A stretch of DNA of 64,000 bases. It comes from Spirilliplanes yamanashiensis (lineage in GTDB: Bacteria; Actinomycetota; Actinomycetes; Mycobacteriales; Micromonosporaceae). The notes beneath the pieces were generated by a model. The model did not search any database and was not told where the DNA came from. It was given only the letters and a program-made list of their open reading frames with translations. The stretch is taken from positions 62,001 to 126,000 of the forward strand of contig NZ_BOOY01000039.1 in the NCBI RefSeq assembly GCF_016863475.1, given 5' to 3'. Below are positions 1 through 64,000 of the stretch, piece by piece (position 1 is the stretch's first letter; each line of letters opens with the position of its first letter). Position numbers and translations under genes: made by a program.

Positions 1-531
1 TAGCCACTCATGGCTGAGAACGGCGTACAGCAGGGAATCGCGCCATGCGCCGTTGGTGAAGACGTGGTCTCGGATGCGGCCCTCGTACTGCATGCCGAGC
101 CTGTCCGCGACGACGATGGAGGCGGCGTTGTCGGGGCCGATCGCGGCGGAGATGCGGTGCAGGCCCAGGTCCGCGAAGCCGAACTCGATCATCCGGCGGG
201 CGGCGTCCGTGGCGTAGCCCTTGCCCCAGCGGTCTGCGCGGATGGCGTAACCCAGCTTGGCGGCCTCTACCCCGGCGAACGCGAGGCGGGCGAACCCGAC
301 CAGTTCCTCATCGCCGACCGTGACGGCGAGGTAATACTCGGTACGCGGGTCGAGCTGGGCGCGCTTGGCGGCGCCGTCGACCATCGCCTGGGCTGCGGCC
401 ATGTCGCGGCTGTCGAAGGACAGCCAGTGGGTGACGCGGTCGTCGCCGATGATCGCCAACGTGTCGGCCGCGTCGTCGCTGCGGAATTCCCGCAGGGTGA
501 CAACGCGGCCGGTGAGGGTGACGGGATACAT
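1..531 (-). CDS. GNAT family N-acetyltransferase, 3' end beyond the window
   Basis: Reads 177 codons on the minus strand from an ATG and leaves the window without a stop. The product begins MYPVTLTGRVVTLREF and has the RimJ/RimL-type GNAT layout. The acetyl-CoA-binding stretch is visible as GYAIRADRWGKGYATDAARR, followed by the late strand IGPDNAASIVVADRLGM and a last stretch NGAWRDSLLYAVL. Enzymes of this type move acetyl from acetyl-CoA to an amino group of a protein N-terminus or small molecule; the substrate cannot be read here. A decayed regulator lies directly upstream on the same strand. Family assignment is firm; only the extreme C-terminus is missing. Confidence 0.88.
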   Translation of the reverse strand, partial: MYPVTLTGRVVTLREFRSDDAADTLAIIGDDRVTHWLSFDSRDMAAAQAMVDGAAKRAQLDPRTEYYLAVTVGDEELVGFARLAFAGVEAAKLGYAIRADRWGKGYATDAARRMIEFGFADLGLHRISAAIGPDNAASIVVADRLGMQYEGRIRDHVFTNGAWRDSLLYAVLSHEWL

Positions 532-545
532 GGACCGATCCTGCC

Positions 546-1083
546 CTACCGGGGCAGCGCCTTGAGGGGCGTGTGTGTGAAGTCCTCGATCTGCTCGATG
601 AGGTCGGAGGCGTCGTCGGCGAGGCCGGCGCGAGTGACGGCCTGGTGGACGCGCTGCACGGAGTGCACGATGCCGTTGATGCGCTGCTCGGGCACCAGTT
701 CCAGGACCGGCGCGAGCGCGTCCGCGGCGCCCTCGACGTCGCGTGCCGCGACGCGGGCGATAGCTAGGTCGGCGCGGGAGCCGGCCTCGTCGCCGAACGC
801 CCACGACGGGTCCGACCGGTCCTCGTACGCGGCGACGGCCCGGCTCGACAGGGCGACGGCCTCGTCGGCCTGGGCGGGCAGCCAGGCGAGCGCGTCGGCG
901 CCGTAGTACAGCGTCCGGGCCTGGTTGAACGTGCAGATGCCGCCCAGCTCGTCGACGGCGTCGGGCTCGACGGAGTCCCAGGCGTCCTCGGCGGCGCGGA
1001 TCGCGGCAACGGCGCGGTCGCCGTTGCCCAGCGCGGCGTACGCCCGGGCGGCGCTGACCGGCAGCCACACCGACGTCCCTGAC
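546..1083 (-). pseudogene. C-terminal remnant of an XRE/TPR transcriptional regulator
   Basis: About 178 codons remain open and end LKALPR-stop. They show the helical repeats typical of the C-terminal half of actinobacterial XRE regulators (AARAYAALGNGDRAVAAIRAA, then TFNQARTLYYGADALAWLP, then VHSVQRVHQAVTRAGLADDASDLIEQ). The N-terminal helix-turn-helix expected 150-250 residues upstream is absent. Above about position 1083 the frame continues into unrelated, low-quality sequence, with no regulator homology in any frame up to the next gene. I read this as a 5'-truncated gene whose front was replaced or deleted. The neighbouring GNAT may once have been its partner. Confidence 0.7.
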
Positions 1084-1321
1084 CTCTGGTGAGAGCTGGC
1101 GCGTCTAGGAAAGGGGCGGCCTCCCGCACTCCCAGATTGCTGACCGTCACCCCTGCCAGGCGGAAATGGGCGGTAGCGCCAGCCTGGACCATGTGGCTTT
1201 CCACGATCAGGTTCGGACTGGCGCTCGGGTTGGTCCAGCTGGTCGCGAGCTGCGTCATCGGGATCCCCTTGGTGACGACGGCGGGAGTTGAAGTGCCGAG
1301 CCCTTCCTCCGCCGCTCCCTC

Positions 1322-1909
1322 TCAAGAGCCCGTGACGCCTGGTGTCGGTGCTGAACCATGTTGGCGAGAGGGGAAAGGCCACCACTGGTTGTCGGTGTCG
1401 CAGTCACCGCCTGGCATCAAGTTCCGCGAATCCTCAATACCGCCAGTTCGCGAGGGGTCCGGCACCTGGCTCAGACCTCGCGCACCTAGTTCGTCTCTCA
1501 GGAGGGCAGCAAGCCGGCGGCCGTCCGCTGCGCTTTCGGTGTGACCTACTCGCTCCGACACTTCAGCCCAGTGCTCCAGTCCGTGAATCGCCATGCCCCA
1601 CTGACGGGCGGTGAAGGCGAACACCTCCGTTCGCTCGGGCGCCGGCCACGTCTGCATGCCCTCGCCCGTCGTCGGCCAGTCCGGCAGCTGCCGGCTCCCG
1701 ACGTCTCGGATGCTCCTGCCGAGCTCCATGAGGTCCGCGACCTCTTTGATCACACCCGCCTCCTTCGTCTCGACCTCCTCGTCGTCGCCGATGTCGAATG
1801 CGTAGTGGGTGAGCCGCAGCTCTTCTTCGATGACGTCGCCGCTGATGCTGAGCCAGTCCGTGACCGCAAGCTCAAGCGCGTACGTCGCCTCGTCAGGCAC
1901 TTCGCTCAT
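1322..1909 (-). CDS. Hypothetical acidic protein
   Basis: A 195-residue soluble protein starting MSEVPDEATYALELAVTDW. I chose this ATG over one eight codons upstream because the protein-like, acidic sequence begins there and an AGG precedes it closely. No signal peptide, membrane segment or familiar motif is visible. The central part is rich in Glu/Asp and amphipathic helix (EEVETKEAGVIKEVADLMELGRS). The last 25 residues are Gly/Pro/Trp-rich and may be disordered. I do not recognise the family. Codon use looks actinobacterial but somewhat less GC-extreme than the core genes. Confidence 0.5.
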   Translation of the reverse strand: MSEVPDEATYALELAVTDWLSISGDVIEEELRLTHYAFDIGDDEEVETKEAGVIKEVADLMELGRSIRDVGSRQLPDWPTTGEGMQTWPAPERTEVFAFTARQWGMAIHGLEHWAEVSERVGHTESAADGRRLAALLRDELGARGLSQVPDPSRTGGIEDSRNLMPGGDCDTDNQWWPFPSRQHGSAPTPGVTGS

Positions 1910-2232
1910 CCTGGGATCATGACCCCGGCCCATGATGGCGCGTGGCCCGTTGCGACGAACCGGCGCTCCGAGCGCTGCGATCGCCGTCGGCGTCGGACGT
2001 GAGCCGCCGATGGAAAGCGGCTCCCATGCGGATCGCCTATCTGGTCAGCTTCCCGGACCGGGGTACGCGCGCGGCCTTGATCCAGTACAGGCCAATTCGG
2101 CAGTAGTCACATGGCGGATCACAAGTTCGGATCAGAAGTCGTGTCTTCAAAGCGATCACGGTGCCCCTGTACGCCGGTCGTCCGCCGGCCCGGGAGGTCG
2201 AGCGTGCCGCGACGGTGGCGGTGTCGTCAGGT
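1910..2232. other. Intergenic stretch without a convincing gene
   Basis: About 320 bases between the hypothetical protein and the end of the sulfite-exporter gene. Short open frames exist on both strands, including a 26-codon plus-strand frame beginning MRIAYLVSFPDRG at 2026, but none has a ribosome-binding site or a recognisable family. Base composition is less GC-rich than the flanks (for example around 2095-2150), consistent with decayed or imported DNA. Confidence 0.5.
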
Positions 2233-3009
2233 TCAAATCGGGGGCGGGCTGATGACGGCTTGGACGACGACGAACACTGCAATGGCGAGGACGAGGTAGG
2301 CGAAGGCGCGGCTGAGGCGTTGCGCGGGTAGGCGGGTGGCGAGGCGTCCGGCGGCGAGGGAGCCGGCAATCGCGGCGGCGGTGAAGGCGGCGGCGATGCG
2401 GTAGTCGAGGGTGGCGTCGCCGGCGTGGGCGGCGAAGCCCGCGGCGGAGTTGATGACGATGATGACCAGGGAGGTGCCGACGGCAGCGGGCATCGGCAGG
2501 CCGAGCAGCAGGACGAGGGCGGGGATGATGAGGAAGCCGCCGCCGACGCCGAACAGCCCGGTGAGGAATCCGACGAGGACGCCGACGCCGACGGATTTGG
2601 GTAGGCAGCCGCGCCAGTTGACGCCGCCGCCGGGCAGGGCGCAGTCGCCGCCGGGTTCGGTGTCGCCGCGCAGCATCCGGATCGCGGCGGCGACCATCAG
2701 CGCGGCGAAGCCGATGAGCACGACGCGGGGGTCGAGCAGGCGGTTGACAGTGGCGCCGGCGAACGCGGCGGCCGCGCCGGCGGCGCCGACGATGCCGGCT
2801 ATGCGCCAGCGGATCTGCCGGGCGCGTAGCCGGGGCAGCAACGCGGTGGCCGAGGAGACCCCGACGACCAGCAGCGACGTCGGGACGGCGGCGGCCAGCG
2901 GCAGGCCGGCGCCGTACACGAGGGCGGGGACGGCGAGGATGGACCCGCCGCCCCCGAGCAGTCCGAGCAGGATCCCGATCAGCGCGCCGAGCCCGAGGGC
3001 GGCGGTCAC
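2233..3009 (-). CDS. TauE/SafE family sulfite exporter
   Basis: A 258-residue polytopic membrane protein with two homologous halves, each opening with a glycine-rich turn before hydrophobic helices (GILLGLLGGGGSILAVPALV near the N-terminus and LTGLFGVGGGFLIIPALVLL in the second half). This repeat is the hallmark of TauE/SafE, which export sulfite or other sulfur anions. The start is a GTG whose bases overlap the stop of the upstream rhodanese gene (GTGA), so the two are translationally coupled. It is the last gene of the CstR-controlled persulfide operon, where it would remove sulfite made by the upstream enzymes. Substrate is inferred from context. Confidence 0.88.
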   Translation of the reverse strand: MTAALGLGALIGILLGLLGGGGSILAVPALVYGAGLPLAAAVPTSLLVVGVSSATALLPRLRARQIRWRIAGIVGAAGAAAAFAGATVNRLLDPRVVLIGFAALMVAAAIRMLRGDTEPGGDCALPGGGVNWRGCLPKSVGVGVLVGFLTGLFGVGGGFLIIPALVLLLGLPMPAAVGTSLVIIVINSAAGFAAHAGDATLDYRIAAAFTAAAIAGSLAAGRLATRLPAQRLSRAFAYLVLAIAVFVVVQAVISPPPI

Positions 3010-3599
3010 GGCCGAGGGCCGGCCAGGGCGGCGACGACGCCGTCGAGGTCTGTCTGGGGGCTGCGGTTGTAGGGGAGTCTGGCCAGCAGCATGCCCATTG
3101 TGCAGGTGTTCGACAGCGCGGCGAAGCTCAGTCCGGCGCCGATGAACGCGGCAACCCATTTCGCCGGCGGGTACACCACGCTGGTCAGGATGGAGGTGAG
3201 CACGATGCCACCGGCGACCAGGCGGGCCTGCCGTTCGAGGTCCCAGCGCTGCTTACCGGCACGGACCGGGTTGCCGGCGGCCTGCCAGGCGGTGATGCCG
3301 CCGTCCAGCACGCGTAGGCCGGGCAGGCCCGCGGCGGCGAGGGCCTGTTCGGCGGTGGTGGCGCGTTGCCCGGAGCGGCAGACGAGCACGACCTGCTCAT
3401 CGAGGTGGGCGCGCAGTTCGTCGCGGTGTTCGCGCAGCACGTCCAGGGGCACGTTGTAGGAGCCGGGGATGTGCGCGGCGGCGAACTCGCCCGGAGTGCG
3501 CACGTCGATGAGCCGCGGCGCGGCACCGGTGGGGGTGGTGAGGTGGTGCAGGGTGGCCGCGTCGAGGGTGGCCGGCGTCCCGGTGGGCGGGGTTTTCAT
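3006..3599 (-). CDS. Membrane-anchored rhodanese with DUF2892 (YgaP-like)
   Basis: 197 residues. An N-terminal rhodanese domain (about 12-115) has the active-site loop CRSGQR with the persulfide-carrying Cys at about 74. It is followed by a DUF2892 membrane hairpin (about 130-180; LVAGGIVLTSILTSVVYPP, then WVAAFIGAGLSFAALSNTC). This is the YgaP arrangement, a membrane sulfurtransferase moving sulfane sulfur from thiosulfate or persulfide. The ATG overlaps the stop of the upstream MBL gene (ATGA) and its own stop overlaps the exporter start, so three genes form one tightly coupled unit. Confidence 0.9.
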   Translation of the reverse strand: MKTPPTGTPATLDAATLHHLTTPTGAAPRLIDVRTPGEFAAAHIPGSYNVPLDVLREHRDELRAHLDEQVVLVCRSGQRATTAEQALAAAGLPGLRVLDGGITAWQAAGNPVRAGKQRWDLERQARLVAGGIVLTSILTSVVYPPAKWVAAFIGAGLSFAALSNTCTMGMLLARLPYNRSPQTDLDGVVAALAGPRP

Positions 3600-4999
3600 G
3601 CGTTCTCCTTGGCGTTGACGATGTCGAGGCCGGCGTCGCTGGCGGTGGCGTAGGCGTCGTCGATGTGCACGACGTGGCGGCCGGCGCGTTGCAGCAGGCT
3701 GCTCGCGGCGGCGGCGCGGTAGCCGGACCCGCAGTGCACCCAGACGGTGCCGGCGGGTACATCGTCGAGGCGGTGCGGCAGGTCGGGCAGCGGGATGTGG
3801 ACGGCACCGTCGATGTGGTCGGTGCGCCATTCGTTGCTCATCCGCACGTCGAGGAGCACCTCGGGGGTGGGCAGTCCGTGCGGCAGATGGCCGGTGCGGG
3901 CGGCGGCAAGGTCGCTGAACGTGGCGGTGGTCAACTCCGTCAGCCGGGTGTCGTCACCGGCGGCCCAGTCGTCGGGGTCACCGGTGGCGGCCGCGGCGGG
4001 GCGGTCGATGCCGATGCGGGCGAGTTCGCGTTGGGCGTCGGCGACCTGCTGGGCGCTCTCGCCGAGCAGGGTGATCGGGGCACCCCACGGGGCCATCCAG
4101 CCGAGCCAGGTCGACATGGGCCCGTCGAGGCCGAAGCTGAGCGTGCCGGTCAGGTGCCGCTGCGCGAAGGCCTTGCGGTTGCGCAGGTCCACCACCCACT
4201 GCCCGTCGGCGATCCGCTCGCGGAGCTCGGCCGGGTCGGCGTGCCGGACCGGGCTGAGGTCGATCGGGGCCGCGCCGTCGCTGTTGCGGGCGCCCATGTG
4301 CGCGTAGTAGGCGGGGTAGGCGTCCAGCCCGGCGAGGGTCTCAGTGACGAACGCGTCGGTTTCCAGCCGCAACGCCGGGTTCACCTGCCGCTCCCGGCCG
4401 ATGGTGGAGACGGGCGCGTCGGACTGCGTCGCGGAGCAGAAGCTGCCGAAGCCGTGCGTGGGCCAGACTTGCGCGCCGTCGGGCAGCAGGTCGGCGAGCC
4501 GGCGCACCGAGTCGTGCTGGTGCTCGGCCAGGGTGTGGGCGTGCTGCTGGCCGAGTAGGTCGGTGCGCCCGGTGGTGCCGAACAGCAGCGACCCGCCGGT
4601 GAACACCCCGACCGGGCCGTCCGGGCCGTGCAGCACGAACGACAGGTGGTGGAAGGTGTGACCGGGGGTGGCCACCACCGCCAGGCGCATCGCGTCCGAC
4701 ACGCTGAATTCGTCACCGTCGGAAACCGCCAGCCGGTCGAAGCCCACCTCGTCGTCGGCGGCGACCAGGTATCGCGCCCCGGTCAGTCTCGTCAGGGCCA
4801 GGCCGCCGGAGACGTAGTCGTTGTGCAGGTGTGTCTCGGCCACCTGGGTGATCCGCACCCCGAGCCGCCCGGCCAGGGCCAGGACCCGGTCGATGTCGCG
4901 CTGCGGGTCGATCACGACCGCGACCTGCCCGTCGTGGGCCAGGTAGCTGCGATCGCCCAGCGATGAGGTCTCCACGACCTCCACCTCGATGCCGTTCAT
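3596..4999 (-). CDS. Metallo-beta-lactamase/double rhodanese, persulfide dioxygenase-like
   Basis: 467 residues. The N-terminal half is an ETHE1/glyoxalase-II-like metallo-beta-lactamase fold with the metal motif THLHND at 56-61 and a later metal His region TPGHTFHHLSF. Two rhodanese domains follow. The first has no catalytic Cys (its loop reads TLLGESAQ) and is probably structural. The second carries an active loop VHCGSGYRAA. Proteins of this build oxidise glutathione- or low-molecular-weight persulfides to sulfite and pass on sulfane sulfur. AGGAG lies about 7 nt before the ATG. It sits between the frameshifted rhodanese and YgaP in the CstR operon. Confidence 0.88.
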   Translation of the reverse strand: MNGIEVEVVETSSLGDRSYLAHDGQVAVVIDPQRDIDRVLALAGRLGVRITQVAETHLHNDYVSGGLALTRLTGARYLVAADDEVGFDRLAVSDGDEFSVSDAMRLAVVATPGHTFHHLSFVLHGPDGPVGVFTGGSLLFGTTGRTDLLGQQHAHTLAEHQHDSVRRLADLLPDGAQVWPTHGFGSFCSATQSDAPVSTIGRERQVNPALRLETDAFVTETLAGLDAYPAYYAHMGARNSDGAAPIDLSPVRHADPAELRERIADGQWVVDLRNRKAFAQRHLTGTLSFGLDGPMSTWLGWMAPWGAPITLLGESAQQVADAQRELARIGIDRPAAAATGDPDDWAAGDDTRLTELTTATFSDLAAARTGHLPHGLPTPEVLLDVRMSNEWRTDHIDGAVHIPLPDLPHRLDDVPAGTVWVHCGSGYRAAAASSLLQRAGRHVVHIDDAYATASDAGLDIVNAKENA

Positions 5000-5043
5000 C
5001 GTCGTCTCCTCTGCTCGTTGCGGTTGGTCGGCCCCTCGGGCCG

Positions 5044-5357
5044 TCATCGGGTCGTGCTCCGCTCGATCGGGTGCCCCGCCGTCACCCAGGCCTGCGTGCC
5101 GCCGGTCAACGACCACGCCCGGACGCAGGCGGCGTCGAGAACCTGCGCCGCCATCGCGCTGCGCCCAACGACCTGGCACATCGTGACCACGTCACGCCCG
5201 GCGAACCGGCGTGCGGCCGCGACGGGTCGTCCAGAGGCAGGTTCACCGCGCCCGGCACATGGCCCTGCGCGAACTCCTCGGCACTGCGCACGTCCAGCAC
5301 CATTGCGTCGCCGTCGCGGCGGCGCAGCTCGTCCGGACCGATCTCTCGTACCGTCAC
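5044..5357 (-). pseudogene. Single-domain rhodanese, broken by a frameshift
   Basis: From a GTG with an upstream GAGGAG the product reads as a normal rhodanese (MTVREIGPDELRRRDGDAMV, then the DVRSAEEFAQGHVPGAVNLP core). At about 5220-5230 the frame loses homology. The rest of the domain continues in another frame: VVTMCQVVGRSAMAAQ with the catalytic Cys loop, then the C-terminal LTGGTQAWVTAGHP and a stop at 5044. A one-base change near a GACGACCCG run restores a full domain of about 105 residues. Either the gene is freshly inactivated or this is an assembly error. It is the first gene behind the operator palindrome at 5379-5392. Confidence 0.75.
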
Positions 5358-5378
5358 AGAACTACTCCTCTACGTGTG

Positions 5379-5392
5379 TACCCCCGGGGGTA
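5379..5392. promoter_or_regulatory. CstR/CsoR-type operator, copy 1
   Basis: A perfect 14-bp palindrome, TACCCCCGGGGGTA, lies about 22 bp upstream of the rhodanese GTG. G/C-tract palindromes flanked by A/T are the known operator form of CsoR/CstR family repressors. An identical copy precedes the regulator gene itself. Confidence 0.8.
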
Positions 5393-5467
5393 TATGAAAG
5401 ACAGAGTTCTGGTCAGGCGTCATCCGGGCGCCACCCCGCCACGCGGGCGGGAGCCGCGCCGGTCAGG

Positions 5468-5737
5468 TCAGGACAGGGCCATGAACAGCTTCTCCAGCTG
5501 CTCCTCGCTCATCGGCGGCTGCTCGCCACGCTCGCGCGCGGTCTGGCACTGCCGCATACTCGTGGCAATGATTTTGAAGCCGGCCTTGTCCAGGGCCCGC
5601 GACACCGCCGCGAGCTGCGTCAGCACCCGCTCACAGTCGTCACCGTTATCGATCATGGCGATCACCGCGCCCAGCTGACCATGGGCTCGCTTCAGCCGCG
5701 TCATCGCGTCCGACAGCACCTTGGCATCCATCTCCAC
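5468..5737 (-). CDS. CsoR/RcnR family regulator, CstR-like persulfide sensor
   Basis: 89 residues from a GTG preceded by GGAGG at 8-nt spacing; an in-frame ATG two codons later is possible. The protein is the all-helical DUF156 fold (RLKRAHGQLGAVIAMI). It keeps the two thiol ligands, Cys35 and Cys64, but has Ser at the position four residues before the second Cys, where copper sensors have His (ATSMRQC). Loss of that His is what separates persulfide-sensing CstR from copper-sensing CsoR. The downstream rhodanese/persulfide dioxygenase/sulfite exporter genes agree. One operator lies upstream of the gene and one before the operon, implying autoregulation. Confidence 0.88.
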   Translation of the reverse strand: MEMDAKVLSDAMTRLKRAHGQLGAVIAMIDNGDDCERVLTQLAAVSRALDKAGFKIIATSMRQCQTARERGEQPPMSEEQLEKLFMALS

Positions 5738-5761
5738 CCCGCCCACCTCCACGACCCAGCA

Positions 5762-5775
5762 TACCCCCGGGGGTA
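5762..5775. promoter_or_regulatory. CstR/CsoR-type operator, copy 2
   Basis: Exact copy of the palindrome TACCCCCGGGGGTA, about 25 bp upstream of the regulator start. It would allow the regulator to repress its own promoter together with the downstream operon. Confidence 0.8.
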
Positions 5776-5939
5776 CCCATGGTGGGTGTGGAGCGCCTCA
5801 CTGCCTGTAGCCGGGTTCCGCGGCGTTCGCCGGAGCCGAGCTCGGCGGCTCGACCAGCGCGGCGACCGGGCGGCGACGCCGGCACACCGTCGATGCACAC
5901 CGGTATGCGGCCGATCATGGTGCGGGGGTCGCCGCGTGG

Positions 5940-6290
5940 TCGGCGGAGGTTGAGTCCGCGTGACTGCGGCAGCGTCTCCAACAGGTGCCGGCCCTGGTCG
6001 AGTGGCCAGTTCGACCTGCCGTCGGTCGCCGAGCCGCGCCCACGCCTTCGCCCGTTGGGCGATGAGCTGTACGGTCACGCTTTCATCGGGTGCGATCGCC
6101 TCGTCGCCTTCGGCAGCGGCGATGGCTCCTCGCAGGTTGCCTCGGGTGAGCGTGAACCATGCCCGCATCTCGTTCGCCCAGCCCATGACGTCCGCCTTGC
6201 CGGACTCTTCGCCGAGAGAATGCGGCTCGCCTCGTTGCCTCGGCTTCCGGCGTCTCCGAGGCGTTCGCGTGCCACATAGCTGTCTGCGCC
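5940..6290 (-). pseudogene. Internal fragment of an XRE/TPR regulator with frameshifts
   Basis: On the minus strand one frame encodes GEESGKADVMGWANEMRAWF, TLTRGNLRGAIAAAEGDEAI and APDESVTVQLIAQRAKAWAR, followed by LGDRRQVELA. This is the TPR region of an actinobacterial XRE regulator. Homology then jumps frame to LDQGRHLLETLPQ near 6000 and stops. Neither the helix-turn-helix nor the C-terminus is present. The fragment is distinct in sequence from the remnant at 546-1083, so two different regulators of the same architecture have decayed in this strip. Confidence 0.65.
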
Positions 6291-6407
6291 ACCTTCACGT
6301 GGACCCTTGCGAAAACAGCGCCGACGCGAAGCAGTACCGTGGGCCATGAAATGTCGCGTTCGCGGACGGGATTGGTGCGACACGTTTCCGCGCGCCGCAC
6401 AAATGAC

Positions 6408-6917
6408 CTATTCGCAGGCGTCCCCGTCATTGTCGCGGTCCAGGCCGGAGCGGTAACCGGGGTCGCCCCGGTAGAGCGGGGCCGCGCCAGCGCGTTCGGC
6501 GGCGGCGCAGTTCGCGTAGTAAACCGACTCGGCCTCGTCCTCTTCCTCTTGGTCGGCTTCTTCCTCGGCTTTGCGACGCTCGGCCTCCTCGCGCTCGGCG
6601 GCCTCCTCGGCCTCGCGTTCGGCTTCTTCGGCTTCCTTCTCCCATTGCTTATTCAGCCGGTCGGCCTCAGCTGATCGGGACGCCGAGATGGACGCCTCGA
6701 CGGAGCGGCTGGCGGCGACGGAGGCCTCTAAGGCCGGATCCGCCTGATTGATGGAAGGCGGCGGCGCGGTGGCGACGACGTCGACGGGTGCGGTCGGCTT
6801 ACCGGCTTCGTCCCGGCCTGCAGCGATCGCACCGCCGCAGCACATTGCGACGAGAGCTGCCAGACCTCCGCCGATCAAGCCTTTGTCAACCTTCGTCAGA
6901 TTCTGCGGCACCCTCAT
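6408..6917 (-). CDS. Excalibur calcium-binding domain protein, membrane-anchored
   Basis: 169 residues from an ATG behind an AGGGGGG purine run. Residues about 13-35 form one hydrophobic segment (GLIGGGLAALVAMCCGGAIA), then a Pro/Ala linker and a strongly charged Glu/Lys/Arg/Ala coiled-coil stretch (about 75-130). The last 38 residues are an Excalibur domain: YYANCAAAERAG, then the terminal DRDNDGDACE loop that resembles an EF-hand calcium site. Such domains are extracytoplasmic in Gram-positive bacteria. The protein probably exposes the domain on a coiled-coil stalk. Function unknown. No operon partner. Confidence 0.85.
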   Translation of the reverse strand: MRVPQNLTKVDKGLIGGGLAALVAMCCGGAIAAGRDEAGKPTAPVDVVATAPPPSINQADPALEASVAASRSVEASISASRSAEADRLNKQWEKEAEEAEREAEEAAEREEAERRKAEEEADQEEEDEAESVYYANCAAAERAGAAPLYRGDPGYRSGLDRDNDGDACE

Positions 6918-7524
6918 CGTTGCCCCCCCTGATCCGGCGCGTCGCTGCGAAGCCGAGTAATGCGCTGACAAGCGTTGACCGCGTCCGGCGCGGCGAGCAA
7001 TGGGCCACTCGGTCATACAGGGGGGACGACAATCCACGATAGAATTCGACTCGGCGCATATTCGCTGACAGATATGCGACAGCGGACCCGACCAGCAGTC
7101 TCCACAGACGAGATGGCGGGAACAATGCTGACCCAGGCCGGCGTGGCAGCTCGAAGCCCGGCCCCACCACGAACGACGAATCGCGGGCCGGCCTCGACCG
7201 CCCCGTCAGGCCCCGAGATCGGCCGATGTGGTAACCCTCGCCGAGCGCGAGCGAGGCTGTCCCGCCTCGACGAGAACATCGGGGCGCCTGTCGGACGACG
7301 ACCTGACCGCCCTGGGCGAGGCCGCGACGCGCGTCGGCGTGGCCGGCGCCCGCTACAACGAGGCGATGCAGAGGATGACCGGCCTGTAGGTCCGGGCGGC
7401 GCGTCCGGCCCAGCGGGGGATCGGCGATCCCTGGATGAGCGCGCCCTTAATGCGGCGGCCGAACCTTGCGACATTCGTCCTGTCAGCCGGTTTTCCGGCC
7501 ACCCACCTGATGAGGACGATCGCC
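6918..7524. other. Intergenic region with one orphan 3' reading frame
   Basis: About 600 bases with no complete gene I can defend. On the plus strand a frame from roughly 7130 ends at 7389 with protein-like C-terminal sequence (LSDDDLTALGEAATRVGVAG, then ARYNEAMQRMTGL-stop). It has no plausible start and no recognisable N-terminal domain. It could be the tail of a deleted gene. The remainder is less GC-rich and holds nothing recognisable. Confidence 0.45.
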
Positions 7525-8466
7525 ATGCCGCGCACCCTGAAGGACATCACCATCGCCGACCAGTCCGGCAAGCTCGCCGTCGTCACCGGCGCCAGCGACG
7601 GCCTCGGGTTCGGTCTCGCCCAGCGGCTCGCCGCCGCCGGCGCGGACGTCGTCATGCCGGTCCGCGACGAGGCGAAGGGTGCCGCCGCCGCGGAGCGGAT
7701 CCGCGCCCGGGTGCCCGGCGCCAAGCTGACCGTCCGGCGTCTCGACCTGGCGGCGCTGGCGTCGGTGCGGGCGCTGGCCGACGAGATGCTCGCCGAGGGC
7801 CGGCCGATCGACATCCTGATCAACAACGCCGGCGTGATGACGCCCCCGGCCCGCCGGGAGTCGGCCGACGGTTTCGAGCTGCAGTTCGCCACCAACCACC
7901 TGGGCCACTTCGCGTTCGCCGCCCACGTGCTGCCGCTGCTGCGCGCCGGCCGGGCCCGGGTCACCACCCAGTCGTCGGTGGCGGCCAACCAGAACGGGAT
8001 CGCCTGGGACGACCTGCAGTGGCGCGAGCGGTACCACCCGATGCGGTCGTACAGCAGCTCCAAGATCGCGGTGTCGCTGTTCGGCATCGAACTCGACCGG
8101 CGCAGCCGGGCGAACGGCTGGGGCATCACCAGCAACGTCGCGCACCCCGGCATCTCCGCCACCAACCTCCTCGCCGCCCGCCCGGAGATGGGCCGCTCCG
8201 GCGACACGGCCGCGGTGCGGTTCATCCGGTTCCTGTCCCGCTTCGGGTTCCTCGCCCAGACCGCGGAGGAGGGCCTGCTGCCCGCCCTGTACGCGGCGAC
8301 CAGCCCGCACGCCACCGGCGGCGCCTTCTACGGCCCGTCCGGGTTCCTGCACAGCGCCGGCCTGCCCGCCGAGCAGCAGCCGTACACCCGGATCGCCGAC
8401 GCGGACGCCGCGGCGCGGATCTGGCGCGAGTCCGAGCGTCTGGCCGGCGTGCGGTTCCCCGCCTGA
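7525..8466 (+). CDS. Short-chain dehydrogenase/reductase
   Basis: 313 residues. Classical/extended SDR with the nucleotide-binding turn TGASDGLG, the NNAG motif and the catalytic YSSSK (Tyr-x-x-x-Lys) preceded by a Ser strand ([13 protein letters not shown]). The C-terminal part resembles retinol-dehydrogenase/protochlorophyllide-reductase-like SDRs ([21 protein letters not shown]). It would carry out NAD(P)-dependent oxidoreduction of a hydroxyl or carbonyl substrate that cannot be named. GAGG lies about 9 nt before the ATG; an in-frame ATG at 7510 is possible. The MmyB-type regulator follows 34 bp downstream, a common pairing in actinobacteria. Confidence 0.9.
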
Positions 8467-8500
8467 CATCCTGGCCAGGGCGACGAGAGGGGACACACCA

Positions 8501-9349
8501 GTGATCGATCGGACCGGACTGGCCGGCTTCCTCCGGCGCCGCCGGGAGTCGCTGCAACCCGAGGACGTCGGCCTCCCGCGCGGCCAGCGCCGCCGCACCA
8601 ACGGGCTGCGCCGGGAGGAGGTGGCGTCGCTGTGCCACATGTCGACCGACTACTACGCCCGGCTGGAACAGGAACGCGGCCCGCAGCCGTCCACCCAGAT
8701 GCTCGCGTCGATCGCCCAGGGCCTGCACCTCTCGCTCGACGAACGCGACCACCTGTTCAGCCTCGCCGGCCACAACCCGCCGGCCCGCGGCGTCGCCAGC
8801 GACCACATCAGCCCCGGCATGCTCCGCGTCCTCGACCGGCTCAGCGACACCCCCGCCGAGATCGTCACCGAACTCGGCGAGACGCTGCGCCAGACCCCGC
8901 TCGGGGTGGCCCTCACCGGCGACACCACCCGGTACACCGGCCCGGAACGCAGCATCGGCTACCGCTGGTTCACCGACCCGGAGACCAGGCGGCTGTACGC
9001 CCCCGACGACCACGACTTCCTGTCCCGGCTGTTCGCCTCGGGCCTGCGCGGAGCCGTCACGCGCCGCGGCCCGCAGTCCCGGGCGGCCCAGGTCGCCGAC
9101 CTGCTGGCCGCCCGCAGCGCGGAGTTCCGGGCGCTGTGGGACACCCACGAGGTCGGCCTCCGGCCCCGCGACATCAAGACGTTCATCCACCCCCAGGTCG
9201 GCGCCATCGAACTCAACTGCCAGAGCCTGCTCGACCCGGACCAGTCCCACATGCTGCTCGTGTACACGGCCGTGCCGGGCAGCGAGAGCTACGAGAAACT
9301 GCAGCTGCTCTCGGTCATCAACGCGCAGTCGCTGGGCGGGCCGGGCTGA
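8501..9349 (+). CDS. XRE family regulator with MmyB-like ligand-binding domain
   Basis: 282 residues from a GTG with GAGAGGGG upstream. Residues about 8-80 form the XRE helix-turn-helix (LRREEVASLCHMSTDYYARL, then EQERGPQPS). Residues about 105-275 match the MmyB-like PAS-type ligand-binding fold (EIVTELGETLRQTPLGVALT and later VGAIELNCQSLLDPDQSHML). Members of this family bind small hydrophobic ligands and usually control an adjacent SDR gene, so the upstream dehydrogenase is the likely target. Family is firm; ligand unknown. Confidence 0.9.
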   Translation: MIDRTGLAGFLRRRRESLQPEDVGLPRGQRRRTNGLRREEVASLCHMSTDYYARLEQERGPQPSTQMLASIAQGLHLSLDERDHLFSLAGHNPPARGVASDHISPGMLRVLDRLSDTPAEIVTELGETLRQTPLGVALTGDTTRYTGPERSIGYRWFTDPETRRLYAPDDHDFLSRLFASGLRGAVTRRGPQSRAAQVADLLAARSAEFRALWDTHEVGLRPRDIKTFIHPQVGAIELNCQSLLDPDQSHMLLVYTAVPGSESYEKLQLLSVINAQSLGGPG

Positions 9350-9397
9350 TGACGCGTTCCGGGTCCGGCTGTCCCGGCGGCGGGTTAGCGTGGGCCC

Positions 9398-9610
9398 GTG
9401 GGTGACGCCGGCGGCCTGGTGCTGGTGCTGCTCGGCCTCGTCCTGCACGTGGTGCTGGTGGCCGTGGCGGTGCGGTGGGGTGTGCTGCTGGCCGTCGAGT
9501 CGGCGCTGCGCCCGGGGTCGGGCACCAGGAAGCAGATCGTCGACCTGCTGCGCGAGGGGCGCCTCGGCGGAGCCGGTCCGCCCGCCGGCGATCCGTCGAC
9601 ATACCTTTGA
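9398..9610 (+). CDS. Small hypothetical membrane protein
   Basis: 70 residues from a GTG with no Shine-Dalgarno sequence. A TAGCGT hexamer ends 6 nt upstream, suggesting a leaderless transcript. Residues 5-32 are one long hydrophobic segment (LVLVLLGLVLHVVLVAVAVR), followed by a soluble tail with KQIVDLLREG. No family recognised. It ends 9 bp before the next gene and is probably cotranscribed with it. Confidence 0.55.
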   Translation: MGDAGGLVLVLLGLVLHVVLVAVAVRWGVLLAVESALRPGSGTRKQIVDLLREGRLGGAGPPAGDPSTYL

Positions 9611-9619
9611 GGAGCCCGG

Positions 9620-9949
9620 ATGTCGACGTTCATGGGCGCCGCCTGCGTCGTCGGGGCACCGATCGGGAACCGGATCGGGCTGTTCGTGGGTGAGGGTTAC
9701 CTCGAGGCGAAGCCGGCCTTGACCGGCGTCGCGCCGACCGATCCGCCCGGCGCCGCCGCCCGGGCGTCGCTGGCCCGCCTCTTCGACGTGCCGGTGGAGC
9801 GGGTGGCGGCCGCCGCGGCCCAGGCCGCTTCCGCGCACGAGGGACTGGAGGTCGTCGGCGCGCCGTTCGCGGCGTGGCTGCGGGCGTTCGGGCTGCCGTG
9901 GATCGGGGAGAGCGGCGCCGAGCCGGTCACGCTGCGACCGGCCGGGTGA
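9620..9949 (+). CDS. Hypothetical protein
   Basis: 109 residues, ATG with GAGGAG at 6-nt spacing. The N-terminus is short and Gly/Ala/Val-rich (MSTFMGAACVVGAPIGNRIG) but not a convincing signal peptide. The centre is an Ala-rich helix (LFDVPVERVAAAAAQAASA). No family recognised. Its stop overlaps the GTG of the following membrane protein, so the two are coupled. Confidence 0.6.
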   Translation: MSTFMGAACVVGAPIGNRIGLFVGEGYLEAKPALTGVAPTDPPGAAARASLARLFDVPVERVAAAAAQAASAHEGLEVVGAPFAAWLRAFGLPWIGESGAEPVTLRPAG

Positions 9950-10296
9950 CGGGCCGGGTCCTGGGCGTCGTCATGTCGACGGTGTTCGCCGGCGGCCTGG
10001 CGTCGTCGGCGGCCGGCCACCTGACGCGGGGCGCGTGGTGGGGGTGGGTCGTGGCCGGGGCCGCGGTCGTGGCCGTGGTCTGCCTGGTCCGGGCGTTGCG
10101 ACGCGAGGTCGGCCGGGATCGCGCCGCGCCGGACGTCCGGTGGGAGCGGTCCGACACGGCGAACGCGGCGGCCGCGTTCGGCGGCTCGTTCGCGGCGGAG
10201 CGGATCGCCGCCGTGATCACGGCGGTGCTGCTCGGGTCCTGCGCGTGGTGGTTCGCGGCCCGGCGTCGCGCCGTCGTCCGGCGCTCGCGGGCCTGA
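9946..10296 (+). CDS. Hypothetical membrane protein
   Basis: 116 residues starting from the GTG inside a GTGA overlap with the preceding stop; longer in-frame starts would run through the upstream gene and were rejected. Three hydrophobic stretches are visible: VLGVVMSTVFAGGLASSAAG, WWGWVVAGAAVVAVVCLVRA, and a C-terminal IAAVITAVLLGSCAWWFAAR. Basic residues follow the second and third. No known domain. Part of a small three-gene run of unknown function. Confidence 0.6.
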   Translation: MTGRVLGVVMSTVFAGGLASSAAGHLTRGAWWGWVVAGAAVVAVVCLVRALRREVGRDRAAPDVRWERSDTANAAAAFGGSFAAERIAAVITAVLLGSCAWWFAARRRAVVRRSRA

Positions 10297-10355
10297 GTCG
10301 CGCCCGCCGGCCGGGTACGGTCGCGGGACAGCCTCCGACACGAGCGGGACGACGC

Positions 10356-10694
10356 ATGGACGCCCTTCACCGCCTGGCCACCTACGGCACGCTCGCCCCC
10401 GGCCGCCCCAACCACCACCAGCTCGACGGCCTCGCCGGGCGGTGGCTGGAGGGGCACGTCCGCGGGGCGCTCGTCGAGGCGGGCTGGGGGGCGGAGCTCG
10501 GCTTCCCGGCGCTGGTCCTCGACGGCGACGGGCCCGCCGTGGGCGTCCACGTCTTCGAGTCGGCCGACCTGCCGGAGCACTGGCCGCGGCTGGACGCGTT
10601 CGAGGGGCCCGGCTACGAGCGGGCCGTCTGCACCGTGCACACGGCCGGCGGCGACCTCAGCGCCTCGATCTACGTCCTGCGGGCGGCGGGCTGA
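10356..10694 (+). CDS. Gamma-glutamylcyclotransferase family protein
   Basis: 112 residues. The GGCT/AIG2-like fold is marked by the substrate-binding motif YGTLAPG near the N-terminus and the acidic residue in LDAFEGPGY that corresponds to the catalytic Glu of the family. Typical members form 5-oxoproline from gamma-glutamyl peptides. Bacterial short forms are often of unknown specificity. Start chosen at the ATG that puts YGTL about ten residues in, as in homologues. Its 3' end overlaps the convergent membrane protein by 25 bp. Confidence 0.88.
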   Translation: MDALHRLATYGTLAPGRPNHHQLDGLAGRWLEGHVRGALVEAGWGAELGFPALVLDGDGPAVGVHVFESADLPEHWPRLDAFEGPGYERAVCTVHTAGGDLSASIYVLRAAG

Positions 10695-10918
10695 CCCGGC
10701 TGCCCTGCGGCGCGGGCGGCGTCCTCGCGCTTGAGGGCGTTCGCCTCGCGGACGACCAGGGCCGCAGCTGCGACCTCGCCCGCCAGCACGGCGACGATCG
10801 CCGGCGTGCCGGCGGCGCCGCCTGGGTTGATCCACAGGACGGCGAAGCCGCCGCACAGGAACATCAGCGCCAGGCCGAGGTACGACAGGACGCGCACGCG
10901 CCGCCGGTTGCGGGTCAT
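10670..10918 (-). CDS. Small two-TM hypothetical membrane protein
   Basis: 82 residues from an ATG, beginning MTRNRRRVRVLSYLGLALMF. Two hydrophobic helices (about 11-33 and 38-60) with a positively charged N-terminus (inside) and a basic, Ala-rich tail (REANALKREDAARAAGQ). No family recognised. It is convergent with and slightly overlaps the cyclotransferase gene. Confidence 0.6.
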   Translation of the reverse strand: MTRNRRRVRVLSYLGLALMFLCGGFAVLWINPGGAAGTPAIVAVLAGEVAAAALVVREANALKREDAARAAGQPGQPAARRT

Positions 10919-11018
10919 CACGCCGTCGATCGTCTCCGCCGCCGCCCCCGGCCGTGGGGCCAACGGCGAAATCGCGGCGACGCCTTGTCCGGTTGACGTC
11001 CCTGACAGGCTGGGCGGC

Positions 11019-11501
11019 ATGCCGATCACGATCCGGGCGTACGCCGTCGGCGACGCCGACGCGGTGGTGGCGCTGTCCATGCGGGCGTGGGCGCCGGTGT
11101 TCGCGTCGTTCGAGTCGGTGCTCGGCGCGGACATCTACCGGCGCGTGTACCCGGACTGGCTCGCCTCCCAGGAGCGCGACGTCCGGCAGGCCTGCACCAC
11201 CCACGCCGCCACCACCTGGGTGGCCGACCTCGGCGGCGCACCCGCCGGCTTCGTCACGGTCGTGCTGAACCCGCAGGCGCGCAGCGGCGACATCGAGATG
11301 GTGGCCGTCGACCCGGCACACCAGCGCCGGGGCATCGGCGACGCCCTCATCGGCCACGCCGTCGACCGGATGCGCGCGGCCGGGGCGACCGTCGCGGGCG
11401 TCGTGACCGGCGGCGACCCGGGGCACGGGCCGGCGCGGCGGGCGTACGAGAAGGCGGGCTTCACGGCGCTGCCGCTGGTGCGCTACTACCGGGCGCTGTA
11501 G
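11019..11501 (+). CDS. GNAT family N-acetyltransferase
   Basis: 160 residues. Complete GNAT fold with the acetyl-CoA pyrophosphate-binding loop VAVDPAHQRRGIGDALI (Q/R-x-x-G-x-G/A) and the downstream GFTALPLVRYYR strand. The substrate is not predictable. No Shine-Dalgarno sequence precedes the ATG, so it may be leaderless. It is followed 40 bp later by a second, unrelated GNAT. Confidence 0.9.
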   Translation: MPITIRAYAVGDADAVVALSMRAWAPVFASFESVLGADIYRRVYPDWLASQERDVRQACTTHAATTWVADLGGAPAGFVTVVLNPQARSGDIEMVAVDPAHQRRGIGDALIGHAVDRMRAAGATVAGVVTGGDPGHGPARRAYEKAGFTALPLVRYYRAL

Positions 11502-11540
11502 CGGGCGGAAGTGTCGGGGGCGGCTGCCAGACTCGGGCGC

Positions 11541-11987
11541 ATGGGTGCTGAGGTGCGGCTGCGGGACGTCGTCGACGCGGATCTGGAGACGTTGTTCGCG
11601 CAGGAGCAGGAGCCGGAGGCCAACCGGCTGGCGCACTTCCCGGCCCGGCCCCGCGACGCGTTCCTCGCCCACTGGCGCACCAGGATCCTCGGCAACCCCG
11701 ACGGGCGCGCGCAGGCCGTCGAGGTGGACGGGGAGCTGGCCGGCAGCATCGTGGCGTGGTGGCAGGACGGGCGGCGGTTCGTCGGGTACTGGTTCGGGCG
11801 CGCGTTCTGGGGGCGCGGCGTCGGCACGGCCGCGCTGCGCCTGTTCCTCGCCGGCGAGGCCGCCCGGCCGCTGTACGCGGACCCGCACGCCGACAACGTC
11901 GCGTCGGTGCGGCTGCTGGAGAAGTGCGGGTTCCGGCGGGAGGGCACGAACGAGGACGGGTTCGTGACGCTGGTGCTGCGCGACTGA
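11541..11987 (+). CDS. GNAT family N-acetyltransferase
   Basis: 148 residues of the RimJ/RimL-like GNAT branch. The acetyl-CoA-binding region reads GYWFGRAFWGRGVGTAALRL, and the adjacent strand DPHADNVASVRLLEKCGFRR is diagnostic. An ATG ten codons inside the longest open frame was chosen because conserved sequence (AEVRLRDVVDADLETLF) begins there. Substrate unknown. Confidence 0.9.
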   Translation: MGAEVRLRDVVDADLETLFAQEQEPEANRLAHFPARPRDAFLAHWRTRILGNPDGRAQAVEVDGELAGSIVAWWQDGRRFVGYWFGRAFWGRGVGTAALRLFLAGEAARPLYADPHADNVASVRLLEKCGFRREGTNEDGFVTLVLRD

Positions 11988-12019
11988 AAGCGCCGGGGCC
12001 GTGCCGGACATGAGGCAGG

Positions 12020-12562
12020 GTGGAGCTGGTGGACGCGCAGGCCCGGCGGGCGCGGTTCGAGGCGGTGGCGCGCGGTGTCGTGGAGCCGTTGCGGCGCTAC
12101 CTGGCGCGCCGGGCCGACCCGGCGACGGCCGAGGACGTGCTGTCGGAGACGCTGCTGGTGTGCTGGCGGCGCCTCGACGAGATGCCCGCCGAGCAGTTGC
12201 CGTGGGCGTACGGGGTGGCCCGTAACTGCCTGGCGAACGCCGAGCGGGCCCGGCGACGGCAGGACCGGCTGGTGGCCCGGATCGCCCGGGTAGACCCGCC
12301 GCCGGTTGCGGCGGCCGGGCCGGGCGGTGACGACGGAGGAGTGGTCGAGGCGCTGGCCGCGCTGCGCGCCGGGGACGCCGAGCTGCTGCGCCTCTGGGCG
12401 TGGGAGGAGCTGACGCCCGCCGAGATCGCCGTCGTGCTCGGCGTCAGCGCCAACGCCGTCGCCATCCGGCTGCACCGGGCCCGGCAGCGGCTGCGCGACG
12501 TGCTGCGACAGCAGGCGGCCGATGCCGGACATGAGGAGTCGACAGAGGGGAGGCGGCCGTGA
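12020..12562 (+). CDS. ECF RNA polymerase sigma factor
   Basis: 180 residues with sigma region 2 (RADPATAEDVLSETLLVCWR, RLDEMPAEQLPWAYGVARN) and region 4 (LTPAEIAVVLGVSANAVAIR followed by LHRARQRLRDVL). ECF factors redirect RNA polymerase in response to an envelope or oxidative signal. A GTG start with a purine-rich upstream stretch was used; a second in-frame GTG three codons later is possible. The stop overlaps the start of the downstream one-TM protein, the usual sigma/anti-sigma layout. Confidence 0.9.
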   Translation: MELVDAQARRARFEAVARGVVEPLRRYLARRADPATAEDVLSETLLVCWRRLDEMPAEQLPWAYGVARNCLANAERARRRQDRLVARIARVDPPPVAAAGPGGDDGGVVEALAALRAGDAELLRLWAWEELTPAEIAVVLGVSANAVAIRLHRARQRLRDVLRQQAADAGHEESTEGRRP

Positions 12563-13146
12563 CCGACGACGACCTGCGGGCGCGACTGCGCCGGGCGGAC
12601 CCGGCGGGCACACTGCCGCCGCTCGGCCCCGGCCCGACGCAGAGACTCCTGGAGAACGCCATGACCATCGCCCCCGAACGCCCCGCCGCCCGCCGCCGCC
12701 CCTGGCTGGCGGGCGCCGCGGCCGCCGCCGTCGTCGCCGTGATCGCCGGCGTCGGCCTGGCCCGGTCCGACGACCCCGGCCCCGGTACGGTCGCCGCGCC
12801 GCCGCCCACCGTCACCCGGGTCGTCGACCGCTCCGGCGGCACCGAGAAGTGCCTGCCGCCCCGCGCGGAGCGGCTGGCCGAGGCCGGGCTGGCGTTCGAG
12901 GGCACGGTGCGGTCCGTCGACGGCGACGTGGTGACGCTGGTGCCCGCCCGCTTCCTCACCGGGCCCGCCACCGACCTGGTCGAGGTCGAGCAGGCCGACG
13001 AGAGCTCGGAGGCGCTCGTCGGCGCCACCCGGTTCGAGGTGGGCGAGACGTACCTGGTGGCGGTCGTCGACGGCACGGTGCTGATCTGCGGCTACAGCGG
13101 GCTCGCCACGCCGGAGCTGCGGCAGCTGTACGACGAGGCGTTCTAG
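12559..13146 (+). CDS. One-TM protein coupled to the ECF sigma factor, putative anti-sigma
   Basis: 195 residues from a GTG overlapping the sigma stop by 4 bp, with GAGGGGAGG upstream. Layout: about 47 cytoplasmic residues beginning TDDDLRARLRRADPAG, a single membrane helix (LAGAAAAAVVAVIAGVGLA), then an extracytoplasmic domain of about 125 residues with Cys in EKCLPP and in VLICGYSG. No zinc-binding HxxxCxxC anti-sigma motif is present. Coupling, size and topology support a role controlling the upstream sigma factor, but this is inference from position. Confidence 0.7.
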   Translation: MTDDDLRARLRRADPAGTLPPLGPGPTQRLLENAMTIAPERPAARRRPWLAGAAAAAVVAVIAGVGLARSDDPGPGTVAAPPPTVTRVVDRSGGTEKCLPPRAERLAEAGLAFEGTVRSVDGDVVTLVPARFLTGPATDLVEVEQADESSEALVGATRFEVGETYLVAVVDGTVLICGYSGLATPELRQLYDEAF

Positions 13147-13475
13147 AGGTACTCCTCGATCAGCAGCATCCCGGCGAGCAGCGCGGCCACGGCCGCGACC
13201 AGCCACGGCCACCAGCGGGCGGGCCGGCGCATCCGCACCCACGCCGCCGCGTAGCACCCGGCCCCGGCGGTGAACGCCGCGAGCACCGCCCACCAGGCGC
13301 GCTCGCGCACACCGCCGGGGTCGCACTGGGCGGGCACCACGCACGCGTCGGAGCCGGTGACCTCGGGCGAGAACCAGAGCAGCAGGTACGCCTGCAGGCC
13401 CAGCAGCGGCACCGCCACCAGCGACGCCAGCACCAGGCCGACGACGCGCGGCACCGGCGGCAGCGGCGAGGTCAT
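13143..13475 (-). CDS. Hypothetical three-TM membrane protein
   Basis: 110 residues from an ATG (a longer start would add a Gly/Arg-rich leader and was rejected). Hydrophobic segments: VVGLVLASLVAVPLLGLQAY, AWWAVLAAFTAGAGCYAAAW and WWPWLVAAVAALLAGMLLI, with an external loop holding two Cys (SDACVVPAQCDPGG) that could form a disulfide. No family recognised. Its stop overlaps the convergent sigma-linked gene by 4 bp. Confidence 0.65.
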   Translation of the reverse strand: MTSPLPPVPRVVGLVLASLVAVPLLGLQAYLLLWFSPEVTGSDACVVPAQCDPGGVRERAWWAVLAAFTAGAGCYAAAWVRMRRPARWWPWLVAAVAALLAGMLLIEEYL

Positions 13476-13527
13476 GGGCACATCCTGGCGGCCGCCCCGG
13501 CACCCCGACAAGGCCGTCGCGCGGGGC

Positions 13528-14724
13528 TCAGGAGGTGAGGGCGTCCGCCACGCCGGTCTCCTGGCGTCCGAGGTGGACCGGGTCGCGGCCCGACACCAGG
13601 TCGGCCACCGCCTTGACGTGGGCGAGCTGCTCGCGCGCCGACGCCGCGAACCACGGCAGCCGGTACCGGGCCACCGTGTCGTCGCCGACCCCGGCCGCGT
13701 CGACGCCGAGGCGGCGGCACAGCGTCACGGCCCGGGCCAGGTGGAACGTCTGCGTCACCACGATCGCCTGGCGCACCCCGAAGACGCGGGCCGCGCGGGC
13801 GCACGAGTCGTACGTGTCGAAGCCGGCGTGGTCGAGGACCACGTGCCGTTCCGGTACGCCCGCCGCCACCAGCCAGTCGGCCATGGCCTGCGGCTCGTCG
13901 TACTCCCAGCGCATGTGGTCGCCGGAGACGAGGATCGCGCGGACCCGGCCGGTGACGTAGAGGTCGCGGGCGACGGCGAGGCGGGCGGCGAGGAACTCCG
14001 ACGGCCGGCCGTCGGGGTCGACCTGGGTGCCGAGCACGAGGGCGACGGGCGCCGCCGACACCGTGGCGACCGAGTGCAGGTGGCCCTCGGCCTGCGCCCG
14101 CACCCACGCGCCGGCCGCCCCGGCGGTCGCCGCGCCGAGCACTCCGGCGGCCGCGACGAGCACGACCAGGCGGCGGAGCAGCCGGCGCCGCCGCGCCGCG
14201 ACCCGGGCCACCAACCGACCAACGAACCGGGGCACGAGCCGGGCCGCGAACCGGGGCGCGAGCCGGGCCGCGGCCGTGGGCACGAGCCGCGCCATGAGCC
14301 CGGGCGCGAGCGGAGCGAGGCCGCGCCGGGCCGGCGCCACCACGACACGCGCCGCGAGCTGGTCCCGGACCGCGATGTGGCCGCGCGCCGCGAGCCGGTG
14401 GCGCAGGGAGCGCCGGTCCGGCGCCGCGGATCGGGGGAGCAGGGAGGGCTGGTCTAGGGCCGGGAATCGGTCCCGCGCCGAGATGTGGTCCCGCGCCGCG
14501 GGCGGGTTGTGCAGCGGGCGCCGGTCGAGCAAGGAGTGGGGGTCGCGGGCCGCGAGCCGATCGCGGGCCGCGAGCCGGTGGAGCAGCGAGGGGCGGTCCG
14601 GGGCCGCGGGCCGGAAGCCCGCCCCGAGCCGTCCGCGCACGCCATCCACCCTGGCCCGGCCGCGGAGGGCGGGCGGGAACCGCACGGTCAGGCGGCGGCG
14701 GGGGACGGGTCGGCGGCTGGGCAT
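13528..14724 (-). CDS. DUF218 (YdcF/SanA/ElyC-like) protein with long basic N-terminal extension
   Basis: 398 residues if the first ATG is used. The last ~195 residues are a normal SanA-type protein: basic anchor, one TM helix (LRRLVVLVAAAGVLGAATAG), then the DUF218 domain (VALVLGTQVDPDGRPSEFLA, AILVSGDHMRWEYDEPQAMA, VVTQTFHLARAVTLCRRLGV). Family members act at the outer face of the membrane in envelope maintenance. The first ~180 residues are a degenerate Arg/Ala/Leu repeat with no homology I know. The real start could lie shortly before the TM segment. Domain call is firm, start uncertain. Confidence 0.8.
   Translation of the reverse strand: MPSRRPVPRRRLTVRFPPALRGRARVDGVRGRLGAGFRPAAPDRPSLLHRLAARDRLAARDPHSLLDRRPLHNPPAARDHISARDRFPALDQPSLLPRSAAPDRRSLRHRLAARGHIAVRDQLAARVVVAPARRGLAPLAPGLMARLVPTAAARLAPRFAARLVPRFVGRLVARVAARRRRLLRRLVVLVAAAGVLGAATAGAAGAWVRAQAEGHLHSVATVSAAPVALVLGTQVDPDGRPSEFLAARLAVARDLYVTGRVRAILVSGDHMRWEYDEPQAMADWLVAAGVPERHVVLDHAGFDTYDSCARAARVFGVRQAIVVTQTFHLARAVTLCRRLGVDAAGVGDDTVARYRLPWFAASAREQLAHVKAVADLVSGRDPVHLGRQETGVADALTS
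14190..14640 (-). repeat. Degenerate Arg/Ala-rich repeat in the DUF218 N-terminal extension
   Basis: The DNA repeats loosely around GCGAGCCGGxxCGCG, giving protein units such as HRLAARDRLAARD, LARLVP, LAPRFAARLVPRFVGRLVAR. Units vary in length and are imperfect. It may be translated as a basic tether or may be noncoding sequence that stays open because of GC bias. Confidence 0.5.
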
Positions 14725-14807
14725 GATCCAGAGCCTGGCAGGTCGCCGCAACCGTTAACACGGATGTCATAAATCGGGCGACCTGGACGCGCGTCGCGGA
14801 TAACAGA

Positions 14808-14819
14808 GAAAGCGCTTCC
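14808..14819. promoter_or_regulatory. LacI-type operator-like site 1 (GAAAGCGCTTCC)
   Basis: A near-palindrome centred on AGCGCT, 130 bp before the GH16 gene. AGCGCT-centred palindromes are typical LacI-family operators in actinobacteria (CebR-like). Two related sites lie at 14877-14888 and 18491-18502. Confidence 0.65.
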
Positions 14820-14876
14820 CGGAACCACCAGCAGGCATTGACCGCCGTAGAAGCGTGGGTCCACAGTGTCAGGCGT

Positions 14877-14888
14877 AAGAGCGCTTCC
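14877..14888. promoter_or_regulatory. LacI-type operator-like site 2 (AAGAGCGCTTCC)
   Basis: Second AGCGCT-centred site, 69 bp downstream of site 1 centre to centre and 62 bp before the GH16 ATG. The spacing would allow a repressor pair to cover the promoter. Confidence 0.65.
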
Positions 14889-14950
14889 CCACGCTCGACG
14901 CAATGCGGTAACGCCCCCGACACATTTCCGCTCCCCCGGAAGGAACCCGC

Positions 14951-17116
14951 ATGATGCCCGTCCCCCTTCGTGCGCGCCGCCGCCTCACCGCGCGCACCGG
15001 CGCCCTGGCGGCCGCCCTGGTCGGCCTGCTCAGTGCGTACATCGCGGTCACCGTCGCCTCCGCGGAGGCGGCCGAGACCCTGCTCTCGCAGGGCAAGCCG
15101 GTCACCGCCTCCAGCAGCGAGAACGCGTCGTTCCCGGCCACCGCGGCCGTGGACGGCGACGCCGGCACCCGCTGGGCCAGCGCGTTCAGCGACCCCCAGT
15201 GGATCCGCGTCGACCTCGGCAGCCCGCAGGCGATCAGCCGGGTGGCGCTGAACTGGGAGGCCGCGTACGCCCGGGCCTTCACGATCGAGACCTCCACGGA
15301 CGGCTCGGCGTGGACCCAGCGGTACGCCACCACCACCGGCGCCGGCGGCGAGCAGAGTGTCGCCGTCACCGGCACGGCCCGGTACGTGCGGCTGACCGCC
15401 ACCGCGCGGGCCACCCAGTTCGGGGTGTCGCTGTGGGAGTTCCAGGTGTTCGGGGGGTCCGCGGCGACGCCGTGCGGCACCGCGAACGCCGCCCAGGGCC
15501 GCCCGGCGACCGCCAGCAGCACCGAGAACGCCGCGTTCCCGGCGTCGGCCGCGGTCGACGGCGACGCGGGCACCCGGTGGGCCAGCGCGTTCAGCGATCC
15601 GCAGTGGCTGCGCGTCGACCTGGGCAGTGTCCAGGCGATCTGCGGGCTGACCCTGACCTGGGAGGCCGCCTTCGGGCGGGCGTTCACGGTGGAGGCCAGC
15701 GCCGACGGCACCACCTGGTCCCAGCTGTACGCCACCACCACCGGGGCGGGCGGGGTGCAGAACCTGGCCGTGACCGGCAGCGGCCGGTACGTGCGGCTGA
15801 CCGGCAACCAGCGCGGCACCGCGTACGGCTACTCGCTGTTCGAGTTCGCCGTGCGCACGGCAGGGGGAAGCACGACGACCCCGCCGACCACCGGGCCTAC
15901 CACCGGCCCGACCACCCCGCCGCCCACCGGGGCGCGGCTGCTCAGCTACAACAAGCCCGCCACCGCCAGCACCGAGCAGAACGACGTCAACTGCAACCCG
16001 TGCACCGCCGACAAGGCGTTCGACTACGACCCGGCCAGCCGCTGGGCGACCAGCTCCACCACGGGCTGGGTCGACCCGGGCTGGATCGCCGTCGACCTCG
16101 GCGCCACCGCCCAGATCAGCCAGGTGGTGCTGCAGTGGGACCCGGCGTACGCGTCGGCGTACCGGATCGAGGTCAGCCCCGACGGCCGGGCCTGGACGCC
16201 GATCTACTCCACCACCACCGGCCGCGGCCTCAAGGAGACGCTGAACGTCTCGGGCAGCGGGCGCCACGTGCGGATGTACGGCACCGCGCGGTCCGGCCCG
16301 TACGGCTACTCGCTGTGGGAGTTCCAGGTGTACGGCACCGGCGGCAACCCGCAGTCGCCGCCGGCGCGGCCCGCCGACCCGGTGTTCCCGGCGACCCGCC
16401 TGATCTGGCAGGACGAGTTCAACGGCCCGGCCGGCAGCAAGCCCGACGGTGCGAAGTGGACGATGGACCCGGGCCTGCCGCAGAACAACGAGGTGCAGTA
16501 CTACACCGACAACAGCGCCAACGCCGCGATGGACGGCAACGGCAGCCTCGTCATCGAGGCGCGCCGCGAGTCGGCCGGCGGCCGGGACTACACCTCACAC
16601 CGCATGAACACCAGCAACAAGTTCCACGTGCAGTACGGCCGCATCGAGGCCCGGGTGAAGGTGCCGAAGGGCAACGGGCTGTGGCCGGCGTTCTGGATGA
16701 TGGGCGAGAAGTTCCTCCAGGGCCGCCCGTGGCCGTACAACGGCGAGATCGACATCATGGAGGTCCTCGGGCGCAACACCACCGAGGGGTACTCGACCCT
16801 GCACGCCCCCGCCTACAACGGCGCCGGCGGCTATGGCCAGAAGTACACCACCCCCGGCGCGCTCGACCTGTCGAACGACTTCCACGTGTGGGCGGTCGAG
16901 TGGGACAGCAAGGGCATGAGCTTCAAGCTCGACGGCCGCGAGGTGTTCTACGCCGACAAGAACACGGTCGAGACGACCCGCGGGCCGTGGATCTTCGACG
17001 ACAAGCACTACATCATCCTCAACCTCGCCGTCGGCGGTGACTTCCCCGGTCCCATCGACGCCACCACCCCGTTCCCGTCGCGCATGCTGGTCGACTACGT
17101 CCGCGTCTACCAGTGA
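14951..17116 (+). CDS. Secreted GH16 beta-glucanase-like enzyme with three F5/8C domains
   Basis: 721 residues. A basic N-terminus and hydrophobic core (ALAAALVGLLSAYIAVTVAS) form a signal peptide. Three discoidin/F5/8-type-C (CBM32-like) domains follow at about 42-172, 178-300 and 328-455. Domains 2 and 3 are separated by a Thr/Pro linker. The C-terminal ~240 residues are a glycoside hydrolase family 16 jelly roll with the catalytic signature GEIDIMEV: Glu599 nucleophile, Asp601, Glu604 acid/base. GH16 enzymes cleave beta-1,3/1,4-glucans, laminarin, agar or carrageenan; which one cannot be read. GGAAGGAA precedes the ATG. It is probably controlled by the LacI regulator downstream. Confidence 0.93.
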   Translation: MMPVPLRARRRLTARTGALAAALVGLLSAYIAVTVASAEAAETLLSQGKPVTASSSENASFPATAAVDGDAGTRWASAFSDPQWIRVDLGSPQAISRVALNWEAAYARAFTIETSTDGSAWTQRYATTTGAGGEQSVAVTGTARYVRLTATARATQFGVSLWEFQVFGGSAATPCGTANAAQGRPATASSTENAAFPASAAVDGDAGTRWASAFSDPQWLRVDLGSVQAICGLTLTWEAAFGRAFTVEASADGTTWSQLYATTTGAGGVQNLAVTGSGRYVRLTGNQRGTAYGYSLFEFAVRTAGGSTTTPPTTGPTTGPTTPPPTGARLLSYNKPATASTEQNDVNCNPCTADKAFDYDPASRWATSSTTGWVDPGWIAVDLGATAQISQVVLQWDPAYASAYRIEVSPDGRAWTPIYSTTTGRGLKETLNVSGSGRHVRMYGTARSGPYGYSLWEFQVYGTGGNPQSPPARPADPVFPATRLIWQDEFNGPAGSKPDGAKWTMDPGLPQNNEVQYYTDNSANAAMDGNGSLVIEARRESAGGRDYTSHRMNTSNKFHVQYGRIEARVKVPKGNGLWPAFWMMGEKFLQGRPWPYNGEIDIMEVLGRNTTEGYSTLHAPAYNGAGGYGQKYTTPGALDLSNDFHVWAVEWDSKGMSFKLDGREVFYADKNTVETTRGPWIFDDKHYIILNLAVGGDFPGPIDATTPFPSRMLVDYVRVYQ

Positions 17117-17193
17117 CGTCTCGGCGCCGGGGGCCGGCGGATCCCCAGTCCCGGCCCCCGGTGCCGCTCCACTCCCCGAGGAGGCAAGCCCCC

Positions 17194-18468
17194 ATGCGTC
17201 CATTGAGAAGACCGAGAACGAGAATCCTGGCGGCGTCCGTGGCGGTGGTGCTCGGCGGGTTCCTCGCCGTCACCGCGCGCGGCGCGGAGGCCGCCGACGC
17301 CCTGCTGTCCCAGGGCCGGCCCGCCACCGCCTCGTCGACGGAGGGCCCGGCGTTCCCCGCGTCGGCCGCCGTCGACGGCAGCCGCGGCACCCGCTGGTCG
17401 AGCGCGTTCGCCGACCCGCAGTGGTTCCAGGTCGATCTCGGCGCGAGCGCCGCACTGTCGTCGGTGGTGCTCGACTGGGAGGCCGCGTACGCCCGGTCGT
17501 ACCAGCTGAAGACCTCGCCGGACGGCACCACCTGGACCACCGTGCGGTCCACCACGGCCGGGGCCGGCGGCCGGGAGACGATCCCGGTCACCGCCACCGC
17601 CCGGTACGTGCGGCTGGAGACCACGGCCCGCGCCACCCCGTACGGCGTGTCGCTGCTGGAATTCCAGGTGTACGGCGCCGGCGCCACCACCCCCACCCTG
17701 CCGCCGAACGTGGTGCGGGTGGCGGAGTTCCTCGCCGACTGCCCGTTCTCCCACCGGCTGCCCGACGACCCGATCGTCTTCCCGAAGATGCCGGGCGCCT
17801 CGCACATGCACAGCTTCTTCGGCAGCACGGTCACCAACGCGATGAGCGAGGTGCAGGACCTGCTGAACGCGAACAGCAACTGCAACCCGTCGATCGACAA
17901 GTCGTCGTACTGGGTGCCCACCCTCTACGACGGCGACCGGCCGGTCGAGCCGGTCACCGGCATCTTCTACTACCTCGGCGAGGGCGTGCGCGACGACCTG
18001 ATCGCCCAGGCGCAGCCGCTGCCGCTGGGCCTGCGGATCGTCGCGGGCAACGCCCGGGCCGCCGGCCCGGCCGACAACACGATCAGCCGCTGGTCGTGCC
18101 TGCACGCCGGGCACGTGGGCTCCTCGCCGGACTTCGTCAACTGCCCGGCCGGCACGATGCTGGAGTCCTACCTGGACTTCCCGCAGTGCTGGAACGGCCG
18201 CGACCTGGACTCGCCGGACCACAAGAGCCACATGGCGTACCCGGTGAACGCGGCCTGCCCGCCCAGCCACCCGGTGGTGGTGCCGAAGCTGCGCCAGGTG
18301 CTGCGGTACCCGGTCAGCGGCGACCCGGCGCGGCTGCGGCTGGCGTCCGGGCCCGGCTACACGATGCACGGCGACTTCTTCAACGCCTGGCCGGTGGAGG
18401 AGATGGAGCGGCGGGTGCGCGACTGCATCCGGCCGATCATCAAGTGCGGCGTCGACGGGCGGCCGTGA
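17194..18468 (+). CDS. Secreted F5/8C-DUF1996 protein
   Basis: 424 residues with GAGGAGG upstream of the ATG. Signal peptide or anchor (ILAASVAVVLGGFLAVTARG), one F5/8C domain (about 36-165) closely resembling the first domain of the preceding GH16 protein (both begin ALLSQG or TLLSQG and contain TRWxSAFxDPQW). DUF1996 (about 175-420) follows, recognised by the GASHMHSFFGS motif and the late HMAYPVNAACPPSHP region. DUF1996 is common in secreted fungal and actinobacterial proteins and has no established activity. Location 77 bp behind the glycosidase suggests a joint role in polysaccharide binding or breakdown. Confidence 0.88.
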   Translation: MRPLRRPRTRILAASVAVVLGGFLAVTARGAEAADALLSQGRPATASSTEGPAFPASAAVDGSRGTRWSSAFADPQWFQVDLGASAALSSVVLDWEAAYARSYQLKTSPDGTTWTTVRSTTAGAGGRETIPVTATARYVRLETTARATPYGVSLLEFQVYGAGATTPTLPPNVVRVAEFLADCPFSHRLPDDPIVFPKMPGASHMHSFFGSTVTNAMSEVQDLLNANSNCNPSIDKSSYWVPTLYDGDRPVEPVTGIFYYLGEGVRDDLIAQAQPLPLGLRIVAGNARAAGPADNTISRWSCLHAGHVGSSPDFVNCPAGTMLESYLDFPQCWNGRDLDSPDHKSHMAYPVNAACPPSHPVVVPKLRQVLRYPVSGDPARLRLASGPGYTMHGDFFNAWPVEEMERRVRDCIRPIIKCGVDGRP

Positions 18469-18490
18469 CGTGACGGCGCCGCGGGGCCCG

Positions 18491-18502
18491 GGAAGCGCTC
18501 TA
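18491..18502. promoter_or_regulatory. LacI-type operator-like site 3 (GGAAGCGCTCTA)
   Basis: AGCGCT-centred site just upstream of the TATAAC -10 of the LacI gene, overlapping where its -35 would sit. The position fits autorepression. Confidence 0.65.
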
Positions 18503-18522
18503 TCGACCGCGCCCCGCGGTGC

Positions 18523-18528
18523 TATAAC
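18523..18528 (+). promoter_or_regulatory. -10 element TATAAC of the LacI gene, probably leaderless
   Basis: TATAAC ends 7 nt before the GTG start, so transcription would begin at or next to the first codon. No ribosome-binding site is present. The -35 region is poor and overlaps the operator. Confidence 0.6.
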
Positions 18529-18535
18529 AAACGGC

Positions 18536-19585
18536 GTGCCCGCCCGTCCGCCCCGCGGCGTCCGGCCGCCGACCATGGACGAGGTGGCCGCGGCGGCCGG
18601 CGTCTCCCGCGCCACGGTCTCGCGGGTGATCAACAACGCGCCGACGGTCGAGGCGAAGATCCGCGAGCGGGTGCAGCGGGCCATCAGCGCCACCGGGTAC
18701 GTGGTCAACTCCGCCGCCCGCACGCTGGTGACCCGGCGCACCGGCTCCGTCGCGCTGGTCATCAGCGAGCCGGAGCAGCGCGAGTACGACTCCTCGTTCC
18801 TCAACCGGATCTTCACCGACCCGTTCTTCGGCCGGATCACGGCGGGCGCGCAGTCGGCGCTGCGCCCGCACGACGTGCACCTGGTGATCCTGCCGACCGA
18901 CTCCAGCGACCACCACCAGGTGGTGCGCTACCTGCGGCAGGGCCACGTCGACGGGGTCCTGCTGATCAGCAGCCACGACGAGGACCCGCTGCCCGAGCAG
19001 GTGCACGCGCTGGGCATCCCGGCGGTCATGTCGGCCCGGCCCGCCGCCGCCATTCCGGCCAGCTTCGTGCACACCGACCAGCGCCTCGGCGCCCGGCTGG
19101 CCGCGGAGCACCTGATCCGCCGCGGCTGCACCCGGCTCGCCACGGTCAGCGGCCCGCTCGACATGCCCGCCGGGCAGGAACGCCTCGACGGCTTCCGGTC
19201 GTTCCTGCAGCGCCGCGGGCTGGCCGACGTCCCGTGCGTCGAGGGCGACTTCACCCGCGCCGGCGGCGAGGACGCGGCCCGCCGGCTGCTCGCCGAGCAC
19301 CCCGGCGTCGACGGGCTGTTCGTCGCCAACGACCTGATGGCCGAGGGCGCCATGCTGGTCCTGCACGACCTGGGCCGCCGGGTGCCCGACGACGTGGCCG
19401 TCATCGGCTTCGACGACAGCAGCGCGGCGCTGGCGTGCCGCCCGCCGCTGACCACCGTCCGGCAGCCCGTCGAGGAGATGGCCGCCGAGATGGCGGAGCT
19501 GCTGCTCGCCCACATCGCCGACCCGGACCGGCTGCCCCGGTCGGTCAGCTTCCAGCCGACCCTGGTGATCCGCGGCTCCGCCTGA
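18536..19585 (+). CDS. LacI family transcriptional regulator
   Basis: 349 residues. N-terminal LacI helix-turn-helix and hinge (TMDEVAAAAGVSRATVSRVI, then the ARTLVTRR hinge), followed by a periplasmic-binding-protein-like sugar domain (TGSVALVISEPE; RGCTRLATVSGPLDMPAGQE; DGLFVANDLMAEGAM; VIGFDDSSAAL). The open frame extends 22 codons further upstream, but that would cover the operator and promoter, so the GTG after TATAAC was chosen. It probably represses the GH16/DUF1996 genes and itself through the three AGCGCT-centred sites and releases them on an oligosaccharide. Confidence 0.92.
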   Translation: MPARPPRGVRPPTMDEVAAAAGVSRATVSRVINNAPTVEAKIRERVQRAISATGYVVNSAARTLVTRRTGSVALVISEPEQREYDSSFLNRIFTDPFFGRITAGAQSALRPHDVHLVILPTDSSDHHQVVRYLRQGHVDGVLLISSHDEDPLPEQVHALGIPAVMSARPAAAIPASFVHTDQRLGARLAAEHLIRRGCTRLATVSGPLDMPAGQERLDGFRSFLQRRGLADVPCVEGDFTRAGGEDAARRLLAEHPGVDGLFVANDLMAEGAMLVLHDLGRRVPDDVAVIGFDDSSAALACRPPLTTVRQPVEEMAAEMAELLLAHIADPDRLPRSVSFQPTLVIRGSA

Positions 19586-19588
19586 CCC

Positions 19589-20242
19589 TCACACCACCGC
19601 GGGGTCGGGGACCGGCTCGGCCGACGGGACCGGCGGGCGGGCCGGTTCCGGCGTCGCGTCCAGCGGCTCGACCGGCTCCCACGGGCCCACCCCGAACCGG
19701 CCGGTGCTGCCCAGGTCGAGCGGGCCGTCCGGCGTCACGGTGCGGGCCCGGTGACCAGGGACGGCCACCACGGCCAGGTGGACGACGGCCACGGGCGGCT
19801 CGCGCACGTCGTCGTAGGTGCTGCGCCACACGATCCCGGCGGCCGCCCGCGCACCGGGCCGCAGGGTGAACGCGCGCGGCGGCCGGTCCAGCGCCGGCAC
19901 CTGGGCGATGCCGCCCGTGCCGGCCAGCACCCGCACGTCGAGCCGCCGCCGGTCGGCGCCCAGCGGCCGCACGTGCGGGCGGCCGTCGACGGCGACCGGG
20001 GCGGTGCCGCAGTTGACCAGCCGCAGCGTCATCACCCGCAGGCCCATGGCCGCGTCGGTCTCGCCGGCCTCGACCCGCAGCCCGTCCGCCGGGCACTCCG
20101 GCGCGGACCCGGACGGCGCCGCCGAGCGGCCGATGCCTGTGCCCGATCCCGTGTCCGTGCCCGATCCCGGGACGGTGCCCGGGGCGGCGCACCCGGCGGC
20201 GAGCAGCAGCGGCAGCAGGCCGGCGAGGCGTCCCCGTTCCAT
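19589..20242 (-). CDS. DUF4232-type lipoprotein
   Basis: 217 residues with a lipoprotein signal (LLPLLLAAGC, lipobox Cys18) and a Ser/Gly/Thr linker. A beta-rich domain follows in the style of DUF4232 (LRVMTLRLVNCGTAPVAVDG, RPHVRPLG, FTLRPGARAAAGIVWRS). A Pro-rich tail ends the protein. DUF4232 proteins are exported actinobacterial lipoproteins of unknown function. Convergent with the LacI gene, 3 bp apart, and divergent from the M15 peptidase. Confidence 0.8.
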   Translation of the reverse strand: MERGRLAGLLPLLLAAGCAAPGTVPGSGTDTGSGTGIGRSAAPSGSAPECPADGLRVEAGETDAAMGLRVMTLRLVNCGTAPVAVDGRPHVRPLGADRRRLDVRVLAGTGGIAQVPALDRPPRAFTLRPGARAAAGIVWRSTYDDVREPPVAVVHLAVVAVPGHRARTVTPDGPLDLGSTGRFGVGPWEPVEPLDATPEPARPPVPSAEPVPDPAVV

Positions 20243-20362
20243 GCCGCGACTCTAGGGGGGCGCCGCACACGCAACCGCATGGCAACCCGGCCGCACTTCA
20301 CCGCCGGGCGGGCTCCGCCGATCGGACATCTGTCGTCGGCCCGAGCGCGGAGGAGTGCGTCC

Positions 20363-20990
20363 TTGCAGGGAATCACCGGAGTGACCGCACGGATGGCGGA
20401 GATCCAGACGCGGATGGTCGCGCTCGCGACCGGCAACGCGGTCGGGTCCACCACCGCCACGAGCAGCTCCTCGTCGGCCGCCACGGCGACGACGAAGACC
20501 TCCGGGACGGCGTTCGCGTCGGCGCTGGCCGACGCCGTGGCCGCCACCGACGGCACGGCCGCCACCGCCGGCGCCAAGAAGGCGGGCGGCAGCCACACCG
20601 TCAACAGCAAGGGCGTGCCCACCGAGCTGGCCGCCTACGGCAACGGCAAGATCCCGGCGAACGCGCTGGAGAAGGTCGCCGGCACCAACCACAAGCTGTG
20701 GGCGCCGGCCGCCCAGTCGCTGACCAACATGCTGGCCGCCGCCAAGCGCGACGGCGTGACCATCGGCATCACCGACTCGTACCGCTCGTACGACGAGCAG
20801 GTCGACGTGGCCCGCCGCAAGGGCCTCTACTCCCAGGGCGGCCTCGCCGCGAAGCCCGGCACCAGCGACCACGGCTGGGGCATGGCCGTCGACCTCGACC
20901 TGAACAGCAAGGCCCAGGCGTGGATGCGCAAGCACGGCAAGGAGTACGGCTTCGAGGAGGACACCCCCCGGGAGCCGTGGCACTGGGGCT

Positions 20991-21001
<11 letters not shown>
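20363..21001 (+). CDS. M15 family (VanY-like) metallopeptidase
   Basis: 212 residues from a TTG with AGGAG at 7-nt spacing, giving the N-terminus MQGITGVTARMAEIQ that resembles other actinobacterial members. A low-complexity Ser/Thr/Ala region (about 30-75) precedes the M15 domain. Zinc ligands are visible: His170 and Asp177 in DHGWGMAVDLD and His207 in EPWHWGF. Typical activity is D,D-carboxy- or endopeptidase cleavage of peptidoglycan stems. No classical signal peptide is visible, so export must be atypical or need lysis. Overlaps the convergent methyltransferase by 11 bp. Confidence 0.87.
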
Positions 21002-22905
<1,904 letters not shown>

Positions 22906-22918
22906 ACCCTGCCGCGCC

Positions 22919-22952
22919 GAGGCGCCCGGACCCCGCGGGGACCGGGCGCCTC
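22919..22952. terminator. Bidirectional terminator hairpin after asd
   Basis: Perfect 11-bp arms GAGGCGCCCGG and CCGGGCGCCTC around a self-complementary CCCCGCGGGG centre. It lies between the convergent asd and SDR genes and includes the last codon of the SDR. No U-tract, as usual in high-GC actinobacteria. Confidence 0.75.
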
Positions 22953-23754
22953 AGCGCAGGTGCAGCACGTTGCCCGTCACCAGGGCGCCCGCGTCCGAGC
23001 ACAGGAACGCGATCACCTCCGCCACCTGCGCCGGCGTCGCCACCGTGTGGTGCTCCGTGCTCGTGCGCACGTACTCGCGCACCGCGTCCGTCACCCAGCC
23101 CGTGTCCGTCACCGGCGGGTGCACCGCGTTCGCCGTGATCCCGAAGCCGGCCAGCTCCACCGACGCCGACATCGTGTAGTTCGCCAGGGCCGCCTTCGCC
23201 GCCCCGTACGACACCTCCTCCGGGAAGCCCAGCGCCCCGCCCGAGATCAGGCTGACGATCCGCCCCCAGCCCCGCCCGGCCGCCACGCTGCGCCGCGCCA
23301 GCTCCGCGATCAGCAGCGCCCCGCCGCGCGCGTCCACCCCGGCGTTGCGCTCGAACGACGCCGCGTCCACCGGCCGCAGCACCCGGCCCAGGCGGTCCTC
23401 GCGCGTCGGCTTGAAGGTGTCGGCCACCCAGCCCGTCGCGTTGTTGACGAGGATGTCGACCGTCCCGAACACCCGCTCCGCCTCGTCGAACACCCGCGCC
23501 GGCGTCGCCGGGTCCAGCAGGTCCGCCTCCACCGCGGCCGCGCGCCCGCCCGCCGCCGCGATCCGCGCCAGGACCCCCTCGGGACCCGCCGCCCGGTGCC
23601 GCCGGTACGCCTCCGGCACGCCGGGGTCCGGCTCGTCCACCACCCGCAGGTACGTCACGAGCACCGCCACCCCGTCGGCGGCCAGCCGCTCCGCCGTGGC
23701 GGCCCCGATGCCGTGGTTCGCGCCGGTGACCACGGCGACCCTGTTCGCGTTCAT
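22951..23754 (-). CDS. Short-chain dehydrogenase/reductase
   Basis: 267 residues, ATG preceded by AAGGAG. Classical SDR: TGANHGIGAA nucleotide-binding turn, NNAT motif, a Ser-bearing strand (RIVSLISGGALGF) and the catalytic YGAAK. The C-terminus (LCSDAGALVTGNVLHLR) matches the 3-oxoacyl-ACP-reductase-like group. An insertion around EDRLGRVLRPVDAASFE is longer than usual. Substrate unknown; no operon partner. Confidence 0.9.
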   Translation of the reverse strand: MNANRVAVVTGANHGIGAATAERLAADGVAVLVTYLRVVDEPDPGVPEAYRRHRAAGPEGVLARIAAAGGRAAAVEADLLDPATPARVFDEAERVFGTVDILVNNATGWVADTFKPTREDRLGRVLRPVDAASFERNAGVDARGGALLIAELARRSVAAGRGWGRIVSLISGGALGFPEEVSYGAAKAALANYTMSASVELAGFGITANAVHPPVTDTGWVTDAVREYVRTSTEHHTVATPAQVAEVIAFLCSDAGALVTGNVLHLR

Positions 23755-23845
23755 TTCACTCCTTCGATAGCTGTCCACAGTAGAACTGCCGGACTTTTTG
23801 CCCGAATCGGTAGCGCATGGTCGGTTTGAGGTGCACAGTGATGGC

Positions 23846-24049
23846 ATGAGCGACGGTGGGCGCAGCGGCGGCTACTTCTGGTGCCTGCGCCACAGCCGTG
23901 TCGAGACCCTGGCGGACGCGTGTCCGATGCAGTACCGCCTGGGTCCCTACGACTCCGTGGCCGACGCCGAGCGGGCACTCGACACCGTCGAGAAGCGCAA
24001 CGCGGCGTGGGACGCCGAGGACGCTCGCTGGAACGGGGAGGAACCGTAG
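23846..24049 (+). CDS. Small conserved actinobacterial protein
   Basis: 67 residues, starting MSDGGRSGGYFWCLRHSRVE. It contains two Cys (WCLRH and DACPMQYRL) and a GPYDSVADAERALDTVEKRN segment reminiscent of SPOR-like repeats. The tail is acidic (WDAEDARWNGEEP). I know such short proteins in many actinobacteria without assigned function. A Cys pair with the intervening His could bind metal; this is speculation. The upstream sequence is AT-richer than its surroundings, suitable for a promoter. Confidence 0.75.
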   Translation: MSDGGRSGGYFWCLRHSRVETLADACPMQYRLGPYDSVADAERALDTVEKRNAAWDAEDARWNGEEP

Positions 24050-24135
24050 GCCGGCGTCGGACTTCTGTGTCCACGCCGGATTTTCGCTGTCTCCAGGCGG
24101 AGACGAGCCCGCAGTCATCGCAAGGAGGAACACCC

Positions 24136-25920
24136 ATGGCCGCAGCCACGAAGGCGTCCCGGGCGGGCGTCAAACGGACGAGCGCCGCCGCCACCAACGG
24201 CAGGAGCGTCTCGACCATGTCCGCCGACGGTGCCACAACCATCACCGGGAGCACCACCCGCACCACGGGTACCGCGAAGACCGCCGCGGGGGCGGCCAAG
24301 CGCGGCACCACCACCGCCAAGCCGGCCACCAAGCCGGCGGCGAAGTCCACCGCTGCGAAGCCGGCGGCGAAGTCCACCGCGGCTAAGCCGGCGGCGAAGT
24401 CCGCCGCCAAGACCGCTGCCAAGCCGGCCGCGAAGCCTGCCGCCAAGCCGGCGGCGAAGACCGTCGCCAAGCGGACCGCGGCGACCGTCGGCGCGGCCGC
24501 GAAGAAGGCGGCCGGCACGGTCGCCAAGGCCGCCTCGGCGGCCAAGGCGAAGGCGCCCGCCACGAAGGCCGGCAGCACGCGGCCCTCCAGCACGGCGTCG
24601 CGCAGCACCACCGCGGCGAAGAAGGGCCCCACGGCCAAGACCACCGCGGGCACCAGGACCACCGCGGGGACCAAGGCCACCGCGGCCAAGGCCACCACCA
24701 AGGCCACCACCAAGGCCACCGCCGCGGGCACCGCGGGCACCGCGGGCACCGCCACCAAGGCGGCCGGGACCAGGACCACGGCGAGCCGGACGGCCGGGAC
24801 CACCGCGACCAGGGCCCGCAAGACCACCTCGGCGGCGACCTCGGCCCGCCCGGCGGTGAAGACCACCAGCCGGACCACCACGGCGAAGACCACCGCGGCC
24901 CGGCCGGCTGCGACGACGACCGCGACCCGGTCGTCGGCGGCGAAGACCGCGGCCAAGAGCCCGGCGAAGTCGTCGGCGAAGGCCACGGCGAAGGGTGCGG
25001 TCAAGAGCGCGGCGAAGACCGTCGCCGGGACCGTGGCCAAGGCGACCGGCGGCAAGGCGACGACCTCGGCGGCGAAGCCCGCCAAGACCTCGACGTCGAA
25101 GACCACCGCGAAGCCTGTCGCGAAGTCCACCACCAAGCCTGCCGCGAAGACGGCGTCGACCCGGCCGACCGCCACCAGGTCGGCCGCCACCCGGACCACC
25201 GCCGCGAAGCCGGCGGCGACCCGGACGACGGCGACCAAGGCGACGGCGACGAAGTCGGCGGCGACCGCGGCCAAGGCCACCGGGACCCGGGCGACCGCCA
25301 CCACGGGCACCGCCGCCAAGGGCACTGCGGCCAAGAGCATCACCGCCAAGGGGGCCGCGGCCAAGACCACCGCGGCCAAGGCCACCGCGGGCAGGACCAC
25401 CGCGGGCAAGGCCACCGCCGCCAGCGGCGGCCGGGCCACCACGGCGGCCAAGCCGGCGGCGGCGAAGTCGGCGACCAAGCCGGCCGCCAAGCCGGCCGCG
25501 AAGGCGCCGGCCAAGTCGGCGGCCAAGGCCACCAAGAGTGCGGCCAAGACCGCCACCACGGCGGTCAAGACCGCGGCCAAGACGGCGGCCAGGTCCGCCG
25601 CCAAGGCCACCAAGAGCGCGGCCAAGACCGCCACCACCACCGCCACCACCGCGAAGAAGGCGCCCGCCAAGAAGGCGGCCGCCAAGGGTTCCTCGCGGCC
25701 CGCCGCGGCGAAGAAGGCCGGGCCCGCCCGGCCGGCGACGAAGGCCGCCACGAAGTCCACGGCGGTCAAGGCGACCGCGGCCCGCAAGGCCGCCGCGAAG
25801 CCGGGCGTCGCCGCGCCGGCGACGGTGTCGGCCGCGCGGTCCACGGCGGGCGCCCGGCGGGTCACCGCATCGGCCGCCAAGCCGGCCCGCACGGCGGCGG
25901 GGAGCAAGCGCGCGCGCTGA
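24136..25920 (+). CDS. Very long Lys/Ala/Thr-rich histone H1-like protein
   Basis: 594 residues, almost entirely Ala, Lys, Thr, Arg, Ser and Pro. It begins MAAATKASRAGVKRTSAAAT and continues as irregular repeats such as KPAAKSTAA, TKATTKATAA and KSAAKTATT to a basic end (GSKRAR). AAGGAGGAA precedes the ATG at good spacing. The composition matches the C-terminal tails of actinobacterial HU/HupB and eukaryotic H1, but no folded HU domain is present. It should be disordered, highly basic and DNA- or RNA-binding; role in nucleoid compaction is inferred. Repeats make length variation between strains likely. Confidence 0.8.
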   Translation: MAAATKASRAGVKRTSAAATNGRSVSTMSADGATTITGSTTRTTGTAKTAAGAAKRGTTTAKPATKPAAKSTAAKPAAKSTAAKPAAKSAAKTAAKPAAKPAAKPAAKTVAKRTAATVGAAAKKAAGTVAKAASAAKAKAPATKAGSTRPSSTASRSTTAAKKGPTAKTTAGTRTTAGTKATAAKATTKATTKATAAGTAGTAGTATKAAGTRTTASRTAGTTATRARKTTSAATSARPAVKTTSRTTTAKTTAARPAATTTATRSSAAKTAAKSPAKSSAKATAKGAVKSAAKTVAGTVAKATGGKATTSAAKPAKTSTSKTTAKPVAKSTTKPAAKTASTRPTATRSAATRTTAAKPAATRTTATKATATKSAATAAKATGTRATATTGTAAKGTAAKSITAKGAAAKTTAAKATAGRTTAGKATAASGGRATTAAKPAAAKSATKPAAKPAAKAPAKSAAKATKSAAKTATTAVKTAAKTAARSAAKATKSAAKTATTTATTAKKAPAKKAAAKGSSRPAAAKKAGPARPATKAATKSTAVKATAARKAAAKPGVAAPATVSAARSTAGARRVTASAAKPARTAAGSKRAR

Positions 25921-25944
25921 CCCGTACCCTCGAAACACCCCGGC

Positions 25945-25977
25945 CGCGGCCGGCGCCCGCACGCGGCGCCGGCCGCG
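25945..25977. terminator. Terminator hairpin after the histone-like gene
   Basis: Perfect 13-bp arms CGCGGCCGGCGCC and GGCGCCGGCCGCG with a 7-nt loop, 24 bp after the stop codon. It separates the histone-like gene from the RNB gene. Confidence 0.8.
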
Positions 25978-25995
25978 TCCTGGTAGGAAGGGGGC

Positions 25996-27399
25996 GTGGT
26001 GATCCGACGGCTTCAGGCCCCGCACATCGACTTCTCGGCGCTGCGGCGCGATCTGGAGCTGCCGGAGGGGTTCCCCGGGCCGGCGCAGAAGGAGGCAGAC
26101 GACGCCGCCCGGGCGACGCCGATGCCGCCCGCCGACCGCACCGCGCTGCCGCTGGTGACGATCGACCCGCCCACGTCGCAGGACCTCGACCAGGCCGTTC
26201 ACCTGGCCCGGGTGGCCGGGGGCTACCGGGTGTCGTACGCGATCGCGGACGTGGCCTCGTACGTGCGGCCCGGCGGCGACCTGGAGGCCGAGACGTGGCG
26301 GCGGGGTCAGACGATCTACCTGCCGGACGGCAAGGTGCCGCTGCACCCGCCGTCGCTGAGCGAGGACGCGGTCAGCCTGCTGCCGGGGGTGGACCGGGCG
26401 GCCGTGCTGTGGACGATCGACCTGGACGCCGACGGCGCCACCACCGCGGTGCGGATGGAGCGGGCCCGGGTGCGCAGCCGGGCGAAGCTGGACTACGCGG
26501 GCGTGCAGGCGGCGGTCGACGCGGGCACGCCGCCGGAGCCGGTGGCGCTGCTGCCGGAGATCGGGGCGCTGCTGGCGGCCCGGTCCGCCGGGCGCGGCGC
26601 GGTCAACCTGCCGCTGCCGGAGCAGGAGCTGGAGTCCGACGGGCGGGGCTGGCGGCTGGTGCTGCGCGCCCCGCTGGCCGTCGAGGAGCACAACGCGGAG
26701 ATCTCGCTGCTGACCGGCCGGGCGGCCGCCGAGCTGATGCTGACCGGCGGGGTCGGGCTGCTGCGCACGATGCCGCCGCCGCAGCCGGAGGCGGTGGCGA
26801 AGCTGCGCCGGGTGGCCGCCGCGCTGGGCGTCGACTGGCCGGACGGGGCGAGCGTCGGCGCGGTGGTGGCCGCGATCGACCCGGCGCAGCCGCGCGCCGC
26901 CGCGTTCCTCGACCAGGCGGCGGAGCTGCTGCGCGGGGCGGCGTACACGCCGTTCGACGGGGCGCCGCCGGAGCTCACCGGGCACGGCGGCGTCGGGGCG
27001 CCGTACGCGCACGTGACGGCTCCGCTGCGGCGCCTGGCCGACCGGTACGCCACCGAGGTGTGCCTGGCCCTGCACGACGGGCGGGAGATCCCGGCGTGGG
27101 CGCGTGAGGCCCTGCCGAAGCTGCCGGCCGTCATGGCGGGCACCGACCGGGTCGCGAACGCGGCGGACCGGGCGGCGGTGGACCTGGCCGAGGCGGTGCT
27201 GCTGCGCGACCGGGTGGGGCAGACGTTCCCGGCGGCGGTCCTCGACGTGGACGACAAGCGGCCGCGCGGCACGATCGCGCTGACCGACCCGCCGGTGCGG
27301 GCCCGCTGCACCGGCGAGCTGGAGCTGGGGGAGCGGATCGAGGCCCGGCTGGTGACGGCGGACCCGGAGACCCGCACGGTGACGTTCGAGCGGGTCTAG
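25996..27399 (+). CDS. RNB domain (RNase II/R family) ribonuclease
   Basis: 467 residues from the first of two adjacent GTG codons. The RNB catalytic domain fills most of the protein: the metal-binding segment IDPPTSQDLDQAV (Asp57, Asp63, Asp65), YRVSYAIADVASYV, VPLHPPSLSEDAVSLLPGVD, EEHNAEISLLTGRAAAELM and the late YAHVTAPLRRLADRYA. The N-terminal cold-shock and C-terminal S1 domains of classical RNase II are missing or reduced, as in the actinobacterial short form. The fourth position of the acidic cluster, Asp in E. coli, is Gln66 here. Likely 3'-5' RNA degradation. Confidence 0.88.
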   Translation: MVIRRLQAPHIDFSALRRDLELPEGFPGPAQKEADDAARATPMPPADRTALPLVTIDPPTSQDLDQAVHLARVAGGYRVSYAIADVASYVRPGGDLEAETWRRGQTIYLPDGKVPLHPPSLSEDAVSLLPGVDRAAVLWTIDLDADGATTAVRMERARVRSRAKLDYAGVQAAVDAGTPPEPVALLPEIGALLAARSAGRGAVNLPLPEQELESDGRGWRLVLRAPLAVEEHNAEISLLTGRAAAELMLTGGVGLLRTMPPPQPEAVAKLRRVAAALGVDWPDGASVGAVVAAIDPAQPRAAAFLDQAAELLRGAAYTPFDGAPPELTGHGGVGAPYAHVTAPLRRLADRYATEVCLALHDGREIPAWAREALPKLPAVMAGTDRVANAADRAAVDLAEAVLLRDRVGQTFPAAVLDVDDKRPRGTIALTDPPVRARCTGELELGERIEARLVTADPETRTVTFERV

Positions 27400-27881
27400 C
27401 GGGCGGCGCGCAGCAGCGCCGTCGCCGCCAGGAGCCACGCGGCGAGCAGGGCGAGGGCCACGATCACGCCGACGTGCGGCAGCGTGTCCGTGTCGGTGCC
27501 CGCGGCGGCGGCCATCCACGACAGCACGGTGCACACCAGCCCGGCGGCGGCCGCCACCACGCAGGTGCGGGCGGCGGCGCGGTGCCCGGGCGTGCGCCGG
27601 GCCAGCACCCCGCCGGCGATGCCGGCGACGGCCACGGCCAGCAGCAGCAGGCCCCACGGGACGGCGCGCAGCGGCCCGAGCGGCCCGCTGCCGACCGGCG
27701 CGACGGCCCACCCCGACATCCAGGCGTTGAGCACCTCGAGGTGGCCGTCGCCGGCGGGCAGGATGGTGGTGCGCGAGAACCACGGCAGCACCGTGTCCAG
27801 CGCCAGCACGGCGGCGAGGACGACGACCGCCGTGGCGTGGCGGCGGCGCGGCGGGGCGGTCTCGGTGGTCACGTGCGTCAT
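27396..27881 (-). CDS. Hypothetical four-TM membrane protein
   Basis: 161 residues. Hydrophobic helices at about 17-35, 73-93, 102-122 and 136-157 (ATAVVVLAAVLALDTVLPWF; AVPWGLLLLAVAVAGIAGGV; TCVVAAAAGLVCTVLSWMAA; HVGVIVALALLAAWLLAATA). The N-terminal tail is Pro/Arg-rich. No family recognised. Its stop overlaps the convergent RNB gene by 4 bp. Confidence 0.7.
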   Translation of the reverse strand: MTHVTTETAPPRRRHATAVVVLAAVLALDTVLPWFSRTTILPAGDGHLEVLNAWMSGWAVAPVGSGPLGPLRAVPWGLLLLAVAVAGIAGGVLARRTPGHRAAARTCVVAAAAGLVCTVLSWMAAAAGTDTDTLPHVGVIVALALLAAWLLAATALLRAAR

Positions 27882-27903
27882 GATCGCACGCCGTCGCGCC
27901 TGG

Positions 27904-28338
27904 TCAGGGCAGCTGCGGCACGCCGTTCGCGTCGTTGGGGAAGCCCGGGTTGTAGCAGACCTCCCACAGGTGGCCGTCCGGGTCGGTGAAGTAGCCGAGG
28001 TAGCCGCCCCACTCGGTCTCGACGCCCGCCTTCGCCAGCGTGGCGCCCGCCTGCACGGCCGCGCGCAGCGCCTCGTCGACCTCCTCGGCCCGGTCGACGT
28101 TGATGGCGACGGCGACGCCCCGGAAGTCGTTGCCGGCGCGGGGCAGCACGCCCGCGTCGGCGGTCAGGTCGGTGCTGCCGTACAGGGCGAGCCGGCCGCC
28201 GGCGGTGTCGAAGAACGTGACCAGGCCGGGCACGGACGCGCTGGACGGCTTCCAGCCGAGGGCCTCGTAGAACTCGGTGGCGCGTACGACGTCGGCCACC
28301 CCGAGGGTCACGACGCTGACGCGGGCGGGAACGCTCAT
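27904..28338 (-). CDS. VOC (glyoxalase/bleomycin-resistance fold) family protein
   Basis: 144 residues. Starts MSVPARVSVVTLGVADVVRA and ends with the family's GYLGYFTDPDGHLWEVCYNP strand. The metal-ligand positions His in VSVVT... are not typical, whereas Glu in LWEVCYN is retained. The fold covers glyoxalases, dioxygenases and drug-binding proteins; specificity cannot be read. It is upstream of panB on the same strand but separated from it by a strong palindrome. Confidence 0.85.
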   Translation of the reverse strand: MSVPARVSVVTLGVADVVRATEFYEALGWKPSSASVPGLVTFFDTAGGRLALYGSTDLTADAGVLPRAGNDFRGVAVAINVDRAEEVDEALRAAVQAGATLAKAGVETEWGGYLGYFTDPDGHLWEVCYNPGFPNDANGVPQLP

Positions 28339-28350
28339 CTGAGCACCGTA

Positions 28351-28374
28351 CGCCGGGACCGGCCGGTCCCGGCG
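28351..28374. terminator. Perfect palindrome after panB
   Basis: Arms CGCCGGGACCGG and CCGGTCCCGGCG form a 24-bp perfect palindrome 13 bp beyond the panB stop. It lies just upstream of the VOC start on the same strand. It probably terminates panB transcription; an operator role for the VOC gene is an alternative. Confidence 0.65.
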
Positions 28375-28387
28375 CAGCGGTGGACCA

Positions 28388-29224
28388 TCAGTGGAAGGTG
28401 TGTTCGGCGGCCGGGAACTCGCCGCCGCGGACGTCGGCGGCGTAGCGGCGGGCGGCGTCGGACAGCACGCCGGCCAGGTCGGCGTACCGCTTGACGAAGC
28501 GCGGCGCGGCGCCGCCGCGCAGGCCGGCCATGTCCTGCCAGACGAGCACCTGGGCGTCGGTGTCGGGCCCGGCGCCGATGCCGACGGTGGGGATGGTCAG
28601 CTCGTGGGTGACCTGCTTGGCGACCTCGCCGGGCACCATCTCCAGCACCACGGAGAACGCGCCCGCCCGGGCCACGGCGCGGGCGTCGTCGAGCACCTGC
28701 GCGGCGGCGTCGCCGCGGCCCTGCACCCGGTAGCCGCCGAGCTGGTGCTCGCTCTGCGGGGTGAACCCGACGTGCCCCATCACGGGGATGCCGGCGGCGG
28801 TGATGGCGGCGATCTGCGCCTCGACGCGGACGCCGCCCTCGAGCTTGACGGCCTGGCAGCCGCCCTCCTTCATGAACCGCACGGCGGTGCGCAGGGCCTG
28901 GACCGGGCCCTCCTCGTACGAGCCGAACGGCAGGTCGGCGACGACGAACGCGGTGCGCGTCGCGCGGACCACCGCCTTGACCAGCGGCAGCAGCTCGTCG
29001 GTGGTGACCGACACCGTGGTCTCGTACCCGTAGACGTTGTTGGCGGCCGAGTCGCCGACCAGCAGCACGGGGATGCCGGCCGCGTCGAAGATCGACGCCG
29101 TGTACTGGTCGTAGGACGTCAGCATCGACCAGCGCTCGCCGCGCTCCTTGGCGGCCTGCAGGTCGCGGGTGCGCACGCGGCGCGTGGGCGGCCCGCCGTA
29201 GAGAGCCTGTACCTCGTCGGACAT
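28388..29224 (-). CDS. panB: 3-methyl-2-oxobutanoate hydroxymethyltransferase
   Basis: 278 residues. First committed enzyme of pantothenate synthesis, transferring a hydroxymethyl group from 5,10-methylene-THF to ketoisovalerate. Diagnostic stretches: [72 protein letters not shown] and [20 protein letters not shown]. Length and start ([11 protein letters not shown]) agree with actinobacterial PanB. nadE lies upstream in the same direction 100 bp away; in other actinobacteria panB also sits close to glnA2/glnE genes. Confidence 0.95.
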
Positions 29225-29271
29225 GGTGGTCTCCCGTCTTCCTCGAGGCCGCCGGACCGCGGTCCCCGGGT

Positions 29272-29326
29272 CGGTTTCCAGCGTCCCACCCGCAGGCCGC
29301 GCCGCGTCAGGGGAGCGTGGAAACCG
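29272..29326. terminator. Possible hairpin between nadE and panB
   Basis: Inverted 9-bp arms CGGTTTCCA and TGGAAACCG separated by 37 nt, directly after the nadE stop. The long loop makes it weaker than the other terminators; it could also be a protein-binding site in the panB promoter. Confidence 0.35.
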
Positions 29327-31072
29327 TCACACCGCGCCCTCCCGGAACCTGTTCGTGATGGGCAGGCGGCGGTCGCGGCCGAACGCCTTGATGCTGATCT
29401 TCGTGCCGGGCGCGGACTGCCGCCGCTTGTACTCGGCGATGTCCACCATCCGCAGCACCCGGTCGACGAGCGCGGCGTCGTGGCCGGCGGCGACGAGGTC
29501 GTCGCGGCCCTGGTCGCCGTCGACGTAGCCGAGCAGGATCGCGTCGAGCTGGTCGTAGTCGGGCAGCGAGTCGGTGTCGAGCTGGCCGGGGCGCAGCTCC
29601 GCGCTGGGCGGCTTGACGATCGAGTTCTCGGGGATCACCGGCGTCACCGTGTTGCGCCAGCGGGCCAGCCGGTAGACCAGCGTCTTCGGCACGTCCTTGA
29701 GCGGGTTGAAGCCGCCGACGGAGTCGCCGTAGAGGGTGGAGTAGCCGACGGCCAGCTCGCTCTTGTTGCCGGTGGTGAGCACCAGGTGGCCCTCCTGGTT
29801 CGACAGCGCCATGAGGATGACGCCGCGCACCCGGGCCTGCAGGTTCTCCACGGACAGCCCGGACAGCGACATGTTCGCCAGGAACGCGTCGACCATCGGC
29901 TGGATCGGCTCGCTGCGGTAGTCGAGGCCCTGGCGTTTGGCCAGGTCGGCGGCGTCGTCGCGGGAGTGGCCGGAGGAGTGGCCGGACGGCATGGACACGC
30001 CGACGACGTCGTCGGGGCCGAGGGCGTCCACCGCGATGGTGGCCACGACGGCGGAGTCGATGCCGCCGGACAGGCCGAGCACGACGGAGCGGAAGCCGTT
30101 CTTGCGGACGTAGTCGCGCAGGCCGAGCACCAGCGCGGCCCAGACCTCCTCCTCGTCGGCGATCCGGTCGGCCAGCCCGCCGCGGGCGCGCAGCGGGGGG
30201 ACCGGGCGCAACGGCAGGTCGACGGTGACCCGCTCGATGGTCATGTCGTCGCCGGGCGCCTGGGCGGGCCCGTCGGCCGTGCCGGCCGCCGGCACGTCCA
30301 CGTCGTGGACCAGCAGGTGCTCGGCGAACTGGGGGCCGCGGGCCAGCAGCTCGCCGTCCGCGGTGACGATCAGCGAGTCGCCGTCGAAGACCAGCTCGTC
30401 CTGGCCGCCGACCGTGTTGACGTACGCGACGGTGGCCCCCGCCTCGGCGGCGCGGCGCCGCACCAGCGGCAACCGCACGTTGTCCTTGTTCAGCTCGTAC
30501 GGCGAGGCGTTGATGTTCAGGACCAGGCCGACCCCGGCGCGCCCGGCGGCGGCGAACGGCCCGCCGGCCTGCCACAGGTCCTCGCAGATCGTCAGCGCGA
30601 TGTCGGCGCCGCCGAGGCGCACCACGGTCAGGCTGCTGCCCGGCTCGAAGTAGCGGTCCTCGTCGAACACGCCGTAGTTCGGCAGGTGGTGCTTGAAGTA
30701 GGTGGCGACGACCCGGCCGCCGAGCAGCAGCGCGGCCGCGTTGCGCGGGCCGTGGCCCGGCCGGTGGTCGGCGCTGGTCGGCGCGGGGCCGTCCGCGTCG
30801 AGGTAGCCGCACAGCACGGCCACGTCGCCGAGGCCGTCCTGCGCCAGCTCGGCGGCCAGCCGCGGCAGCGCCGCCTGCGAGGCCCGCACGAAGGACGACC
30901 GGAACACCAGGTCCTCGACCGGGTAGCCGGTCAGGGTCAGCTCGGGGAAGAGGACCAGGTTGGCCCCCTGCGCCGCCGCCTCGCCGGCGACGCGGCGCAC
31001 GAGGGCCGTGTTGCCGCCGATGTCGCCGACGATCGGGTTCACCTGGGCCAGGGCTAGACGCAGCGTGGGCAT
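29327..31072 (-). CDS. nadE: Glutamine-dependent NAD+ synthetase
   Basis: 581 residues. N-terminal nitrilase-type glutaminase domain with the Glu-Lys-Cys triad (FPELTLTGYP, TYFKHHLPNYG, ALTICEDLWQ) and C-terminal synthetase domain with the PP-loop LGLSGGIDSAVVATIAV and VLTTGNKSELAVGYSTLYGD. It makes NAD+ from deamido-NAD+ using glutamine ammonia channelled between domains. The frame stays open for hundreds of codons upstream across the divergent glnA2, which is spurious. The ATG giving MPTLRLALAQVNP is the true start. It is divergent from glnA2 across about 100 bp. Confidence 0.95.
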   Translation of the reverse strand: MPTLRLALAQVNPIVGDIGGNTALVRRVAGEAAAQGANLVLFPELTLTGYPVEDLVFRSSFVRASQAALPRLAAELAQDGLGDVAVLCGYLDADGPAPTSADHRPGHGPRNAAALLLGGRVVATYFKHHLPNYGVFDEDRYFEPGSSLTVVRLGGADIALTICEDLWQAGGPFAAAGRAGVGLVLNINASPYELNKDNVRLPLVRRRAAEAGATVAYVNTVGGQDELVFDGDSLIVTADGELLARGPQFAEHLLVHDVDVPAAGTADGPAQAPGDDMTIERVTVDLPLRPVPPLRARGGLADRIADEEEVWAALVLGLRDYVRKNGFRSVVLGLSGGIDSAVVATIAVDALGPDDVVGVSMPSGHSSGHSRDDAADLAKRQGLDYRSEPIQPMVDAFLANMSLSGLSVENLQARVRGVILMALSNQEGHLVLTTGNKSELAVGYSTLYGDSVGGFNPLKDVPKTLVYRLARWRNTVTPVIPENSIVKPPSAELRPGQLDTDSLPDYDQLDAILLGYVDGDQGRDDLVAAGHDAALVDRVLRMVDIAEYKRRQSAPGTKISIKAFGRDRRLPITNRFREGAV

Positions 31073-31174
31073 GTGCGTATCTTGCCCCGACGATCGTTTC
31101 GTCACGCCCGCGGCCTCCGAGCGCCGCGGCGGGCGTAGTGTGAAGTCGCAGTGGCCGTCGCGCGAGGGGTGGAC

Positions 31175-32527
31175 GTGGACCGACAGCAGGAATTCGTGCT
31201 CCGGACGCTCGAAGAGCGCGACATCCGTTTCGTCCGGTTGTGGTTCACGGACGTGCTCGGCACGCTCAAGAGCGTCTCCGTGGCCCCCGCCGAGCTGGAG
31301 AGCGCCTTCGAGGAGGGCATCGGCTTCGACGGCTCCGCCATCGAGGGCTTCGCCCGGGTGTACGAGTCCGACATGGTCGCCATGCCCGACCCGACCACCT
31401 TCCAGGTGTTCCCGTTCGAGGGCGGCGCCAGCGGCGAGAGCGCCCGCATGTTCTGCGACGTGCTGCTGCCCGACCGCAGCGCCAGCTGGGCCGACCCGCG
31501 CCACGTGCTGCGCCGCATGCTCAGCAAGGCGGCCGAGAAGGGCTTCACCTTCTACACCCACCCCGAGATCGAGTTCTTCCTGCTCGAGAACGGCCCCCTC
31601 GACGGCTCCGTGCCCATCCCGGTCGACGCCGGCGGCTACTTCGAGCACACCACGCACGCCGTCGCCCGCGACTTCCGCCGCCAGGCCGTCCTCGCCCTGG
31701 AGCGCATCGGCATCAGCGTCGAGTTCAGCCACCACGAGGTCGCCCCCGGCCAGCAGGAGATCGACCTGCGCTACGCCGACGCCCTCACCACGGCCGACAA
31801 CATCATGACGTTCCGGCACGTCGTCAAGGAGGTGGCGCTGTCGCAGAACGTGCGCGCCACGTTCATGCCGAAGCCGTTCACCGACCAGCCCGGCAGCGGC
31901 ATGCACACCCACCTGTCGCTGTTCGAGGGTGAACGCAACGCCTTCCACGACAACGACGACCCGTCGAAGCTGTCCAAGGTCGCCCGCGCGTTCATCGCAG
32001 GCCTGCTCACCCACGCCCGCGAGTACACCGCCGTCACCAACCAGTGGGTCAACTCCTACAAGCGGCTGTTCCCGCTCCAGCTGCCCGACCGCATCACCGA
32101 GTCGCCCGCGTTCGTGTGCTGGGGCCACCTCAACCGCTCCGCGCTCGTCCGGGTGCCCGCCTACGGCAAGCCCAACTCGGCCCGCGTCGAGGTCCGCTCG
32201 CTCGACAGCGCCTGCAACCCCTACCTGGCGTTCGCCGTGCTGCTGGGCGCCGGGCTCAAGGGCATCGAGGAGGGCTACGAGCTGCCCGCCGGCGCCGAGG
32301 ACGACGTGTGGTCGCTGTCCGCCGCCGAGCGCAAGGCCATGGGCTACCAGGCGCTGCCGGAGAACCTCGCCGAGGCCATAGACGTCATGGAGGGCTCCGA
32401 GCTGGTGGCCGAGGTGCTCGGCGAGCACGTCTTCGACTTCGTGCTGCGCAACAAGCGCGCCGAGTGGGAGCAGTACCGCCGCGAGGTCACCCCGTACGAG
32501 CGCCAGCGCTACCTCGGGGCCCTGTAG
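31175..32527 (+). CDS. glnA2: Glutamine synthetase, GlnA2 type
   Basis: 450 residues. Type I GS catalytic signatures: GFDGSAIEGFARVYESDM, PEIEFFLLE, the ATP/glutamate region FMPKPFTDQPGSGMHTHLSL, and RVEVRSLDSACNPYLAF. Opening VDRQQEFVLRTLEERDIRFV is characteristic of actinobacterial GlnA2. I chose the GTG preceded by GAGGGG; an in-frame GTG at 31151 would add eight residues. The position matching the adenylylated Tyr region of GlnA1 reads EEGYELP. It lies upstream of glnE in the same direction. Besides glutamine, some GlnA2/GlnA3/4 paralogues use other amines, so strict glutamine synthesis is likely but unproven. Confidence 0.92.
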   Translation: MDRQQEFVLRTLEERDIRFVRLWFTDVLGTLKSVSVAPAELESAFEEGIGFDGSAIEGFARVYESDMVAMPDPTTFQVFPFEGGASGESARMFCDVLLPDRSASWADPRHVLRRMLSKAAEKGFTFYTHPEIEFFLLENGPLDGSVPIPVDAGGYFEHTTHAVARDFRRQAVLALERIGISVEFSHHEVAPGQQEIDLRYADALTTADNIMTFRHVVKEVALSQNVRATFMPKPFTDQPGSGMHTHLSLFEGERNAFHDNDDPSKLSKVARAFIAGLLTHAREYTAVTNQWVNSYKRLFPLQLPDRITESPAFVCWGHLNRSALVRVPAYGKPNSARVEVRSLDSACNPYLAFAVLLGAGLKGIEEGYELPAGAEDDVWSLSAAERKAMGYQALPENLAEAIDVMEGSELVAEVLGEHVFDFVLRNKRAEWEQYRREVTPYERQRYLGAL

Positions 32528-32620
32528 CCGCCGACACTCCGCCCGCCGGTGGATCAACGGTATGCGCCCGTCGGCTACCGTCACCGTGTCATCCGCGCAC
32601 GCATCTGAGGAGAAGACTCG

Positions 32621-33049
32621 GTGGACCTGGAAGTGCTGCTCGAGGGAGCCGGCCGCAGCGTCGTATTCGGACTGATCGGCATCGGCCTCATGGCCGTCGG
32701 GTTCGTGCTGGTCGACGTCCTGACCCCGGGGAAGCTGCGTGACCTCATCTGGGTCGACCGCAACCCCAACGCCGCCCTGCTCCTGGTGGCCAACCAGCTC
32801 GGCATCGCCGCGATCGTCTTCACGGCGATCTTCACCAGCTACGACAGCTTCGCCCAGGGCCTGGCGTCCACGGTGCTGTTCGGCCTCATCGGCATCGCCA
32901 TCATGGGCCTCGGCTTCCTCGTGCTCGACTGGCTCACCCCGGGCAAGCTCGGCGAGGTCATCTGCACGCCCGAACCGCACCCGGGCGCCCGGGTCAGCGC
33001 CGCCGCCCACTTCGGCGCCGCCCTCATCGTCTGCGCCTGCATCGCCTGA
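32621..33049 (+). CDS. DUF350 family membrane protein
   Basis: 142 residues from a GTG with GAGGAG at 8-nt spacing. Four hydrophobic helices form two internally homologous halves. Each contains VLFGLIGI(A/G)… followed by a VDVLTPGKL/LDWLTPGKL motif (residues about 18-42 and 88-112), a clear internal duplication. DUF350 proteins are small membrane proteins of unknown function, sometimes next to PspA-like genes. No such partner is visible here. Confidence 0.88.
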   Translation: MDLEVLLEGAGRSVVFGLIGIGLMAVGFVLVDVLTPGKLRDLIWVDRNPNAALLLVANQLGIAAIVFTAIFTSYDSFAQGLASTVLFGLIGIAIMGLGFLVLDWLTPGKLGEVICTPEPHPGARVSAAAHFGAALIVCACIA

Positions 33050-33080
33050 CGCTGTCACACCCGGGGGTTAGCCTCCGCGG

Positions 33081-33773
33081 GTGAACCGGACCGACCGCCT
33101 GTACGCCCTCGTCGAGGAGCTGCGGGCGGTCGCTCCGCGTCCGCGCTCCGCGCGCTGGCTCGCCACCCGCTTCGAGGTCTCCACCCGCACCGTCGAACGC
33201 GACATCAGCGCCCTGCAGCAGTCCGGCGTGCCCATCTGGGCCGAGCCCGGCCGCACCGGCGGCTACGCCCTCGACAAGGCCGGCACCCTGCCGCCGGTCA
33301 ACCTCACCCCCGCCGAGGCCGTCGCCATGGCCCTCGCCCTGCACCGCCTCGCCGGCACCCCGTTCCACGCCTCCGCCGCCACCGCCCTGCGCAAGGTCCT
33401 CGCCGTCATGCCCCCGGCGGCGGCCACCGCCGCCCGCGAGCTGGCCGCCCGCATCCACGTCGCCGGCCCCGGCCCGGCCACCCCCGTCCCCGCCGTCGTC
33501 GCCGACGCCCTCACCGCCCGCCGCGTCCTGCGCATCGGCTACGCCGACCGCGGCGGCGCCCCGTCCGCCCGCGACATCGAACCCCTGGGGTACGTGGGCA
33601 CCCCGCACCACTGGTACCTGGTGGCGTGGTGCCGGCTCCGCGACGCCGTCCGCGCCTTCCGCACCGACCGCATCACGTCGGCCGTACCCCTCGCCGAACG
33701 CGTCACCCGCGACCTCTCCCCGGGCGACATCGACCTGCACGAGCCGGACGTACGCGCCCTCAGCCTCGGCTGA
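33081..33773 (+). CDS. YafY-type HTH/WYL domain regulator
   Basis: 230 residues. N-terminal HTH_11 winged helix (RLYALVEELRAVAP, ARWLATRFEVSTRTVERDIS, ALQQSGVPIWAEPGRTGGY) and a C-terminal WYL domain (RRVLRIGYADRGG, DIEPLGYVGTPHHWYLVAWC, AFRTDRITSA). The WYL signature appears as WYL in HHWYLVAW. TAGCCT ends 6 nt before the GTG, so the transcript is probably leaderless. The VOC gene 95 bp downstream is the obvious candidate target. Confidence 0.9.
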   Translation: MNRTDRLYALVEELRAVAPRPRSARWLATRFEVSTRTVERDISALQQSGVPIWAEPGRTGGYALDKAGTLPPVNLTPAEAVAMALALHRLAGTPFHASAATALRKVLAVMPPAAATAARELAARIHVAGPGPATPVPAVVADALTARRVLRIGYADRGGAPSARDIEPLGYVGTPHHWYLVAWCRLRDAVRAFRTDRITSAVPLAERVTRDLSPGDIDLHEPDVRALSLG

Positions 33774-33868
33774 AAACACCGACACAGGGTTGTCGGTGAG
33801 GGGGTCGAGGCTGGTGTTCGAGCGCGTCGGGAGGGTGCCCGGCGCCACCGGACGGGAGGGCATCCGCG

Positions 33869-34237
33869 ATGAGCGTCAACCAGGTCACGTGGTTCGAGAT
33901 CGGCACCGACCGGCCGGAGGTGGCCGAGCGGTTCTACGGCGAGCTGTTCGGCTGGGGGTTCTCCGACGACGCCGAGCAGAGCATGCCGTACCGGCTGATC
34001 ACCGCGCCGGGGGCCGGTGCGCCCGCCGGTGGGGTGTTCGGCACCAAGGGGGAGGTGCCCAACTATGCCGTGTTCGTGGTGCAGGTGGCGGACGTGGCGG
34101 CGACGTGTGCGGCGGCGGAGGCGGCGGGTGGGAAGGTGCTGGTGCCGCCGCAGCAGGGGGACGGCGCGCTGGTGTTCGCGCACCTGCACGACCCGTCCGG
34201 CAACCACTTCGGGGTGTTCAGTGACGGCACGTCGTGA
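33869..34237 (+). CDS. VOC family protein
   Basis: 122 residues. One complete VOC half-fold pair: QVTWFEIGTDRPEVAERFYG, LFGWGF, YRLITAPG, VQVADVAATCAAAEAAGGKV, HLHDPSGNHFGVF. This matches the common glyoxalase-like group of actinobacteria. Its position directly after a YafY-type regulator suggests it answers to that regulator. Substrate unknown. Confidence 0.88.
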   Translation: MSVNQVTWFEIGTDRPEVAERFYGELFGWGFSDDAEQSMPYRLITAPGAGAPAGGVFGTKGEVPNYAVFVVQVADVAATCAAAEAAGGKVLVPPQQGDGALVFAHLHDPSGNHFGVFSDGTS

Positions 34238-34255
34238 CGGGATAGCCTCGACGGT

Positions 34256-35038
34256 GTGAGCGCTGCCCTGGTGATCGAGAACGACCCGTCGGACGACCTG
34301 CGCCGGCTCGGCGAGTGGCTGACGGGGGCCGGGCTGGCGCTGGAGGTGCGGCGCCCGCACGCGGGTGACGAGCTGCCGGACGCGCTGGACGGGTACGCGG
34401 CGCTGGTGGTCCTCGGGGGCGACCAGAGCGCGTACCCGGCGCCCGACGGCACGCCCGGGGCGCCGTGGTTCCCCGCGCTGGAGTCGCTGCTGCGCAAGGC
34501 GGTGCGGCACCGGGTGCCCACGCTCGGCGTGTGCCTGGGGGCGCAGCTGCTGGCCACCGCCCACGGCGGCACGGTCGAGCGCAGCACGTCGGGTCCGGAG
34601 ATCGGGCCGGGGCTGGTGGGGCGGCGCGACGCGGCCGACAACGACCCGCTGTTCAAGCGGGTGCCGCTGATGCCGGACGTGCTGCAGTGGCACGCCGACG
34701 AGATCGTCGAGCTGCCGTACGACGCGGTGCTGCTGGCGGCGTCCACCCGGTACCCGGTGCAGGCGTTCCGGCTCGGGGACCGGGCGTGGGGGGTGCAGTT
34801 CCACATCGAGGCGGACGCGGACATGTTCGCGTCGTGGGCGGCGCACGACGCGGCGGTGCTGGCGGAGCTCGGGTACGACCCGGAGGTGGTCGTGGCGGCC
34901 ACGGCCGACGTGCTGCCGGACGTCGAGGAGGTGTGGCAGCCGTTCGCGGCGCGGTTCGCGGCGCTGGCGCTGGGCACGCTGCCCGACGCGGACATCCCGG
35001 TGGCGACGCCGCGCACGTTGCCGCTGCTGGGGAACTAG
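34256..35038 (+). CDS. Class I glutamine amidotransferase-like protein
   Basis: 260 residues with the complete triad of a type 1 GATase: nucleophile Cys93 in LGVCLGAQLLA and His183/Glu185 in WGVQFHIEAD, plus the oxyanion turn VVLGGDQSAY. It resembles the stand-alone GuaA-like/YLR126C-type amidotransferases. TAGCCT ends 7 nt before the GTG, so it is likely leaderless. The stop is 2 nt before the glnE start, implying one transcript and translational coupling. Role not established; linkage to nitrogen metabolism is inferred from this position. Confidence 0.88.
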   Translation: MSAALVIENDPSDDLRRLGEWLTGAGLALEVRRPHAGDELPDALDGYAALVVLGGDQSAYPAPDGTPGAPWFPALESLLRKAVRHRVPTLGVCLGAQLLATAHGGTVERSTSGPEIGPGLVGRRDAADNDPLFKRVPLMPDVLQWHADEIVELPYDAVLLAASTRYPVQAFRLGDRAWGVQFHIEADADMFASWAAHDAAVLAELGYDPEVVVAATADVLPDVEEVWQPFAARFAALALGTLPDADIPVATPRTLPLLGN

Positions 35039-35040
35039 CG

Positions 35041-37992
35041 GTGCGGTCCGGCCGCCTCGCCCGGTACGGGTTCCGCGACAACTCCGCCCGCGCCGCCGAC
35101 CTGCTGGGGCCGGACGGCCTGCGGCTGTGGGACGTCGCCGCGCACGAGCCGGCCGACGCCGACGCCGCCGAGCTGCTGACCGCGCTGTCCCGGGCGGCGG
35201 ACCCCGACCTGGCGCTGCGCCAGCTGCACCGGCTGGTGGAGGCGGAGCAGCGGGCGGGCGCGCCGGCGGTGGTCGAGGCGATGGTGGCCGACGCGGGGCT
35301 GCGCCGCCGGCTGGTGGCGGTGCTGGGGGCGTCGTCGGCGCTGGGCGACCACCTGGTGGCGAACCCGGCGGAGTTCCGGGTGCTGGCCACCGGCCGCAAC
35401 GGCCAGGCGCCGGCCGCGGAGGGCGCCCTGGAGCTGGCGACCGACGGGCCGCCGTCGGTGGCGGCGCTGCGGCTGGCGTACCGGCGGGCCCTGCTGCGGG
35501 TGGCCGCGGCGGACCTGACGGCGGGCCGCGGCCTGGAGCAGACGACGGCGGCGCTGTCGGCGCTGGCCGACGCGACGCTGCAGGCGGCGTACGGGATCGC
35601 CGTGGCCGAGCTGCACGGCGGTCCGGAGCCGCGGCTGGCGGTGGTCGCGATGGGCAAGTGCGGCGGCAACGAGCTGAACTACGTCTCCGACGTCGACGTC
35701 ATCTTCGTGGTGGCGGGCGACGACGACATCGCGACGGGCACGACGGTGGCGGCGCGGCTCATCGAGATCTGCGGGCTGGTGGCGTGGCCGGTGGACGCGG
35801 CGCTGCGGCCGGAGGGCAGCCGGGGGCCGCTCGTGCGCACGCTGGCCAGCCACCTGGCCTACTACCGGCGGTGGGCGCGCACCTGGGAGTTCCAGGCGCT
35901 GCTGAAGGCGCGCCCGGCGGCGGGCGACCTGGAGCTGGGCCGCGCCTGGGTGGACGAGCTGGAGCCGCTGGTGTGGCACGCCGCGGAGCGGCCGGAGGCC
36001 GTCGAGGACACCCGGGCGATGCGCCGCCGGATCATCGACAACATCCCGCACAACCAGATGGACCGGGAGATCAAGCGGGGGCCGGGCGGTCTGCGCGACA
36101 TCGAGTTCGCGGTGCAGCTGCTGCAACTGGTGCACGGCCGCACCGACCCGTCGCTGCGCGACCCCGGCACCCTGCCGGCGCTGCGCGCGCTGGTCGCGGG
36201 CGGCTACGTGGGCCGCCAGGACGGCGAGACGCTGCTGCGCGGGTACGTGTTCCTGCGCTCCGTCGAGCACCGGCTGCAGTTGCAGCAGCTCAAGCGCACG
36301 CACGTGGTGCCGACGGACGACGACGCGGTGCGCTGGCTGGCGCACGCCCTGGGTTACACCCACGAGCACGGCCTGAGCGCGGTCGAGGCGTTCCGCCGCG
36401 ACTGGGTGGAGCACGCCGCGAACGTGCGCCGCCTGCACGCCAAGCTGCTGTACCGGCCGCTGCTGGAGTCGGTGGCCCGGGTGTCCGCCGAGGACCTGCG
36501 GATGACGCCCGACTCGGCCCGCAAGCGGCTGTCGCTGCTGGGCTTCGCCGACCCGGCCGGCTCGCTGCGGCACATCGAGTCGCTGACGGCGGGGGTGTCG
36601 CGCACCGCCGCGATCCAGCGCACGCTGCTGCCCGCGCTGCTGCCCGACTTCGCCGACGCCCCCGAGCCCGACCGCGGCCTGCTCAACTACCGCCAGGTGT
36701 CCGACAAGCTGGGCAGCACGCCGTGGTACCTGCGGCTGCTGCGCGACGAGGGCCCGGTGGCGCGCCGGTTCGCCCGGGTGCTGAGCCTGTCCCGGTACGC
36801 CACCGACCTGCTGGTGCGCGACCCGGAGGCGCTGCGGCTGCTCGCAGACGACGCCGAGCTGGTGCCGCGCGCCGCCGACGTGCTGTGCGCCGGCTTCACC
36901 GCGGTCGCGGAGCGGCACGCCGACAGCGACGCGCAGGCCGCGACGGTGGCGGTGCGGGCGCTGCGCCGCCGCGAGCTGTTCCGGATCGCCTGCGCCGACG
37001 TGCTGAGCCGGGCGGGCAGCCTCACCCCGGACCGGCCGGTCGGGGTGGAGACCGTCGGCAGCGGGCTGACCGCCGTCACCGACGCCACCCTGGAGGCGGC
37101 ACTGCTCATCGCCCGGCGCGCCCGGCCCGCGCCGGAAGGCCTGCGGTTCGCGGTGATCGGCATGGGCCGGCTCGGCGGCTACGAGATGAGCTACCCGTCC
37201 GACGCCGACGTGCTGTTCGTGTACGACAAGCCGGCCGGCGTCGCCGACGACGCCGCCAGCTCCGCCGCCCTGGCGATCGCCGAGGAGCTGCGCCGCCTGC
37301 TCGCCGCGCCCGCCCCCGACCCGGAGCTGGGCGTGGACGCCGGGCTGCGCCCCGAGGGCCGGCAGGGCCCGCTGGTGCGCAGCCTCGCCGCGTACGGCGC
37401 CTACTACTCCCGCTGGTCGAAGGTGTGGGAGGCGCAGGCGCTGCTGCGGGCCCGGTTCGTGTGCGGCGACGCCGACCTGGGGGCGGAGTTCGAGGCGCTG
37501 GCCGACCGGGTCCGCTACCCGCGCGACGGCCTGACCCGCGAGCAGATCGTCGAGATCAAGCGGATCAAGGCGCGGGTGGAGACCGAGCGGCTGCCGCGCG
37601 GCGCCGACCCGGCCACCCACGCCAAGCTGGGCCGCGGCGGGCTCGCCGACGTCGAGTGGGCGGTGCAGCTGCTGCAGCTGCGGCACGCCCGCACCGTGCC
37701 GGGGCTGCGCTCCACCCGTACCCTCGACGCCCTGGCCGCGGCCCGCGACGCCGAGCTGCTCGACGGCGGCGACGCCACCGCGATGGCCGCGTCGTGGACC
37801 CTGGCGGCGCAGGTCCGCAACGCGCTGACCCTGGTCCGCGGCCGCCCCACCGACCAGCTGCCGCGGCACGGCCCGGAGCTGGCGGGCACGGTGCAGCTGC
37901 TCGGCGGGCGCGACCCGGGCGAGTTCGTCGACCACTACCTGCGGGTCACCCGGTGGTCGCGCGCCGCCGTGGAGCGCGTGCTCGATGCGTGA
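35041..37992 (+). CDS. glnE: Bifunctional glutamine synthetase adenylyltransferase/deadenylyltransferase
   Basis: 983 residues, full length. Two nucleotidyltransferase domains: the N-terminal de-adenylylation domain with GGNELNYVSDVDVIFV (about 206-225) and the C-terminal adenylylation domain with LGGYEMSYPSDADVLFV (about 707-725). Each is followed by a GlnD/PII-uridylyltransferase-like helical region (MDREIKRGPGGLRDIEFAVQ; AKLGRGGLADVEWAVQLLQL). It sets GS activity according to nitrogen status. The GTG start two bases after the amidotransferase gene fits the conserved N-terminus (GRLARYGFRDNSARAADLL). Downstream gene overlaps by 8 bp. Confidence 0.95.
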   Translation: MRSGRLARYGFRDNSARAADLLGPDGLRLWDVAAHEPADADAAELLTALSRAADPDLALRQLHRLVEAEQRAGAPAVVEAMVADAGLRRRLVAVLGASSALGDHLVANPAEFRVLATGRNGQAPAAEGALELATDGPPSVAALRLAYRRALLRVAAADLTAGRGLEQTTAALSALADATLQAAYGIAVAELHGGPEPRLAVVAMGKCGGNELNYVSDVDVIFVVAGDDDIATGTTVAARLIEICGLVAWPVDAALRPEGSRGPLVRTLASHLAYYRRWARTWEFQALLKARPAAGDLELGRAWVDELEPLVWHAAERPEAVEDTRAMRRRIIDNIPHNQMDREIKRGPGGLRDIEFAVQLLQLVHGRTDPSLRDPGTLPALRALVAGGYVGRQDGETLLRGYVFLRSVEHRLQLQQLKRTHVVPTDDDAVRWLAHALGYTHEHGLSAVEAFRRDWVEHAANVRRLHAKLLYRPLLESVARVSAEDLRMTPDSARKRLSLLGFADPAGSLRHIESLTAGVSRTAAIQRTLLPALLPDFADAPEPDRGLLNYRQVSDKLGSTPWYLRLLRDEGPVARRFARVLSLSRYATDLLVRDPEALRLLADDAELVPRAADVLCAGFTAVAERHADSDAQAATVAVRALRRRELFRIACADVLSRAGSLTPDRPVGVETVGSGLTAVTDATLEAALLIARRARPAPEGLRFAVIGMGRLGGYEMSYPSDADVLFVYDKPAGVADDAASSAALAIAEELRRLLAAPAPDPELGVDAGLRPEGRQGPLVRSLAAYGAYYSRWSKVWEAQALLRARFVCGDADLGAEFEALADRVRYPRDGLTREQIVEIKRIKARVETERLPRGADPATHAKLGRGGLADVEWAVQLLQLRHARTVPGLRSTRTLDALAAARDAELLDGGDATAMAASWTLAAQVRNALTLVRGRPTDQLPRHGPELAGTVQLLGGRDPGEFVDHYLRVTRWSRAAVERVLDA

Positions 37993-39613
37993 GCGCGTCA
38001 CCCCGGCGCCGGTGGTCGCGCTCGCCGCGGTGATCGCGGCCGCCGCGTACCTGCTCGCGCCGCCGCTGGGCACCGACCTCGCCGCGCAGACCGCGCGGGC
38101 CGGGTTCGCGGCGCGCCACGGCCTCGCCGTCTGGGACCTCGGCTGGTACGGCGGCATCTCCCCGTACGGCTACAGCCTGCTGACGCCGTGGCCGATGGCG
38201 TGGCTGGGCGACGGCTACGACGGCCCCCGGCGCCTGGGCGCGCTGGCGCTGGTGGCGTCGGCCGTGCTGCTGGTGGCGCTGCTGCGGCGCACCGGCGCCC
38301 GGCGGCTGCCGCTCGCCGGGCTGCTCGGGGTGCTCGGCCTGGCCGGCAACCTGGTGTCCGGGCGGGTGACGTTCGCCGTCGGGGTGGCGTTCGGGCTGGC
38401 GGCGCTGCTGGCGCTGACCGCCCGGCGGGCGTGGGTGCGGCCGCTCGCCGGTGGGCTGTGCGCGCTGCTGGCCGGCGCCGCCAGCCCGGTCGCGGGCCTG
38501 TTCGTCGGCCTCGCGGCGGCCGCGCTGCTGCTCGCCGACCGGCGCCGGTGGGCCGAGGCCGTCACGCTGGGTGCGGCGGCGGCCGTGCCGATGGGCGTCA
38601 CGTCGGTGCTGTTCGGCGCGGGCGGCACCATGAACATCAGCGCCTGGGACACCGTCCGCGCCGTGACCGCCTCGCTGGCCGTGGCGGCGCTCGTGCCGGC
38701 CCGGCCGGTGCGGGCGGGGGCGCTGCTGTCGGCGGCGGGCGTGCTCGCCGCGGCCCTGGTGCCCACCCCGGTGGGCCTCAACGCGGTGCGGCTGGCGGCC
38801 GTGTTCGCGCTGCCCGTCCTGGCCGGCTACGCGGTGTGGCCCGGCCGGGGCGCCCTCGCCCGGGTGCCCGCCACCGCCGCCCTGGCCGCCGTGCTGGTCG
38901 CCGTCGCGGTGTGGCAGCCGCCCGTCTCGGTCGCCGACCTGCGCAACGCGGGCGACCCGGTGGCCGCCGCGGCGTACACCGCGCCGCTGCGCGCCGAGCT
39001 GGCCCGCCGCGCGCCCGTCGGCCGGGTCGAGGTGGTGCCCACCGCCAACTACTGGGAGGCCGCGTACGTGCCCGCCACCGTGCCGCTGGCGCGCGGCTGG
39101 CTGCGGCAGGCCGACATCGACCGGCACCCGCTGTTCTTCGACGGCACCCTCGACGCGGACAGCTACGCGGCCTGGCTGCGCGACAACGGCGTCGGCCTGG
39201 TCGCGCTCGCCGCCGCCGAGCCGTCCTGGGTGGGCCGCCGGGAGGCCGCCCTCGTCCGGTCCGGGCTGCCGTACCTGACCGAGGTGTGGCGCACCCCCGA
39301 CTGGACCCTGTACGCGGTGGCCGGGGCGCCGTCGGTCGTGCCGGGCGGCGCCGTCGTGGCGTCCACCGAGCGGGAGCTGACCGTCGACGTCACCGCCGCG
39401 GGCGACCACCCGGTGCGCCTGCGCTGGTCGCGCTGGCTGCGGGTGGAGGGGCCGCTGGGGCCCGTGGGGCCGATCGGCATCGCCTCCGACCGGGCCGTCG
39501 TGCGGCCGGGCGGCTGCCTCGCGCGGGCGGGGGAGTGGACCACCCTGCGCGTCGACCGGGGCGGCCGCTACCGCATCTCCGCCGCCCTCACCGGCGCCGG
39601 GCCGCGCTGCTGA
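37985..39613 (+). CDS. Polytopic membrane protein with extracytoplasmic C-terminal region
   Basis: 542 residues. The first ~325 form about ten hydrophobic helices; the region between helices 1 and 2 reads GLAVWDLGWYGGISPYGYSL, resembling the first loop of GT-C type glycosyltransferase or related PTPS-like membrane proteins. The remaining ~215 residues look soluble (VEVVPTANYWEAAYVPATVP and later GRYRISAALTGAG). No Asp-Asp catalytic pair of a classic GT-C enzyme is evident. Starts inside the end of glnE. I do not assign a function. Confidence 0.75.
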   Translation: MRERVTPAPVVALAAVIAAAAYLLAPPLGTDLAAQTARAGFAARHGLAVWDLGWYGGISPYGYSLLTPWPMAWLGDGYDGPRRLGALALVASAVLLVALLRRTGARRLPLAGLLGVLGLAGNLVSGRVTFAVGVAFGLAALLALTARRAWVRPLAGGLCALLAGAASPVAGLFVGLAAAALLLADRRRWAEAVTLGAAAAVPMGVTSVLFGAGGTMNISAWDTVRAVTASLAVAALVPARPVRAGALLSAAGVLAAALVPTPVGLNAVRLAAVFALPVLAGYAVWPGRGALARVPATAALAAVLVAVAVWQPPVSVADLRNAGDPVAAAAYTAPLRAELARRAPVGRVEVVPTANYWEAAYVPATVPLARGWLRQADIDRHPLFFDGTLDADSYAAWLRDNGVGLVALAAAEPSWVGRREAALVRSGLPYLTEVWRTPDWTLYAVAGAPSVVPGGAVVASTERELTVDVTAAGDHPVRLRWSRWLRVEGPLGPVGPIGIASDRAVVRPGGCLARAGEWTTLRVDRGGRYRISAALTGAGPRC

Positions 39614-39655
39614 CGCCGGGCGTTTGCCGCCCCGCGGGACGGGTAGGGCCCGACC

Positions 39656-40801
39656 ATGCGAGCGATGGTGTACCGAGGTCCGTACCGGGTGCGCGTCGAG
39701 GAGAAGGACCGCCCGGCGATCGAGCACCCCAATGACGCGATCGTGCGGGTGACCAGGGCGGCGATCTGCGGCTCCGACCTGCACCTCTACCACGGCATGA
39801 TGCCCGACACCCGGGTGGGCATGACGTTCGGCCACGAGTTCGTCGGCGTCGTGGACGAGGTCGGCCCGTCGGTGCAGAACCTCCGGGTGGGCGACCGCGT
39901 CATGGTGCCGTTCAACATCTTCTGCGGGTCCTGCTTCTTCTGCGCCCGCGGCCTGTACGCGAACTGCCACAACGTCAACCCGAACGCCACGGCGGTCGGC
40001 GGCATCTACGGCTACTCGCACACCTGCGGCGGCTACGACGGCGGGCAGGCCGAGTACGTGCGGGTCCCGTTCGCCGACGTCGGCCCGAGCCTCATCCCGG
40101 ACTGGCTGGAGGAGGACGACGCGGTGCTGCTGACCGACGCCGTCGCCACCGGCTACTTCGGCGCGCAGCTCGGCGACATCGTCGAGGGCGACACCGTGGT
40201 CGTGTTCGGGGCCGGGCCGGTCGGCCTGTACGCCGCGAAGTCGTCGTGGCTGATGGGCGCCGGCCGGGTCATCGTCATCGACCACCTGGAGTACCGGCTG
40301 CAGAAGGCGAAGGAGTTCGCGCACGCCGAGACGTACAACTTCGCCGAGTACGACGACATCGTCGTGCACATGAAGCGGATCACCGACCACCTCGGCGCCG
40401 ACGTGGCGATCGACGCGGTCGGCGCGGAGGCCGACGGCAACCTGCTGCAGCACGTCACGGCGGCGAAGCTGAAGCTGCAGGGCGGCTCGCCGATCGCCCT
40501 GAACTGGGCGATCGACAGCGTCCGCAAGGGCGGCACCGTCTCCGTGATGGGCGCCTACGGGCCGCTGTTCAGCGCCGTGAAGTTCGGCGACGCGATGAAC
40601 AAGGGCCTGACGCTGCGGATGAACCAGTGCCACGTGAAGCGGCAGTGGCCCCGGCTGTTCGAGCACATCCGCAACGGCTACTTCACACCCAGCGACATCG
40701 TCACCCACCGGATCCCGCTGGAGCACATCGCCGAGGCGTACCACATGTTCTCCGCCAAGCTCGACGACTGCATCAAGCCGCTCATCGTCCCGAACGCCTG
40801 A
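39656..40801 (+). CDS. Zinc-dependent alcohol dehydrogenase, formaldehyde-dehydrogenase-like
   Basis: 381 residues of the medium-chain dehydrogenase family. Catalytic zinc ligands in AAICGSDLHLYHG and GHEFVGVVDEVG. The structural-zinc lobe has four Cys (CGSCFFCARGLYANC). The NAD(P) fold shows VVVFGAGPVGLYAAKSSWLM. The long insert NPNATAVGGIYGYSHTCGGY is typical of glutathione-independent formaldehyde-dehydrogenase-like members. TAGGGC ends 6 nt before the ATG (leaderless). The downstream hypothetical gene follows at 20 bp and is probably cotranscribed. Confidence 0.92.
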   Translation: MRAMVYRGPYRVRVEEKDRPAIEHPNDAIVRVTRAAICGSDLHLYHGMMPDTRVGMTFGHEFVGVVDEVGPSVQNLRVGDRVMVPFNIFCGSCFFCARGLYANCHNVNPNATAVGGIYGYSHTCGGYDGGQAEYVRVPFADVGPSLIPDWLEEDDAVLLTDAVATGYFGAQLGDIVEGDTVVVFGAGPVGLYAAKSSWLMGAGRVIVIDHLEYRLQKAKEFAHAETYNFAEYDDIVVHMKRITDHLGADVAIDAVGAEADGNLLQHVTAAKLKLQGGSPIALNWAIDSVRKGGTVSVMGAYGPLFSAVKFGDAMNKGLTLRMNQCHVKRQWPRLFEHIRNGYFTPSDIVTHRIPLEHIAEAYHMFSAKLDDCIKPLIVPNA

Positions 40802-40821
40802 GACCCGCCGGGAGCATCGCC

Positions 40822-41394
40822 ATGCCGTACACGTCGGACAAGCCGAAGCAGGCCGAGACCGCCGAGGAGCTGCGCGCCCGCATCCCGGGCTGGGGGGCCG
40901 ACCTCGACCCGAAGGACCGGCCGTCGGTGCCGAAGGAGCGCTTCGACCCCACCCTCAGCGGCGCGCACTGGGAGTTCCCGGAGCGGCAGGAGGAGAAGTG
41001 GCCGCGGGAACGCTCCATCGAGCACTCGATGCTCACCCCGGTCTTCGGCACGTCGTGCCCGCCGAAGGGCCTGTCCGGGGTGATCCGCAAGTACGCGTAC
41101 GCGCGGTACAGCGAGGGCCGCGCCGCCCACTGGCTGCTGCTGGTCGCCGCCGACCGGGTCGACACCGCCGAGAGCACGCTGCGCTCGTTCGCCACCCTGC
41201 GCCCCGACAACCCGATCACCCAGACCGGCGTGCTGAGCGAGGTGCGCCGGCACGGCTGGTCGTCGCGGGTCGGCCGCAAGCGCGTGGACACCGGCCACCA
41301 GCTGCTCGACCCGATCATCGTCGGGGCGCCGTGGGTCGCCGCCGGCCTGCTGGGGTACGCCGCGATCCGCCGCCTCACCCGGGGCCGCCGGTAA
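40822..41394 (+). CDS. Hypothetical protein linked to the zinc dehydrogenase
   Basis: 190 residues with GGGAG ahead of the ATG. The N-terminal half is charged and Pro-rich (ELRARIPGWGADLDPKDRPS, HWEFPERQEEKWPRERSIEH). The centre (GLSGVIRKYAYARYSEGRAA, HWLLLVAADRVDTAESTLRS) looks folded. A short hydrophobic segment near the C-terminus (IIVGAPWVAAGLLGYAAI) with a basic end suggests a tail anchor. I have seen this type of protein beside such dehydrogenases in actinobacteria, without known function. Confidence 0.75.
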   Translation: MPYTSDKPKQAETAEELRARIPGWGADLDPKDRPSVPKERFDPTLSGAHWEFPERQEEKWPRERSIEHSMLTPVFGTSCPPKGLSGVIRKYAYARYSEGRAAHWLLLVAADRVDTAESTLRSFATLRPDNPITQTGVLSEVRRHGWSSRVGRKRVDTGHQLLDPIIVGAPWVAAGLLGYAAIRRLTRGRR

Positions 41395-41432
41395 CCGGCA
41401 TGTCCCGGTAGCGGCCGGTTCCACCGGCGTCG

Positions 41433-41465
41433 CCACCGGGCGGACACCTGGCGTTCGCCCGGTGG
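41433..41465. terminator. Terminator hairpin
   Basis: Perfect 10-bp arms CCACCGGGCG and CGCCCGGTGG with a 13-nt loop, 38 bp after the dehydrogenase-linked gene and before the phytase-like gene. Confidence 0.7.
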
Positions 41466-41526
41466 TGCGCGGCGCGTCGGGCGGGGCCCGTAGGCAGTGC
41501 GCGTACCCCTCGAACCCGGAGTCCGC

Positions 41527-43839
41527 ATGCCTCGCAAGCCCCTGGTGGCCGCGCTCGCGCTCGCCCTGCCCGTGCTGCTCGCCCCCACGGCCGCCCACGC
41601 CGCGCCCGACCCGGCGCCGGCCCCGGCGTTCGGGCGGCTCGCCACCGTCCCCGCGTACCTGAACTCGTCGGCCGCCGACGAGGCCGCCGCCGAGATCGCG
41701 GCCGTGACCACCGACGGCCGCACCGTGGTCTACAGCGACAGCCCCGGCGAGCGCCTCGGCTTCCTCGACATCACCGACCCGGCCGCGCCGAAGCCGGCGG
41801 GCACCCTCGCGGCCGGCGGCGAACCGACCTCCGTCGCCGTGCTCGGCCGGCACATCCTCGCCGCCGTGAACACCAGCGAGAGCTTCACGAAGCCGTCGGG
41901 CAAGCTGCTCGTCGTCGACGCCGCCACCCGGGCCGTCGTGCGCACCATCGTGCTCGACGGCCAGCCCGACTCCGTCGCCGTCGCGCCCAGCGGCAGGTAC
42001 ATCGCCGTCGCGATCGAGAACGAGCGCGACGAGGACGTGAACGACGGCGCGCTGCCGCAGTCGCCGCCCGGCCACCTGGCCATCGTGGACGTCGAGGACT
42101 GGGCGCTGTCGACCGTCGCGCTGACCGGCCTGGCCGCCGTCGCGCCCGGCGACCCCGAGCCCGAGTACGTCTCGGTCAACCGCCGCGACCAGGCCGTCGT
42201 CAGCCTCCAGGAGAACAACCACCTGGTGGTCGTCAACCTGCGCAACGGCCGCATCGTGAAGCACTTCTCCGCCGGCGAGGCCACCGTCGACGGCGTCGAC
42301 ACCGCCGACGACGGCGCCGTCACCCCGACCGGCAGCGTCACCGCCCCGCGCGAGCCCGACGGCGTCGCCTGGCTCACCGACGACCTGTTCGCCACCGCCG
42401 ACGAGGGCGACTGGCGCGGCGGCACCCGCGGGTTCACCGTCTTCGACCGGCGCACCGGCCGGCCCGTCTGGCAGGCCGGCAACACCCTCGACCGGATAGC
42501 GATCGAGCACGGCCTCTACCCGGACGGCCGCTCCGACAACAAGGGCGTCGAGCCCGAGAACGTCGCCGTCGGCACCTTCGGCGGCACCCCGTACCTGTTC
42601 GTCAACGCCGAGCGCGGCAACTTCACCGCCGTGTACGACGTCAGCACGCCGACCGCGCCGCGGTTCGTGCAGGTGCTGCCCACCACGAACGGCCCGGAGG
42701 GCGTCGTCGCCGTCCCGTCGCGCAACCTGCTCGTGGTGTCCAGCGAGGAGGAGCTGCCCGACGCGGGCATCCGCTCCACCGTGCAGCTGTACGGCTTCGG
42801 CGCGCCGTCGCGCTTCCCGTCGCTGCACTCGCCCGGCACGATTCCGTGGGGCGCGCTGTCCGGCCTGTCCGCGGTGCCCGGCGAGCCGACGCAGCTCACC
42901 GCCGTCACCGACAGCGTGTACACCCCGACCCGCCTGCTGACCGTCGACACCGCCGCCGCGCCGGCCCGCATCGTCCGCGAGCTGGTCGTCACCCGCGACG
43001 GCGCGCCCGTCGGCTACGACGCCGAGGGCGTCGCCGCCCGGCCGGCCGGCGGCTGGTGGCTCGCCGCCGAGGGCTCCGCGAAGACCCCGAACCAGCTCGT
43101 CCGGCTGTCCGCCACCGGCGCCGTCGAGGCCGAGATCGGCCTGCCCGCGGCGGTCGCCGCCGCCGTCACCACCAACGGCCTGGAGGGCGTCGCGGTCACC
43201 GGCACCGGCGACGCCGAGCAGGTGTGGGTCGCCGTCCAGCGCGAGCTCAAGGGCGACCCGGCAGGCGTGGCCCGGATCGGCCGCTACACCCCGGCCACGA
43301 AGACGTGGGCGTGGTTCGGCCACCGCCTCGACGCGGCCCCGGCCGGCTGGACCGGCCTGTCGGAACTGGTCGCCGTCGACGCCGACACGTTCGCCGTGGT
43401 CGAACGCGACAACCAGCGTGGCCCGGCCGCCGCCGTGAAGAAGGTCTACACGGTCGACGTCCCGGCCGGGTTCGGCGCCGCCGACCTGCCGGTCGCCACC
43501 AAGACCCTCGCCGCCGACCTGCTGCCGGCGCTGCGCGCCGACGCCGGCTGGGTGCAGGACAAGGTCGAGGGCCTGGCGGTCGCCGGCGACGGCACTTTGT
43601 ACGCGGTCACCGACAACGACGGCGTCGACGACGCCACCGGCGAGACGGTGTTCCTCAACCTGGGCCCGGCCGCGGAGCTGTTCCCGGCCGCCGGCCCCGA
43701 CGGCGGTGGCGGCGGCGGTGGCGGCGGCGGGCTGCCCGTCACCGGGCCGGGCGGGCTGCTCGCGCCCGCCCTGGCCCTGACGGCCCTCGGCGTGGTGCTG
43801 CTGGTCGCCGGCCGGCGCTCAGCCCATGCGGGTGCGTAA
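41527..43839 (+). CDS. Secreted, LPVTG-anchored phytase-like (choice-of-anchor/esterase-like) protein
   Basis: 770 residues. Signal peptide (LVAALALALPVLLAPTAAHA), then a long beta-propeller-like region: early blades around GERLGFLDITDPAAPKPAGT and LVVDAATRAVVRTIVLDG, later a phytase-like/esterase-like domain (GYDAEGVAARPAGGWWLAAE, TNGLEGVAVTG, KVEGLAVAGDGTLYAVTDND). A Gly run leads to a cell-wall sorting signal: LPVTG at 736-740, a hydrophobic stretch and a short basic tail (AGRRSAHAGA). A sortase would link it to peptidoglycan. It may hydrolyse phosphate esters, but catalytic residues cannot be assigned with confidence. Tail-to-tail overlap of 21 bp with the sigma gene. Confidence 0.85.
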   Translation: MPRKPLVAALALALPVLLAPTAAHAAPDPAPAPAFGRLATVPAYLNSSAADEAAAEIAAVTTDGRTVVYSDSPGERLGFLDITDPAAPKPAGTLAAGGEPTSVAVLGRHILAAVNTSESFTKPSGKLLVVDAATRAVVRTIVLDGQPDSVAVAPSGRYIAVAIENERDEDVNDGALPQSPPGHLAIVDVEDWALSTVALTGLAAVAPGDPEPEYVSVNRRDQAVVSLQENNHLVVVNLRNGRIVKHFSAGEATVDGVDTADDGAVTPTGSVTAPREPDGVAWLTDDLFATADEGDWRGGTRGFTVFDRRTGRPVWQAGNTLDRIAIEHGLYPDGRSDNKGVEPENVAVGTFGGTPYLFVNAERGNFTAVYDVSTPTAPRFVQVLPTTNGPEGVVAVPSRNLLVVSSEEELPDAGIRSTVQLYGFGAPSRFPSLHSPGTIPWGALSGLSAVPGEPTQLTAVTDSVYTPTRLLTVDTAAAPARIVRELVVTRDGAPVGYDAEGVAARPAGGWWLAAEGSAKTPNQLVRLSATGAVEAEIGLPAAVAAAVTTNGLEGVAVTGTGDAEQVWVAVQRELKGDPAGVARIGRYTPATKTWAWFGHRLDAAPAGWTGLSELVAVDADTFAVVERDNQRGPAAAVKKVYTVDVPAGFGAADLPVATKTLAADLLPALRADAGWVQDKVEGLAVAGDGTLYAVTDNDGVDDATGETVFLNLGPAAELFPAAGPDGGGGGGGGGGLPVTGPGGLLAPALALTALGVVLLVAGRRSAHAGA

Positions 43840-44595
43840 CCTGCCGAGGGCCCGGCTGATCAGGCGCGAGACGTGCATCTGCGAGATGCCGAGCTGCTCG
43901 GCGATCTGGGTCTGCGTCTGGTTGCCGTAGAAGCGCAGGGTCAGGATGCGGCGCTCGCGCTCGTCGAGGGTGGCCATGGCCGGGCCGAGGTCGAGGCGCA
44001 GCTCGGCCAGTGCGAAGCCGTGGTCGTCCTCGCCGAGGGTGTCGCCGAGTTCCATGGTGCCGGTGTCGCCGCCGGTGGGGGTGGCCAGGGAGGTGGCCTG
44101 GTAGGCGCGGGCGCCTTCGAGGCCTTCGAGCACCTCTTCCTCGGTGACGCCGAGGTGCGCCGCGATGTCGGCGACGGTGGGGGCGCGGCCGAGGGTGTGG
44201 GTGAGGACGTTGTTGGCGTCGTTGATGGCCAGGCGCAGTTCCTGGAGGCGGCGGGGGACGCGGACGGACCAGGTGCGGTCGCGGAAGTGGCGCTTGATCT
44301 CGCCGATGATGGTGGGGATGGCGTAGGCGGCGAAGTCGATGCCGCGGTCGGCGTCGTAGCGGTCCACGGCCTTGATGAGCCCGACCATCGCGGTCTGCTG
44401 CAGGTCGTCGGACGGTTCGCCGCGGCCGGAGAAGCGGCGGGCGAGGCGGTTGGCCATGGGCACCCAGGCCTCGATGGCGCGCTCGCGCAGGCGTTCGCGG
44501 CCGGGGGCGCCGGCGGGCAGGGCGGCCAGCTCCCGGATCAGGGCGTCGGCTGCCAGCTGCTCGGCGGTCCGGTCGTACGTCGGTGCGGTGGTCAC
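43819..44595 (-). CDS. SigB/SigF/SigG family RNA polymerase sigma factor
   Basis: 258 residues from a GTG behind GGGAG. Regions 2-4 are complete: GRGEPSDDLQQTAMVGLIKA, VDRYDADRGIDFAAYAIPTI, IGEIKRHFRDRTWSVRVPRR (2.x), GRAPTVADIAAHLGVTEEEV (3) and QTQTQIAEQLGISQMHVSRL (4.2). This belongs to the sporulation/stress sigma group. No anti-sigma or anti-anti-sigma gene adjoins it, so control must be in trans. Confidence 0.93.
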   Translation of the reverse strand: MTTAPTYDRTAEQLAADALIRELAALPAGAPGRERLRERAIEAWVPMANRLARRFSGRGEPSDDLQQTAMVGLIKAVDRYDADRGIDFAAYAIPTIIGEIKRHFRDRTWSVRVPRRLQELRLAINDANNVLTHTLGRAPTVADIAAHLGVTEEEVLEGLEGARAYQATSLATPTGGDTGTMELGDTLGEDDHGFALAELRLDLGPAMATLDERERRILTLRFYGNQTQTQIAEQLGISQMHVSRLISRALGRLRTRMG

Positions 44596-44702
44596 GAGCT
44601 CTCCCGTCGGGGGGTGGCGACTGGCCAGGTGCATGCCAGGCGGAGCGGCCCACCAAACACCGCGAACGGGGGCTACGGAGCGTTGCGTCGGTTCGGCCGG
44701 CG

Positions 44703-45641
44703 TCAGATCGTGCGGGGCACGCCGTCCCGCACCCAGTCGCCGATCAGCGCGGCCGCCTGGTCGGCGACGGCGTGCCCGGCGGGGCGCGTGACGAGGTCGC
44801 TCAGCGCGAACATGTCGAGCACCCGCCCCACGTACGCCCAGTCCCCGGCCGGCGGCAGGCCCGGCGGCCGGCGCTCCAGGAAGCCCGCGCGGAAGCCGTC
44901 CAGGAAACCGGCCGGGTAGCCGCCGCCGAACCGGGCCATGTTCGCCGCGTCGGCGTACGGGCAGCCGGAGTAGCTGAACTCCCAGTCCAGGACGGCGGCC
45001 GTCCGCCACCGGCCGCCGTCGCGCCCGACCAGGATGTTCTTCGGGTTGACGTCGGCGTGCACGAGCCGGCTGTACCCGTCGGCGGCCGCCAGCGCCGGCG
45101 CGTGCGCGGCGCACAGCCGCACCCAGGCACGGCGCGTCGCGGCGTCGAGCCGGTCGCCCGGCACGGCGGCCATGCAGTCCTCGGCGGCCTCGGCCAGCTG
45201 CTGCGACCACGGCCGTTCCGGCGTCACCGTCAGGCCGCCGCCGGCGAAGAACCCCGGCCGGTCGAAGGTGACGGCGGCGATCCCGGCGACGACCCGGCCC
45301 ACCTCGGCGCCCAGCTCGCCCGCCGCCGAGCGGCCCGGGTCGGCGGCCAGGACGTCGCTGAGCAGGGTGCCGTCGACGTACTCGACGACCATCGCGTGCC
45401 GCGCCCGGCCGTCGCCGCCGGGCAGGACCAGCAGCACCTCCGGGACGGGCACGTGCGGCCGCGCGGCGGCCATGACGCCCGCCTCGATCGCCGGGTCCGT
45501 CCCGCCGAAGCGGGCGACGACCCGGCCGCCGGGCAGCGTGAGCAGGCACGTCTCGTGCGAGAAGCCGCCCGCCAGCACGGACGACGTGACCACCGAGGTG
45601 CCCAGGGCCGCCGCGATGTCGTGCAGTTCGCCGGAGTGCAT
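44703..45641 (-). CDS. Aminoglycoside phosphotransferase (APH) family kinase
   Basis: 312 residues. Protein-kinase-like APH fold with the catalytic loop LVHADVNPKNILVG (His-x-Asp…Asn) and the metal-binding VLDWEFSYSGCPYAD. N-terminal lobe includes VLAGGFSHETCLLTLPGG. Members phosphorylate small molecules such as antibiotics, homoserine or sugars; which cannot be told. The ATG giving MHSGELHDIAAALG was chosen; the frame is open further upstream into the divergent SRPBCC gene. Confidence 0.88.
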   Translation of the reverse strand: MHSGELHDIAAALGTSVVTSSVLAGGFSHETCLLTLPGGRVVARFGGTDPAIEAGVMAAARPHVPVPEVLLVLPGGDGRARHAMVVEYVDGTLLSDVLAADPGRSAAGELGAEVGRVVAGIAAVTFDRPGFFAGGGLTVTPERPWSQQLAEAAEDCMAAVPGDRLDAATRRAWVRLCAAHAPALAAADGYSRLVHADVNPKNILVGRDGGRWRTAAVLDWEFSYSGCPYADAANMARFGGGYPAGFLDGFRAGFLERRPPGLPPAGDWAYVGRVLDMFALSDLVTRPAGHAVADQAAALIGDWVRDGVPRTI

Positions 45642-45726
45642 CCGCCCAGTAGATCGGCTTCGCACGCGGCGCACCAACGCCCGCCCGTCCCTGGACGCGC
45701 GCCGGACGCCGTGCTCGGATGAGCGC

Positions 45727-46173
45727 ATGCGGTTCGACGTCGTGACGAAGGCCTCACCCGGGCAGGTACGCGACGCCCTCACGGACTTCACCGACCGCCG
45801 GCTGCGGATCTGGAACCGCACCCTCGACCCGAAGACGTACGAGCTGCGCGACCGCGGCGACACCTGGGCGGTGGCCCGGGAGAGCTCCCCGGGATCGCCG
45901 TTCTGGGTGGTGTCCCGGTACGACTGGTCCGACCCGGCCGTGATCCGCTGGACGATCGTGGAGAGCAGCTACGGCGGGGGTGGCGACGGGTTCGCCAGGA
46001 TCGAGCCGGCCGGCGACGGCGGCAGCCGGCTGCACGTCGAGTGGGAGAACACCGGTGCCCGGGCCGCCCAGCGGGCGATGCTGGTCGTGCTGCACCGCGG
46101 CCCGATGGGCCGGCTGGTCGCGCGCATGTGGGCGGCGGCGCTCGACCGGTACGCCGCGGCCGGCCCGGGCTGA
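45727..46173 (+). CDS. SRPBCC (START/Bet v1-like) family protein
   Basis: 148 residues starting MRFDVVTKASPGQVRDALTD. The pattern of an opening strand with short helices, WVVSRYDWSDPAVIRWTIVE, then SRLHVEWENTGARAAQRAML and a long C-terminal helix, matches the polyketide-cyclase/SRPBCC fold with a hydrophobic ligand pocket. Divergent from the kinase gene by 85 bp. Ligand unknown. Confidence 0.82.
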   Translation: MRFDVVTKASPGQVRDALTDFTDRRLRIWNRTLDPKTYELRDRGDTWAVARESSPGSPFWVVSRYDWSDPAVIRWTIVESSYGGGGDGFARIEPAGDGGSRLHVEWENTGARAAQRAMLVVLHRGPMGRLVARMWAAALDRYAAAGPG

Positions 46174-46205
46174 CCGCCACGGCCGCGTCACCCGCGACGC
46201 TCGGC

Positions 46206-46244
46206 TAGGGTAGGTCCGGGTGCGCCGGGAAGTCTGGTCGGCAG
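46206..46244 (+). promoter_or_regulatory. Promoter and 26-nt conserved 5'-leader element, copy 1 (before nhaA)
   Basis: TAGGGT (46206-46211) reads as a -10. After exactly 7 nt begins a 26-nt sequence at 46219-46244 (opens GGTGCGCCGGG, ends GGTCGGCAG) that recurs without mismatch before the ABC exporter. It would form the very 5' end of the mRNA. A short stem GCCG/CGGC with an 11-nt loop can form inside it. The nhaA GTG follows 32 nt later with no clear Shine-Dalgarno sequence. Confidence 0.65.
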
Positions 46245-46276
46245 TGGCTGACCCGACCCCGAAAGTGAGCACCGCA

Positions 46277-47593
46277 GTGAGCAACGGCTCCCAGCGTTCC
46301 CTGTTCCGGCGTGGTTCCTGGCCGGAGGCGCGCCGCATCGCGGAGGTGCTCCGGCAGGAGACCATCGGCGGCGCCCTGCTGCTGGCCGCGGCGGTGATCG
46401 CGCTGGTGTGGGCCAACTCGCCGTGGGCGTCCGCGTACGAGGCGCTGCGCGACTGGAAGGTCGGGCCGGCGTCCCTGCACCTCGACCTGAGCCTGGCGAC
46501 CTGGGCCGCCGACGGCCTGCTCGCCATCTTCTTCTTCGTCGCCGGCCTGGAGCTCAAGCGCGAGTTCGTCGCCGGCGACCTGCGCGACCCGCGCCGGGCC
46601 GCGGTCCCGGTGGCCGCCGCCGTGGGCGGGGTGATCGTCCCGGCGCTGATCTACGTGGCGGTCAACCTCTCCGCCGGCGACGGCGCGCTGCGCGGCTGGG
46701 CGATCCCGACGGCCACGGACATCGCGTTCGCCCTGGCGGTGCTGGCGGTGGTCGGGCGGTTCCTGCCCGCCGCGCTGCGCACGTTCCTGCTGACGCTGGC
46801 CGTCGTGGACGACCTGCTCGCGATTCTCATCATCGCCCTCTTCTACACCGCGCAGCTGTCCGTGCTGCCGCTGCTCGGCGCGCTGGTGCCGCTCGCGGTG
46901 TTCGGCGTGCTCGTCCAGCGGCGGGTGCGCTCCTGGTGGCTGCTGCTGCCGCTCGCCGTCGCGACGTGGGTGCTGATGCACGAGTCCGGTGTGCACGCCA
47001 CCGTCGCCGGGGTGCTGCTGGCGTTCACCGTGCCGGTCGTGCGCAGCGACCGGGCCGGCGGCCCGGACGCCGGTCCGGGCCTGGCGGAGCACTTCGAGCA
47101 CCGGTTCCGGCCGCTGTCGTCCGGGTTCGCCGTGCCCGTGTTCGCCCTGCTGTCGGCCGGCGTGACCATCGGCGGGCTGAGCGGGCTCGGCGCCTCGCTG
47201 ACCGACTCGGTGGCGATCGGCATCGTGGCCGGCCTGGTGCTCGGCAAGACGGTCGGCATCACCGCGGCGACCTGGCTGGTGGCCCGGTTCACCCGCGCCA
47301 ACCTCGACGAGGGGCTGAGCTGGACCGACGTGATCGGGCTGGCCATGCTCGGCGGCGTCGGGTTCACCGTCTCGCTGCTCATCGGCGAGCTGTCCTTCGG
47401 CGCCGGCACCGACCGCGAGGAGCACATGAAGGTCGCGGTGCTGACCGGCTCGCTGGCCGCCGCCCTGCTGGCGAGCGTGGTGCTGCGCCTGCGCAACCGC
47501 GTGTACCGGCGCATCCACGACGCCGAACAGCTCGACGCCGACCGCGACGGCATCCCCGACGTCTACGAGACGGACGCCGGCCGGGAGCGCTGA
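46277..47593 (+). CDS. nhaA: Na+/H+ antiporter NhaA
   Basis: 438 residues, about twelve membrane helices. Ion-binding acids are visible: Asp148 in [17 protein letters not shown] and the Asp178-Asp179 pair in [10 protein letters not shown], equivalent to Asp133, Asp163 and Asp164 of E. coli NhaA. Also [20 protein letters not shown] and the C-terminal half [20 protein letters not shown]. It exports Na+ (or Li+) in exchange for protons and serves sodium and alkaline pH tolerance. A second GTG at 46265 is a possible start. The cytoplasmic tail is acidic ([20 protein letters not shown]) and resembles a calcium-binding loop, which is unusual. Confidence 0.94.
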
Positions 47594-47594
47594 C

Positions 47595-47614
47595 CGCGGG
47601 CGGCTTCCGCCGCG
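47595..47614 (+). terminator. Hairpin after nhaA
   Basis: GCGG(G)CGG and CCGCCGC arms around CTT directly after the nhaA stop. Its presence before the second leader element argues that the ABC exporter genes have their own promoter. Confidence 0.5.
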
Positions 47615-47627
47615 TGACGGCACGGAG

Positions 47628-47666
47628 TACGGTCACATCAGGTGCGCCGGGAAGTCTGGTCGGCAG
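47628..47666 (+). promoter_or_regulatory. Promoter and 26-nt conserved 5'-leader element, copy 2 (before the ABC exporter)
   Basis: TACGGT (47628-47633) is a -10-like hexamer followed after exactly 7 nt by the 26-nt element at 47641-47666, identical in all positions to the copy before nhaA. Sequences on either side differ, so this is not a recent duplication of a larger block. Downstream, GCCT-ctgg-AGGC (47684-47695) can fold over the GGAGG ribosome-binding site of the ATPase gene. Confidence 0.65.
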
Positions 47667-47699
47667 GTCATGTCGTGCTGTCGGCCTCTGGAGGCTCCG

Positions 47700-48590
47700 A
47701 TGGGCGTTGCCGCCCTGTGCACCGAAAACCTGTCCAAGCGGTACGGGCGGCTGCTCGCCCTGGACGATCTGACCCTCGACGTCGCCCCGGGCGAGGTCTT
47801 CGGCTTCCTCGGCCCGAACGGCGCCGGCAAGTCGACCACGATCCGGCTGCTGCTCGGCCTGGCCCGGCCCACCTCCGGGCGGGCGTGGGTCTTCGGCGGT
47901 GACGCGGCGGACGTCGCCGCCGCGCACCGCCGGCTCGCGTACGTCCCGGCGGACGTGGCGCTGTGGCCGCGGATGACCGGCGCCGAGGTGCTCGACCTGC
48001 TCGGGCGGATCGGCCCCGGCGTCGACACCGTCTACCGCGACGAGCTGGTGGAGCGGTTCGCGCTCGACCTCGCCAAGCCGGCCGGCACGTACTCGACGGG
48101 CAACCGGCAGAAGGTCGCCCTGGTCGCGGCGTTCGCCACCCGGGCGCCGCTGCTGGTGCTGGACGAGCCGACCAGCGGCCTCGACCCGCTGATGGAGCTG
48201 GAGTTCCGGCGCGCCGTCGCGGCCGCCCGCGACAACGGCCAGACGGTGTTCCTCAGCTCGCACCAGCTCGCCGAGGTGGAGGCCGTCTGCGACCGGGTCG
48301 GCATCCTCAGCGCCGGCAGGCTGGTCGAGGTGGCGTCCGTGGCGCAGCTGCGCCGGTTGCACCGCACCGAGGTGGCCGCGACGTTCACCGGCGCGCCGCC
48401 GGACCTCACCGGCGTCCCGGGCGTCGACGGCCTGCACAGCAACGGCGCCGCGGCGGTGCGGTTCACGCTGAACGGCCCGCCCGCGGCGGCGCTGCGCGCC
48501 CTGGCCGACGCCGGCGTGGCGACGATCGCGGTCCGCGAGCCCAGCCTGGAGGAGATCTTCCTCGCCTACTACGGCCAGGATGCCCGATGA
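47700..48590 (+). CDS. ABC transporter ATP-binding protein
   Basis: 296 residues, ATG with GGAGG at 6-nt spacing. Walker A GPNGAGKST, Q-loop region YVPADVALWP, Walker B LLVLDEPTSGLDPL and the switch His in SSHQLAEVE. The signature motif is YSTGNRQKV rather than LSGGQ, which is seen in some drug/antibiotic ABC-2 ATPases. C-terminal extension (about 215-296) ends with REPSLEEIFLAYYG, typical of NatA/DrrA-like exporters. Couples to the permease by an ATGA overlap. Shares its leader element with nhaA. Confidence 0.92.
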   Translation: MGVAALCTENLSKRYGRLLALDDLTLDVAPGEVFGFLGPNGAGKSTTIRLLLGLARPTSGRAWVFGGDAADVAAAHRRLAYVPADVALWPRMTGAEVLDLLGRIGPGVDTVYRDELVERFALDLAKPAGTYSTGNRQKVALVAAFATRAPLLVLDEPTSGLDPLMELEFRRAVAAARDNGQTVFLSSHQLAEVEAVCDRVGILSAGRLVEVASVAQLRRLHRTEVAATFTGAPPDLTGVPGVDGLHSNGAAAVRFTLNGPPAAALRALADAGVATIAVREPSLEEIFLAYYGQDAR

Positions 48591-50203
48591 CCGCCGTCGC
48601 GGCGCCGGCGGCCTCGGTGACCCCGGCCCCGGCGCCCGGGCGGGCCCTGACCGCGCTGGCCGTCCGGCAGGTCCGGCGCGGCGCCCTGACCGTCACCGGG
48701 ATCTGCGCCGGCATGTCGGCGCTTGTCGTGTCCATGTACGAGAGTCAGGCGCTGGACCCGGCCGCCCTCGCGGCGCTGGCCCGCAACCCCGCCATCCGCA
48801 CCCTGTTCGGCGAGCCGGTGGCGCTCGGCGACCCGGGCGGGTTCGCGGTGTGGCGCACCGGCGTCGTCCTGAGTGTCCTCCTCGCCGTGTGGTCGTTCCT
48901 GGCCGCCACCAGGATCACCCGCGGCGAGGAGGACGCCGGGCGGTGGGGCCTGCTGCTGTCCGGTCGCGCCGCCCTCGCCGACGCCGTCCGCGGCCACCTC
49001 GGTGTCGTGACCGTGGTCCCGCTGGTGGCGGGCGCCGCCACGGCGGCGGCGATGATCGCGGCCGGGGCGGACGTGGCCGGTTCGGTGCTGCACGGCACCG
49101 GCCTGGCCGCCGTCGGGCTGTTCTTCGTCGCGGCCGGCGGGCTCGCCGCGCAGCTGTTCGGCGACCGGTCGGCGGCCAACGGCGCCGCGGCCGCGGTCCT
49201 CGTCCTCGGGTTGCTGGCGCGGATGGTCGGCGACGGTGTGCCCGCCCTGAGCTGGGTGCGGTGGCTGTCGCCGTTCGGGCTGGTGGCGCTGACCCGGCCG
49301 TTCGACACCGGCCGGGGCCTGCCGCTGGCCGTGCTGGTGTTCGCCGCCGCGGTGCTGCTGGCCCTCGCCGTCCGGCTCGCGGCCCGCCGCGACGTGGGCG
49401 GCTCGATCGTCCCGGCGGCCGGGGGCCGGCCGGCGCGGACGGCGCTGCTGGGGTCCGTGCCGGCGTTCGCGGTGCGGCGCACCCTGCGGCCCCTGGCCGG
49501 CTGGGCGGCGGGCGTCGGCGCGTACTTCCTGCTGATCGGCCTGGTGGCCCGGTCGATGGCGGACTTCCTCGCGGCCAACCCGCAGTTCACCGCGATGGCG
49601 GCGCAGGCCGGCTTCACGCTCGGCACGGTCGAGGGCTACGCGGCCACCCTGTTCGCGCTGCTGGCCGTGCCGGTCGGCGTCTTCGTCGCGGGGCGGGTCG
49701 GCGCCCTCGCGGCGGACGAGGCCGCCCGGCGGCTGACGTTGCCGCTGGCCGCCCCGGTGACCCGCACGCGGCTGCTGGCGGCGGACGTGGCCGCCGCCAC
49801 CGGCGCCGCGCTGGTGCTGGTCTCGGTGGCCGGCGCCGCCATGTGGGCGGGCTCGGCCCTGGTGGGCGCCGGCCTGGGCCTCGGCGACGCCCTCGCGGGC
49901 ACCTGGAACGTCGTGCCGGTCGTCCTGCTCTGCCTCGGGGCCGCCGTCCTGGCGCTGGGGTGGGCGCCGCGCGCCGTCGCGGCGGCCGGCGCCGTCCCGG
50001 CCGTGGGTGGGTTCCTCTGGCTGGTCGTGGCCGACAGCGTCGGCGCGCCGGCGTGGGTGGGGGACGTGTCGCCGTTCGCGCACCTGGCCGCCGTGCCGGT
50101 GACGGGGCCGGACTGGCCGGCCGCGGCCGTCATGACCGGCCTCGCCGCCGCGGGGGTGGCCGCCGGCCTGGCCGGTTACCGCCGCCGCGACCTGACCACC
50201 TGA
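48587..50203 (+). CDS. ABC-2 type exporter permease (double-length)
   Basis: 538 residues with about twelve membrane helices in two related halves of six, i.e. a fused ABC-2 permease pair like the actinobacterial 'exporter of polyketide antibiotics' proteins. Both halves contain a short conserved stretch before the last helices (SWVRWLSPFGLVALTRP and AWVGDVSPFAHLAAVPV). Overlaps the ATPase stop (ATGA). Substrate unknown. The shared leader with nhaA suggests a link to cation or pH stress (NatAB-type sodium export is one option), which is inference. Confidence 0.88.
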   Translation: MTAVAAPAASVTPAPAPGRALTALAVRQVRRGALTVTGICAGMSALVVSMYESQALDPAALAALARNPAIRTLFGEPVALGDPGGFAVWRTGVVLSVLLAVWSFLAATRITRGEEDAGRWGLLLSGRAALADAVRGHLGVVTVVPLVAGAATAAAMIAAGADVAGSVLHGTGLAAVGLFFVAAGGLAAQLFGDRSAANGAAAAVLVLGLLARMVGDGVPALSWVRWLSPFGLVALTRPFDTGRGLPLAVLVFAAAVLLALAVRLAARRDVGGSIVPAAGGRPARTALLGSVPAFAVRRTLRPLAGWAAGVGAYFLLIGLVARSMADFLAANPQFTAMAAQAGFTLGTVEGYAATLFALLAVPVGVFVAGRVGALAADEAARRLTLPLAAPVTRTRLLAADVAAATGAALVLVSVAGAAMWAGSALVGAGLGLGDALAGTWNVVPVVLLCLGAAVLALGWAPRAVAAAGAVPAVGGFLWLVVADSVGAPAWVGDVSPFAHLAAVPVTGPDWPAAAVMTGLAAAGVAAGLAGYRRRDLTT

Positions 50204-50210
50204 CGAGGGC

Positions 50211-50558
50211 TCAGGCGGTGGCCGGCACGGTGCCGGCCACCGCGAGCAGGGCGGACAGCTGCGTCATGGCCTGCGGGCGGATCCGGTAGTACGCCCAGGT
50301 GGCGCGGCGCTCGACGTCGACCAGCCCGGCCTCTCGCAGCACCCGCAGGTGGTGCGAGATCGTCGGCCCGGAGACGTCGAACGCGTCGGTCAGGTCGCAC
50401 ACGCAGACCTCGTCGGTGGACGCGATGAGCGACAGCAGCCGCAGCCGCACCGGGTCGCCGAGCGCCTTGAACATCGGGGCCAGCTGCCCGGCGGCCTCCG
50501 GCGTCAGCGCCTGGACCGACAGCGGGGGACAGCACGCGCTCGGAGCAAACTTTGACAT
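50211..50558 (-). CDS. arsR: ArsR family arsenic-responsive repressor
   Basis: 115 residues, winged helix with FKALGDPVRLRLLSLIASTD, then the metalloid-binding CVCDLTDAF and the recognition helix VSGPTISHHLRVLREAGLVD. Cys52/Cys54 lie in helix alpha-3 and a Cys9-Cys10 pair sits near the N-terminus. That combination recalls the Corynebacterium ArsR site, which uses an N-terminal Cys pair plus one alpha-3 Cys. Divergent from the ArsO-like gene across a 77-bp region with an inverted repeat, so it should repress both directions until arsenite binds. Confidence 0.92.
   Translation of the reverse strand: MSKFAPSACCPPLSVQALTPEAAGQLAPMFKALGDPVRLRLLSLIASTDEVCVCDLTDAFDVSGPTISHHLRVLREAGLVDVERRATWAYYRIRPQAMTQLSALLAVAGTVPATA
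50218..50242. terminator. Perfect 12-bp inverted repeat between converging ABC permease and arsR
   Basis: Arms GGTGGCCGGCAC and GTGCCGGCCACC separated by one base. It lies 15 bp after the permease stop and inside the last codons of arsR. It is well placed as a bidirectional terminator. Confidence 0.65.
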
Positions 50559-50575
50559 GCGTCTAGCTTGACGCT

Positions 50576-50624
50576 CATCTAGGTATCGTGCAACTCTCGT
50601 CTCGTACCTAGATGACTGTCTAGC
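50576..50624. promoter_or_regulatory. ArsR operator: inverted repeat in the divergent ars promoter
   Basis: CATCTAGGTA (50576-50585) and TACCTAGATG (50615-50624) are exact 10-bp inverted repeats between the arsR and monooxygenase starts. Further CTAG-bearing words lie just outside (GCGTCTAGC, GTCTAGC). AT-rich relative to the region. Fits an ArsR-binding site. Confidence 0.7.
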
Positions 50625-50635
50625 TAAGGGGTCCC

Positions 50636-52267
50636 ATGAGCGAGAACACCGCCGCCGGTCCGTGCTGCGGCACCGCCCAGGCGGCCGAGCGCGCCGGCGC
50701 CTGCTGCGACCCGCAGGCGAGGGCCGACGCCGTCGCCGAGGGCGCGAGCTGCTGCGGACCGGCGGACGCCACGGCCCAGCCGGCCGGCGGCACCGCCACC
50801 CGCCCGCACCCCGTCGTGGTGATCGGCGCCGGGCCCGTCGGCCTGGCCGCCGCCGCGCACCTGCACGAGCGGGGCCTGCCGTTCGTCGTGCTGGAGGCCG
50901 GCGACGCCGCCGGCGCGTCGGTGCGGCAGTGGGGTCACGTGGCCCTCTTCAGCCCGTGGCGCTACAACATCGACGCCGCCGCCCGGCGGCTGCTCGACGC
51001 CGCCGGCTGGGCCGCCCCCGACGACGAGGCCCTGCCCACCGGCGCCGAGCTGGTCGAGCAGTACCTCCAGCCGCTGGCGAAGCTGCCCGCCATCGCGCCG
51101 CACCTGCGCCTGGGAGCCCGCGTGGTGGCCATGAGCCGCGCCGGGGCCGACCGGGTGCGCACCGCCGGCCGCGCCGACCTGCCGTTCGTCGTCCGCCTGG
51201 CCGACGGCACCGAGCTGCTCGCCGCCGCCGTCGTCGACGCGTCCGGCACCTGGCGCACGCCCAGCCCGCTCGGCGCCGACGGGCTGCCCGCCCACGGCGA
51301 GGCGGACGCCGCCGGCCTCGTCGAGCACGCCCTGCCCGACGTCCTCGGCGCCGCCCGCGACGCGCACGCCGGCCGGCACACCGTCGTCGTCGGCTCGGGA
51401 CACTCCGCCGCCAACACCCTGCTGGACCTGGCCCGCCTCGCGGAGACCGCGCCCGGCACCCGGATCACCTGGGCGGTGCGCGGCGGCTCCGTGCAGCGCG
51501 CCTTCGGCGGGGAGGGCGCCGACGAGCTGCCCGCCCGCGGCGCGCTCGGCAGCGGCCTGCGGGCGCTCGTCGAGACCGGCCGGGTCACCCTGGTGCAGGG
51601 CTTCGGCGTGCACACCGTCCGCCGCACCGGCGGCGGCGTCGAACTGGCCGCCGCCGACGGGCGCACCCTGACCGCCGACCGCGTCGTGGCCGCCACCGGC
51701 TTCCGCCCGGACCACGGCATCGCCACCGAGCTCCGGCTGGACCTCGACCCCGTCCTCGGCTGCACCCGCACCCTGGCCGGCGTCATCGACCCCAACGAGC
51801 ACTCCTGCGGCACCGTGCCCCCGCACGGCCACCGCGAGCTGAGCCACCCCGAGCCGCACTACTACGCCGTCGGCATGAAGTCCTACGGGCGGGCGCCCAC
51901 GTTCCTCATGGCGACCGGCTACGAGCAGGTCCGGTCCGTCGCCGCGGCGCTGGCCGGCGACCTCGCCGCCGCCGACGACGTCCAGCTCGACCTGCCCGAG
52001 ACCGGGGTGTGCAGCGCCACCCTGGGCGCGGAGAACACCGCCCGCGAGCTCGCCGCCCGCTTCCGGGTGACCCCCGACGTCCCGGTCCGGCTGGCGGCCG
52101 CCACGGTCGCGCTGCTGCCGGCCGCGGCGAGCACCGGCGACGCGGTCCGCGCCGCCGCCGAGCAGATCGGCCTCGACCCCGAGACCGCCCTGCGGATGGC
52201 CGAGGCGCCCTCCGTCACGGGGCTGATCAGCCTCACCCCGGCGGCGGGTGGCGGCTGCTGCTCGTGA
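50636..52267 (+). CDS. ArsO-like FAD/NAD(P) flavoprotein monooxygenase with Cys-pair extensions
   Basis: 543 residues. FAD-binding motif VVVIGAGPVGLAAAAHL near residue 60, then WGHVALFSPWRYNID, the second dinucleotide motif VVVGSGHSAANTLLDL and the VVAATGFRPDHG loop, as in flavin monooxygenases of arsenic islands. The N-terminus carries three Cys pairs (10-11, 23-24, 39-40) ahead of the FAD domain. The protein ends GGGCCS with a fourth pair. These could bind arsenite or another soft metal(loid). About 120 residues follow the core; an LxxETGVCSATLG segment holds a further Cys. ArsR operator upstream; MFS gene overlaps downstream. Confidence 0.85.
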   Translation: MSENTAAGPCCGTAQAAERAGACCDPQARADAVAEGASCCGPADATAQPAGGTATRPHPVVVIGAGPVGLAAAAHLHERGLPFVVLEAGDAAGASVRQWGHVALFSPWRYNIDAAARRLLDAAGWAAPDDEALPTGAELVEQYLQPLAKLPAIAPHLRLGARVVAMSRAGADRVRTAGRADLPFVVRLADGTELLAAAVVDASGTWRTPSPLGADGLPAHGEADAAGLVEHALPDVLGAARDAHAGRHTVVVGSGHSAANTLLDLARLAETAPGTRITWAVRGGSVQRAFGGEGADELPARGALGSGLRALVETGRVTLVQGFGVHTVRRTGGGVELAAADGRTLTADRVVAATGFRPDHGIATELRLDLDPVLGCTRTLAGVIDPNEHSCGTVPPHGHRELSHPEPHYYAVGMKSYGRAPTFLMATGYEQVRSVAAALAGDLAAADDVQLDLPETGVCSATLGAENTARELAARFRVTPDVPVRLAAATVALLPAAASTGDAVRAAAEQIGLDPETALRMAEAPSVTGLISLTPAAGGGCCS

Positions 52268-53463
52268 GCCCGCCCGGCGCCGCGCCGGCCGGTGCGCGCA
52301 CCGGCCCGCGCGGCGCCGCGGTCGTGGCCGCGCTGGCGGTCACCCAGACCGTCGGCTACGGTACCCTGCACTACGCCTTCGCCGTCCTGCTCGTCCCGGT
52401 CGCCGCCGACCTCGGCGCGGGCACCACCGCCGTCACCGGCGCCTACACGGCCGGCGTCCTCGCCGGCGCGGCCGTCGCGGTGCCGGTCGGCCGGTGGCTC
52501 GACCGGCACGGCGGGCGCGCCCTCATGACCGCCGGATCGGGCGCCGGGGCCGCGCTGCTGGCCGCCTGGTCGCAGGTCGGCAGCCTGCCGCAGCTCTACC
52601 TGGTGCAGCTCGGCATCGGCGTCGCCGCCGCGGCCAGCCTCTACGAGGCCGCGTTCGCCGTCGTCGTCGGCCTGACGGGCGCCGACCGGCGCGCCCGGGC
52701 GATCCTCGCCGTCACCGTGGTGGCCGGGTTCGCCGGCCCCGTGTTCCTGCCGCTCACCGGCCGGCTGGTCGACGCCCACGGCTGGCGCACCGCGCTGCTC
52801 GTCCTCGCCGCCGTCCAGGCGGCGACCGTGCCGCTGCACGCCCTGGCGGTGCGCCGGCCCGACCGCCGCCCCGGGCCGGCCGCCCTGCCCGCGCCGCCGC
52901 GCGCCGTGCGCACCGACCGCGCGTTCCGGCTGCTCGCGCTGGGGTTCACCGCGCACACCGCCGCGACCGGCGCCGTGGCCGTCCACCTCGTCGCCGCGCT
53001 GGTCGCCTGGGGACACCCGCCCGCCTTCGCCGCCACGGTCGCCGGGCTGCTCGGCGTGCTGTCCGTCGCGGGCCGGCTCGTCACCACCGCGCTGGGGCGC
53101 CGCGGCCGCACCGCCGCCGTCACCGCGGCCGTCTTCGCCGGGCAGGCCGTCGCCGCCGCGCTGCTGCCCGTCGCCGGGACCACCACCGGCGGTGCGATCG
53201 CCGCTGTCGCCGGCTTCGGGCTGGGCTTCGGCGTGGCCACCGTCGCCCGGCCCGTGCTGCTCGCCGAGCGCTACGACCCGCGCCACTACGCCACCCTCGC
53301 CGGGCTGCTCGTCGTACCCGTGACCCTGGCCCGGGCCGCGGGCCCGCTCGCCGCCGCCGCCCTGACCGACGCGACCGGCCACCACCTGCCGATGTTCGCC
53401 GCCGTCGCGGCACTGTGCGCGGTGGCCGCCGCCGCCCTGGCGGCGGCCCGGGAGGCAAGCTGA
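52264..53463 (+). CDS. MFS transporter of the ars operon
   Basis: 399 residues, twelve membrane helices, GTG overlapping the preceding stop (GTGA). The loop between helices 2 and 3 shows the MFS motif (VGRWLDRHGGRALM). It resembles MFS proteins found in actinobacterial and alpha-proteobacterial arsenic loci (ArsJ/ArsK-like in role), taking the place of ArsB or Acr3, which are absent here. It would export arsenite, an organo-arsenical or the product of the flavoprotein; substrate is inferred. Confidence 0.85.
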   Translation: MSPPGAAPAGARTGPRGAAVVAALAVTQTVGYGTLHYAFAVLLVPVAADLGAGTTAVTGAYTAGVLAGAAVAVPVGRWLDRHGGRALMTAGSGAGAALLAAWSQVGSLPQLYLVQLGIGVAAAASLYEAAFAVVVGLTGADRRARAILAVTVVAGFAGPVFLPLTGRLVDAHGWRTALLVLAAVQAATVPLHALAVRRPDRRPGPAALPAPPRAVRTDRAFRLLALGFTAHTAATGAVAVHLVAALVAWGHPPAFAATVAGLLGVLSVAGRLVTTALGRRGRTAAVTAAVFAGQAVAAALLPVAGTTTGGAIAAVAGFGLGFGVATVARPVLLAERYDPRHYATLAGLLVVPVTLARAAGPLAAAALTDATGHHLPMFAAVAALCAVAAAALAAAREAS

Positions 53464-53505
53464 ACGCGCCAGTTGTTCGCGGGCAGCACGATGGCATGCC
53501 GCGGG

Positions 53506-53533
53506 TTGACCCGTTCGCGGACGCAGGTATACA
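53506..53533 (+). promoter_or_regulatory. Strong sigma-70-type promoter before the lipoprotein/peroxidase genes
   Basis: TTGACC (53506-53511) and TATACA (53528-53533) with a 16-bp spacer, one of the best consensus promoters in the window. Predicted start near 53540, leaving a leader of about 43 nt with GGAGG before the ATG. Confidence 0.7.
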
Positions 53534-53582
53534 ACCCGGGGTGGCGCGAGCCGAACCCGATCCGGCCCGCCGTGGAGGGACT

Positions 53583-54176
53583 ATGCGAAGCCGGCGGTCC
53601 ACCTCGCTCGCCGTGGCGGCCCTGCTCCTGGCGGCCCTGGCCGCCTGCAACGGCCGCGGCGGCGGACACCTTCCGCCCCAAGGTCCTTTGTACAACGGCC
53701 AGGCGTCGTTCGGCTTCACCTTCAGCTGCCAGGACCGGGGCGGCCCCAACCCGCCGACCGGGCAGCTGCGCACCCAGCTGAGCTACAACGACCACGGCGC
53801 CAACCCCATCGGCGGCCCGTTCGGCATCCACGGGACCGCCGACGCCCTCGACTCGGTCACCGAGAGCATGCTCTGCATCGGCCGGAACCCGCCGCCCGGT
53901 GGCAACGAGCTGATCTTCCTGGGCCGCTACCGGGCGACCACGCCGGCCCCGGCGGGCTACCCGGAGGAGTGTCAGGCCCGCGGCAGGCTCGCCGCGCCGC
54001 ACTGCCGCTTCGAGGTGATCGTGCGCGACAACGACGGCGACCACGTCCCGTCGCCCGGCGACTTCTTCTCGATCACGCTGTCCAGCGACACCACCGTGGC
54101 ATCCACACTCGACCCGGCGACCGTGTTCTACACCCGGGCGGGCGTGCTCGCGGGCGGCAACATCACGGTCAAGTGA
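53583..54176 (+). CDS. Hypothetical lipoprotein
   Basis: 197 residues. Lipoprotein signal peptide with lipobox LAAC (Cys22). The mature part is beta-rich, with QASFGFTFSCQDRGGPNPPT, GHxNPIGGPFGIHGTADALD and a PHCRFEVIVRDNDGDHVPSP segment containing an Asp/Asn-rich turn. It resembles the post-COAP-1 type domain of secreted actinobacterial proteins. Cys residues (SCQ, LCIG, ECQA, HCRF) could form two disulfides. It precedes the haem peroxidase by 18 bp and shares its promoter. Confidence 0.78.
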   Translation: MRSRRSTSLAVAALLLAALAACNGRGGGHLPPQGPLYNGQASFGFTFSCQDRGGPNPPTGQLRTQLSYNDHGANPIGGPFGIHGTADALDSVTESMLCIGRNPPPGGNELIFLGRYRATTPAPAGYPEECQARGRLAAPHCRFEVIVRDNDGDHVPSPGDFFSITLSSDTTVASTLDPATVFYTRAGVLAGGNITVK

Positions 54177-54194
54177 CACCCGAAGGGGACAGTC

Positions 54195-55754
54195 ATGAAC
54201 GCTGACGACCGCCCCGGCCGGCCCCTCGGCCGCCCGTCGCGCCGCACCTTCCTCGCCGGAGCCGCCGCCGTGTCGGCCGGCGCCACGGTCGGCTGGCCGG
54301 CGGCCGCCGCGCACGCCGCCCCCGGCGGCGCCCTGCACGGCAGACCGCTGCGCGGCATGCTGCTGACCAGCAAGGACCGCCTGGCCGAGGGCCGGTTCGG
54401 GACGATGTTCAAGCGGCTGCCCGCCTTCGCCCCGCGCGACGACCTGCTCGACGGCCTCGCCCGGTCCATGGTCGAGGACCAGACCGTGCCCGACGACAGC
54501 CACCTCAGCACCAGCCCGCGGCTGTTCGCCGGCTTCACCTTCATCGGCCAGTTCATCGACCACGACATCACGTTCGACAACACGCCGCTCGACCAGCAGA
54601 CCGCCGACCCCGACGCCACCACCAACTACCGGTCGCCCCGCTACGACCTCGACTCGGTCTACGGCCGCGGCCCGGCCACCGAACCGCAGTTCTACGACCC
54701 GGCCGACCGCGACAAACTGCTGGTGACCACCAACGTCAACGGCGTGCCGGACATGGCCCGCGACAGCGCCGGCCGTGCGATCATCCCCGAGTCGCGCAAC
54801 GACGAGAACCTCATCGTCGTCCAGCTGCACCAGGCCGTCGCCCGGTTCCACAACCGCATCGTCGACCTCGCCCGCGCCCAGGGCATCCGCCGCGAGTGGG
54901 TCTTCGAGACGGCGCGCCGGCTGACCCGGTGGCACTACCAGTGGGCGGTCACCCACGACTTCCTGCCCCGCATCGTCGGCGACGACCTCGTGGGCCCGAA
55001 CGGCACGGTGTACAAGGAGGTCGCCGGCCGGGCGCCGGTCATCAACCTGACCTACTACCGGCCCACCAACCGCGACGGCCGCCCCTTCATGCCGGTCGAG
55101 TTCGCCGTCGCCGCCTACCGCTTCGGCCACAGCATCATCCGGCCGTTCTACGTCATCAACCAGGCGTCCCTCGACCGCGGCGGCGTCCCCGTCTTCGGCC
55201 CGGACGGCGGCTTCAACCTCAACGGCGGCCGCCCCGTGCCCGCCGACCTGGTCATCGAGTGGAAGAACATCCTGCCCGTCGACCCGGCGTTCCCGGCCCG
55301 CAAGCCCCGCAAGATCGACACCAGGCTGTCGCTGCCGCTCAGCACGCTCCCCGGCTCGGTCGTCCCGCCGCCCGACCCCACGGTCAACCTGGCGGTGCGC
55401 AACACGCTGCGCGGCAAGCACGTCGGCCTGCCCTCCGGCCAGCAGGTCGCCCGGGCGATGCGCGTCACCGCGCTGTCCAACGCCACCCTGGGCCTGAGCA
55501 ACGACCCGGGCTGGGCGGGTGAGGCGCCCCTGTGGTTCTACATCCTCAAGGAGGCCGAACTGCCGCCGTACAACGGCGAACGGCTCGGCCCGGTGGGCGG
55601 CAGGATCGTCGCGGAGACCCTGGTCGGCCTCCTGCAACGCGACCCGAACTCGTACCTGTACCTCGACGCGGCGTGGAAACCGGCCCCGCCGATCGCCCCG
55701 GCGACCGGCCAGTTCGGCTTCGTCGACCTGCTGCGCTACGCCGGGGCCGCCTGA
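54195..55754 (+). CDS. Tat-exported animal-type haem peroxidase
   Basis: 519 residues. Twin-arginine signal SRRTFLAGAAAVSAG. The An_peroxidase fold shows the distal-His segment FIGQFIDHDITFDNTP, the catalytic-Arg/NExxxV-type region SRNDENLIVVQLHQAVARFH, and the proximal-His segment VAAYRFGHSIIRPFY. Bacterial members (peroxicin/peroxidockerin-type) oxidise halides or phenolics with H2O2 outside the cell. AAGGGGA precedes the ATG. Cotranscribed with the lipoprotein, which might be an anchor or partner. Confidence 0.92.
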   Translation: MNADDRPGRPLGRPSRRTFLAGAAAVSAGATVGWPAAAAHAAPGGALHGRPLRGMLLTSKDRLAEGRFGTMFKRLPAFAPRDDLLDGLARSMVEDQTVPDDSHLSTSPRLFAGFTFIGQFIDHDITFDNTPLDQQTADPDATTNYRSPRYDLDSVYGRGPATEPQFYDPADRDKLLVTTNVNGVPDMARDSAGRAIIPESRNDENLIVVQLHQAVARFHNRIVDLARAQGIRREWVFETARRLTRWHYQWAVTHDFLPRIVGDDLVGPNGTVYKEVAGRAPVINLTYYRPTNRDGRPFMPVEFAVAAYRFGHSIIRPFYVINQASLDRGGVPVFGPDGGFNLNGGRPVPADLVIEWKNILPVDPAFPARKPRKIDTRLSLPLSTLPGSVVPPPDPTVNLAVRNTLRGKHVGLPSGQQVARAMRVTALSNATLGLSNDPGWAGEAPLWFYILKEAELPPYNGERLGPVGGRIVAETLVGLLQRDPNSYLYLDAAWKPAPPIAPATGQFGFVDLLRYAGAA

Positions 55755-55767
55755 CCGTCCGGTGCGG

Positions 55768-56808
55768 TCACGGGCCGTGCAGGGTCCGCGAGGGCCTGGC
55801 CTGGTAGCGGTCGCGGTAGGCGCCGGCGAAGCGGCCCATGTGCACGAAGCCCCACCGGTGGGCGACGTCGGCCACCGACGTCTCGCGCGGGTCGGCGGCC
55901 AGCAGGTCCTCGTGGACGCGCTCCAGGCGGACGTGCCGCAGGTACGCCATCGGGGTGGTGCCGAGGTAGCGCCGGAAGCCGGCCTGCAGGGTGCGGACGT
56001 TGGCGCCCGCGGCCCGGGCCAGCGTGCCCACCGTCCAGGGCTGGTCGGGGTGGGCGTGGATGACGTCGACCGCGCGGCGCACCGGCGCCGGCCGGTACGC
56101 CTGGTCGCTGCGCAGCAGGTGCTCGCGGTACGGGTGGTCGACGGCGAGCAGCAGGCCGGCGGTGAGGGCGTCCTGGAGGCGGTGGACGAGCAGGGGGTGG
56201 TCGAGCAGGCCGGTGTCCGCGCCGAACTCCGCGGCGGTCAGGCGGATCAGGTTGGCCCAGCTGCGGCCGGGGCCGTCGGCGATGTCGAGCTGGGCGGGCA
56301 GCCGGATCGGCTCGCGGATCGGCACGTCGAGGAGGGTCTGCAGCTGCTGTTCCAGGACGGTGGGATCGATCTTCACGCCGAGCTGGCGGCAGTCGGCGCC
56401 CCAGTGGTCGAGCGTGACGTCCTCGTCCACCCGGAAGACCGGCGCCTGGTCACCGGCGCCGACGATGGCCCGGCCGCCCTGGTGGGCGATGAGCCGCCCG
56501 GCCAGCGGCACCCCGACCTGGTAGGCGTCCGGCTGCTCGTAGCCGAGGGTCACGTCGGCGCCGTACCGGACGTCGCCGATGGTGAGGCCGCCGACGCGCA
56601 GGACGTTGAACTGCGCCGTCAGGCGGCCCGAGCGGCGCAGCGGGCGCAGGAACTTGCGCGGGTAGAACATGCTGCCGCCGAAGGCGCGCACCTGCTCGAT
56701 GTCGCTGGAGGCGAGCGAGAGGCGCTGGACCGGCGCACCGCCGGCGGGAGGGGCCGTGCCCGCGTGCGGGACGCGGGGCGCCGGCCGCGGCCGGCGGTGG
56801 TCTCTCAC
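55768..56808 (-). CDS. AraC family transcriptional regulator
   Basis: 346 residues from a GTG; an upstream in-frame GTG at 56853 would add 15 Arg/Pro-rich residues. The N-terminal AraC-binding-like domain (about 45-215; GDVRYGADVTLGYEQPDAYQ, VGVPLAGRLIAHQGG) and C-terminal double HTH (about 240-340; WTVGTLARAAGANVRTLQAG, FRRYLGTTPMAYLRHVRLER, SVADVAHRWGFVHMGRFAGA) are clear. It converges on the peroxidase gene with a 13-bp gap, so it may or may not control it. Confidence 0.9.
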   Translation of the reverse strand: MRDHRRPRPAPRVPHAGTAPPAGGAPVQRLSLASSDIEQVRAFGGSMFYPRKFLRPLRRSGRLTAQFNVLRVGGLTIGDVRYGADVTLGYEQPDAYQVGVPLAGRLIAHQGGRAIVGAGDQAPVFRVDEDVTLDHWGADCRQLGVKIDPTVLEQQLQTLLDVPIREPIRLPAQLDIADGPGRSWANLIRLTAAEFGADTGLLDHPLLVHRLQDALTAGLLLAVDHPYREHLLRSDQAYRPAPVRRAVDVIHAHPDQPWTVGTLARAAGANVRTLQAGFRRYLGTTPMAYLRHVRLERVHEDLLAADPRETSVADVAHRWGFVHMGRFAGAYRDRYQARPSRTLHGP

Positions 56809-56885
56809 GCCTCCACCGTAGACGGATCGACGCGGCCGCCGCGGCGGCGGCACCCGGACGTGGGACCGGCCTAGGATCTCCGGCC

Positions 56886-58130
56886 ATGGACAACGTGACG
56901 CACACGCTGATCAGTGTCATGGTCGGTGAGTCGGTCCATCGGTCCATCGCCCCGTCCGCGGTGCTCAGCGACCGGGCCCGCCGGTTCACCGCCATCGGCG
57001 TCATGGCGGTGGGCGGCAACCTGCCCGACGCCGACGTGCTCTACACCGAGTGGGCGGGTAGCACGCTGGACTACCTGCTGCACCACCGTGGGCACACCCA
57101 CACCGTGCTGGGCGCGCTCGGCCTGTCGGTGGTGCTGTTCCTCGCGGTGCGGCTCTGGTGGCGGTACCGGAAGGTCGGGCCGCGCCCGGCGGACACCTGG
57201 TTCCTGGCCGGGCTGTCGGTGGCGGCGCCGCTGCTGCACATCGGGCTCGACTTCACCAACAGCTACGGGGTGCACCCGTTCTGGCCGGTGGACAACCGCT
57301 GGTACTACGGCGACGCCGTGTTCATCGTCGAGCCGCTGCTGTGGGCGTGCGCGGCGGTGCTGGTGTTCACGCTGCGCTCGCGGGTGGCGCGGGTGCTGGT
57401 CGCGCTGGTGGTGCTCGCCGGGCTGGGCCTGAGCTGGTTCAGCGGGTTCGTGCCGCCGTCGCTGGCGGCCGTGCTGACGGTGCTGGCCGCCGGCCTGGTG
57501 GTGGTCGGCCGGTTCGCGTCCGCCCGGGTGGCGCTCGCCGCCGGCATCGCCGCCTGGCTGGTCGTCACGTCCGCGTTCGCGGTCACCGCCCGGGCGGCCG
57601 ACAGCCGGTTCGAGGCGCTGCTGGCCGAGGGCTTCCCGGCGGCCCGCACCCTCGACGTCGTGCTGACGCCGATGCCGGCCAACCCGGTGTGCCGGGAGGT
57701 GCTGGCCGTGCAGCGCACGGCGGACACCTACGTCGTCCGGCGCGCGTTCCACTCGCTGGCGCCCGGCTGGGTGACGGCGCAGCGGTGCGCGGAGTCGTTC
57801 CCGTCGGCCGGCGGGGAGTCGACCGCCCGGCTGCAGAGCGTCGGCCGGCCGTCCACCGGCGAGGTCGTCTGGGTGGGGGAGCTGGCGCTCCCGGCCGGGC
57901 TGTTCGCGAGCCTCGCGACGGAGTACTGCGCCGTCGGCGCGCTGCTCCGATTCGCCCGCGCCCCGTGGGCCGCGCCCGCGGCCGGCGGCTGGGTGGTCGG
58001 CGACCTGCGCTTCGACCGCGAGGCGGGACTCGGGCTGGCCGAGGTCGCGGTGGGCCCGCCGGCGGACGACTGCCCGGGCCTGCCCGCGCCGTGGGTTCCG
58101 CCCCGGCAGGACCTGCTCGACGGCGAGTGA
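56886..58130 (+). CDS. YdjM/DUF457-type membrane-bound metal-dependent hydrolase
   Basis: 414 residues. N-terminus MDNVTHTLISVMVGESVHRS and the metal motifs NLPDADVLYTEW and LLHHRGHTHTVLGALGLS are typical of the LexA-regulated YdjM family. About six to seven helices follow up to residue ~235. The last ~180 residues are an extracytoplasmic beta-rich region (VVLTPMPANPVCREVLAVQR, then TADTYVVRRAF and LRFDREAGLGLAEVAVGPPA) longer than in E. coli YdjM. Phospholipase-like or regulatory roles have been suggested for relatives; none is certain. Confidence 0.87.
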   Translation: MDNVTHTLISVMVGESVHRSIAPSAVLSDRARRFTAIGVMAVGGNLPDADVLYTEWAGSTLDYLLHHRGHTHTVLGALGLSVVLFLAVRLWWRYRKVGPRPADTWFLAGLSVAAPLLHIGLDFTNSYGVHPFWPVDNRWYYGDAVFIVEPLLWACAAVLVFTLRSRVARVLVALVVLAGLGLSWFSGFVPPSLAAVLTVLAAGLVVVGRFASARVALAAGIAAWLVVTSAFAVTARAADSRFEALLAEGFPAARTLDVVLTPMPANPVCREVLAVQRTADTYVVRRAFHSLAPGWVTAQRCAESFPSAGGESTARLQSVGRPSTGEVVWVGELALPAGLFASLATEYCAVGALLRFARAPWAAPAAGGWVVGDLRFDREAGLGLAEVAVGPPADDCPGLPAPWVPPRQDLLDGE

Positions 58131-58142
58131 CCGCGCCGGGGG

Positions 58143-59732
58143 TCAGCGTTCGGTGACGTCGCGGACCGTCGCCGCCGTGCTGACGGACGACGCGTTCCAC
58201 TTCTGGAAATCGGTGCCGTTGCAGGTGCCCATCACCAGCTTGCTGGCGTTGATGTTCCAGGTCTCGTCCCACAGGTCCGGGTTGGGCGCGGCCGGGTCGG
58301 TGACGGTCAGGCACGTGCCGGGGCCGCCCGGGGCCAGCGACTCGATGCGGTAGCTGGTCGTCTTGTTGCCGGTGTCGCCCCACACCCGCCACTGGTGGGC
58401 GGCCGCGACGATGCCGCCCGGGTTGCAGGTGGTGACGACGACGTAGTAGCCCGGCCGGGCCGTGGTGCCGGGGCCGCGCAGGCAGTACGCCTGCGTGGTG
58501 CCCGTCGGCACGGTCCAGATGGGCCCGTCGGCGTGGTCCTCCCCCGCCGGCACCTGCGGCACGTTCCACCGCTGGTTCCAGAGCACCTCGCCGGTGAGCG
58601 GCTGCTTGCACGGGAAGCTGATCAGGTACTCGGAGGTGACGTCGTCGGCGGTGACGTCGATGCACCGGCCGAACTGCGCCCCGTTGACGAGCTGGCCGGT
58701 GGCCGGGCCCGCCTTGCCGCCGCCGGTCGCCGACGAGGTGAAGAACGTCTGCTGGACCTGCCACGTGCCGGGCTGGGTGCAGTACGAGGCCGACTTCATG
58801 GCGACCAGCTGCACGGTGGCGTCGGCGTACTCGGCGCTGGACTCCATGCACCGGCGGGTGGTCGCGTTCGGCATCACGTAGAAGGCGCTGGAGTCGTCCG
58901 ACCCCCACACCTGCCGGGCCACCAGGTCGGCGGCGCACAGCTGGAACGTGACCGGGGCGTTCAGGGCCATCGTGCCGGCGTCCACGCACAGCCGCTGCCC
59001 GCCGGCCTTGATCTTGGTCAGCTGCAGGGTCAGGCCGGCGGTGTACGCGAACTGCTGCCGCGCGTCCGCCGGGTTGCACGGCCGGATGAGCAGCTGGGTG
59101 TTCAGCGGCGCGGTGGAGCCCGCCGCGAAGCAGTAGTCGGGGGTGCCGGCGTTGCCGAAGCTGCGGATGATGCCGCCGGGCACCTTCTCGTTCTGGATGA
59201 CCGTGGTGAACGTGTAGGTGGCCGACATGGTGCGGCTGATGCCGGCGGTGCCGGTGGAGACGATCAGCGCGTACGCCGGCATCCCGGTGGCCGTGGGCCC
59301 GCAGCCCCACAGCGAGGACGGGACGGTGCCGGCGACCGGCGGGGTGGTCGAGTAGTACACCCGCACGCTGAAGGTGGCGCCGCCGCCCGCGCTGACCGGC
59401 CCGGACAGCGCCGGGCGCGGCGCGGTGGTGCACGGCAGCGCCTGCGGGTCGCCGGTGCCGTCGGTGCGCCGGGCGAGCCGGACAGCGCTCAGCGCGACGT
59501 CGAGGCCCGACTGGGCGGCGGCCAGGGCGGTCATCCGGCTGGTGTCGCGGCGGGTGTTGCGCTGCTCGGCGCTGACCACGGACGCCAGCACCATGCTGAG
59601 CCCGAGCGCGACGACGGTGAGCAGCATCGCCATCGGCATCGACCCGCGGTCGTCGCCGGCGCGTGGCGCGCCCAGGAGCGGCCCGCGCCCCGGCGCGGTC
59701 CACGCTCGCGCTCGACGGACCATGACGCTCAC
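58143..59732 (-). CDS. PilX-like exported protein with ricin/trefoil-type repeats
   Basis: 529 residues from a GTG (ATG three codons later possible). Residues 28-55 form a prepilin-like segment (DRGSMPMAMLLTVVALGLSM) with a following TALAAAQSGLDVALSAVR helix, as in type IV PilX/minor-pilin-like proteins. The long C-terminal part (about 190-510) has several Cys and QxW-type signatures of ricin-B-like lectin repeats (TPDYCFAAG…LLIRPCNPADARQQF, GRCIDVTADDV, YCLRGPG, CLTVTDP…FQKWN). It may display a carbohydrate-binding head at the surface. No other pilus genes are in the window. Confidence 0.8.
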   Translation of the reverse strand: MSVMVRRARAWTAPGRGPLLGAPRAGDDRGSMPMAMLLTVVALGLSMVLASVVSAEQRNTRRDTSRMTALAAAQSGLDVALSAVRLARRTDGTGDPQALPCTTAPRPALSGPVSAGGGATFSVRVYYSTTPPVAGTVPSSLWGCGPTATGMPAYALIVSTGTAGISRTMSATYTFTTVIQNEKVPGGIIRSFGNAGTPDYCFAAGSTAPLNTQLLIRPCNPADARQQFAYTAGLTLQLTKIKAGGQRLCVDAGTMALNAPVTFQLCAADLVARQVWGSDDSSAFYVMPNATTRRCMESSAEYADATVQLVAMKSASYCTQPGTWQVQQTFFTSSATGGGKAGPATGQLVNGAQFGRCIDVTADDVTSEYLISFPCKQPLTGEVLWNQRWNVPQVPAGEDHADGPIWTVPTGTTQAYCLRGPGTTARPGYYVVVTTCNPGGIVAAAHQWRVWGDTGNKTTSYRIESLAPGGPGTCLTVTDPAAPNPDLWDETWNINASKLVMGTCNGTDFQKWNASSVSTAATVRDVTER

Positions 59733-59797
59733 ATCGGCCGCGGGGGCGCCGACCTTGAGGAAGACACTGATTTTATTACCGGCCGTACCATGCGCCG

Positions 59798-59992
59798 ATG
59801 GGCAGATTTCTGGCGATCTTCCACGGCGCCGCCGACGAGGCCGGCCGGGCCGGCCTCTCCGACGAGCAGCAGGGCGAGTTCATGCGGGTGTGGGCGGCGT
59901 GGGCGCAGGCCCACGAGCGGGCCCTGGCCGACCCGGGCGCCCCGCTGTTCCGGAAGAAGCGGGTGGAGTGCCCGCCGCCGCCCGCCGGCTAG
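59798..59992 (+). CDS. Truncated YciI-like small protein (internal deletion)
   Basis: 64 residues. The N-terminal 55 (MGRFLAIFHGAADEAGRAGL, WAAWAQAHERALADPGAPLF, RKKRV) match the start of a common ~120-residue actinobacterial YciI-related protein. The last residues (ECPPPPAG) match its usual C-terminus. The ~55 residues that normally lie between, including the central beta-strands, are missing in frame. The gene is therefore probably a deletion derivative; whether it folds is doubtful. Upstream sequence is AT-rich for the region. Confidence 0.6.
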   Translation: MGRFLAIFHGAADEAGRAGLSDEQQGEFMRVWAAWAQAHERALADPGAPLFRKKRVECPPPPAG

Positions 59993-59995
59993 CGC

Positions 59996-61627
59996 TCAGG
60001 CGGGTGGCTTCACGGGCAGCTCGATGGTGAAGGTGGTGCCCGGGCCGGGCTGGTCGGCCAGGGCGATGGTGCCCTGGTGGCGCTCGACGATGGCGCGGGT
60101 GATGACCAGGCCCAGGCCCGTGCCGGGGATCCGCCGGTCGAGGGCGGACGACGCCCGGTAGAAGCGGCGGAACAGCCGCGGCCGGTCGGCGGGCGGGATG
60201 CCGATGCCGCTGTCGGCGACCGACCAGGTGATCCGGTCCACGCCGTCGTCGTCGGTGCGGGTGCCGGCGGTGACGGTGATGGTGCCGCCGGCGGGCGTGT
60301 ACTTGATGGCGTTCGACAGCAGGTTGTCGGCGACCTGGCGCAGCCGGTCCGGGTCGGCGTGCAGCGGCAGCCGCGGCGGCACCGTGACCGTGACGGTCAG
60401 GTTCTTGTCGGCGACCGGCCGGGCGACGGCCTGCACGGCCGTGTCGATGATGCCGGCGAGGTCGACGGCGGTGGGGTGGATGGCCAGGTGGCCGGACTCC
60501 AGGCGCGCCAGGTCGAGCAGGTCCTCGGCCATCACGGTGAGCCGCTGCGCGTTGCGGGTGATGGTGTCGAGGTAGCGGCCCAGCTCCTGCGGCGTCAGCG
60601 TGCCGGTCTCCTCGCTGACCATCGCCGCGGTGGCGGTGATCGCCGTGAGCGGGTTGCGCAGCTCGTGGGTGACCAGCGCGAGGAACTCGTCCTTGGTGCG
60701 GGCCAGCTCGACGGCGAGCTCCTCGGCGCGTCGCCGCTCCAGGTACTGCCCGACGTGCGCGGCGACGCCGGACAGCAGCCCGGTGAGGGTGTCCTCCGGG
60801 TCCTCCGCGCGGTCGCCGTACACGCACAGGGCGCCGAGGATGGTGGATCCGGCCCAGATCGGCACGCCCACCGCGACGTGCAGGCCGATCGCCGCGGCGG
60901 CCCGGCTGCGCACGGACCCGGTGTCGGCGGCGAGGTCGGGGATCCACAGCGGCCGGCGCTCGCCGTGGACGCGGCCGGGCAGCCCCATGCCGTAGTCGAG
61001 CTCGTCGATCGCGAACGCGCCCAGCCGGCGGCCGGGCTCGGCGTGCCGGGCGGCGCAGAGCAGCAGCTGCCGGTCCACGTCCACCAGCCACAGCTCGGCC
61101 ACCGGCCAGCCCATCTTCACGCCGAGCGCCTCCACGACCCGGGCGGCGGCCGCCCCGCTGGACTCCGCCTCGGCCAGCCCGCGCGACACCGCGGTCTCCA
61201 CCGCGGAGAACCGGCCGGCGCGCACCGCGGTGGTCACGTCGTGGGCGAAGGCGTGGAACACGGGCCCGCCCGGGGTGTCCGTGGCGGTCAGCGTCATCTC
61301 GATCGGGAACTCGTGGCCGTCGCGGTGCAGCGCGTTCAGCTGCAACCGCTGCCCCAGCACCCGCCCGGGGCCGCCCGCCGCCACCCGGCGCAGGCCGGCG
61401 CGGTGCTGGTCGCGGAACCGCTCCGGAATGATGAGGGCGGTGATCTCGCGCCCGCACGCCTCGGCGTGGGAGTGACCGAACGTCGCCTCGGCGGCGGCGT
61501 TCCAGCCGACCACCCGGTCGGTGGAGTCGATGGCGACGTACGCCTCCAGCGCCGCGGCCAGCACGGCCTCCGGCTCGTGCAGCACCTGGTGGTTGCAGAT
61601 GACCGGTGTGACGTCCGGACGGCCCAT
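59996..61627 (-). CDS. PAS-GAF sensor histidine kinase
   Basis: 543 residues, cytoplasmic. Layout: PAS (about 18-135; AYVAIDSTDRVVGWNAAAEA, NALHRDGHEFPIEMTLTATD), GAF (about 140-300; LDYGMGLPGRVHGERRPLWI, GSTILGALCVYGDR), HisKA with the phospho-acceptor His in LALVTHELRNPLTAITA, and HATPase_c with DRLRQVADNLLSNAIKYTPA, DSGIGIP and GTGLGLVITRAIVERH. No membrane segment, so it senses an intracellular or diffusible cue such as a small ligand or redox state. No response regulator is adjacent, so it is an orphan kinase. Confidence 0.93.
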   Translation of the reverse strand: MGRPDVTPVICNHQVLHEPEAVLAAALEAYVAIDSTDRVVGWNAAAEATFGHSHAEACGREITALIIPERFRDQHRAGLRRVAAGGPGRVLGQRLQLNALHRDGHEFPIEMTLTATDTPGGPVFHAFAHDVTTAVRAGRFSAVETAVSRGLAEAESSGAAAARVVEALGVKMGWPVAELWLVDVDRQLLLCAARHAEPGRRLGAFAIDELDYGMGLPGRVHGERRPLWIPDLAADTGSVRSRAAAAIGLHVAVGVPIWAGSTILGALCVYGDRAEDPEDTLTGLLSGVAAHVGQYLERRRAEELAVELARTKDEFLALVTHELRNPLTAITATAAMVSEETGTLTPQELGRYLDTITRNAQRLTVMAEDLLDLARLESGHLAIHPTAVDLAGIIDTAVQAVARPVADKNLTVTVTVPPRLPLHADPDRLRQVADNLLSNAIKYTPAGGTITVTAGTRTDDDGVDRITWSVADSGIGIPPADRPRLFRRFYRASSALDRRIPGTGLGLVITRAIVERHQGTIALADQPGPGTTFTIELPVKPPA

Positions 61628-61819
61628 GCCCGGTCCCCCTTCGCCGCTGCGTTCGCCTCGTCCGCGTCGTGCGTGCGGCGCCGCCCGGGGGGACGGGGGA
61701 CAGGCGCTGCCGGGGCAGCGTATCGCGATGTCCGGCGCGGCGACCCGGCATCGGCGCGACCCGGCGGCCGCGGTCTAGCCTGAGACCGGGCAGCCCGGCC
61801 GAGCAGGAGGAGACAACCC

Positions 61820-62398
61820 ATGCGTGACCTGGTCTACACCGGTTTCATGTCGCTGGACGGCGTGGTCGACTCGCCGGGCGGCGGGCCGGGGGAGGGCCAC
61901 CGCAGCGGCGGGTGGGTGTTCAAGGACCTGGAGTTCGTCGAGGAGGCGTGGTCGCTGAAGGGCGAGGAGCTCGCCGACACGACGGCGCTGATGTTCGGCC
62001 GCCGCAGCTACGAGGCGTTCGCGCCGGTCTGGCCGGGCTCGGAGGACCACGCCGCCTACCGGGACCTGCCCAAGTACGTGGTGTCGGGCACGCTGACCGA
62101 CGACGCCCTCGTCGACGGCTGGGGGCCGACGACGATCCTGCGCTCGACCGAGGACGTCGCCGCCCTCAAGCGGGGCGAGGGCGGGGCGATCTTCATCCAC
62201 GGCAGTGCCGAGCTGGCCCGCCGGCTGTCGGACGCCGGCCTGATCGACCGGTACCACCTGCTCGTCTTCCCGGTGCTGCTCGGCGCCGGCAAGAGCCTGT
62301 TCGGCCGGGCCGACCGGGACAAGCACATGCTGACGCTGCGGGAGTCGCAGAGCTATCCCAACGGCATCCTCAAGCTCATCTACGACGTCCGGCGCTGA
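61820..62398 (+). CDS. RibD C-terminal/dihydrofolate-reductase-like protein
   Basis: 192 residues with AGGAGGAGA before the ATG. The DHFR-like fold is marked by DLVYTGFMSLDGVVDSPGGG, LMFGRRSYEAFAPVWPG, PKYVVSGTLTD, IFIHGSAELARRLSDAGLID and HLLVFPVLLGAGKSLFG. These stand-alone RibD-C proteins are NADPH-dependent reductases with unassigned substrates in most cases; trimethoprim resistance or folate salvage occurs for some. The FGGY kinase follows 5 bp later. Confidence 0.9.
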   Translation: MRDLVYTGFMSLDGVVDSPGGGPGEGHRSGGWVFKDLEFVEEAWSLKGEELADTTALMFGRRSYEAFAPVWPGSEDHAAYRDLPKYVVSGTLTDDALVDGWGPTTILRSTEDVAALKRGEGGAIFIHGSAELARRLSDAGLIDRYHLLVFPVLLGAGKSLFGRADRDKHMLTLRESQSYPNGILKLIYDVRR

Positions 62399-62403
62399 CC
62401 GCG

Positions 62404-63882
62404 ATGCCCCGCACCGACGACGTCGCGCTCGACGCGGCACTGGACCCGCTGGTCCTGGCCATGGACATCGGGTCGACCGCCACCCGCGGCGGGGTGTACG
62501 ACGCGTCCGGCCGGCCGGTGCGCGGCCTGCAGCACAAGGTGCCGCACGCCTTCACGGTCGCCCCCGACGGCACCTCCGTCATCGACCCCGACCAGGTGAC
62601 CGCCGAGGTCGGGCAGGTCCTCGACGCGGTGACCGGCGACCGGCGGCTGGGCACGCGCATCGCCGGCGTCGCGATGGACACCTTCGCCGCCTCGCTGATC
62701 GCCGTCGACGCGGCCGGGCGCGCCCTCACCCCGTGCATCACCTACGCCGACTCGCGCAGCGCCGCCGCGGTCGCGGCACTGCGCGCGGAGCTCGACGAGC
62801 ACGCCGTGCAGCAGCGCACCGGCACCCGCCTTCACACCAGCTACCACGCCCCGCGCCTGCGCTGGCTCGCGGCCACCCAGCCGCGCGTCGTCGCCGCGGC
62901 CGCGCACTGGTGGTCGCTGGGCGAGTACATCCTGGCCCGGCTGACCGGGCAGCCGCTCGCCGGGACGTCCACAATGGCGTGGACCGGCCTGCTCGACCGC
63001 CGCACCGGCGAGCTCGACGCCGAGCTGCTCGCCGCCGCCGGCATCGCCGCCGCGCAGCTGTCCCCGCCGCGCGACATGACGGAACCCGCGCCGCCCGCTG
63101 CCCCGGCCCGCCGGCCCGCCCTGGCCCGGGCCGTGTGGTTCCCCGTCATCACCGACGGCTTCGCCAGCAACATCGGCGCCGGGGCGACCGACGCCACGGT
63201 GCTCACCGCGGCCACCGCCACCAGCGGCGCGCTGCGGGTGCTGCTCGACGGCCCCGCCGATCCGCTGCCGTCCGGGCTGTGGAACTACCGCGTCGGGGCG
63301 CGGCACACCCTGCTCGGCGGCGCGATCAACGACGTCGGCCGCGCCGTCAGCTGGGCGCAGGAGACGCTGCGGCTCAGCCCGGCGCTCGGCGCCGTCCTCA
63401 CCGCGCCGCCCACCGACGCCACCCCGCTCGTGCTGCCGTACCTCACCGGCGAACGCGCGCCCGGCTGGGTCGGCGGGGCCCGCGCCGTCCTCACCGGGGT
63501 GTCGGCCGCCACCGACGCCGACACCCTGTTCCGCGGGATCGTCGAGGGCGTCGCCATGACCTACGCGCGCGTCGCCGACGAGCTGCGCCCCGCCGCCCCG
63601 GGTGTCCTGGAGGTGGCGGCGGCGGGCCGGGTCAGCAACGACCAGCCCGAGTGGCTGCAGGTCCTCGCCGACGTCCTCGGCCGGCCCGTCACCCACGTGA
63701 CCCGGCGGCGCGCCACGCAGCGCGGCACGGCCCTGCTCGCCCTCGACGTGCTGGCGCCCGGCGTGCCGCGCGCGCCCCGGGCCACCGGCGCCACGTACGA
63801 GCCGCGGCCCGCCCACGTGGAGCACTACGCGCAGCGTCGCGCCCGGTTCGCCGCGGTGTACGACGCCCTGGTGCGCGGCTGA
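62404..63882 (+). CDS. FGGY family carbohydrate kinase, gluconokinase-like
   Basis: 492 residues. Two actin-like ATPase domains: N-terminal LVLAMDIGSTATRGGVYDAS (phosphate 1), ITYADSRSAAAVAALRAEL and the C-terminal nucleotide loop ATSGALRVLLDGP… GERAPGW… RGIVEGVAMTYARV followed by EVAAAGRVSNDQPEWLQVLA. The VLPYLTGERAPGW motif is characteristic of gluconokinase/xylulokinase relatives. It phosphorylates a sugar or sugar acid; gluconate is the best guess. Starts 5 bp after the reductase stop. Confidence 0.9.
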   Translation: MPRTDDVALDAALDPLVLAMDIGSTATRGGVYDASGRPVRGLQHKVPHAFTVAPDGTSVIDPDQVTAEVGQVLDAVTGDRRLGTRIAGVAMDTFAASLIAVDAAGRALTPCITYADSRSAAAVAALRAELDEHAVQQRTGTRLHTSYHAPRLRWLAATQPRVVAAAAHWWSLGEYILARLTGQPLAGTSTMAWTGLLDRRTGELDAELLAAAGIAAAQLSPPRDMTEPAPPAAPARRPALARAVWFPVITDGFASNIGAGATDATVLTAATATSGALRVLLDGPADPLPSGLWNYRVGARHTLLGGAINDVGRAVSWAQETLRLSPALGAVLTAPPTDATPLVLPYLTGERAPGWVGGARAVLTGVSAATDADTLFRGIVEGVAMTYARVADELRPAAPGVLEVAAAGRVSNDQPEWLQVLADVLGRPVTHVTRRRATQRGTALLALDVLAPGVPRAPRATGATYEPRPAHVEHYAQRRARFAAVYDALVRG

Positions 63883-63892
63883 CGCGCGGGCG

Positions 63893-64000
63893 TCAGCGCC
63901 ACCAGTCGTCGAGCGGGGTGACGGGCAGCGCCCGCTTGTGGCGGGTCGCCAGGAACGTCGCCTCGATCCGGGCGGCCACCTCCGGCGGCACGTCGGCGCC
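63893..64000 (-). CDS. C-terminal end of an unidentified protein
   Basis: The minus strand carries 35 in-frame codons and a stop entering from the right edge ([20 protein letters not shown], then [14 protein letters not shown]). The hydrophilic, Arg-rich helix and the aromatic end look like genuine protein. Too little is present to name a family. Confidence 0.6.

Follow-up and report, generated by a model that had tools for sequence, protein, structure and literature searches.

A candidate arsenical oxidation and export trio with a cysteine-armed flavoprotein in Spirilliplanes yamanashiensis

Introduction

Three adjacent genes of Spirilliplanes yamanashiensis, encoding an ArsR regulator, a 543-aa flavoprotein and, by an overlapping gene, an MFS transporter (50211-53463 of the 64,000-nucleotide stretch analyzed here, hereafter the window), raise the question of whether they act together against arsenic and by what chemistry. 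An earlier note on this DNA had read the trio as an arsenic module in which an ArsO-like enzyme with cysteine arms feeds a possible oxidize-and-export pathway. In Paracoccus sp. SY, Chen et al. in 2021 reportedly described ArsV and ArsW as products of a three-gene operon, arsRVW, that also encodes a regulator. The same architecture of regulator, flavoprotein and MFS protein in one small cluster is found in the window.

Results and Discussion

Organization of the trio

The arsR gene is divergent from the flavoprotein and MFS genes, and the GTG start of the latter overlaps the TGA stop of the former (Table 1). None of the closest neighbors of the trio in the window is an ars gene; named by eye, they are an ABC exporter, a peroxidase-like protein and an AraC-type regulator. 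An NhaA-like antiporter and an ABC pair, likewise named by eye, are also close by, so that the MFS protein is the only transporter of the trio, as the earlier note had stated, but not of the window.

Table 1. Coordinates of the trio and its features within the window.
Feature	Position	Strand	Basis
arsR, 115-aa ArsR/SmtB repressor	50211..50558	-	NF033788, 98.6 bits (cut-off 55)
Divergent promoter/operator region, putative operator role	50559..50635	.	closely similar sequence upstream of arsR on contig C43
Inverted repeat, left arm TCATCTAGGTA, putative ArsR operator	50575..50585	+	perfect 11-bp repeat, 19-nt spacer
Inverted repeat, right arm TACCTAGATGA, putative ArsR operator	50605..50615	+	pairs with the arm at 50575..50585
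FAD/NAD(P)H flavoprotein, 543 aa, proposed ArsV-like trivalent-arsenical oxidase	50636..52267	+	Pyr_redox_3, Pyr_redox_2
N-terminal arm, residues 1-53, CC at 10-11, 23-24, 39-40	50636..50794	+	block pLDDT 35-50
Invariant Cys391, HSCGTV motif	51806..51808	+	alignment A2, 42 sequences
Invariant Cys459, PETGVC motif, in low-confidence model segment 457-463	52010..52012	+	alignment A2, 42 sequences
Helical C-terminal mini-domain, residues about 464-533	52025..52234	+	AF2 helices
Terminal CC pair 541-542 in low-confidence tip (533-543)	52256..52261	+	AF2 model
MFS exporter, 399 aa, ArsK-like, proposed ArsW-like pump	52264..53463	+	MFS_1, 87.1 bits

Searches by tblastn at 1e-4 gave no match in the window for ArsC (four references), Acr3, ArsH, ArsJ, ArsN, a MIP channel or a permease. 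In the host genome, a search at E 0.001 turned up neither Acr3 nor ArsB, and ArsH was likewise not found. The ArsM model drew only sub-cut-off methyltransferases there; the best of these scored 79.5 bits, where the cut-off is 263, and one at 49.2 bits lies in the window. The earlier observation that the window lacks ArsB, Acr3, ArsC and ArsM is borne out within these searches.

A flavoprotein family distinct from ArsO

The dinucleotide-binding motifs GAGPVG (64-69) and GSGHSA (253-258), for FAD and NAD(P)H, are largely invariant across the 42 aligned family sequences. The AF2 model of the flavoprotein (mean pLDDT 84.5) has its best Foldseek matches among the YpdA/Bdr bacillithiol disulfide reductases, 7a76 being the closest solved fold, with target-normalized TM scores of 0.80-0.83 and query-normalized scores of 0.50-0.52; FMOs are also among the best 15, and no close solved relative was found. 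The flavoprotein is 18-19% identical to YpdA/Bdr proteins and scores 40.3 bits on the YpdA model TIGR04018, far under the cut-off of 339.9.

Like ArsO, the protein is an FAD/NAD(P)H flavoprotein found in ars islands, the two share 30% identity over 227 columns, and the earlier note had called it ArsO-like. This assignment fails by score, by fingerprint and by co-occurrence. More specifically, it reaches 55.8 bits on the ArsO model NF040505 (cut-off 425), whereas a true ArsO from Streptomyces californicus reaches 553 bits. The FMO fingerprint is FxGxxxHxxx[YFW]; it is present in both of two canonical ArsO proteins and in none of the 42 flavoprotein-family sequences. In two Streptomyces plasmids, moreover, a true ArsO is encoded as a separate gene beside relatives of the flavoprotein. 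Because the fingerprint is absent and the closest fold is that of a disulfide reductase, a monooxygenase reaction is not assured.

Cysteine arms and invariant cysteines

The cysteines of the flavoprotein (10, 11, 23, 24, 39, 40, 376, 391, 459, 541 and 542) include the four pairs of the earlier note at exactly the positions given there, together with three that it had not mentioned, of which Cys391 and Cys459 are invariant. The cysteine arms are a trait of the family, beyond chance. A CC pair occurs at the C-terminus in 72 of 74 usable family tails, against 32 of 882 control ORFs (last 60 residues), and three CC pairs within the first 60 residues occur in 0 of the 882, which were mechanically called and surely include spurious ones. 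For the tally (n = 74), six of 80 relatives (L028, L031, L036, L039, L070 and L090) were left out on account of frame, motif or contig end. N-terminal pairs were counted in the last 70 residues ahead of the FAD motif; the relatives' starts are mostly the most upstream ATG, and some N-terminal arms are therefore over-long. Few family members carry three N-terminal pairs or more; the paralogue on contig C43 keeps all three. The arms of the window protein are probably disordered, judging from the AF2 model. The mini-domain that precedes the terminal pair is modeled with block pLDDT values of 88-97 for residues 471-520, falling to 65 and 76 at its edges, and tails resembling it were recognized by eye in 5 of the 74 usable relatives.

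These arms may, speculatively, capture a trivalent arsenical. Among titles and opening lines of abstracts, with the subscription literature outside the coverage, there was no paper on cysteine pairs in such an enzyme, which is no proof of novelty.

Regulator and pump

The ArsR protein carries Cys9-Cys10 and Cys52-x-Cys54, that is, the set described earlier plus Cys52. Its best solved relative is CgArsR (6J0E, E 1e-17). Cys9-Cys10 align with Cys15-Cys16 of that protein, giving an N-terminal vicinal pair of the CgArsR type, and the third CgArsR ligand, Cys55, falls opposite an alignment gap with Cys52 and Cys54 a few residues away. An N-terminal CC with a CxC constitutes an arsenite-type cysteine set, as against the two-cysteine methylarsenite type. 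A regulon of other ArsR genes of the host was considered and rejected from the copy on contig C19, which lies near rpsA-like and polA-like genes (named by eye) and lacks an N-terminal CC. Further copies are on contigs C14 and C28. An ArsR neighbor by itself is weak evidence for arsenic, since the ArsR/SmtB family is broad.

The best NCBIfam model for the MFS protein is ArsK (NF033733), and the ArsK name is given to the MFS protein of the triad in two Ensifer records. The window protein nonetheless differs from ArsK: it reaches 141.6 bits on this model, whose cut-off is 400, and is 31% identical to the Ensifer protein. The MFS protein on C43 scores 153.2 bits, and these two copies are the only host matches to the model above 100 bits. 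They are not the sole candidate arsenical exporters, because the genome also encodes one ArsP_1-family permease above its cut-off. A thiol hand-off from the flavoprotein arm to the pump was considered and is unsupported, since no alignment column is cysteine in all of eight aligned MFS proteins. The window protein has a single cysteine (Cys385), the MFS protein of locus L137 has none, one cysteine column is common to the window protein and its paralogue, and another to three proteobacterial proteins.

Paralogous island and neighborhoods of relatives

A second copy of the trio is found on contig C43, where the flavoprotein is 83% identical to that of the window over residues 34-543 and is followed by an MFS gene, an ArsR-ArsC-like fusion, more ArsC-like stretches and a MIP-like channel, with four ArsC matches in the island in all. 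A thioredoxin reductase was also recognized there by eye.

The neighborhoods of 80 related loci were surveyed; these are the top matches of a capped scan and not a random sample. An ArsR match is found at 73 of these, ArsC at 52 (a count resting on a single ArsC reference), MFS at 42 (30 directly downstream) and Acr3 at 27, while four unrelated control genes are found at 1, 0, 0 and 0; no MFS was detected at the other 38. An ArsN-like gene lies near 17 loci and a thioredoxin-reductase-like match near 11, where the ArsC, ArsN and MIP references score below their own curated cut-offs and the thioredoxin reductase reference was named by eye. The ArsN reference is most like the arsinothricin-resistance acetyltransferase ArsN1 (126.3 bits, cut-off 170). 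Overall, ArsR or some other ars gene is present at 76 of the 80, and at 56 there is an ars gene that is not ArsR; these counts leave out the ArsO matches (23 of 80), which may include other flavoproteins and would raise them to 77 and 62. The four loci without ArsR or a safe ars match by tblastn are L023, L031, L040 and L070; a profile search reveals an ArsR-like ORF in L031 and L040. L023, L031 and L070 end at contig ends.

The nearest ArsR ORF has an N-terminal CC at 43 of the 80 loci and only a C-terminal CC at 19, with 2 unparsed, and these two types resemble different published metalloid sites (PMC11868830). In a Neotabrizicola plasmid (Paracoccaceae) the triad adjoins ArsJ, and the only vicinal cysteine pair of its ArsR is C-terminal, as in the methylarsenite-responsive SpArsR (PMC11868830). 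In Hydrogenophaga, Ensifer and Nitrobacter plasmids, genes with the annotation arsenate reductase (azurin), here taken for arsenite oxidase, lie close to the triad. Loci L135 and L136 carry the regulator, flavoprotein and MFS triad, the record of L135 having a further gene annotated simply as permease. When 200 genomes of the host's order were sampled, 60 had a member of the flavoprotein family at E 1e-60.

Proposed function and alternatives

The arsenic reading of the trio is well supported, because a second copy lies in an ars island and 76 of the 80 best relatives have ArsR or an ars gene nearby. The earlier designation as an arsenic module is backed by these neighborhoods and by the cysteines of ArsR. 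That the trio is instead an ordinary redox or multidrug set, unrelated to arsenic and placed beside ars genes by chance, would suit the non-ars neighbors in the window, but this is very improbable given the paralogous island and the 56 relatives that have ars genes beyond ArsR.

By analogy, the trio is probably an ArsR-controlled detoxification system in which the flavoprotein oxidizes a trivalent arsenical and the MFS protein exports the product. Arsenite or another trivalent metalloid would bind the ArsR cysteines and free the divergent promoter; the NAD(P)H/FAD flavoprotein would then convert the trivalent arsenical to a less toxic pentavalent form, which the pump would extrude. The substrate would most likely be methylarsenite or a related organoarsenical, with arsenite or antimonite as further possibilities. 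The flexible arms might help to trap the thiophilic substrate locally and deliver it to Cys391/Cys459, although this step is speculative. For Paracoccus sp. SY it is stated that arsV oxidizes methylarsenite and arsW extrudes methylarsenate (PMC10080717). The likeness, drawn from gene content and published description, lies in a flavin enzyme paired with an MFS pump, and a Paracoccaceae plasmid bears a triad like that of the window family. In contrast to ArsV/ArsW, the window flavoprotein has three N-terminal cysteine pairs and a helical C-terminal domain, while the arsR gene is divergent and its product has another cysteine set. Thus, oxidation and export, as previously proposed, is the most likely function, but it is not a new pathway since the architecture matches published ArsV and ArsW. 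In the arsenic island of Agrobacterium tumefaciens GW4, AioE is described as a TrkA-family oxidoreductase with an NAD-binding domain that is needed for arsenite resistance (PMC5270249); unlike the window flavoprotein, with which it is compared here by description, AioE is encoded downstream of acr3-1 and is proposed to be an electron carrier.

Other chemistries have to be weighed against this. The flavoprotein could conceivably be a new type of oxidase, YpdA-like and without the FMO fingerprint, in which the arms act as metallochaperones feeding Cys391/Cys459 and thiol-bound arsenic is oxidized with no hydroperoxyflavin attack on free substrate; this is rather unlikely. About equally doubtful is a disulfide reductase of the YpdA/Bdr type, in which the CC arms would serve as a thiol buffer or arsenite sponge. 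The flavin would keep either these arms or a low-molecular thiol in the reduced state, and trivalent arsenic itself would leave through the MFS protein, as it does through ArsK. The bacillithiol disulfide reductases among the Foldseek matches, the missing fingerprint, the two invariant cysteines, the arsenite-efflux model ArsK as best match for the pump and the thioredoxin-reductase-like matches near 11 relatives (by a reference named by eye) all point that way. The core, though, has no CxxC (its cysteines are 376, 391 and 459), the YpdA score is far too low, and a fixed dithiol relay is hard to reconcile with arms so variable in number and position. The preferred oxidation and export might also have inorganic As(III) or Sb(III) as substrate in place of organoarsenicals, with arsenate or antimonate exported. 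The arsenite-type ArsR set of the window favors this, as does a genome with no ArsM over the cut-off and hence no sign of MAs(III) production by the host itself. The ArsC-like genes beside the paralogue would, on the other hand, reduce arsenate back, and the ArsN1-like gene near 17 relatives points to organoarsenicals, which leaves an inorganic substrate improbable.

Conclusions

The trio looks, by analogy, like a version of the already described oxidation and pumping out of toxic arsenic compounds by soil bacteria. The host's visible candidates for moving arsenicals comprise both copies of the MFS protein, the MIP-like channel encoded in the paralogous island and the ArsP_1-family permease; with so few, and with no Acr3 or ArsB found in the genome, a knock-out would be informative. 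The two invariant cysteines and the variable CC arms are offered as residues for testing, and a widespread arsenic flavoprotein family is set apart from ArsO, for which it could easily be mistaken.

Architecture of the trio and of its second copy

The host genome (6.5 Mb, 59 contigs, completeness 99.96%) carries the arsR, flavoprotein and MFS genes on contig C39, to which the window belongs, in the arrangement listed below. The stretch between the divergent arsR and flavoprotein genes contains a perfect inverted repeat (11-bp arms, 19-nt spacer); because the paralogue on contig C43 has a closely similar intergenic sequence, the repeat likely marks an ArsR operator. The cysteine positions assigned to the flavoprotein and ArsR in the earlier note all proved correct on recount; ArsR additionally contains Cys52, and the flavoprotein Cys376, Cys391 and Cys459.

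Genes of the trio in the window
Feature	Position	Strand	Remark
arsR	50211-50558	minus	
Flavoprotein, 543 residues	50636-52267	plus	
MFS gene	52264-53463	plus	GTG start overlaps flavoprotein stop

The trio recurs at C43:52492-56079. Next to come there are an ArsR-ArsC-like fusion, additional stretches resembling ArsC, a MIP-like channel and a thioredoxin reductase (the last named by eye); the search of the window found no neighbours of this kind. The C43 locus (L009) also contains a 49-codon ORF with four Cys (7924-8073; FCDACAQVCTAEC), which sits after the operator region of ArsR and ahead of the flavoprotein gene, a position for which the window has no room. Across the whole host genome, Acr3, ArsB and ArsH had no match, and the ArsM and ArsO models had none above their cut-offs. 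The ArsK model gave four matches, the two strong ones being the MFS proteins of both trio copies (153.2 and 141.4 bits, each below the cut-off of 400), and one ArsP_1-family permease is encoded elsewhere.

Identity of the flavoprotein

The flavoprotein had been called ArsO-like, an identity ruled out by its score on the ArsO model (55.8 bits versus a cut-off of 425), by the missing FMO fingerprint and by co-occurrence with true ArsO. The fingerprint is absent from all 42 family sequences (window protein, paralogue and 40 relatives) and present in both ArsO proteins tested. In plasmids of Streptomyces californicus and Streptomyces sp. FR1, ArsO and the flavoprotein family each have their own gene, at a distance of about 4 and 5 kb. 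BLASTP against a true ArsO protein aligned 227 columns at 30% identity. Sequence search found no close solved relative; Foldseek placed YpdA/Bdr first, followed at near E-values by SsDesB, ferredoxin-NADP+ and thioredoxin-reductase-like proteins and flavin monooxygenases.

Cysteine arms

Among 74 usable loci from the best 80 of 545 relatives, the tail after the PETGVC motif contains at least one CC in 72 (one in 45, two in 18, three in 8, four in 1, none in 2). Among 882 control ORFs, by comparison, 32 have a CC within their final 60 residues. The 70 residues ahead of the FAD motif hold a CC in 22 of the 74 and three CC in one; the whole N-terminal arm has three CC in the window protein and four in its 588-residue paralogue, which also ends with a terminal pair. 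These two proteins share 71% identity over their N-terminal 45 residues and 89% over the core, yet all six Cys of the N-terminal stretch are kept. The structural model (mean pLDDT 84.5) falls below 50 at residues 1-15, 17-24, 34-53, 457-463 and 533-543. All 42 aligned sequences have both Cys391 and Cys459; Cys459 falls within the low-confidence stretch 457-463, so the model does not fix its position relative to the flavin. Binding of trivalent arsenicals by the Cys arms is plausible, since vicinal Cys are kept on flexible ends and the family is tied to arsenic.

A C-terminal helical mini-domain (about residues 464-533; window 52025-52234) is subclade-specific, similar tails being recognized by eye in 5 of the 74 usable relatives; the loci noted by eye are L009, L021, L022, L023, L027, L034 and L101. 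Proteobacterial tails (e.g. L069, L082, L099 and L130) share a CCGGPAP...ACC...AK..GKSGCGC-like pattern very different from actinobacterial tails.

Distribution and gene neighbourhoods

Of 200 genomes sampled from the order of the host, 60 contain a relative at E 1e-60. Neighbours were counted in flanks of up to 8 kb around the best 80 of 545 relatives confirmed in a scan of genome contigs, a sample biased to close relatives in which 67 loci span more than 15 kb in total. ArsR matched in 73 of these 80 loci, ArsC in 52, MFS in 42 (directly downstream in 30), Acr3 in 27, MIP in 18, ArsN-like in 17, TrxR-like in 11, PadR in 6, ArsA in 5, ArsB in 4 and ArsH in 2; four control genes from the window matched in 1, 0, 0 and 0. 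When the unsafe ArsO matches are omitted, 76 of the 80 loci contain at least one ars gene, ArsR included, and 56 contain one that is not ArsR. The recount found neither in L023, L031, L040 and L070; a profile search detected an ArsR-like ORF in L031 and L040.

Among the plasmid relatives are trios close to genes whose annotation reads arsenate reductase (azurin) and which we take for arsenite oxidase, and one trio adjoining ArsJ. The 10-kb mobilizable plasmid SAP008A of Staphylococcus sp. 693-2 (L133), of poultry litter origin, encodes the flavoprotein together with ArsR, and no MFS gene is annotated on it. The use of organoarsenicals in feed would make this plasmid a natural test case.

Proposed pathway and sensor types

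Paracoccus sp. SY is said to carry an operon named arsRVW, its enzyme reportedly termed a flavin-linked monooxygenase. For this strain, a review describes methylarsenite oxidation by arsV and methylarsenate extrusion by arsW (PMC10080717). The window resembles this system in gene content. Because regulator, flavin enzyme and MFS match ArsV/ArsW, the oxidise-and-export pathway proposed earlier is probably right in outline, with the flavoprotein oxidising an arsenical and the MFS protein exporting the product, and a pathway of this kind is already published. Doubts are raised by the absent FMO fingerprint, the YpdA-like fold and the arsenite-type ArsR.

The nearest ArsR ORF within 3.2 kb was typed in the same best 80 of 545 relatives. 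At 43 loci it carries an N-terminal CC (at one of these together with a C-terminal CC), at 19 its CC is C-terminal only, at 7 it lacks any CC and at 1 it has CxC only; 2 were unparsed, and at 8 loci none was found. In L017, L071 and L077 (Roseomonas and Pseudoroseomonas), a PadR-type regulator, carrying CC in L017, replaces ArsR just upstream of the flavoprotein gene. The Cys types of the ArsR proteins resemble different metalloid sites described in PMC11868830. The Paracoccaceae trio ArsR has its sole vicinal pair (Cys91-92) near the C-terminal end, like SpArsR, described there as responsive to methylarsenite and not to arsenite (PMC11868830). The window ArsR has a Cys set of the arsenite type, so the flavoprotein has been paired with sensors of different type. 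Without fixing the exact substrate, these mixed sensor types argue for arsenicals generally as the target.
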